This document shows positions 1-26,764 of a stretch of 26,764 nucleotides of DNA, piece by piece; the first letter of the stretch is position 1; every line of letters begins with the position of its first letter. The notes beneath the pieces are model-generated. The model made no database searches. It saw only the letters and a list, made by a program, of their open reading frames with translations, and was not told where the DNA came from. Location: the IMG/VR virus record IMGVR_UViG_3300007508_000586, positions 1 to 26,764 of that record; one strand, 5' to 3'. The position numbers were made by a program, and so were the translations under genes. The DNA comes from a virus.

Positions 1-1
1 T

Positions 2-1345
2 GAAGTAATCGGTAAAAGGTCATCTGGATTAGGAACAGGTAAAGACTTTGCATTTTCACCAACAAATAATCAAGCAAGTGGTGAAGTGGATATTACATTA
101 CCAGCAACAGAAATGGCACAAAAGTTTGATGGAGCGTATGCAGGATATCAACCAAAGCCCGCCTGGGAGAGCGTAATCGTTTGTATGAAACCTATTGAAA
201 AAGGTGGATATGTAGAACAGGCAAAAGATAATGGCAAAGGGGTAACGTGGCTTGACGATGCTCGTATTCCATTTGCCGGTACGAGTGATGTAGAACAATA
301 TGAAAGTGATAGAAAAGGATTTACAGAAAGAAGTTCTATAGAAGAAGGTTCAGTATATGCTAAAGAATATGGTGGAACATATAATTATGGATTTAAGAAA
401 CCTGTTAGTGAAGATGAAGAACATTATATGAAAGCTAAGGGAGATAAAGAAAATTATTCAGAAGAACGAGGGTGGGATAAATGGGGACTTAGTGAAGATT
501 ATGAAAAATATAAAAAGGATAATGTAGGTAGTCAGAAAAACTTTGATACAGAACCCGAAGGATTATCAAGGGGAAATCAACCATCGAGAAAGAAAAGTGA
601 TACCTATGAACGAGTTTCAGCATTTGGAGATACAGAACAATCAGAAACCAAAGATGGTAGAAATCTATGGGGAAAGAAAGCTACTAAAAAAGTTAAAATA
701 ACAAAACGACAACCACGTACAGACCACAATGTATTTAAACAAAGTGGATTCAAAAGTGAAGAAAATGATACGGCAGAAGCATCACCAATGGGAAGATTTG
801 CAGCAAATTTACTTGTGTCAGACCGGATACTTGATGAAGGTAAAAAAAGAAAATCAAGCGGTGGTAGAGGAGAAAAGACTATAAAGGCAAATCGTATATT
901 GTATAGTGGTGGATGGGATGATGAGTTTGTTCCAGATAGTTTAGGTGGATATGGTGATGAAGGAGATTTCAGTAGATATTTCAGTTTAGATGAATGGTGG
1001 AAACGATACTTTAATGAGTTACCAGAAGAAGTCCAAAAGACATTTCCTTTTCTTATAGTCCCGAAGGCGTCAAAACGGGAAAAGAACGATGGTATTAAAG
1101 ATGGTAAAAACATTCATCCTACTTGCAAACCATTAACCTTGTTTTCGTATTTGTTAGTTTTAGGAAGTAGAAAAGGTGATGTAGTATTAGACCCATTTGC
1201 AGGAAGTGGAACAACAGGAATCGCAGCCGTAATGGGTGAAAGAAATTACATTATGATAGAACGAGAAAAAGAGTATTTTGATATAATGGAGGCAAGAATT
1301 AAAAAGGCAGAAGCACCCATGAAAAGGTGGGAAAAGTTTATTTGA
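2..1345 (+). CDS. DNA methyltransferase, N4-cytosine/N6-adenine type, 5'-truncated by window edge
   Basis: The reading frame is open from base 2, so the gene starts upstream; the GTG at 86 is only an internal codon. The visible part has three landmarks of phage DNA methylases: a KPAWESVIV stretch near 155-181, a PKASKREK stretch near 1060-1083, and near the C-terminus LDPFAGSGTTG (about 1186-1218), the AdoMet-binding FxGxG motif. The catalytic (D/N)PPY motif should precede the visible part, giving the catalytic-motif-first order of beta-class amino-methylases. Between them lies a long hydrophilic Glu/Lys/Tyr/Gly-rich stretch (about 300-860), probably the target-recognition region. The likely role is AdoMet-dependent methylation of phage DNA, either as protection or as a regulatory mark. 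Whether it methylates N4-cytosine or N6-adenine cannot be decided without the missing N-terminus. The helicase gene follows 10 bp downstream. Confidence 0.85.
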   Translation, partial: EVIGKRSSGLGTGKDFAFSPTNNQASGEVDITLPATEMAQKFDGAYAGYQPKPAWESVIVCMKPIEKGGYVEQAKDNGKGVTWLDDARIPFAGTSDVEQYESDRKGFTERSSIEEGSVYAKEYGGTYNYGFKKPVSEDEEHYMKAKGDKENYSEERGWDKWGLSEDYEKYKKDNVGSQKNFDTEPEGLSRGNQPSRKKSDTYERVSAFGDTEQSETKDGRNLWGKKATKKVKITKRQPRTDHNVFKQSGFKSEENDTAEASPMGRFAANLLVSDRILDEGKKRKSSGGRGEKTIKANRILYSGGWDDEFVPDSLGGYGDEGDFSRYFSLDEWWKRYFNELPEEVQKTFPFLIVPKASKREKNDGIKDGKNIHPTCKPLTLFSYLLVLGSRKGDVVLDPFAGSGTTGIAAVMGERNYIMIEREKEYFDIMEARIKKAEAPMKRWEKFI

Positions 1346-1355
1346 TGGTGATACT

Positions 1356-2723
1356 GTGAGTGATAAATTAACATCTTTTGGTATAACATTTCAATCTAAA
1401 ATTGTTGCAGCATTATTAACAGATATAAAATTTTTGCAAACAATTGGTGATATTCTTAATGCTGATATGTTTGATTCTGATTCTAATAAATGGTTAGTAA
1501 AAAATATTAGAGAATACTATTATGAGTATAAGAAATTACCCACTTTAGAAGTATTAAAATATAAAATAGATGAGATAGAAAATGATATTCTTAAAGCGGG
1601 CGTAGTTGATAAATTGCGGGATGTATGGAAAAATATAGATGCTACAGATTTGGAATTTGTTCAAAAACAAACGTTAGATTTTTGTAAAAATCAAACATTA
1701 AAAAATGCTATTCTTGAATCAGTTAACCTATTAGAAAATAAAAACTATGATGGAATAAAATCAATAATTGATACTGCAATGAAAGCCGGAACAACTAGAG
1801 ATTTAGGTCATGATTATATACCATCATTGGATTTAAGACTTGAAGAGTCTGCGAGAGAAACTATTAAAACTCCGTGGGATGTTGTAAATGAAATTATGGA
1901 TGGTGGATTAGGTGCTGGTGAACTTGGTGTGATTGTTGCTGCTAGTGGAATTGGAAAATCATGGACATTACAATCATTGGGGTCTAGTGTAATTAAATCA
2001 GGAAAGAATGTAGTTCATTATACTTTAGAATTAAATGAAAATTATGTTGGTTTACGATATGATTCTATTTTTAGTGGAATAACTACTGCTAATATAAAAT
2101 ATTATAAAGATGATGTAAGGAAGAAAATAACAGGTTTGGATGGAAAGTTGTTAATAAAATATTTTCCAACAAAATCAGCATCTGTACAAACTATTGGATC
2201 ACACTTAAAACAAATAGAATTGAGTGGTGTTAAAATTGATATGATGATAGTTGATTATGCAGATATATTAATGCCAACCGGATTTTTTAAGGAAAAGAGA
2301 CATGCGATTGGAAACATTTATGAAGATTTGAGAGGACTTGCGGGAGAAATGGAAATTCCGTGTTGGACCGCTAGCCAGGCCAACAGGAGCAGCTTGGAAG
2401 AAGATGTAATTGGAGCTGACAAGGTCGCAGAGGATTATAGTAAAGTTATGACTGCTGATTTTGTTATGAGTATGAGTAGAAAAGTAGAGGATAAGATCGC
2501 AAACACAGGAAGATTTCACGTGATTAAAAATAGGTTTGGAATAGATGGAATAACATATCCTGCAAAAATAAATACTAATATAGGATTAGTACAAATATAT
2601 GAGGGCAGCAGCAAGTTTGGTAAAGAAGCCCAAGATAAAATGAATAATAGTTCAGAATTTTTAAGAAAAGAATTGGCTAACAAATATAAGGATATGGAAA
2701 AAAAAGTTGATGGATTTGAATAA
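1356..2723 (+). CDS. Replicative DNA helicase, DnaB/T4 gp41-like
   Basis: This 455-aa protein matches the hexameric RecA-fold helicase that unwinds duplex DNA at the fork (T4 gp41 is 475 aa). An N-terminal helical domain covers residues 1-150. Then come Walker A ASGIGKS (about 196-202), Walker B MMIVDYAD (about 296-303) and the ASQANRS motif (about 339-345), which aligns with the nucleotide-sensing region of gp41 proteins. The C-terminal Lys/Glu-rich tail may contact primase or the loader. The start is GTG at 1356, 10 bp after the methylase stop, with no strong Shine-Dalgarno, which suggests coupling to the upstream gene. Bases 2367-2396, encoding the ASQANRSS region, are about 63% G+C with codons such as GCC, AAC, AGG and AGC that are rare in the rest of this gene. 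Some marine phage helicases carry the gp41-1 split intein in this motif; here it is uninterrupted. Confidence 0.93.
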   Translation: MSDKLTSFGITFQSKIVAALLTDIKFLQTIGDILNADMFDSDSNKWLVKNIREYYYEYKKLPTLEVLKYKIDEIENDILKAGVVDKLRDVWKNIDATDLEFVQKQTLDFCKNQTLKNAILESVNLLENKNYDGIKSIIDTAMKAGTTRDLGHDYIPSLDLRLEESARETIKTPWDVVNEIMDGGLGAGELGVIVAASGIGKSWTLQSLGSSVIKSGKNVVHYTLELNENYVGLRYDSIFSGITTANIKYYKDDVRKKITGLDGKLLIKYFPTKSASVQTIGSHLKQIELSGVKIDMMIVDYADILMPTGFFKEKRHAIGNIYEDLRGLAGEMEIPCWTASQANRSSLEEDVIGADKVAEDYSKVMTADFVMSMSRKVEDKIANTGRFHVIKNRFGIDGITYPAKINTNIGLVQIYEGSSKFGKEAQDKMNNSSEFLRKELANKYKDMEKKVDGFE

Positions 2724-2788
2724 AATTGATAATAAGTTTAGTATATATTATATTTATGATTGTGTCGCAAAGTAAAGGATTATAGTAT

Positions 2789-3883
2789 ATGGAAAAGTTT
2801 CAATTATCTGAAAATTTTATAAATAAATATAAAAGAAAAAAAGCACCTTTTGGTTTTAATGGTCTTGGTGAATTAGTTTATATGAGAACTTATTCAAGAA
2901 TCAAAGAAGATGGTAAAAACGAAAGGTGGTGGGAAACAGTTCGTAGGGTTGTAGAAGGCACTTATACAATGCAAAAAAGTTGGATTGACCAGCACCAATT
3001 AGGATGGAATCCTTGGCAGGCACAAAATTCTGCTCAAGAAATGTATGATAGAATGTTTTATATGAAATTCCTTCCACCTGGCCGTGGGTTATGGGCAATG
3101 GGAACTGCCATAACAGAAGAAAAGAATCTTTATGCTGCCCTTAATAATTGTGCATTCGTATCAACAAAAACAATTAAAGAAGATTACGCAAAACCATTTT
3201 GTTTTTTAATGGATGCATCAATGTTAGGTGTTGGAGTTGGTTTTGATACAAAGGGTGCTGGGGAAATTGTTATTAAAGGTGTAAATAAAGATAGAGGTGA
3301 AGAGGTATTTAAAATTCCAGATACACGAGAAGGTTGGGTAGAATCATTAAAATTATTATTAGAGAGTTATTTTCACGGAACTGCACCAGTATATTTTGAT
3401 TACACACAGATTAGACCTGCAGGTGCCCCAATAAAAGGATTTGGTGGCGTGTCAAGTGGTCACGAACCACTAAAAGAAATTCACGGAGAAATTAGAAAAG
3501 TATTAGAAAAGAATAGTGGAGAACCAATTACAACTACTACAATTGTTGATATAATGAACCTAATTGGTAAATGTGTTGTCGCTGGTAATGTTAGGAGATG
3601 TTTGCCTAAATGGTACGAAGTTCTTACTGAAGATGGTTTTAAGGAGATGGAAGAAATAACGAGAAATGATAAAGTTTTAACTATTGATGGATATAAGCAA
3701 GTTTTAAATACCTTTGATAGTGGGGAACAAAAAGTTCTTAAAATTAAAACATTAAATGGAACTGAATATGAAGCAACAGAAAAACATACTTTGTTAGTTT
3801 ATAACCAAGATAATGGCTTTGAATGGAAGATGGTAAAGGATATAGATAAAGATAAAGATTTTCTTGTAAAACAAAAAAAATAG
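2789..3883 (+). CDS. nrdJ: Class II ribonucleotide reductase, N-terminal half fused to N-intein segment
   Basis: Residues 1-270 match the N-terminal part of the monomeric adenosylcobalamin-dependent ribonucleotide triphosphate reductase (Lactobacillus leichmannii RTPR type). They include NNC with Cys121 (RTPR Cys119, one of the active-site redox pair), LPPGRGLWAMGT, the DTREGW motif and GKCVVAGNVRR. At Cys271 the sequence changes to an intein: CLPKWYEVLTEDGFK (block A, nucleophile Cys1), then TEKHTLLV (block B, TxxH). It stops at residue 364, giving a 94-residue N-intein. The rest of the enzyme is encoded from 4908. The role is reduction of ribonucleotides to deoxyribonucleotides for phage DNA synthesis, after joining to the second half. 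ATG at 2789 is preceded by AAAGGA. An accidental stop or sequencing error is unlikely, because both intein ends are intact and a separate gene fills the gap. Confidence 0.92.
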   Translation: MEKFQLSENFINKYKRKKAPFGFNGLGELVYMRTYSRIKEDGKNERWWETVRRVVEGTYTMQKSWIDQHQLGWNPWQAQNSAQEMYDRMFYMKFLPPGRGLWAMGTAITEEKNLYAALNNCAFVSTKTIKEDYAKPFCFLMDASMLGVGVGFDTKGAGEIVIKGVNKDRGEEVFKIPDTREGWVESLKLLLESYFHGTAPVYFDYTQIRPAGAPIKGFGGVSSGHEPLKEIHGEIRKVLEKNSGEPITTTTIVDIMNLIGKCVVAGNVRRCLPKWYEVLTEDGFKEMEEITRNDKVLTIDGYKQVLNTFDSGEQKVLKIKTLNGTEYEATEKHTLLVYNQDNGFEWKMVKDIDKDKDFLVKQKK

Positions 3884-5084
3884 TACCAGGAAACGTATGT
3901 TTTTTATCTTTTCTTATATTTATTATTGAATATAGGAGATAAAAAATGACACTTGAAATTGTAAAAATAAAATGTCGTATTTGTGAGAATGAATATGAAA
4001 CAAAAAAGAATAGAGATTATAGGATAAGACTTGAAAGTGGTTTATTTTATTGTAGTAAGAAATGTACGTGGAGTGATAAAGCAAAAAAAATGAGATATAA
4101 ACACCAATCTAAATTGATGAAGGAAAAATATGGATATGAAAATGCATTTCAATTTCCAGATTCTATTAAAAAAATACAAGAAAAGCGTAATGAAACTGAA
4201 ATAATGGAGAAGAAGATAGAAACTTTCCAAAGAAGATACGGTGTGAATAATGCACAACAAATTCCGGAAATTAAACATAAGACAATGAAAACTAATTTAG
4301 AAAAATACGGTGCTACAGCGTATGCGAATTCTGATGAGTATAAACAAATTAGAAAAGATTTTATAAATAAAGAATATGGCGTTGATTATTATACACAGAC
4401 AGATGAGTTTAAGAAGAAGGCTAAAGAAACAATTATTGAAAGGTACGGTAGAAAAGATTATTTCAAATTTGGAACTAAAGAATTTAGAGACAGAATGTTA
4501 GAATTGTATGGTGTAGAAAATGCAATGCATAATCCAGAGTTTGCAGAAAAGGCATTGAGTGGGTATCGTGGATATTATAACACTAATAAATTTTATATAA
4601 TGCCATCGGGAAAGAAAATTAAAATTCAAGGGTATGAAAATAAAACATTAGATAGGTTATTTGAATTAGGATTTAAAGAAAATGATATTTTATATAGAAA
4701 GAGAGATATGCCAGAAATATGGTATAATTATGATGGTAAAAAAAGACGATATTATCCAGATTTTTATATACCCAAAGATAATCTAATTGTTGAAACAAAA
4801 AGTACTTATACACTTGAATTTGACAAAGAAAAAAATAAGTTAAAATTTAACGCTGTGAAATCACTTGGATTTGATTTCAAATTAGACGTTTATTAGGAGA
4901 TAAAATTGTGAATGAATATGGAATAGAAGGTTTCAATTTAGAAGATTTTGAGCTTGTTACTATTATGGATATAGTTGATGATGGAAAAATTGAAAAAACA
5001 TGGGATATAGAAGTTGAAGATAAACATCATTTTTTTGTTAAAAATCCTGAAAATAGAGTAGATGAGATAATAGTATCACATAAT
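3599..5084 (+). mobile_element. Split intein with embedded homing endonuclease gene ('fractured gene' insertion)
   Basis: This composite element interrupts nrdJ between extein residues NVRR and TAEI. It comprises the N-intein (3599-3880, 94 aa beginning Cys), a free-standing endonuclease gene (3946-4896), and the C-intein (4908-5084, 59 aa ending VSHN), with Thr as the first C-extein residue. Block F (DIEVEDKHHFFV) and block G (VSHN|T) are visible in the C-part; blocks A and B in the N-part. Removing the element restores one continuous RTPR-like protein of 270 + 399 = 669 aa. Fractured genes with split inteins and a Vsr-like endonuclease were described from marine metagenomes (Dassa and colleagues, including the NrdJ-1 and gp41-1 inteins), so the architecture has precedent. 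That the halves splice in trans here is inferred. Confidence 0.88.
3946..4896 (+). CDS. Free-standing homing endonuclease, PD-(D/E)XK (Vsr-like) with zinc finger and YG repeats
   Basis: This 316-aa protein is encoded between the two nrdJ halves. Its N-terminus has a Cys4 finger (C10, C13, C36, C40). Residues about 60-205 hold six degenerate repeats, spaced roughly 22-35 residues apart, built around (K/R)YGxxN...PE(F/I), for example YGYENAFQFPDS and YGVENAMHNPEF; this repeat type is seen in phage homing endonucleases and probably reads DNA. The C-terminal 90 residues carry YYPDFYIP followed by IVETKST, the paired acidic and ExK residues of the PD-(D/E)XK/Vsr-related fold. The expected role is to cut nrdJ alleles lacking the insertion, so that repair copies the element in. 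AGGAGAT lies just before ATG 3946, so it is translated independently of the intein halves. Activity and target are not shown by the sequence. Confidence 0.85.
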   Translation: MTLEIVKIKCRICENEYETKKNRDYRIRLESGLFYCSKKCTWSDKAKKMRYKHQSKLMKEKYGYENAFQFPDSIKKIQEKRNETEIMEKKIETFQRRYGVNNAQQIPEIKHKTMKTNLEKYGATAYANSDEYKQIRKDFINKEYGVDYYTQTDEFKKKAKETIIERYGRKDYFKFGTKEFRDRMLELYGVENAMHNPEFAEKALSGYRGYYNTNKFYIMPSGKKIKIQGYENKTLDRLFELGFKENDILYRKRDMPEIWYNYDGKKRRYYPDFYIPKDNLIVETKSTYTLEFDKEKNKLKFNAVKSLGFDFKLDVY

Positions 5085-6284
5085 ACTGCGGAAATTGTAT
5101 TTGGTGATCCACATGATGAAGAATATTTAGATTTAAAAAATTATAAGGTAAATAAACACAGAGAAACATATGGTTGGACTTCCAATAATTCAATATACGC
5201 AGAACTTGGTATGGATTATACTGATGTATGTAAAAGGATAAATGATAATGGTGAACCAGGATTTGCTTGGTTAGAAAATATGAGAACATTTTCTCGTATG
5301 CAAAATGGTGGTGATGATAAAGACCATAGAGTTGCTGGTGGAAATCCTTGCCTGGAACAAAGTTTGGAAAGCTACGAGCTTTGTTGTCTTGTAGAAACAT
5401 TCCCAGACAATCATGATTCATTAGAAGATTATCAGAGAACACTAAAATATGCGTATTTATATGCCAAAACGGTAACACTTGGTAAAACACATTGGAGTGA
5501 AACCAATCGTGTTATGTTAAGAAATAGACGAATTGGTTGTTCAGTAAGTGGTGTTGCTCAATTCATTACAAAACACGGAATGGAAGAATTAAGAAAGTGG
5601 TTAGAGAGTGGATATGATACAATACAAGATTGGGATAAAGTTTATTCAGATTGGTTCGCGGTTCCAAAATCAATTAAGACCACAAGTGTAAAACCAAGTG
5701 GTACAGTTTCACTCTTAGTAGGAGCAACTCCAGGAATGCATTATCCTGAGTCAAGATTCTACATAAGACGAATGAGGTTGTCAAAACATTCAGAATTAAT
5801 AGAACCATTAAGAAAAGCAGGTTACAAATTAGAACCAGCCTTTGGTTCAGAAGATTCTACGATGGTGGTAGAGGTGCCAGTTGATGTAGGAGAGGGTATA
5901 AGGACAGCGGCTGAACTTTCGATTTGGGAACAATTCAGTTTAGCCGCATTCTTACAACGACATTGGGCAGATAACCAAGTTAGTTGTACAGCAACATTCA
6001 ATCCCGAAACAGAAGCTGAAGAATTACCATATGTGTTGAATTATTTTCAATATAGATTAAAAGGAATTTCTTTGTTACCAAGACATCCATTAGGAGCTTA
6101 CAAACAAATGCCATATGAAGCAATAGATGAAAAGTTATATAACAAGAAATTAAAAAAATTAAAAACACTTTCGTTTGGAGTAATTAAAAACGAAGAAGCA
6201 GAAGTCGACCTTTTTTGCAATAATGATTCATGTGAGATACCACCATTAAGTGGAGATAACGATGATCAAGAATATGGAAATTAA
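4908..6284 (+). CDS. nrdJ: Class II ribonucleotide reductase, C-intein segment fused to C-terminal half
   Basis: Residues 1-59 form a C-intein (DIEVEDKHHFFV, then VSHN at the end). Residue 60 (Thr) begins the C-extein, TAEIVFGDP. The catalytic motif NPCLEQ gives Cys148, matching the thiyl-radical Cys408 of RTPR, and Glu150 (Glu410). Cys159, eleven residues after Cys148, matches RTPR Cys419, the redox partner of Cys119. VKPSGT and the barrel strands follow. CNNDSC near the end (Cys437, Cys442) matches the C-terminal reductant pair with the same spacing as RTPR. All catalytic residues of a working class II enzyme are therefore present across the two halves. The start is GTG 4908 with AGGAGA 7 bp upstream; the nearby ATGs are out of frame. 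The enzyme needs adenosylcobalamin (family knowledge). Confidence 0.93.
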   Translation: MNEYGIEGFNLEDFELVTIMDIVDDGKIEKTWDIEVEDKHHFFVKNPENRVDEIIVSHNTAEIVFGDPHDEEYLDLKNYKVNKHRETYGWTSNNSIYAELGMDYTDVCKRINDNGEPGFAWLENMRTFSRMQNGGDDKDHRVAGGNPCLEQSLESYELCCLVETFPDNHDSLEDYQRTLKYAYLYAKTVTLGKTHWSETNRVMLRNRRIGCSVSGVAQFITKHGMEELRKWLESGYDTIQDWDKVYSDWFAVPKSIKTTSVKPSGTVSLLVGATPGMHYPESRFYIRRMRLSKHSELIEPLRKAGYKLEPAFGSEDSTMVVEVPVDVGEGIRTAAELSIWEQFSLAAFLQRHWADNQVSCTATFNPETEAEELPYVLNYFQYRLKGISLLPRHPLGAYKQMPYEAIDEKLYNKKLKKLKTLSFGVIKNEEAEVDLFCNNDSCEIPPLSGDNDDQEYGN

Positions 6285-6310
6285 GATTTCACATACCCGA
6301 ATAGGCAGTT

Positions 6311-6334
6311 GGCACACCTATGAAAAAATGTGCC
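6311..6334 (+). promoter_or_regulatory. Hairpin in the leader between nrdJ and the TonB receptor gene
   Basis: GGCACA (6311-6316) pairs with TGTGCC (6329-6334) across a 12-nt loop, followed by TTAATA rather than a clean T-run. It could be a weak terminator for the nrdJ unit or a structured 5' leader for the receptor gene, whose strong GAGGAG ribosome-binding site lies just downstream. I looked for cobalamin-riboswitch landmarks and did not recognise them in this 79-bp gap. Confidence 0.35.
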
Positions 6335-6363
6335 TTAATACAAACAAACAGAGGAGATTATAA

Positions 6364-9120
6364 ATGAAAAAAAATAATCTAATATCTGTATTTTTAACAA
6401 TGATGATGCCAATGTTCCTATATGGTCAGGTAGTCGGAACTGTTACAGATACAGAGTCGAACCCATTGGCAGGAGCTAATGTTGTTGTAGAAGGAACTGA
6501 TTTAGGTTCAGCTGCGGATGCAGGTGGAGCTTACTCTATTGATTTAGGGGCAGGAACTTATACACTTACAGCTTCTTCAATTGGATATGCATCTCAAACA
6601 GTAGAAGTTGAAGTAGTAGAGGGAACGGCTAGTACCGCAGACTTCTCACTTTCAGTATTGGCATTAGAGATGTCAGCATTGGAAGTTTTAGCTTCTCGTG
6701 CCGATGAAACTACACCTGTTGCATATACTACTGTAGGTAAAGAAGAATTGGAATTTCGTCTTGGTTCACAAGATCTTCCAATGTCTTTAAATACTACACC
6801 AAGTGTATATGCTACGCAACAAGGTGGTGGTGCGGGTGATGCACGTATCAATGTTCGTGGGTTTAATCAACGAAATGTGGCAGTAATGATAAATGGTGTT
6901 CCACAAAACGATATGGAAAACGGATGGGTCTATTGGTCTAATTGGGATGGTGTAGCTGACGCTTCCAATTCTATTCAGATGCAAAGAGGTCTATCAGCTG
7001 TTAATTTAGCTACTCCTTCCATTGGTGGAACTATGAATATCATAACAGATCCTGCTATTCACGAAAAGGGTGGAAAGTTCAAACAAGAAGCGGGTGCAGG
7101 CGGGTTTCTTAAAACCACTTTCAACTATAATTCAGGTCTAATCAATGATAAATTAGCACTTAGTGGAACGGTAGTTCGTAAAACTGGTGATGGTATTATT
7201 GACGGAACTTGGACAGATGCTTGGGCATACTACTTTGGTGGTAGTTATGCAGTAAGTGATGACCAACGATTTGAATTGTACGCGATTGGAGCTCCACAAC
7301 GACATGGACATAACCTATACAAACAGAATATCGCAACCTACTCACAAGAGTTGGCTACAGATATTGGATGGGATGATGAAGGTAACGGCTACGACCCAAC
7401 GGCATTTGCCGATGGTGAAAAGTTTGAACACGAAGCAGGTAGGTTTTTCAATCAGAATGTTGCCCCAGTTGACCCATCATATACAGGTAAACAATACTGG
7501 TATATGTATGGTGCTCGAACTGTTGATAGATATGGTTCTGATTTCCTAAATGAAAGAGAAAACTTCTTTCATAAACCATTAGTGAACTTAAATCACTTCT
7601 TAACCTTAAATGACAAAACTCGTTTGAGTTCTGTTCTTTATTGGAGTGGTGGTTCAGGTGGTGGAACAGGAACATATGGTAGTGTAAAACGATTTCCTGC
7701 AATAGAAGATAATGCTTGGTACGCAAGTTCACCTTGGACATGGGATTGGAATGGTGAAATTGCTGAAAATTCAGCAAATGTCGATTCTACCTGGTCTGAT
7801 ACTGAAAATCGTTCCACAGGCATTCTTCGTAATTCTATCAATCGCCAAAACACTTATGGTTTGATTTCTAAATTGAACTATGATGTTAGTGATGAACTTG
7901 AACTTCAAGTTGGTCTTGATTGGAGAACAGCAGGTATTGAACACGCTCGTGAAGTTCGTGATTTACTTGGTGGTGATTACTATGTTGATTTCGCCGATGA
8001 CAATGCACCTGATGGTAAAGTTGTTAAGTTAGGTGATATTATTGCCTATCACAATGAAACCACAGTTGATTGGTTAGGTGGATTTATACAAGGTAAATAC
8101 GATACTGAAAAATTCAACCTTTATGGTATGGGTGGAGTATCCACTATTGGATATACTTATCACAACCATTTTGCAGTTGATGCTGATGTAGTTGAGGCTG
8201 ACGCTATCACAACCTTTCAAGCAAAAGGTGGTGCTAGATATAATCTTGACGACAGACTTTCAGCATTTGCTAATGTTGGGTATGTTCAAAAACCACCAAT
8301 TCTTGATAATGTGATTGATTATGATGGAAATGTATCTACAGATCCAGATAATGAGAAATTCACAGGTTTGGAATTCGGCGGTGAATACAGAAGTGGATTG
8401 GTTTCTGTTAAGGGTAGTTATTACAATACCCAATGGAAAGATAGAAACCTTACCAAATCTGTTACGACGGGTCAAGGTTCTTCAGGTGATACGGACATCA
8501 TCTATCTTACTGGTGTAAATCAAAGTCATACCGGTTTTGAGATTGAGTCTAAAGTGGCTCTTCACGAAATGGTTGATTTGGATGTAGCAGTAAGTGTTGG
8601 TGATTGGTATTTTGATGGAGACGCTAAAGGTGATTACACAGAGATGGAATACAACGATGAAGGACAGATTATCGGTCAAACATCTACTGAATACGAATAT
8701 GCATTAGACAAACTAAAAGTTGGTGATATGCCACAGACAGCATATATTGGTGGTCTTACACTAAAACCAATTAAAGGTCTTTATGTTCAAGGACTTTATA
8801 GATGGTATGATAATCATTATGCCGATTGGAGTCCTGATGCTCGTGAAGTTGATGGTGATGCAGATAGAGCCCAAGTTTGGAAAACTCCGTCTTATGGTAA
8901 GTTAGATTTACATCTATCTTACAAATTACCAGAAGTGGCTGGATTAGATTTGACCCTTACAGGTCATGTCTTTAATGCACTTGATGAAGTTTATATTCAA
9001 GATGCAACTGATAACAGCAAGTATAATGGGTATGGTGATAAACTTCACTTGGCTCATAACGCTGAAGTATTCTTGGGAACACCAAGATACTTTAACTTAG
9101 GTATTGTTGTTACTTTCTAG
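6364..9120 (+). CDS. TonB-dependent outer-membrane receptor with carboxypeptidase-regulatory-like domain
   Basis: This 918-aa protein begins with a signal peptide: MKK, a hydrophobic core, then LYGQ near residue 22. Residues 23-100 form a CarboxypepD_reg-like beta-sandwich (VVGTVTDTESNPLAGANVVV, then GAGTYTLTASSIGY). The plug domain follows at about 115-235, with the family signatures INVRGFNQRNVAVMINGVP, ENGWVYWSNWDG and TPSIGGTMNIITDP. About 680 residues of barrel end in a terminal Phe (YFNLGIVVTF), the beta-barrel assembly signal. Such receptors import large nutrients (siderophores, cobalamin, glycans) using TonB energy; the substrate cannot be read from sequence. The N-terminal extension is typical of Bacteroidota-like hosts. 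The gene has a GAGGAG ribosome-binding site and its own terminator, sits between nrdJ and DNA polymerase, and is visibly more G+C-rich than the polymerase. It is intact, with no stop or frameshift. It was probably acquired from a host. Confidence 0.92.
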   Translation: MKKNNLISVFLTMMMPMFLYGQVVGTVTDTESNPLAGANVVVEGTDLGSAADAGGAYSIDLGAGTYTLTASSIGYASQTVEVEVVEGTASTADFSLSVLALEMSALEVLASRADETTPVAYTTVGKEELEFRLGSQDLPMSLNTTPSVYATQQGGGAGDARINVRGFNQRNVAVMINGVPQNDMENGWVYWSNWDGVADASNSIQMQRGLSAVNLATPSIGGTMNIITDPAIHEKGGKFKQEAGAGGFLKTTFNYNSGLINDKLALSGTVVRKTGDGIIDGTWTDAWAYYFGGSYAVSDDQRFELYAIGAPQRHGHNLYKQNIATYSQELATDIGWDDEGNGYDPTAFADGEKFEHEAGRFFNQNVAPVDPSYTGKQYWYMYGARTVDRYGSDFLNERENFFHKPLVNLNHFLTLNDKTRLSSVLYWSGGSGGGTGTYGSVKRFPAIEDNAWYASSPWTWDWNGEIAENSANVDSTWSDTENRSTGILRNSINRQNTYGLISKLNYDVSDELELQVGLDWRTAGIEHAREVRDLLGGDYYVDFADDNAPDGKVVKLGDIIAYHNETTVDWLGGFIQGKYDTEKFNLYGMGGVSTIGYTYHNHFAVDADVVEADAITTFQAKGGARYNLDDRLSAFANVGYVQKPPILDNVIDYDGNVSTDPDNEKFTGLEFGGEYRSGLVSVKGSYYNTQWKDRNLTKSVTTGQGSSGDTDIIYLTGVNQSHTGFEIESKVALHEMVDLDVAVSVGDWYFDGDAKGDYTEMEYNDEGQIIGQTSTEYEYALDKLKVGDMPQTAYIGGLTLKPIKGLYVQGLYRWYDNHYADWSPDAREVDGDADRAQVWKTPSYGKLDLHLSYKLPEVAGLDLTLTGHVFNALDEVYIQDATDNSKYNGYGDKLHLAHNAEVFLGTPRYFNLGIVVTF

Positions 9121-9132
9121 GATAGTTAATTT

Positions 9133-9160
9133 GGGGGTTGGGCAACTAGCCCCCATTTTT
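9133..9160 (+). terminator. Rho-independent terminator after the TonB receptor gene
   Basis: GGGGG (9133-9137) pairs with CCCCC (9150-9154). The stem continues inward with two wobble pairs, one T-A and one G-C pair, and closes on a GCAA (GNRA-type) tetraloop. A9155 can pair with T9132, and TTTTT (9156-9160) follows. It starts 12 bp after the receptor stop codon and separates that gene from the polymerase operon. Confidence 0.88.
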
Positions 9161-9174
9161 ACTAAAAAATATTT

Positions 9175-9210
9175 AATATATATGTAGTTTTATATGTATA
9201 TTTATACATG
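9175..9210 (+). promoter_or_regulatory. AT-rich motif cluster upstream of DNA polymerase
   Basis: ATATATATGTA (9176-9186) and TATATGTATAT (9191-9201) are partial copies of the 16-mer ATATATATGTATATAT found exactly at 11776-11791 and 17553-17568. All three lie directly upstream of an ORF in short intergenic gaps. It may be a phage promoter element or operator. Low-complexity AT sequence makes chance similarity possible. Confidence 0.4.
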
Positions 9211-9234
9211 ATAAATTGAGGTTTTATAATTTAA

Positions 9235-11757
9235 ATGTATCAGAGCATTTATTATGATAGAAAAATAAACAAAATACACATTTGGGATGATAGTTTTGGG
9301 TATAAAAACTTTCGTTATAAAAAGTATGCATATGCAAAAAATAGAGCTGGAACATATATTTCTTTATATGGTGATAAATTAAAAAGAGTAAATAGTTGGG
9401 ATAAGGATCAACCAGAATTATTTGAATCAGATGTGAATCCTGAAATTCGTGTGTTAGTTGATAATTATACTGATTCTGATGAAGTATCGGGTGGCCACCG
9501 TGTAATGATATTTGATATTGAGGTAGAAGTTACAGATGGATTTCCTGATGTAGTAAAAGCTAAAAATAAAATAACATCTATTGCATTCAATGATGCTATA
9601 ACAGATCGGTATTATTGTTATGTTTTAGACCCAGATAATAAGCTTAAAATTAAATCAAAAGATTTAGATTATATTTCTACGACTGGAAAAGATACAATTG
9701 TAGGATTTAAATCAGAAGAAGAGTTATTAAGTGCGTTTTTTGCAAAGTATTATGAAATTAGACCAACAATTTTAACTGGTTGGAATGTTGAGCGGTTTGA
9801 TATAAATTATTTATATAACAGATCTATTCAAGTAGTTGGTCGTGATATAGCTGATGTGCTATCACCAATAAATAAGGTTAAATGGAGTGATTTTAACAAT
9901 AGGTATAAAATAGCAGGGGTTAATGTATTAGATTATCTTGCTTTATATAAAAGATTTACTTTTAGTGAACGATCTTCATATCGGTTAGATGATATTGCGG
10001 AATTTGAGGTAGGAGAGAATAAGATAGAGTATGAAGGAACGTTAAATGATTTGTATGAAAATGATTTAGAAACTTTTGTGAAATACAATTTACAGGATGT
10101 AAAGTTAGTTAAAAAAATAGATGATAAATTAAATTTTATTGAGATTGCTCGTGGGTTGGCTCATCTTGGTCATGTACCATATGAAGATGTATTTATGAGT
10201 TCAAGATATTTAGAAGGAGCAATTTTAGTATATTTAAAAAAGAATAATATTGTAGCCCCCAATAAACCACCAAGACCAAAAGATTTTTTTCATAAAAAAT
10301 TTGTTGGTGCATATGTTCAAGAACCGCAAAAAGGAAAGCATGATTGGGTATATGATTTAGATATTACTTCAATGTATCCCTCTTGTATCATGTCATTGAA
10401 TATATCTCCTGAAACGAAAATAGGAAGAATAACAGGTTGGAATCCTGAAGAATTTTTAAAAAAGGATAATAAAAAAACATATTCTATAATTCAAGATGAA
10501 AAAACACTAGGGAAATTTACAGAAGTGGAATTAAAAAACTTTTTAGAAGGTAGATCTATTAGTGTTGCTACAAACGGAGTTATGTATAGATCAGATAAAG
10601 ATGGTTTATTGCCAGCTTTACTTAGGAAATGGTTTGATGAAAGGGTAGAATATCGTAAATTATCAAAAAAGTTTCATGAAGATGGAGATATAGAAAAATC
10701 TGAATATTTTAATAGAAGACAATATTTACAAAAGGTATTGTTGAATTCATTATACGGTGTAATTGGACTTCCAACGTTTAGGTTTTATGATCTTGAAAAT
10801 GCAACGGCTGTTACAGAAACAGGACAATCATTAATTAAATTTACTAAAAAAATTGCGAATTCATATTATAATAAAGAATTAAATAATACTAAAGATTATT
10901 GCATATACGTGGATACTGATTCGGTCTTTTTTTCTGCTATTCCAATAATTAAAAAAAGATATCCAGAACTTGATATTAAAAATGAAGATAAGATGTCAAA
11001 ATCTATTTTGAATATTGCAAGCGAGGTTCAAGAATATTTAAACTTTGGATATGATTATTTTGCTAAAAAGTTTTGCAATTTAGATAAGCATCGATTTGAA
11101 ATTAAACAGGAATTAATTGCTAAGAGTGGATTGTTTGTTACCAAAAAAAGGTATGGATTAAAAATTATTAATGATAACGGAAAAAAAGTTAATAAGATGG
11201 TGGTAAAAGGATTAGATACGGTTAGATCGAGTTTTCCAATTGCTATGAGAGAAATGTTGTCTAAATTATTAGAGGATATTTTAATGGATGTTCCAAAAGA
11301 TAATTTGGATAAGTTTATTATTAATTTTAAAAATAGTATGAAACTCATGGATTTTAATAAAATTGCCATTCCTACAAGTGTAAAGGGAATTATAAAATAT
11401 AAAGTTAAAGGCGGAGAGTTATTTAATGGGTATAAATTAGGAACTCCTATTCACGTTAAAAGTTCATTATTTTATAATGATTTGTTAAAATACTATAAAA
11501 TTAATAAAAAGTATGCGCCTATACACAATGGAGAAAAGATTAAATGGATATATTTAAAAAATAATCCAATCGGATTAGAAACAGTAGCATATAAAGGATA
11601 TGAAGATCCACCAGAAGTATTAGATTTTATTAGACAATATATAAATCCAGAGAAATTATATAAACAAGCTTTACATAAAAAAATTATGATGTTATATGAA
11701 GCTCTTGAGTGGGATGAACCAACTGATAAAAATAAAACAATGGAAAGATTTTTTTAA
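9235..11757 (+). CDS. DNA polymerase, family B (T4 gp43-like)
   Basis: This 840-aa replicative polymerase has an intact 3'-5' exonuclease: Exo I FDIE (about 93-96), Exo II NVERFD (about 184-189) and Exo III YNLQD (about 284-288). The polymerase domain has motif A DITSMYPS (about 375-382), motif B KVLLNSLYG (about 499-507), motif C YVDTDS (about 558-563) and the KKRYG motif. The protein ends TMERFF, resembling the C-terminal clamp-binding peptide of gp43. T4 gp43 is 898 aa, so this one is slightly short. The role is leading- and lagging-strand synthesis with proofreading, working with the clamp encoded 59 bp downstream. ATG 9235 is preceded by TTGAGG about 15 bp upstream, a weak ribosome-binding site. 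The gene is very AT-rich, unlike the receptor gene before it. Confidence 0.96.
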   Translation: MYQSIYYDRKINKIHIWDDSFGYKNFRYKKYAYAKNRAGTYISLYGDKLKRVNSWDKDQPELFESDVNPEIRVLVDNYTDSDEVSGGHRVMIFDIEVEVTDGFPDVVKAKNKITSIAFNDAITDRYYCYVLDPDNKLKIKSKDLDYISTTGKDTIVGFKSEEELLSAFFAKYYEIRPTILTGWNVERFDINYLYNRSIQVVGRDIADVLSPINKVKWSDFNNRYKIAGVNVLDYLALYKRFTFSERSSYRLDDIAEFEVGENKIEYEGTLNDLYENDLETFVKYNLQDVKLVKKIDDKLNFIEIARGLAHLGHVPYEDVFMSSRYLEGAILVYLKKNNIVAPNKPPRPKDFFHKKFVGAYVQEPQKGKHDWVYDLDITSMYPSCIMSLNISPETKIGRITGWNPEEFLKKDNKKTYSIIQDEKTLGKFTEVELKNFLEGRSISVATNGVMYRSDKDGLLPALLRKWFDERVEYRKLSKKFHEDGDIEKSEYFNRRQYLQKVLLNSLYGVIGLPTFRFYDLENATAVTETGQSLIKFTKKIANSYYNKELNNTKDYCIYVDTDSVFFSAIPIIKKRYPELDIKNEDKMSKSILNIASEVQEYLNFGYDYFAKKFCNLDKHRFEIKQELIAKSGLFVTKKRYGLKIINDNGKKVNKMVVKGLDTVRSSFPIAMREMLSKLLEDILMDVPKDNLDKFIINFKNSMKLMDFNKIAIPTSVKGIIKYKVKGGELFNGYKLGTPIHVKSSLFYNDLLKYYKINKKYAPIHNGEKIKWIYLKNNPIGLETVAYKGYEDPPEVLDFIRQYINPEKLYKQALHKKIMMLYEALEWDEPTDKNKTMERFF

Positions 11758-11775
11758 TTTTAAAAACTAAAACTG

Positions 11776-11791
11776 ATATATATGTATATAT
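11776..11791 (+). promoter_or_regulatory. 16-bp AT-rich motif upstream of the sliding clamp gene
   Basis: ATATATATGTATATAT is identical to the copy at 17553-17568. TATAAT (11795-11800) follows, which could act as a -10 box, then AGGAG before ATG 11817. The motif is nearly palindromic and could be either a promoter part or a repressor site. Function is inferred only from recurrence and position. Confidence 0.4.
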
Positions 11792-11816
11792 GGTTATAAT
11801 CAATAGGAGAATCTAA

Positions 11817-12536
11817 ATGAATAAACAAAAACTAATTAAATTTATTAGCAAATATTATTTGAATGGCACGGTTAATTCAGTAATATTAACTGGTGAATTA
11901 AATAAACTGAAAACACGATTCATATCTGGTGATAAAACATTGCTTGGTGAATTAGAAATGAATAGCTGGAATTTCGGAGATTGCGAAATAGGGGTATATA
12001 ATACAGAACAATTGTTAAAATTGTTATTAGTATTAGATGAAGATATTCTTGTTTCTATTAATACTGCAGGGGATAAATCAATTGCCTTAAAGGTTAGTGA
12101 TAAAACTTCATTTATTAATTATATGTTGAGTGATATATCTGTAATTAGTAAACCACCAGCATTAAAGTCTATTCCAGAATTTGAATTGGAGGTTGACATT
12201 ACACCACAAGTTATTAATAAATTTATTGCTGGAAAAAATGCTTTGCCGGAAACGGATGATTTCACGGTAATTACTGATGAAATGAATACAACATTGGTCA
12301 TTGGATATGCTTCTATTAATACTAATAGAGTAACAATTCCGGTTACTACTACAAAGTTTAAAGATATTAAAAATGTTTCTTTTAATGCTAATATTTTTAA
12401 AGAGGTGTTAGTTGCTAATAAAGATTGTGAATCTGCTACATTAAAAGTTAGTAGTGAAGGATTATCTAAAATTACTTTTAAAATTGATGATTTTGATGCA
12501 ACATATTGGTTAGTAGCTACAACTGACGTTGATTGA
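11817..12536 (+). CDS. Sliding clamp (DNA polymerase processivity factor), T4 gp45-like
   Basis: This 239-aa protein lies between a gp43-like polymerase and a gp44-like loader, as expected for gp45 (228 aa in T4). The sequence shows alternating strand and helix blocks with the ILTGELNKLKTRF, EQLLKLLLVLDED and VLVANKDCESATLKV segments of gp45-type clamps, though the family is poorly conserved. Three subunits would form the ring that tethers polymerase to DNA; in T4 the clamp also activates late transcription. The start is ATG 11817 after AGGAG. The last 8 bp overlap the next gene, which begins at TTG 12529. Confidence 0.85.
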   Translation: MNKQKLIKFISKYYLNGTVNSVILTGELNKLKTRFISGDKTLLGELEMNSWNFGDCEIGVYNTEQLLKLLLVLDEDILVSINTAGDKSIALKVSDKTSFINYMLSDISVISKPPALKSIPEFELEVDITPQVINKFIAGKNALPETDDFTVITDEMNTTLVIGYASINTNRVTIPVTTTKFKDIKNVSFNANIFKEVLVANKDCESATLKVSSEGLSKITFKIDDFDATYWLVATTDVD

Positions 12537-13299
12537 TACTTGTGATACTACAAAGGTTTTTTTGCGTCCAATATTAAAATCTTTAGCAAAAAGTATTATA
12601 GAAAAAAATCATTATAGCGGTAGATTATCATCTTGTAGATATTCTTTAGGGATTTTTTACCAATCTGGAAAGTTTCATAAGTTTTTTGATGAAAAAGAAG
12701 AAAAGTTAATCGGGTGCATTACATATGGATTTCCTATTGGTAGAAGAGTTCTTGGTTCAATTTTTAAAGAAGAGTTAGAACTTACTACTAAAAATATATT
12801 GGAATTAACGAGGCTTTTTATACATGATGGATATGGAAAAAATATTGAATCTTATGTTATATCACAATCTTTTAAATGGTTGAAAGAGAATGCTTCAGAT
12901 GTTAAAGTGTTAATTTCTTATGCAGATCCAGAACAGAAACACACTGGAAAAATATATCAAGCAACTAATTGGTTATATCAAGGATGTGGGGAAATTCAAA
13001 TGGCACCAACGTATAGCTTGAAATTAACAGAAGATGGGGAATGGGTGCACAGTAGAACTGTATATTCGCGATATGGAAGTAGTAATGTGGAGCATTTAAA
13101 AAAACAATTGGGACACACATTTTGGTTAAAAAAAGAAGCTTCAAAACATAGATATTTATATTTTCTTGGAAATAAAAAAGAGAATAAGTTGTTTATGGAT
13201 ATGTTAAAGCATTCATTATTGCCCTATCCAAAAGATGTACAAGATGATTCAGAACTAATAAAAATAGAGGTTAATAATAAGGGTATTGTTAATGAGTAA
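12529..13299 (+). CDS. Mom-like DNA modification protein (GNAT fold)
   Basis: This 256-aa protein resembles phage Mu Mom, which converts adenine in phage DNA to N6-carbamoylmethyladenine and so blocks many restriction enzymes. Visible hallmarks are AKSIIEKNHYSGR near the N-terminus (His28, Tyr29, Ser30), LTRLFIHDGYGKN, and near residues 127-150 ISYADPEQKHTG then IYQATNWLYQG, the most conserved Mom segment. The start is TTG 12529: the frame has no ATG or GTG before the conserved segment, and the gene overlaps the clamp end by 8 bp. Its own 3' end overlaps the clamp-loader gene by 8 bp. This placement inside the replisome operon implies co-expression with replication. Mu mom is tightly regulated; no equivalent control is visible here. 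The exact modified base is inferred from family membership. Confidence 0.82.
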   Translation: MIDTCDTTKVFLRPILKSLAKSIIEKNHYSGRLSSCRYSLGIFYQSGKFHKFFDEKEEKLIGCITYGFPIGRRVLGSIFKEELELTTKNILELTRLFIHDGYGKNIESYVISQSFKWLKENASDVKVLISYADPEQKHTGKIYQATNWLYQGCGEIQMAPTYSLKLTEDGEWVHSRTVYSRYGSSNVEHLKKQLGHTFWLKKEASKHRYLYFLGNKKENKLFMDMLKHSLLPYPKDVQDDSELIKIEVNNKGIVNE

Positions 13300-14212
13300 A
13301 AGTAATACATTGTGGGTAGAGCGGTACCGTCCGCTAACATTAGATACTTTTATTGGAAATGAACACCTTAAAAGTAAAGCAGATGTTTATATAGAAAGTG
13401 GAGATTTACCGCACCTTCTTTTGTATGGAAAAGCTGGAGTAGGTAAAACAACATTAGCTAAACTACTTGTTAAGAATATTGAGTGTGATTATTTATATAT
13501 TAATGCGAGTGATGAAAATAGTGTAGAAGTTATTCGTGAAAAAGTAAAGAATTTTGCTTCTACTTTAGGGTTTAAAGATTTAAAAGTTATTATTTTAGAT
13601 GAAGCGGATTATGTAACGGTTAATGGATTAGCTGCTCTTCGTAATTTGATGGAAACTTTTAGTAAACATTGTAGATTTATTTTGACGTGTAATTATGTAG
13701 AGAGAATTATTGATCCAATTCAAAGTAGATGCCAACTTTTTCAAATAATACCGCCTTCTAAAAAAGATGTTGCGAAACGGGTAGCAGAAATTCTTACAGT
13801 TGAAAATATAAGTTTTGAATTAGAAGATTTAAAAGTTTTAATAGATGCTGGATATCCAGATATAAGGAGAATTATAAATTCTGCCCAGCGTCAAATAGTA
13901 AATGGTGAATTAAAAATAGATACTGATAGTATTATACAAAATGATTATAAATTGAAAGTACTTGAAATTATTAAAACACAAGATAAAAAGTCAGCTTTTA
14001 AAAATATACGTCAATTATTAGCAGATAGTCAAGTTAGAGATTTTACTGATTTATTTAAACTATTATATGATGAAGTTGATATTTATGCTAAAGGTCATGT
14101 AGCAGAGGTTATTTTAATTATAGCTAAGTATGAATTAAGTGATGTTCAAGTTATAGATAAAGAGATAAATATAATGGCTATGATTATAGAAATATTAGGA
14201 GTTGTAAAATAA
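13292..14212 (+). CDS. Clamp loader large subunit, AAA+ ATPase (T4 gp44-like)
   Basis: This 306-aa AAA+ protein opens with WVERYRP, the family signature. Walker A GKAGVGKTT follows (about 46-54), then Walker B VIILDEAD (about 98-105), a sensor region LTCNY, and the QSRC motif (about 143-146) that supplies the arginine finger. Four copies with one gp62 copy load the clamp using ATP (T4 knowledge; gp44 is 319 aa). I chose ATG 13292 over the TTG at 13286 because it starts MSKSNTLWVERYRP, a normal gp44 N-terminus. It overlaps the Mom-like gene by 8 bp, so translation is probably coupled. The WVERYRP stretch uses unusually G+C-rich codons (CGG TAC CGT CCG). Confidence 0.95.
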   Translation: MSKSNTLWVERYRPLTLDTFIGNEHLKSKADVYIESGDLPHLLLYGKAGVGKTTLAKLLVKNIECDYLYINASDENSVEVIREKVKNFASTLGFKDLKVIILDEADYVTVNGLAALRNLMETFSKHCRFILTCNYVERIIDPIQSRCQLFQIIPPSKKDVAKRVAEILTVENISFELEDLKVLIDAGYPDIRRIINSAQRQIVNGELKIDTDSIIQNDYKLKVLEIIKTQDKKSAFKNIRQLLADSQVRDFTDLFKLLYDEVDIYAKGHVAEVILIIAKYELSDVQVIDKEINIMAMIIEILGVVK

Positions 14213-14213
14213 A

Positions 14214-14594
14214 ATGTTTAATTATAAGACTAGAAAAAAAGCAATTTTTTGTGATATAGATGGAACAATTTTAAAACATCAAGGGACTACCAATGGCGTA
14301 ATAACTAAAAATCCACAATTGCTAGATGGAGTTTTAGAAAGGTTTGACCACTGGGATGAACGAGGATATTGTATTGTTTTAGTAACAGGAAGAAGAGAAA
14401 GTTTGCGGGAAATTACTGAAAATCAATTACGATCGTTTGGTCTATTTTGGGATTATCTTATTATGGGGTTAGGACCAGGTGATAGATTACTTGTTGGAGA
14501 TAATACTCCTGAAGGTAGAATTACAAATTTTGCTTTAAGTTTAGAAAGAGATAAAGGATTTAATCAAAAAGATTTTGAAAAGATAGGATTTTAA
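14214..14594 (+). CDS. Small HAD-like phosphatase
   Basis: This 126-aa protein carries HAD motif I as CDIDGTI (Asp14 and Asp16, nucleophile and acid/base) and motif II as LVTGRRES. The later part, LLVGDNTPEGR, is a shortened motif III/IV region. Such small HAD proteins occur in marine T4-like phages. Substrates could be nucleotides, sugar phosphates or DNA/RNA ends; T4 polynucleotide kinase has a related 3'-phosphatase domain, but no kinase is fused here. ATG 14214 follows the clamp-loader stop by one base, so it belongs to the replication operon. The specific substrate is unknown. Confidence 0.75.
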   Translation: MFNYKTRKKAIFCDIDGTILKHQGTTNGVITKNPQLLDGVLERFDHWDERGYCIVLVTGRRESLREITENQLRSFGLFWDYLIMGLGPGDRLLVGDNTPEGRITNFALSLERDKGFNQKDFEKIGF

Positions 14595-14595
14595 G

Positions 14596-14877
14596 ATGAG
14601 TACAAAACCAATGAAACCATTACCAAAACAACAAGTTCAAGTTGATTTAAAGGAAGCTGAAACTATAAAATGCAATGAATGTGGAAATTATTTATTTATT
14701 ACATCATTTGTATTGAAACGATTATCTGCATTGATATCTCCTACGGGACAGGAAGCGATGATACCAATTCAGGTATACTCATGTGGAAATTGTGGGCATG
14801 TACCCAAAATGTTTTTAGATGGTAGTGGATTAGATGAAGAAATGAAAAAAAGTTCATTGTTTCGCGAAGATTTATGA
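14596..14877 (+). CDS. Small zinc-ribbon protein, function unknown
   Basis: This 93-aa protein has two CxxC knuckles, CNEC (26, 29) and CGNC (63, 66), separated by 33 residues, forming a probable zinc ribbon. An acidic C-terminal tail follows. It starts one base after the HAD gene and its stop overlaps the next start (ATGA). Zinc ribbons of this size in phages can bind nucleic acid or RNA polymerase. Position inside the clamp-loader cluster suggests a replication or late-transcription link, but I do not recognise the family. Confidence 0.65.
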   Translation: MSTKPMKPLPKQQVQVDLKEAETIKCNECGNYLFITSFVLKRLSALISPTGQEAMIPIQVYSCGNCGHVPKMFLDGSGLDEEMKKSSLFREDL

Positions 14878-15062
14878 GCAAAGAAAAAAAATCTGTTAAA
14901 AGAAAAACGATATTTAGCAATAAATCTGAAGCGGGAAAGGGTGATTCACCACGAAGGGGGATTAGTATAGATGAATGGGAAAAAAGATGGGAAGCGATCT
15001 TTGGTAACAAGAAAAAGCTTATTCGATCATATAAATCAGATAGTAGCGGTTCAAAACCCTAA
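14874..15062 (+). CDS. Small basic phage protein with AGKGDSPRRG motif
   Basis: This 62-aa, Lys/Arg-rich protein starts at ATG 14874, overlapping the previous stop by 4 bp (ATGA), which supports coupled translation. Its central segment AGKGDSPRRGISIDEWEKRW resembles short phage proteins with a GKGDxPR motif, so I think it is real. Its last 92 bp overlap the clamp-loader small-subunit gene in another frame. Function is unknown. Confidence 0.55.
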   Translation: MSKEKKSVKRKTIFSNKSEAGKGDSPRRGISIDEWEKRWEAIFGNKKKLIRSYKSDSSGSKP

Positions 15063-15480
15063 TTATTGGGAAGAAATATCAGACGAAGATAAAAAATCAT
15101 TTTCTGCTTATATGGTACACCGCTTTTTATCTATGAAGCTGGATTGGATAGAAGTGGTAAATGAATTACAAAAGTATAGTAATTTAAAATCAAAAGAAAT
15201 ATATAAACTTTATACGAATATTTTACCAAAAGGCAAACAATGGTTAAAATATATAAAACGGAGGACTAAAATGGAATATCCAGAATGGTTAATTAACGTT
15301 ATTAGAAATCATCTTGAGTATAGTAGATCAGAGGCAATTGAAGCTATCGGATTATATATGCTAACGGAAGGTGGTATGCTTGAATTAAGAGAGATTTTAG
15401 AGAAGTGGGGAATTGAAGAAAAGAAAATAAAAGATCTTGGTATAAATGTATTAGGAAGTGTAGGAGTAGGAGATTATTAA
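14971..15480 (+). CDS. Clamp loader small subunit, T4 gp62-like
   Basis: This 169-aa protein aligns by eye with T4 gp62 (187 aa). SLFDHINQI, then SFSAYMVHRFLSM, ILPKGKQWLKYIK and ELREILEKWGI match gp62 segments in the same order. It would act as the single non-ATPase subunit that bridges the four gp44-like subunits in clamp loading. ATG 14971 has AGGGGG roughly 12 bp upstream; a TTG at 15001 is an alternative start. Either choice leaves a substantial overlap (62-92 bp) with the preceding small gene. In T4 genes 62 and 44 are adjacent; here three small genes separate them. Confidence 0.78.
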   Translation: MNGKKDGKRSLVTRKSLFDHINQIVAVQNPNYWEEISDEDKKSFSAYMVHRFLSMKLDWIEVVNELQKYSNLKSKEIYKLYTNILPKGKQWLKYIKRRTKMEYPEWLINVIRNHLEYSRSEAIEAIGLYMLTEGGMLELREILEKWGIEEKKIKDLGINVLGSVGVGDY

Positions 15481-15481
15481 A

Positions 15482-15862
15482 ATGAAAGTTATAAAGGATA
15501 CACCTAAAAGTAAATCGTATTTAAAATCTGAAACAGTTATAAATCAAATGGAGCGTGAATATCCAGAAATGATGGGCGAGTTTCGTAAAATACAAGAAGA
15601 ACAATATGAACTTTTTTGTCGTAAACAATTAAATTATGGTCCAAGTAATATAGCAGTGGGAACTCAACTACAAACAGATGAAGATATTAGATTATCATTA
15701 TTAGGACTTTTCTTTCGATTAAATGATAAGATACAACGAGTTAAAACTCTTGTAATGGGAAATCGAGATGATACTGATGAACCATTAGAAGATAGTTATT
15801 TAGATATAAGTAATTATGGTATAATGGCTTCAATTGTAAAACGTGGTAAATGGGGCAAATGA
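15482..15862 (+). CDS. DUF1599 / nucleotide-modification-associated (Nmad1-like) protein
   Basis: This 126-aa protein shows the DUF1599 pattern: ELFCRKQLNYGPSNI, then RLNDKIQRVKTLV, and DSYLDISNYGIMASI near the C-terminus. The family (Pfam name as I recall it, nucleotide modification associated domain 1) is linked by genomic context to modified bases in phage DNA; its biochemistry is unclear. It starts one base after the gp62-like gene and overlaps the nuclease gene, in the same operon as the Mom-like enzyme. That fits a shared role in DNA modification, which is inferred. A generic nucleotide-metabolism role is the alternative. Confidence 0.65.
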   Translation: MKVIKDTPKSKSYLKSETVINQMEREYPEMMGEFRKIQEEQYELFCRKQLNYGPSNIAVGTQLQTDEDIRLSLLGLFFRLNDKIQRVKTLVMGNRDDTDEPLEDSYLDISNYGIMASIVKRGKWGK

Positions 15863-16722
15863 AACAAGTTAGTTATAGTCAATATAGCCAATATACATCC
15901 TGTCCGTGGAAATGGAAGTTGAATTATATTGATAGATTAAGAGAATTTAAGGGCAACGTACATACTATTTTTGGTAGTGCTATGCACGATGTGTTACAAA
16001 CTTATCTTACTGTAATGTATAATGATACAATTAAAATGGCAGATGCTTTACCATTAGATGAAATGCTATTGTACAGAATGAAACAATATTATATAGAAGT
16101 GATGGAAAATAATGGTGGAGAGGTGATATGTGAACAAGTTGAAATGGAAGAGTTTTATGTACACGGGTTAGCTATATTAGAGTGGTTTAAGAAAAAAAGA
16201 GGAGCGTATTTCAATAAGCGTGGATATGAATTAGTAGGAATTGAAGTTCCTATTCAATATGAATTGGACGGTGGTATTACATTTATTGGTTTTATGGATG
16301 TAGTGCTAAAAGATACAGTAAGAGATAGATATAAAATTATAGATATTAAAACTTCTACTATGGGTTGGAATAAATATATGAAATCTGATAAAAATAAAAC
16401 CGATCAATTATTATTGTATAAGCAGTTTTATAGTAAGCAAAATGATATACCTATGGATAAGATAGATATAGAATACTTTATTGTAAAAAGAAAGTTATAT
16501 GAAAATGTAGATTTTCCACAACGCCGGATACAAACATTTATTCCAGCAAATGGAACACCGAGTATTAATAAAGTTCTTACTCAATTAAAAAGTTTTATTG
16601 ACGAGGGTTTTGATAATGGTGAATATAATATAAAACATGATTATATTAAAAATCCTTCTAAGAAAAATTGTAGATTTTGTGAATTTAACCAAACCGAATA
16701 TTGTGATGCTGGAGTAAAATAA
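15859..16722 (+). CDS. Cas4/RecB-like PD-(D/E)XK exonuclease with Fe-S cysteines
   Basis: This 287-aa nuclease has GFMDVVLKD followed by IIDIKTST at about residues 145-165, the D...DxK core of the PD-(D/E)XK fold. Cys15 (YTSCPWKWKL) and a C-terminal trio, Cys271, Cys274 and Cys282 (CRFCEFNQTEYC), match the four-cysteine iron-sulfur arrangement of Cas4, AddB and Dna2-type nucleases. It may process DNA ends for recombination-dependent replication or degrade host DNA. No cas genes or repeats are present, so there is no CRISPR link. I preferred ATG 15859, which overlaps the previous stop as ATGA; ATG 15850 in the same frame would add three residues. Confidence 0.83.
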   Translation: MKQVSYSQYSQYTSCPWKWKLNYIDRLREFKGNVHTIFGSAMHDVLQTYLTVMYNDTIKMADALPLDEMLLYRMKQYYIEVMENNGGEVICEQVEMEEFYVHGLAILEWFKKKRGAYFNKRGYELVGIEVPIQYELDGGITFIGFMDVVLKDTVRDRYKIIDIKTSTMGWNKYMKSDKNKTDQLLLYKQFYSKQNDIPMDKIDIEYFIVKRKLYENVDFPQRRIQTFIPANGTPSINKVLTQLKSFIDEGFDNGEYNIKHDYIKNPSKKNCRFCEFNQTEYCDAGVK

Positions 16723-17144
16723 TGAGATCAAAATTAAGTATAAGATTAAAACTTTCAGATTTTATTGGGACTGATTTAGAAAATGATATAATGAATATGA
16801 TTATAAAATCACATGATGAATTACCAACTATTATTTTAGTTTATTTTTGGTATAATGATAAAGAAGTATCTAATAAAAAGTTAGAAGAATTTATATTAAG
16901 GTGGGAAAATAAATTAGAATTTAAAACAATTATTAAAGTGGGAAATAAATTAAATTTTAATGATTTTGTTTGGTGGGATATATTACCATATGATATTTTA
17001 ATAAATAGTAAGACAAGGCATACATACAGATATTATAGTGTTGCTAAATTATTAGATGGTTTGAAAAAATTTTATGATTGTGCACAATTTGTTTTGTCTG
17101 AAAAGCCACAACCGAAAGCTCGTAAACAGAAACGAAATGATTAA
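16722..17144 (+). CDS. Hypothetical phage protein
   Basis: This 140-aa protein has no motif I recognise. It contains an aromatic core, FVWWDILPYDI, then SKTRHTYRYYSVAKLLDGL, and a basic C-terminal tail KPQPKARKQKRND that could touch nucleic acid. The start is ATG 16722, overlapping the nuclease stop (TAATGA), so it is translationally coupled to the nuclease. No signal peptide or membrane segment is seen. Confidence 0.65.
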   Translation: MRSKLSIRLKLSDFIGTDLENDIMNMIIKSHDELPTIILVYFWYNDKEVSNKKLEEFILRWENKLEFKTIIKVGNKLNFNDFVWWDILPYDILINSKTRHTYRYYSVAKLLDGLKKFYDCAQFVLSEKPQPKARKQKRND

Positions 17145-17147
17145 ACT

Positions 17148-17552
17148 ATGAAAAAAATTGGGATAATTGGAAGTCGGCATTATTCAGACAAGAAAAAGAT
17201 AAAGGATTTTATCTTTGAGCTAAAGGAAAAATTCGACGATGATGTGGAAATAGTAAGTGGTGGTCAGAAAAGCGGGGCTGATGGCATTGCAAAAAAATAT
17301 GCATTAGAATTTGATATGAAATATGTAGAATTTCCACCTGAACATTATAATTGGAATATGTATTGTGTTAAAGAGGCTAAACATTATAATAAACCTTATG
17401 GTGTATGGAGGTATTTTGATAGAAATGAAGAAATAGCAGAATACAGCGATTTAATTGTAGCTTTTATTCCTGATGGTGTTGAGTCAAGAGGAACTATGAA
17501 TACGATTGAATGTGCTAAGAAAAAAAATAAAATGGTTAAAATAATAAATTAA
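17148..17552 (+). CDS. SLOG-superfamily protein (YspA/DUF2493-like)
   Basis: This 134-aa Rossmann-type protein begins KKIGIIGSRHYSD and carries VSGGQKSGADGIAKKYA, the glycine-rich nucleotide-binding signature of the cpYpsA-related SLOG family. RGTMNTIECAKKKNK near the end matches the second binding loop. Family members are thought to bind or process nucleotide-derived ligands such as ADP-ribose or NAD-like molecules; some act in phage-host conflict. The specific ligand is unknown. It ends the clamp-loader operon, directly before the 16-bp AT motif. Confidence 0.78.
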   Translation: MKKIGIIGSRHYSDKKKIKDFIFELKEKFDDDVEIVSGGQKSGADGIAKKYALEFDMKYVEFPPEHYNWNMYCVKEAKHYNKPYGVWRYFDRNEEIAEYSDLIVAFIPDGVESRGTMNTIECAKKKNKMVKIIN

Positions 17553-17568
17553 ATATATATGTATATAT
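17553..17568 (+). promoter_or_regulatory. 16-bp AT-rich motif upstream of the RHH gene
   Basis: ATATATATGTATATAT occupies the gap directly after the SLOG stop and before the RHH gene; AGGA follows as a ribosome-binding site. It is an exact copy of 11776-11791. A small RHH protein directly downstream raises the possibility of autoregulation, as RHH proteins often bind short near-palindromic operators next to their own genes. Unproven. Confidence 0.4.
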
Positions 17569-17578
17569 AGGATATATT

Positions 17579-17770
17579 ATGGATTACAAATTAACGTCAG
17601 TAAAAATATTAACAGAATTATATAGAAAGTTTAAATCTAGTGCATTGGAAGATGATTTTACTTTACAAAAGTTGGTAAATCGTTCAATGGATTTATATTT
17701 GTTAGATGAAGAGTATAAAAATAAAATTCAAAAATATGATAACTTGTTTCAAAGCGGGAGTGGAATATAG
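17579..17770 (+). CDS. Small ribbon-helix-helix-like DNA-binding protein
   Basis: This 63-aa protein, YKLTSVKILTELYRKFKSSA then TLQKLVNRSMDLYL, fits the Arc/MetJ layout: a short beta strand (TSVKI) followed by two helices. Similar short proteins occur in marine T4-like phages. It probably dimerises and binds DNA as a transcription regulator. AGGA precedes ATG 17579. The TAG stop shares its last base with the GTG of the next ORF. The RHH call is based on pattern only. Confidence 0.6.
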   Translation: MDYKLTSVKILTELYRKFKSSALEDDFTLQKLVNRSMDLYLLDEEYKNKIQKYDNLFQSGSGI

Positions 17771-17895
17771 TGATACTTAAAGAATTGTTACAAAAAATAT
17801 ATGATGTTTTAGTTAAAATAGAACACCGATTAAAAGCTATCGAAAAAAGTTCTGTTAAAAAAGATGATAACAAAAAACAATTATTAAAGGATTAA
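17770..17895 (+). CDS. 41-residue charged helical protein
   Basis: GTG 17770 overlaps the RHH stop by one base and the ORF runs to TAA 17893-17895, just before the next gene. The 41 residues show heptad-like spacing, LLQKIYDVLVKIEHRLKAIE, then a Lys/Asp-rich tail, so a short coiled coil is likely. It fills the whole gap between two genes and may be an assembly partner of the RHH protein. No homologue is recognised. Confidence 0.45.
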   Translation: MILKELLQKIYDVLVKIEHRLKAIEKSSVKKDDNKKQLLKD

Positions 17896-17896
17896 T

Positions 17897-19285
17897 ATGG
17901 GTAAGAAGAAGATTTTACTTTTATCCGATGACCTACGGATGAGTAGTGGTGTTGGTACAATGTCGAAAGAGTTTGTACTCGGCACCACACACCATTATGA
18001 TTGGGTTCAAATTGGAGGAGCTATAAAACATCCAGAAGAAGGTAAAGTAGTTAATATGGATGAGTCAATACGCAATGAAACAGGAGTTGAAGATGCAAAA
18101 TTAACGATTTATCCTATTAATGGTTATGGAAACCAAGAATTATTACGAGAGGTAATGATCAGAGAACAACCAGATGCTATCTTGCATTATACAGATCCTC
18201 GATTTTGGAGATGGTTATATGAAATGGAGCATGAATTAAGACAAGAAATTCCTATATATTATTATAATATTTGGGACGATTTTCCAGCTCCAAAGTACAA
18301 CGAGTTCTTTTATGAGTCTTGTGATTTAATAATGAATATATCTAAGCAAACAGTAGCTATTGTTAATGATGTTTGGAAAAAAAATCCACCAGAAGATTGG
18401 CAAGTTACTTACTTACCACACGGAATTAATGAAAATGTGTTTTATCCTATAAGTGTTTTTGATGACGAATATAAACGAGTAGAATCGCTGAAAAAACAGC
18501 TTACTGATGATAGTGTTGAATTTATATTATTTTATAATAATAGAAATATTCGTAGAAAGATGCCAGGAGATGTTGTGTTAGCATTTAAAACATTTTGTGA
18601 TACACTACCGAAAGAAGAAGCTGATAAATGTGCTTTATTGATGCACACACAACCAAAAGATGAAAATGGAACGGATTTACCAGCAGTTTGTGAAGCTATA
18701 TGTCCGGAGTATAAAGTATATTTTAGTGATAAAAAATTAGAACCACGAGAATTAAATTATTTATATAACATGGCTGATGTTACAATTAATATTGCATCTA
18801 ACGAGGGATTTGGATTAGGAACTTGTGAATCATTGATGTGTGGAACACCAATCATTGTAAATATTACGGGCGGATTACAAGATCAATGTGGATTTAGATT
18901 AAATGGTAAACACTTAACAGAAAAAGATTATTTAGAAATAAAAACATTACATGATGATAGAAAATGGAAAAATAATAAAGATTTAACTTGGGGAGATTGG
19001 GTCAAGCCGGTATGGCCGTCTAATAGAGCTTTGGTTGGATCAATACCAACTCCATATATTTTTGATGATAGATGTAGATTTGATGATGCTGCTCAAGCAA
19101 TTAAAGAATGGTATGATATGGGACACGAGAGTAGAAGCAAATGCGGTGTATCTGGACGTGAATTTGTTACAAGTAAAGAATCTATGATGACCGGTAAAAT
19201 GATGAGTCAAAATTTTATTGATCACATGGATAGAGCATTTGAAAAGTGGAAACCAAGAAAACGTTATAGTATTTTTGAAGGATAG
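17897..19285 (+). CDS. Glycosyltransferase, GT-B fold, family 4-like
   Basis: This 462-aa protein starts with KKILLLSDDLRMSSGVGTMSKEF, which resembles the N-terminal GT-B domain with a Gly-rich acceptor/donor loop. The C-terminal domain has NEGFGLGTCESLMCGTPII, the E-x7-E motif (Glu303, Glu311) of retaining GT4 enzymes, followed by the GG loop. It would transfer a sugar from an activated nucleotide to a glycan or, in some phages, to hydroxymethylated DNA. It opens the glycan island, immediately followed by another GT4 gene. No signal peptide or membrane segment; cytoplasmic. Donor and acceptor unknown. Confidence 0.88.
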   Translation: MGKKKILLLSDDLRMSSGVGTMSKEFVLGTTHHYDWVQIGGAIKHPEEGKVVNMDESIRNETGVEDAKLTIYPINGYGNQELLREVMIREQPDAILHYTDPRFWRWLYEMEHELRQEIPIYYYNIWDDFPAPKYNEFFYESCDLIMNISKQTVAIVNDVWKKNPPEDWQVTYLPHGINENVFYPISVFDDEYKRVESLKKQLTDDSVEFILFYNNRNIRRKMPGDVVLAFKTFCDTLPKEEADKCALLMHTQPKDENGTDLPAVCEAICPEYKVYFSDKKLEPRELNYLYNMADVTINIASNEGFGLGTCESLMCGTPIIVNITGGLQDQCGFRLNGKHLTEKDYLEIKTLHDDRKWKNNKDLTWGDWVKPVWPSNRALVGSIPTPYIFDDRCRFDDAAQAIKEWYDMGHESRSKCGVSGREFVTSKESMMTGKMMSQNFIDHMDRAFEKWKPRKRYSIFEG

Positions 19286-19288
19286 AAT

Positions 19289-20626
19289 ATGAGTACAGAT
19301 AGTAAGCCGCTATGTTTAGTAACCGCTCCGGTTGCAACTCGCTCGGGGTATGGAAGCCATAGCAGAGATTTATGCAGATCTTTAATTAAATTAGATAAAT
19401 ATGATGTAAAGATATGGCCGGTCCGATGGGGAGCCACTCCTCAGAATGCTTTAAATGAAGATGATCCGAATGATAAAGTTATTATTGATAGGTTATTAAG
19501 TGCTCCAAATTTACCACAACAACCAGATTTACATATTCATATTGTTATACCAAATGAATTTCAGCCAGTTGGTAAATTTAATATAGGGATAACGGCGGGT
19601 CTTGAAACTACAAATTGTCCTCCTGCGTGGATAGATGGAATGAATAGAATGGATTTGAATATTGTACCATCTACTTTTGTAAAAAGTGTTATGAACGATA
19701 TAGCTTTTGATGTACAAGATGAAAGAACAAAGGAACATAAAGGAATATTAAAAAGTGAAAAACCGATAGAAGTTTTATTTGAGGGAACAGATACAAACAT
19801 ATTTAAAAAAACTAATGAGTTTTCAAAAGAATTGGTTGAAGAAATGAAAACTGTTAAAGAAAGTTTTAATTTTTTATATGTAGGTCATTGGTTAAGTGGT
19901 GGTTTGGGGAAGGATAGAAAAGATACTGGAATGATGGTTAAAGTATTTCTTGAAACGTTTAAGAATATGAAAAAAGCTCCTGGTCTTATAATGAAAACTA
20001 GCGGAGCAGGATTTTCTATATTAGACAGAGAAGATATACTTGAAAAAATAAGTTATATTAAAAATACAATTAAAGGAAAGTTACCGAATATTTATGTATT
20101 GCATGGCGATTTAATGGATGAAGAAATGAATGATTTATATAATCACCCTAAAGTTAAAGCTCACGTTTCATTAACACACGGTGAAGGATTTGGAAGACCA
20201 TTACTTGAAGCTACTATTTCACAGAAACCAGTGATAGCTTCCAATTGGAGCGGACATTTAGATTTTTTACCAAAAAGTTCTGCTATTTTAATTGATGGTG
20301 CTTTACAAAAAGTAAATAAGGAATCATTTCCAAAAGATATGCACGTTGAGGGATCTCAATGGTTTACTGTAAATTATCAAGAAGCTTCTGCAAAAATGAA
20401 AGATGTTTATAAGAATTATAGAAAGTATACTCTTAATGCAAAGAAACTTGGAACAATAAATAAGTCGAAGTTTTCATTAGATGCTATGACCAAAGAATTT
20501 GGTAAAATACTTGATAAGTATGTCCCAGAATTTCCTAAAGCGGTGGAATTGAAATTACCAAAATTAAAAAAAGTAAATTCATCTCAACCAAAAAAACTTA
20601 AATTACCTAAATTAAAACGGATATAG
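19289..20626 (+). CDS. Glycosyltransferase, family 4-like, with basic C-terminal tail
   Basis: This 445-aa GT-B protein has an N-terminal APVATRSGYGSHSRDL loop and a C-terminal HGEGFGRPLLEATISQKPVI with the E-x7-E pair (Glu299, Glu307). It differs in sequence from the preceding GT4, so the pair likely adds different sugars or makes different linkages. The last 30 residues repeat KLPKLKK and KLKLPKLKR, a highly basic amphipathic tail that might bind membrane or nucleic acid. It begins 3 bp after the previous stop. The conserved N-terminal loops use markedly G+C-rich codons. Confidence 0.87.
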   Translation: MSTDSKPLCLVTAPVATRSGYGSHSRDLCRSLIKLDKYDVKIWPVRWGATPQNALNEDDPNDKVIIDRLLSAPNLPQQPDLHIHIVIPNEFQPVGKFNIGITAGLETTNCPPAWIDGMNRMDLNIVPSTFVKSVMNDIAFDVQDERTKEHKGILKSEKPIEVLFEGTDTNIFKKTNEFSKELVEEMKTVKESFNFLYVGHWLSGGLGKDRKDTGMMVKVFLETFKNMKKAPGLIMKTSGAGFSILDREDILEKISYIKNTIKGKLPNIYVLHGDLMDEEMNDLYNHPKVKAHVSLTHGEGFGRPLLEATISQKPVIASNWSGHLDFLPKSSAILIDGALQKVNKESFPKDMHVEGSQWFTVNYQEASAKMKDVYKNYRKYTLNAKKLGTINKSKFSLDAMTKEFGKILDKYVPEFPKAVELKLPKLKKVNSSQPKKLKLPKLKRI

Positions 20627-20630
20627 TAAA

Positions 20631-21080
20631 ATGGAAAAAGTAATAGATTGCCCAATTTGTTTAGATCAAGATAAATGCTTTGAAGATGTACAGAAGGAAT
20701 ATAGTTCTTATTTATGTTTTAACTGTGGATTTATGAGTGATTCTAGATATGAAACAGATAGTATTTTTTTAATTGAAAATTTGAAAAACTCACCTAAATT
20801 AGTACAAGACACTAAAGTAGAAGATAAACAAAGAGGAATAGTTTGGTTTCCATCTATTATTAATATGGGAGAACTTGGTGTTATATTTCCGGAAGGAACT
20901 CCTGAGAAGTATGATTGGAAATATGCAAAAGTAGTGGAAATTCCTGTAGAAGAACGTGATACCTATGATAATTATAGTAAACGGCTTGATGTTGAAAATG
21001 CAAAAGTATTTGGTCGACATGAGTTTTTAAAAGCGTGCGAGGAAATGGGAATAACTGAAAACATGAAAGATAAACTATAA
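20631..21080 (+). CDS. Conserved hypothetical phage protein with zinc ribbon
   Basis: This 149-aa protein has CPIC (7, 10) and CFNC (29, 32) knuckles forming a probable N-terminal zinc ribbon. A domain with RGIVWFPSIINMGELGVIFPEG follows, a segment I associate with uncharacterised marine myovirus proteins. It starts 4 bp after the second GT4 gene and precedes another hypothetical. The position among glycan genes may be incidental; the role is unknown. Confidence 0.65.
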   Translation: MEKVIDCPICLDQDKCFEDVQKEYSSYLCFNCGFMSDSRYETDSIFLIENLKNSPKLVQDTKVEDKQRGIVWFPSIINMGELGVIFPEGTPEKYDWKYAKVVEIPVEERDTYDNYSKRLDVENAKVFGRHEFLKACEEMGITENMKDKL

Positions 21081-21082
21081 TA

Positions 21083-21595
21083 ATGGGTGGATTAGCTACT
21101 TCTTGGAATAATATTGATGCTGGAGATATTATATCTTTTCAATATAAGGGAAAAAAATCTTCTAAAAAAAGATTGCATACAATTTTAGTATTGAATCCTA
21201 GATATGAAGGGAAGGTAGATGGTAAAAGAACCCATCATGTTATTGGATTAAAATTAGCAGAACAAAGAATACGAACTATTAAAGAAGCAAGTAAAGTTGT
21301 TAAGCAGTTATTAGCTGGCGTCGGACAATTACAAGTTGTGGATGATGAACGGGATATTTATAGAGTAGAAATTGCAACTAAAGATCAATTTTGGAAGGGC
21401 GCTAAATATATTGTTTATAAAAGAGTGCGGTATCTTTTAAGAAAAGAACCAATTTATAGAACATATGATTGGTATGAAGCTAAAAAATCTGCAGTTCAAC
21501 TTGCACCATTGCCATTACCACCACATATAAAGAAGCAGATTAAAGAACAACTACTAGTTGAAACTAAAGGTGCACAAGAGGCGGAATCTGAATAA
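21083..21595 (+). CDS. Conserved hypothetical phage protein, beta-rich
   Basis: This 170-aa protein has AGDIISFQYKGKKSSKKRLHTI, then LVLNPRYEG and THHVIGLKLAEQ. This resembles a small beta-barrel (SH3-like) core seen in uncharacterised marine T4-like phage proteins. The second half is basic and helical, ending in an acidic tail. It starts 2 bp after the upstream stop. I cannot assign a function; virion assembly or DNA packaging is as possible as glycan work. Confidence 0.62.
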   Translation: MGGLATSWNNIDAGDIISFQYKGKKSSKKRLHTILVLNPRYEGKVDGKRTHHVIGLKLAEQRIRTIKEASKVVKQLLAGVGQLQVVDDERDIYRVEIATKDQFWKGAKYIVYKRVRYLLRKEPIYRTYDWYEAKKSAVQLAPLPLPPHIKKQIKEQLLVETKGAQEAESE

Positions 21596-21621
21596 AGATA
21601 AATAAAATTAGGTTATAAAAA

Positions 21622-22236
21622 ATGAAGTTATCATATGGTATAACAGTTCATAATGAAGCAAATGAACTGAATAAGTTATTGAAATTTCTTGTAAATAATA
21701 TACGAGAAGAAGATGAAATAGTTATTTGCGATGACTATTCTGATGCAGCTACTCAAAGTGTTATTAAATTATATAGTAGTACTGAAAATATAAATGTATA
21801 CCAGAGAAAACTTAATAATGATTTTGCAGCACAAAAGAATTCAGTAATAGAAAAAGCAACGGGCGATTATATATTTCATATTGATGCGGATGAGCAGCCT
21901 CATAAAACGTTAATAGAACAATTACCAGAAATTATAGAAATGAATGATGTAGAACTTTTGTGGATCCCACGGGTGAATACTGTAAATGGTATTACAAATC
22001 AACACATCCAAAAATGGGGATGGGTAGTTTCAGAGGATGGCTGGATAAATTTTCCCGATTATCAAAGCAGGGTCTTTTATCGTTCCAATGAAATTAGGTG
22101 GGCAAATAAAGTACATGAACGTATTACTGGGTGTAAAACTTATGCACACCTTCCGCCATTAGAAGAATTATCATTATATCACCACAAAACGATTGAGAAA
22201 CAAGAAGAACAAAATAATTTTTATAATAGTATATGA
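21622..22236 (+). CDS. Glycosyltransferase family 2 (WaaE-like)
   Basis: This 204-aa GT-A protein starts LSYGITVHNEANELNKLL, has the DxD metal-binding motif IDADEQ (Asp88, Asp90), and contains FPDYQSRVFYRSNEIRWANKVHE, typical of the WaaE/SunS-like branch that builds lipopolysaccharide core or short glycans. It is shorter than most GT2 enzymes (about 250-300 aa), lacking a C-terminal extension. Its stop overlaps the next gene as ATGA. It starts 26 bp after the previous gene and heads a run of tightly coupled genes lasting to the window end. Confidence 0.88.
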   Translation: MKLSYGITVHNEANELNKLLKFLVNNIREEDEIVICDDYSDAATQSVIKLYSSTENINVYQRKLNNDFAAQKNSVIEKATGDYIFHIDADEQPHKTLIEQLPEIIEMNDVELLWIPRVNTVNGITNQHIQKWGWVVSEDGWINFPDYQSRVFYRSNEIRWANKVHERITGCKTYAHLPPLEELSLYHHKTIEKQEEQNNFYNSI

Positions 22237-23249
22237 TTAAAATAAAATTATATGAGCATGAAATTCATAGAAATGAAACTACATTTAGACCATTTTTAAT
22301 GGCACAAAATATATTTAGAGATGTTGGTATAGAGTTTACTGCTTCTGATGATTATGATTTTGCTTTTGTTGGTCAGGCAAGTATAATAGATAAGAAAAAA
22401 TCATTAAAAGAATCAGTAGAAAAGGGATTGGATTTTGTTTCTAAAATTACTGGAGAGTATTTTATAGTTGATGGTCAAGATGCAACTACATTAATTGGAA
22501 CGATAGATGTATTTAGAGAATCAAATGCATTATTATTTCTTAAAAATTCTTATTTAAAAAATTTTGATTTATATAAAAAAGGCTGGGCTAATGGTAGAAT
22601 GTATTGGGGGATAGGGGAATATTCAGTTCCAGATATTGATGAATTAAAGCCCAAAATGAAACTTACTGGTTGTAATTGGCTACACACAATTCAGCCAAAT
22701 TGGTTAGATTATAACCAAAAAAAATCATATGATATATCTTGCATGTTTGGTTATCCTACCCAAGTACCAGTTTATGAACATGAATTGTGCCAAACAGATT
22801 ATTATGATTTACACAGAAAAAATTTAATGAGTATTATTGGTGATAAATATAAAATAGCTAGTTTAGTAGATGGCAAAAGAATACCAATACAAGATTATTA
22901 TCAAAAGATGTTTGATTCAAAGATTATTATGGCTCCGATTGGATATGGTGAAATGGCACCTCGAGATTTGGAGTCAGCAATGTTTGGTTGTGTATTAATT
23001 AAGCCAGACATGAGTTATATTTTATCAGAACCATTTATATACGAAGATGATAAAACATATATTGCAGTAAATTACGATTGGTCAAATTTAGAAGAAAAAA
23101 TAGATTATGTATTGTCAGATTATAATACTGTACGGGAAAGACTTGTTGAAAATATGAGAAAACAATATGAAGAAAAATATGATTTGAAAAATTTAGTTTT
23201 ACATTTATATAATATATTAACAAATTTAAGTGAGGTTAGCGAAGAATGA
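22233..23249 (+). CDS. Putative glycosyltransferase, exostosin/GT-B-like
   Basis: In this 338-aa protein the C-terminal half carries KMFDSKIIMAPIGYGEMAPRDLESAMFGCVLIKPD, with the layout of the donor-binding domain of exostosin-like and GT1-like proteins (a conserved Gly followed by Arg/Glu and a small-residue helix). The N-terminal half has no clear motif. The position, with 4-bp overlaps to GT genes on both sides, supports a glycan role. The exact family is uncertain. Confidence 0.68.
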   Translation: MIKIKLYEHEIHRNETTFRPFLMAQNIFRDVGIEFTASDDYDFAFVGQASIIDKKKSLKESVEKGLDFVSKITGEYFIVDGQDATTLIGTIDVFRESNALLFLKNSYLKNFDLYKKGWANGRMYWGIGEYSVPDIDELKPKMKLTGCNWLHTIQPNWLDYNQKKSYDISCMFGYPTQVPVYEHELCQTDYYDLHRKNLMSIIGDKYKIASLVDGKRIPIQDYYQKMFDSKIIMAPIGYGEMAPRDLESAMFGCVLIKPDMSYILSEPFIYEDDKTYIAVNYDWSNLEEKIDYVLSDYNTVRERLVENMRKQYEEKYDLKNLVLHLYNILTNLSEVSEE

Positions 23250-24268
23250 GATTTGCAATGGTAATAGATGGATGTGTTCAGAGATCTTATTATGTAAAAG
23301 ATAAGAGATCTTATAAATTTGGTACAAATGAACCATATTCACACCATCATTCTATTGGTAATGAATGTCATTTAGGAATTTGGGGTTGGCCATTTTTATT
23401 TGACGGATATTTTATAAATTGGACGGAGTTTGAAGACCTCCCTACTTTAGATTTAGATGTTATTATGGTAGCTATTGAAAAAAATCCAAATAAATATAAT
23501 GTTAGTATGTTGCGCAAGAAGTATCCTAATGCTACCATTGTCAGTTTTATAAAAGAAGCCTATTGGATAAATTCAAGTTTAGAACAAAGGGTAAACTTTT
23601 TTAAATCTTGTGATGTCATAACATTTCCTTGGAATGTACAGCGAGATAACAATGGTATATCTGTTCTAAGAGATGCAAATGGTAACGTAATTACTTATAG
23701 TGTAACTAGTTTAGGAATAGATAATTTAACTGAACTTTGTGGTAAACAAGTTCATTATGTTCCACAACCACATGACGTAGATTTCTTATATGATAGATAT
23801 TTTCAACAAGAAAAACAAATAAAAATTTTAAACTACAAAGCACCAGAAAAATCACCAGGTGAGGATACTGAAAGTTTTGTGGATTATATTAGTAAAAAGT
23901 ATGAGATACCTACATTTCAACACGTGGTTAAATATTCAGGACCCGAGTGTAAACAATGGGAACAATTTTTAGAAGGTATAACATCTTCTTTATATTGTTT
24001 TAATTTAGATCCTGTTAAGACTGGTGGTTCAATGGCAGTTCAATGTGCATCTTTGGGTATTTTAAATATTGGTGGTCTTCAATATTCACATGAAATATTA
24101 TTTTCTGAAACTGCTACAAATGAATGGGAAAGATTAGAAGAAGTATTTCAGAAGATACACTCAGAACCGAAATTTAGAGATGATATTATTAGTTATGCTT
24201 TTAATAAAGCAAGAAGTCATTATTCACATGAATCTGTAAGGAAAAGATTTTTAGAGGTAGTAAGTTAA
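23246..24268 (+). CDS. Putative glycosyltransferase-like protein
   Basis: This 340-aa protein looks like a two-domain GT-B protein. The N-terminal half contains VSFIKEAYWINSSLEQRVNF and DVITFPWNV; the C-terminal half has LYCFNLDPVKTGGSMAVQCA, then LGILNIGG, like a donor-binding site where a surface list of sugars is selected. No canonical E-x7-E or DxD is obvious. It overlaps the preceding gene by 4 bp and directly abuts the next. Assignment rests on layout and context. Confidence 0.58.
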   Translation: MRFAMVIDGCVQRSYYVKDKRSYKFGTNEPYSHHHSIGNECHLGIWGWPFLFDGYFINWTEFEDLPTLDLDVIMVAIEKNPNKYNVSMLRKKYPNATIVSFIKEAYWINSSLEQRVNFFKSCDVITFPWNVQRDNNGISVLRDANGNVITYSVTSLGIDNLTELCGKQVHYVPQPHDVDFLYDRYFQQEKQIKILNYKAPEKSPGEDTESFVDYISKKYEIPTFQHVVKYSGPECKQWEQFLEGITSSLYCFNLDPVKTGGSMAVQCASLGILNIGGLQYSHEILFSETATNEWERLEEVFQKIHSEPKFRDDIISYAFNKARSHYSHESVRKRFLEVVS

Positions 24269-24982
24269 ATGAAAGTTTATGTAGGGACTAGTGATAAATA
24301 CATTCATCTAATAGAAATTTATCAATTTCTATTTAATAAATTTTGGGGTAATGGATATGAAGTAGTCGTGTTGGGATACCAAGAACCTCAGTTTAAATTG
24401 GATGATAATTTTACTTTTCATTCTTTGGGAGTGTCTAGAAATAATCCAAGTGAATGGGGAACTGATTTAAAAAGATATTTTGAAGGTATAGATGATAAGT
24501 TTTTTATTTTTATGTTAGAGGATATGTTTCCAGCAAATCCTGTTAATTTTGATTTGTTAAATGACATTATAAATTATTTAGATGATAACATAGGAAGATT
24601 TAACATAACAAATACTCATGATAGATGTAGATATTTAGACACGGTAGAGGATGGTAAGTTAAATGGATATACTTTATTAAAGTGTACACCAACATCTAAT
24701 TATAGAATATCTACAATACCATCCATATGGAACAGACAATATTTTTTGAGGTATTTAAAAAGTGAGATGTCACCTTGGGAATTTGAAGTTGATGGTTCAA
24801 ATGAAGCAAAAGAAGATGGTTTTAGAATCTTAGGAATAAAAGATACATATGCTTTAGATAGTACCCTCTCTGTCAGACGAGGTAATTTAAGTATAGACCT
24901 AGATTTTTCTGTTTGTGATAATCCTAGTGACTCTGTTAGTGAAGAGGTTCTTAACGAGATGAGAGAAAAAAACATAATATGA
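24269..24982 (+). CDS. Putative glycosyltransferase, GT-A-like
   Basis: In this 237-aa protein, KFFIFMLEDMFPANPVNFDLL carries an LED motif at the position of the metal-binding acidic motif in small GT-A enzymes. WGTDLKRYFEGIDD before it and RISTIPSIWNRQYFLRYLKSEMSPWEFE after it resemble phage and capsule sugar transferases. It abuts the upstream stop and overlaps the next start by 4 bp. Near its 3' end (from about 24850) the codon use shifts toward the pattern of the following sugar genes. Confidence 0.62.
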   Translation: MKVYVGTSDKYIHLIEIYQFLFNKFWGNGYEVVVLGYQEPQFKLDDNFTFHSLGVSRNNPSEWGTDLKRYFEGIDDKFFIFMLEDMFPANPVNFDLLNDIINYLDDNIGRFNITNTHDRCRYLDTVEDGKLNGYTLLKCTPTSNYRISTIPSIWNRQYFLRYLKSEMSPWEFEVDGSNEAKEDGFRILGIKDTYALDSTLSVRRGNLSIDLDFSVCDNPSDSVSEEVLNEMREKNII

Positions 24983-25872
24983 ACGTTCTAGTAACAGGCG
25001 GTAGTGGTTTAGTGGGTAGACATTTAAAAGATATAGAACCTAACTACTTCTATGTTTCATCTGAGTACGATTTACTGAATACGTATTCAATTGATTCTAT
25101 GTTTGACAAGTATAGTCCAGATGCTGTTGTTCATCTAGCTGCTAGGGTTGGTGGTATAGTAGATAATATTACTAATCCAGTTGATTACTATGAACAAAAT
25201 GTTTTGATGAATACAAACCTAGTCAAGAAGTGTCATGAGTATGGTATAAATAGATTGATTGTAATGGGAAGCTCGTGTAGTTATCCAAACGTAGTTGACA
25301 GTTATCCAATGAAGGAAGAGAGTTTGTTTGATGGTAGACCACCAAGTGATAACTTTTCATATGCAATATCTAAAAGAGCATTAATATCACACATAGACTC
25401 TTATGTAAAACAATACAAAAAGAATTGGTGTTACTTAATACCATGTAACTTATACGGTGAACATGATAAGTATGAAGAACACCATAGTCACTTCATATCA
25501 GCATTAATAAAAAAGATTTACGAGTCTGTGGACACGATAAATATATGGGGAACTGGTAAACCACTAAGACAGTTCATGTACGCTGGTGATTTAGCTAAAG
25601 TTATACAATACATGATTAAAAATAATATTGTAGATAATTTTAATGTGGCACCTGACTTTAATTACTCTATAGAAGAGATGACTAAAATAGGGTTGAAGGC
25701 TTGTGGTAGAGAAGATTTAGAAATAGTTTATGATAAGACAAAACCAGATGGTCAGTATAGAAAAGATATTGATTCATCTAAATTACTTTCAGTATTGAAA
25801 GATTTTAAATTCACTTCGTTAGAAGAAGGTATAAGGAGAGTTTATGATAACTTTAGTAAAAGACACGATTGA
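24979..25872 (+). CDS. GDP-L-fucose synthase / ColC-like epimerase-reductase
   Basis: This 297-aa short-chain (extended SDR) enzyme has TGGSGLVG (NADPH-binding GxxGxxG, 7-13), HLAARVGGI, GSSCSYP (97-103) with the Ser and Cys used in C3/C5 epimerisation, the YxxxK catalytic pair (Tyr128, Lys132), NLYGEHD and KPDGQYRK. Fcl/WcaG is 321 aa. It converts a GDP-4-keto-6-deoxymannose-type sugar to the L-series by epimerisation and reduction. Because the next gene is ColD-like, the ColC function (GDP-L-colitose formation) is as likely as GDP-L-fucose. The start, ATG 24979, overlaps the previous stop as ATGA. Gmd, which would make the precursor, is not in the window. Confidence 0.88.
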   Translation: MNVLVTGGSGLVGRHLKDIEPNYFYVSSEYDLLNTYSIDSMFDKYSPDAVVHLAARVGGIVDNITNPVDYYEQNVLMNTNLVKKCHEYGINRLIVMGSSCSYPNVVDSYPMKEESLFDGRPPSDNFSYAISKRALISHIDSYVKQYKKNWCYLIPCNLYGEHDKYEEHHSHFISALIKKIYESVDTINIWGTGKPLRQFMYAGDLAKVIQYMIKNNIVDNFNVAPDFNYSIEEMTKIGLKACGREDLEIVYDKTKPDGQYRKDIDSSKLLSVLKDFKFTSLEEGIRRVYDNFSKRHD

Positions 25873-26764
25873 TGAAAAAGACATAGACCGATTGGTGGAT
25901 TGGTTAAAAACCTATCCAAGATTAACGAAAGGTAAGGTAACCTTAGAGTTAGAGAGAAAGTACGCGGATTGGTTGGGAACTGAGTATTCAGTATTTTGTA
26001 ACTCTGGTTCTTCTGCTAATCTACTAATGTTATCAGCTATAATAGAAAAGTATAAGTCTAAGAAGGTGGTTGTTCCGTCAGTTGCTTGGGCTACTGATTT
26101 GGCACCTGTAATGCAGTTAGGATTGAAACCACTATTATGTGATTGTAACATGCAAGACCTATCAGTAGACTTAGAACATCTAGAAAAAATATTTAAAACG
26201 GAATCACCAGACGCTCTATTATTAGTTTCAGTTTTAGGTTTAGTTCCTAACATGGGTAAGATAGTAGAGTTGTGTGAAAGGTATGGTGTCATTTTATTGG
26301 AAGACACTTGTGAATCAATGGGTTCAGAATTTAGGGATAAAAAACTTGGTACTTTTGGTTTGATGTCTTCCTTTTCTACTTTCTTTGGACACCACATATC
26401 CACAATTGAAGGTGGGTTTGTCTGTACGGATGATGAAGAGTTGTATGAACTTTTGGTATCGTTACGAAGTCATGGTTGGGCTAGAGAGTCAAGTGTAGAA
26501 ACACAGTTTAAATTACAACAAGAATGGGATGTTACTGATTTTGATTCTCTATATACATTTTACTATCCAGGTTATAACGTTAGGTCTACAGACTTACAAG
26601 CGTACATAGGGTTAACACAGATAGATAAACTAGATGATTGGGGTAGAAAGAGAGAGTCTAACTTTCACACCTATTATGATAATATCAGAGGTGATTATTG
26701 GAAACCAAAATATGATTTAAATAATTTTACATCAAACTTTGCCTACCCAATAATACATCCTAAT
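25844..26764 (+). CDS. ColD-like GDP-4-keto-6-deoxymannose 3-dehydratase, 3'-truncated by window end
   Basis: This is a 307-residue fragment of a DegT/DnrJ-family PLP enzyme. It has the phosphate-binding loop CNSGSSANLL (52-61), LLEDTCESMG with Asp154 for the pyridine ring, LGTFGLM, and then FGHHISTIEGG. His183 takes the place of the usual PLP-lysine, as in ColD (His188) and the E1 3-dehydrases, so it should remove a 3-hydroxyl rather than transaminate freely. PGYNVRSTDLQAYIG follows, also like ColD. ATG 25844 has AGGAGA 5 bp upstream and overlaps the previous gene by 29 bp. A minus-strand ORF over this gene is a shadow. The substrate (GDP-sugar) is inferred from the ColC-like neighbour. Confidence 0.87.
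   Translation, partial: MITLVKDTIDEKDIDRLVDWLKTYPRLTKGKVTLELERKYADWLGTEYSVFCNSGSSANLLMLSAIIEKYKSKKVVVPSVAWATDLAPVMQLGLKPLLCDCNMQDLSVDLEHLEKIFKTESPDALLLVSVLGLVPNMGKIVELCERYGVILLEDTCESMGSEFRDKKLGTFGLMSSFSTFFGHHISTIEGGFVCTDDEELYELLVSLRSHGWARESSVETQFKLQQEWDVTDFDSLYTFYYPGYNVRSTDLQAYIGLTQIDKLDDWGRKRESNFHTYYDNIRGDYWKPKYDLNNFTSNFAYPIIHPN

Follow-up and report, generated by a model that had tools for sequence, protein, structure and literature searches.

Colitose is a rare and strongly antigenic sugar that has been described in the O-antigens of a small number of bacteria. In the bacterial clusters the genes run in the order gmd-colC-colD, where ColC (GDP-L-colitose synthase) is an SDR of the GDP-fucose synthase family and ColD, or WbdK (PDB 2gms, 3b8x), is a GDP-4-keto-6-deoxy-D-mannose 3-dehydratase of the DegT family with His in place of the catalytic Lys of aminotransferases. 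In GDP-fucose synthase, a Cys/His pair carries out epimerisation and Ser, Tyr and Lys the reduction; the human enzyme (TSTA3/FX; PDB 4bl5) serves fucose alone. E1 (RfbH; PDB 3bcx), the CDP-4-keto-6-deoxyglucose 3-dehydratase, shares the DegT fold and the His for Lys, and has four Fe-S cysteines and a reductase partner, E3. E1 and SpnQ bind a [2Fe-2S] cluster and require a reductase, whereas ColD binds no cluster and its intermediate is hydrolysed (PMC8987622). Among viruses, GDP-L-fucose genes have been reported for cyanophage S-SCSM1, in which Gmd and a GMER-type SDR (gmd-fcl) lie in a glycosyltransferase island (PMC9602691), and rare sugars are made by giant viruses (PMC10117803). Text searches of a literature collection that covers few subscription papers turned up neither a colitose nor a GDP-3,6-dideoxy pathway in phages, which is weak evidence of novelty.

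Here we describe a pair of phage genes that probably encode the intermediate and final steps of a GDP-3,6-dideoxyhexose pathway leading from GDP-mannose to GDP-L-colitose. The pair lies in an IMG/VR virus record of 26,764 bases, the whole of which was analysed (the window). The window, from a marine phage that has dozens of relatives, contains Pfam-supported genes for a family B DNA polymerase, a DnaB-like helicase and a ribonucleotide reductase, together with clamp-like and clamp-loader-like ORFs recognised by eye. A glycan island extends from about 17.9 kb to the window end, and the SDR–DegT pair comes last in it (Table 1), at the place given by the first-pass annotation (24979-26764). The GT4-like glycosyltransferase genes are comparably placed in related contigs. 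The three ORFs that precede the pair had no family match in a profile search; relatives carry similar ORFs at this place, and the ORFs upstream of the pair in these relatives are possibly glycosyltransferases.

Table 1. Positions of features in the 26,764-base window.
Feature	Position	Strand	Remark
Class II ribonucleotide reductase with intein-like insertion	2789-6284		
DUF7487 ORF	3946-4896		Mid-way in the insertion region
TonB-dependent-receptor-like protein	6364-9120		918 aa, among replication genes
Mom-family protein	12529-13299		PF25680
Two GT4-like glycosyltransferase genes	17897-19285, 19289-20626 (17897..20626)	+	Upstream of pair, same island
GT2 glycosyltransferase	21622..22236	+	Same island as pair
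Three end-to-end ORFs	22233-23249, 23246-24268, 24269-24982 (22233..24982)	+	Immediately 5' of pair
Extended SDR, GDP-L-fucose-synthase (GMER) family	24979..25872	+	297 aa, complete
SDR Cys100	25276-25278		
SDR Tyr128	25360-25362		
SDR His171	25489-25491		
DegT-family PMP-dependent sugar 3-dehydratase (ColD-type)	25844..26764	+	307 aa of about 384; contig ends at residue 307
His183 codon	26390..26392	+	Aligned with ColD catalytic His188; replaces aminotransferase Lys

The SDR was recognised by Pfam Epimerase (E 2.4e-48) and by the NCBIfam model for GDP-L-fucose synthase (E 2e-61), although its 208 bits miss the equivalog cut-off of 500; a phage Fcl from outside the phage-pair SDR group (L012) likewise fell slightly short, with 488 bits. 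Its best sequence match was a GDP-fucose synthase, and its model (pLDDT 91.2) gave human GDP-L-fucose synthase as best fold match (TM 0.91), which is also its nearest solved relative, at 33% identity. The initial description of the protein as GDP-fucose-synthase-like is supported. The catalytic set (Ser98, Cys100, Tyr128, Lys132 and His171) is present and is kept throughout the phage-pair SDRs, with the epimerase residues Cys100 and His171 invariant. In family, catalytic set and position before the 3-dehydratase the phage SDR resembles ColC, with which it is 31-38% identical; the clade as a whole stands at about 30-37% identity to Fcl and ColC. This fully supported clade comprises nine phage-pair proteins together with an acidobacterial one (L017); it adjoins human TSTA3 and a small number of bacterial proteins on the same branch, apart from the SDRs of gmd-colC-colD clusters. 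A joint clade of the phage-pair SDRs with ColC was rejected (AU test, p-AU 8.9e-5), the ColC references having been picked by gene order in such clusters and not as assayed proteins. The DegT proteins of cyanophage ACG-2014f (L013) and megaphage LR756502 (L014) are paired with SDRs from other lineages. In one contig (L009:9098-10894), the full SDR gene is immediately preceded by a 196-aa ORF and a truncated copy of its own start, an arrangement suggestive of an insertion that duplicated this part of the gene.

The DegT start overlaps the end of the SDR gene by 29 nt, and the near relatives of the encoded protein have 381-384 residues; complete homologs are encoded at L002:10001-11155 and L004:10001-11155. 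The protein matches PF01041 (E 2.7e-54) and contains all three segments to which the first-pass annotation had drawn attention, LLEDTCESMG, FGHHISTIEGG with His183 at the place of the catalytic Lys, and PGYNVR. The first His of the motif was kept in 63 of 64 viral representatives in a motif scan. ColD was both the best profile match (E 8.5e-97) and the top solved relative (E 2.1e-55, against 1.2e-33 for E1 and 1.9e-29 for perosamine synthase), and the two proteins have in common the His for Lys, EDxCES, PGYNVR and the lack of Fe-S cysteines; the ColD motif itself reads YSHHIATMEGG. ColD also ranked first in Foldseek with the model of a full-length relative, L002 (E 3.4e-29; perosamine synthase 1.3e-27), which has a pLDDT of 83.9 and its minimum near the active-site loop 183-190; the modelled fold alone does not decide between ColD and perosamine synthase. 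Perosamine-type aminotransfer was rejected because it requires the Lys where the window protein has His. Residues His183, Trp82, Glu157, Thr187, Arg214 and Arg247 agree with ColD, and at Trp82, Glu157, Thr187 and Arg247 the phage protein differs from E1, which has Phe, Asp, Met and Lys. In addition, the four [2Fe-2S] cysteines of E1 are absent from the window protein, the aligned columns reading S--T.

The phage DegT proteins form a well-supported clade inside a large group that has the motif GHHxSTIEGG and lies apart from both canonical ColD and E1, and a joint clade with canonical ColD was rejected (AU test, p-AU 3.3e-5). This tree and that of the SDRs were both built by a quick method, with SH-aLRT as the sole branch support, and the AU-tested groupings were chosen once a first tree had been inspected. 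The first-pass annotation had placed the two proteins with ColC and ColD. Orthology with ColC and ColD is rejected and this membership is in part refuted, with the SDR falling beside the human-type GDP-fucose synthase branch, whereas the chemistry proposed at the same time, GDP-4-keto-6-deoxymannose to GDP-L-colitose, is not refuted and is the best explanation of the pair given the Gmd linkage in relatives. Judged by sequence, the enzymes are akin to the known bacterial colitose enzymes and come from different branches of their families. Bacterial members of the GHHxSTIEGG group adjoin Gmd and Fcl in some cases and CDP-glucose dehydratase or TPP-enzyme pairs in others. Since the bacterial neighbours differ, substrates vary within the group, and His183 alone is therefore insufficient to assign the substrate; for the viral members, gene linkage assigns it. 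Several SAR11-type genomes (L068, L076, L081, L087, L088) carry a His-type DegT of this broad group next to genes resembling CDP-glucose 4,6-dehydratase; the DegT enzyme may be a CDP-linked 3-dehydratase distinct from both E1 and ColD. Megaphage LR756502 encodes a second His-type DegT (L014:15559-16860), which is nearer E1 and has cysteines at some of the Fe-S positions.

The SDR–DegT pair was seen in nine viral contigs, with DegT identities of 38-75% and the two genes mostly overlapping or abutting, and this recurrence in independent contigs rules out chance or an assembly artefact. Gmd is the next gene after DegT in L004, L005, L007 and L011 and lies immediately upstream in ACG-2014f (L013; gp223-gp225), an isolated phage. 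As with ColD, the DegT gene thus adjoins a GDP-fucose-synthase-family SDR and, in phage relatives, Gmd too, although the order in the nearest phages is SDR-DegT-Gmd. Compared with solved structures, the L004 Gmd gave E ~1e-97 with GDP-mannose 4,6-dehydratases and 9e-20 with CDP-glucose 4,6-dehydratase; the phage Gmds keep Gmd-type motifs, and those of the short type score 395-410 bits, slightly below the curated NCBIfam cut-off of 415. A wider scan comprised 80 viral loci, 64 of them non-redundant at 90% DegT identity. Among the 64, Gmd lay at most five genes away in 43, a GMER-type SDR in 33, and both in 28. Gmd was directly downstream of DegT in 23/62 loci against a background of 5.3% of island genes (p 4e-14), and a GMER-type SDR directly upstream in 17/60 against 4.1% (p 2e-10), binomial p values that are optimistic because they assume independent loci, an assumption that related phages violate. 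Neither gene was nearby in 21 of the 80 loci. As a control, 80 unrelated viral loci taken from around the receptor gene described below were without homologs of the pathway genes. Gmd is held by 16 of the 19 related viral records. It is absent from the window, whose contig ends within the DegT gene, and the Gmd of this phage is presumably encoded beyond the contig end or by the host.

From the observed gene structure, catalytic residues, family and fold, recurrence and Gmd linkage we infer the following route, with its substrate, product, stereochemistry and acceptor. GDP-mannose supplied by the host would be converted by Gmd to GDP-4-keto-6-deoxy-D-mannose, from which the DegT protein, with PMP and with His183 for Lys, would eliminate the C3 hydroxyl. 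Since the Fe-S cysteines are lacking, the product, GDP-4-keto-3,6-dideoxymannose, would be expected to be released by hydrolysis, as with ColD. The SDR, for which we propose the activity of a GDP-4-keto-3,6-dideoxymannose 5-epimerase/4-reductase, would then invert C5 and reduce C4 with NADPH to give GDP-L-colitose. Finally, the glycosyltransferases of the island would transfer the sugar to its acceptor, most probably phage proteins or some other cytosolic molecule.

GDP-L-fucose is also within reach of a GMER-type SDR with Gmd, a point against colitose as the product. The SDR and Gmd might make GDP-L-fucose, with the DegT enzyme on a side branch from the same 4-keto intermediate to another sugar, so that the two genes would be neighbours and not encode successive steps. 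The SDR does adjoin human-type GDP-L-fucose synthases and has the human enzyme as best fold match, and cyanophage S-SCSM1 has gmd and fcl with no such His-type DegT gene beside them. However, the phage SDR gene, unlike that of the fucose-only human enzyme, is paired with a 3-dehydratase gene; in most of the closest contigs the two genes overlap or abut, SDRs from distinct lineages are likewise paired with DegT in L013 and L014, and the same two families are adjacent in bacterial colitose clusters. We therefore regard separate roles as unlikely. Somewhat less likely again is a DegT enzyme that does act as 3-dehydratase on GDP-4-keto-6-deoxymannose, followed by an SDR without C5 inversion or with other stereochemistry, which would give a different GDP-3,6-dideoxyhexose such as a D-sugar: the SDRs do form a clade of their own, at only some 30-37% identity to Fcl and ColC alike, but the invariance of the epimerase Cys100 and His171 in the pair SDRs argues for inversion. 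A CDP- or dTDP-linked 4-keto-6-deoxyhexose (abequose, paratose or tyvelose type) or a heptose or branched-sugar intermediate is a very improbable DegT substrate, for although bacterial members of the broad group, including those of the SAR11-type genomes above, lie beside CDP-glucose dehydratase or TPP-enzyme pairs, 0/80 viral loci had a CDP-glucose dehydratase motif or a TPP pair while 54/80 had Gmd, and with the E1 Fe-S cysteines absent as well the CDP-linked route was rejected. Given no CDP-glucose dehydratase in the viral loci and the linkage to Gmd and the SDR, the GDP-4-keto-6-deoxymannose 3-dehydratase route is the best reading.

The make-up of the islands bears on how the sugar might be used. 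Only one of 1378 viral-island proteins had at least four predicted membrane spans (155 aa, not flippase-like), against 87 of 1210 in the bacterial loci; as references, the prediction gave nine spans for E. coli K-12 wzxC and eight for wcaD. Because Wzx- or Wzy-like multi-span membrane proteins (flippase, polymerase) are missing among the 1378, the viral islands seem unable alone to export or polymerise a surface polysaccharide, and use of colitose as an O-antigen sugar is unsupported. The sugar is more likely to go on phage proteins of the virion or another cytosolic acceptor than on a host surface polymer, and it might still feed a host pathway. It is conceivable, if somewhat short of an even chance, that a widespread virus-carried cassette of Gmd, human-type GMER and non-ColD His-type DegT reached GDP-L-colitose or a new GDP-3,6-dideoxyhexose separately from the bacterial colitose genes, and that it decorates virions and not host O-antigen. 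By motif, genes of GT11, the alpha-1,2-fucosyltransferase family, were found near DegT in 21/80 viral loci and 0/80 control loci; two further genes with the same motif, in L005 and L013, were confirmed by Pfam. If GDP-L-colitose is indeed the product, these phages would be viral producers of a rare and strongly antigenic sugar. The finding would also explain a common pair that carries just the labels 'aminotransferase' and 'nucleotide-sugar epimerase' in the genomes of cyanophages and marine viruses, and would permit a direct test of phages coating their own proteins with deoxysugars.

Other sugar genes accompany the pair in relatives. Just 3' of it, L002:11876-13393 encodes a viral protein with a metallo-beta-lactamase fold and a Rieske domain, the domain pair of CMP-sialic acid hydroxylase. 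In another phage island, genes for a cytidylyltransferase, a Lys-type DegT aminotransferase and NeuB are consecutive (L004:15121-17841) and constitute a probable nonulosonic acid route.

Outside the island, the Mom-family protein (E 7.6e-46) suggests DNA base modification by the window phage, and the insertion that interrupts the ribonucleotide reductase, within which the DUF7487 ORF sits, has Intein_splicing and Hint matches. The TonB-dependent-receptor-like protein has a signal-like start and CarbopepD_reg_2 and Plug domains. Relatives of it occur in no fewer than 330 viral contigs; the best 80 share 73-84% identity with it, mostly over the full length, and it is also present in 3 of the 20 related viral records. 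A SusC-like receptor has been reported in one marine megaphage (PMC9723777), and a phage-encoded outer-membrane receptor of such frequency merits separate study.
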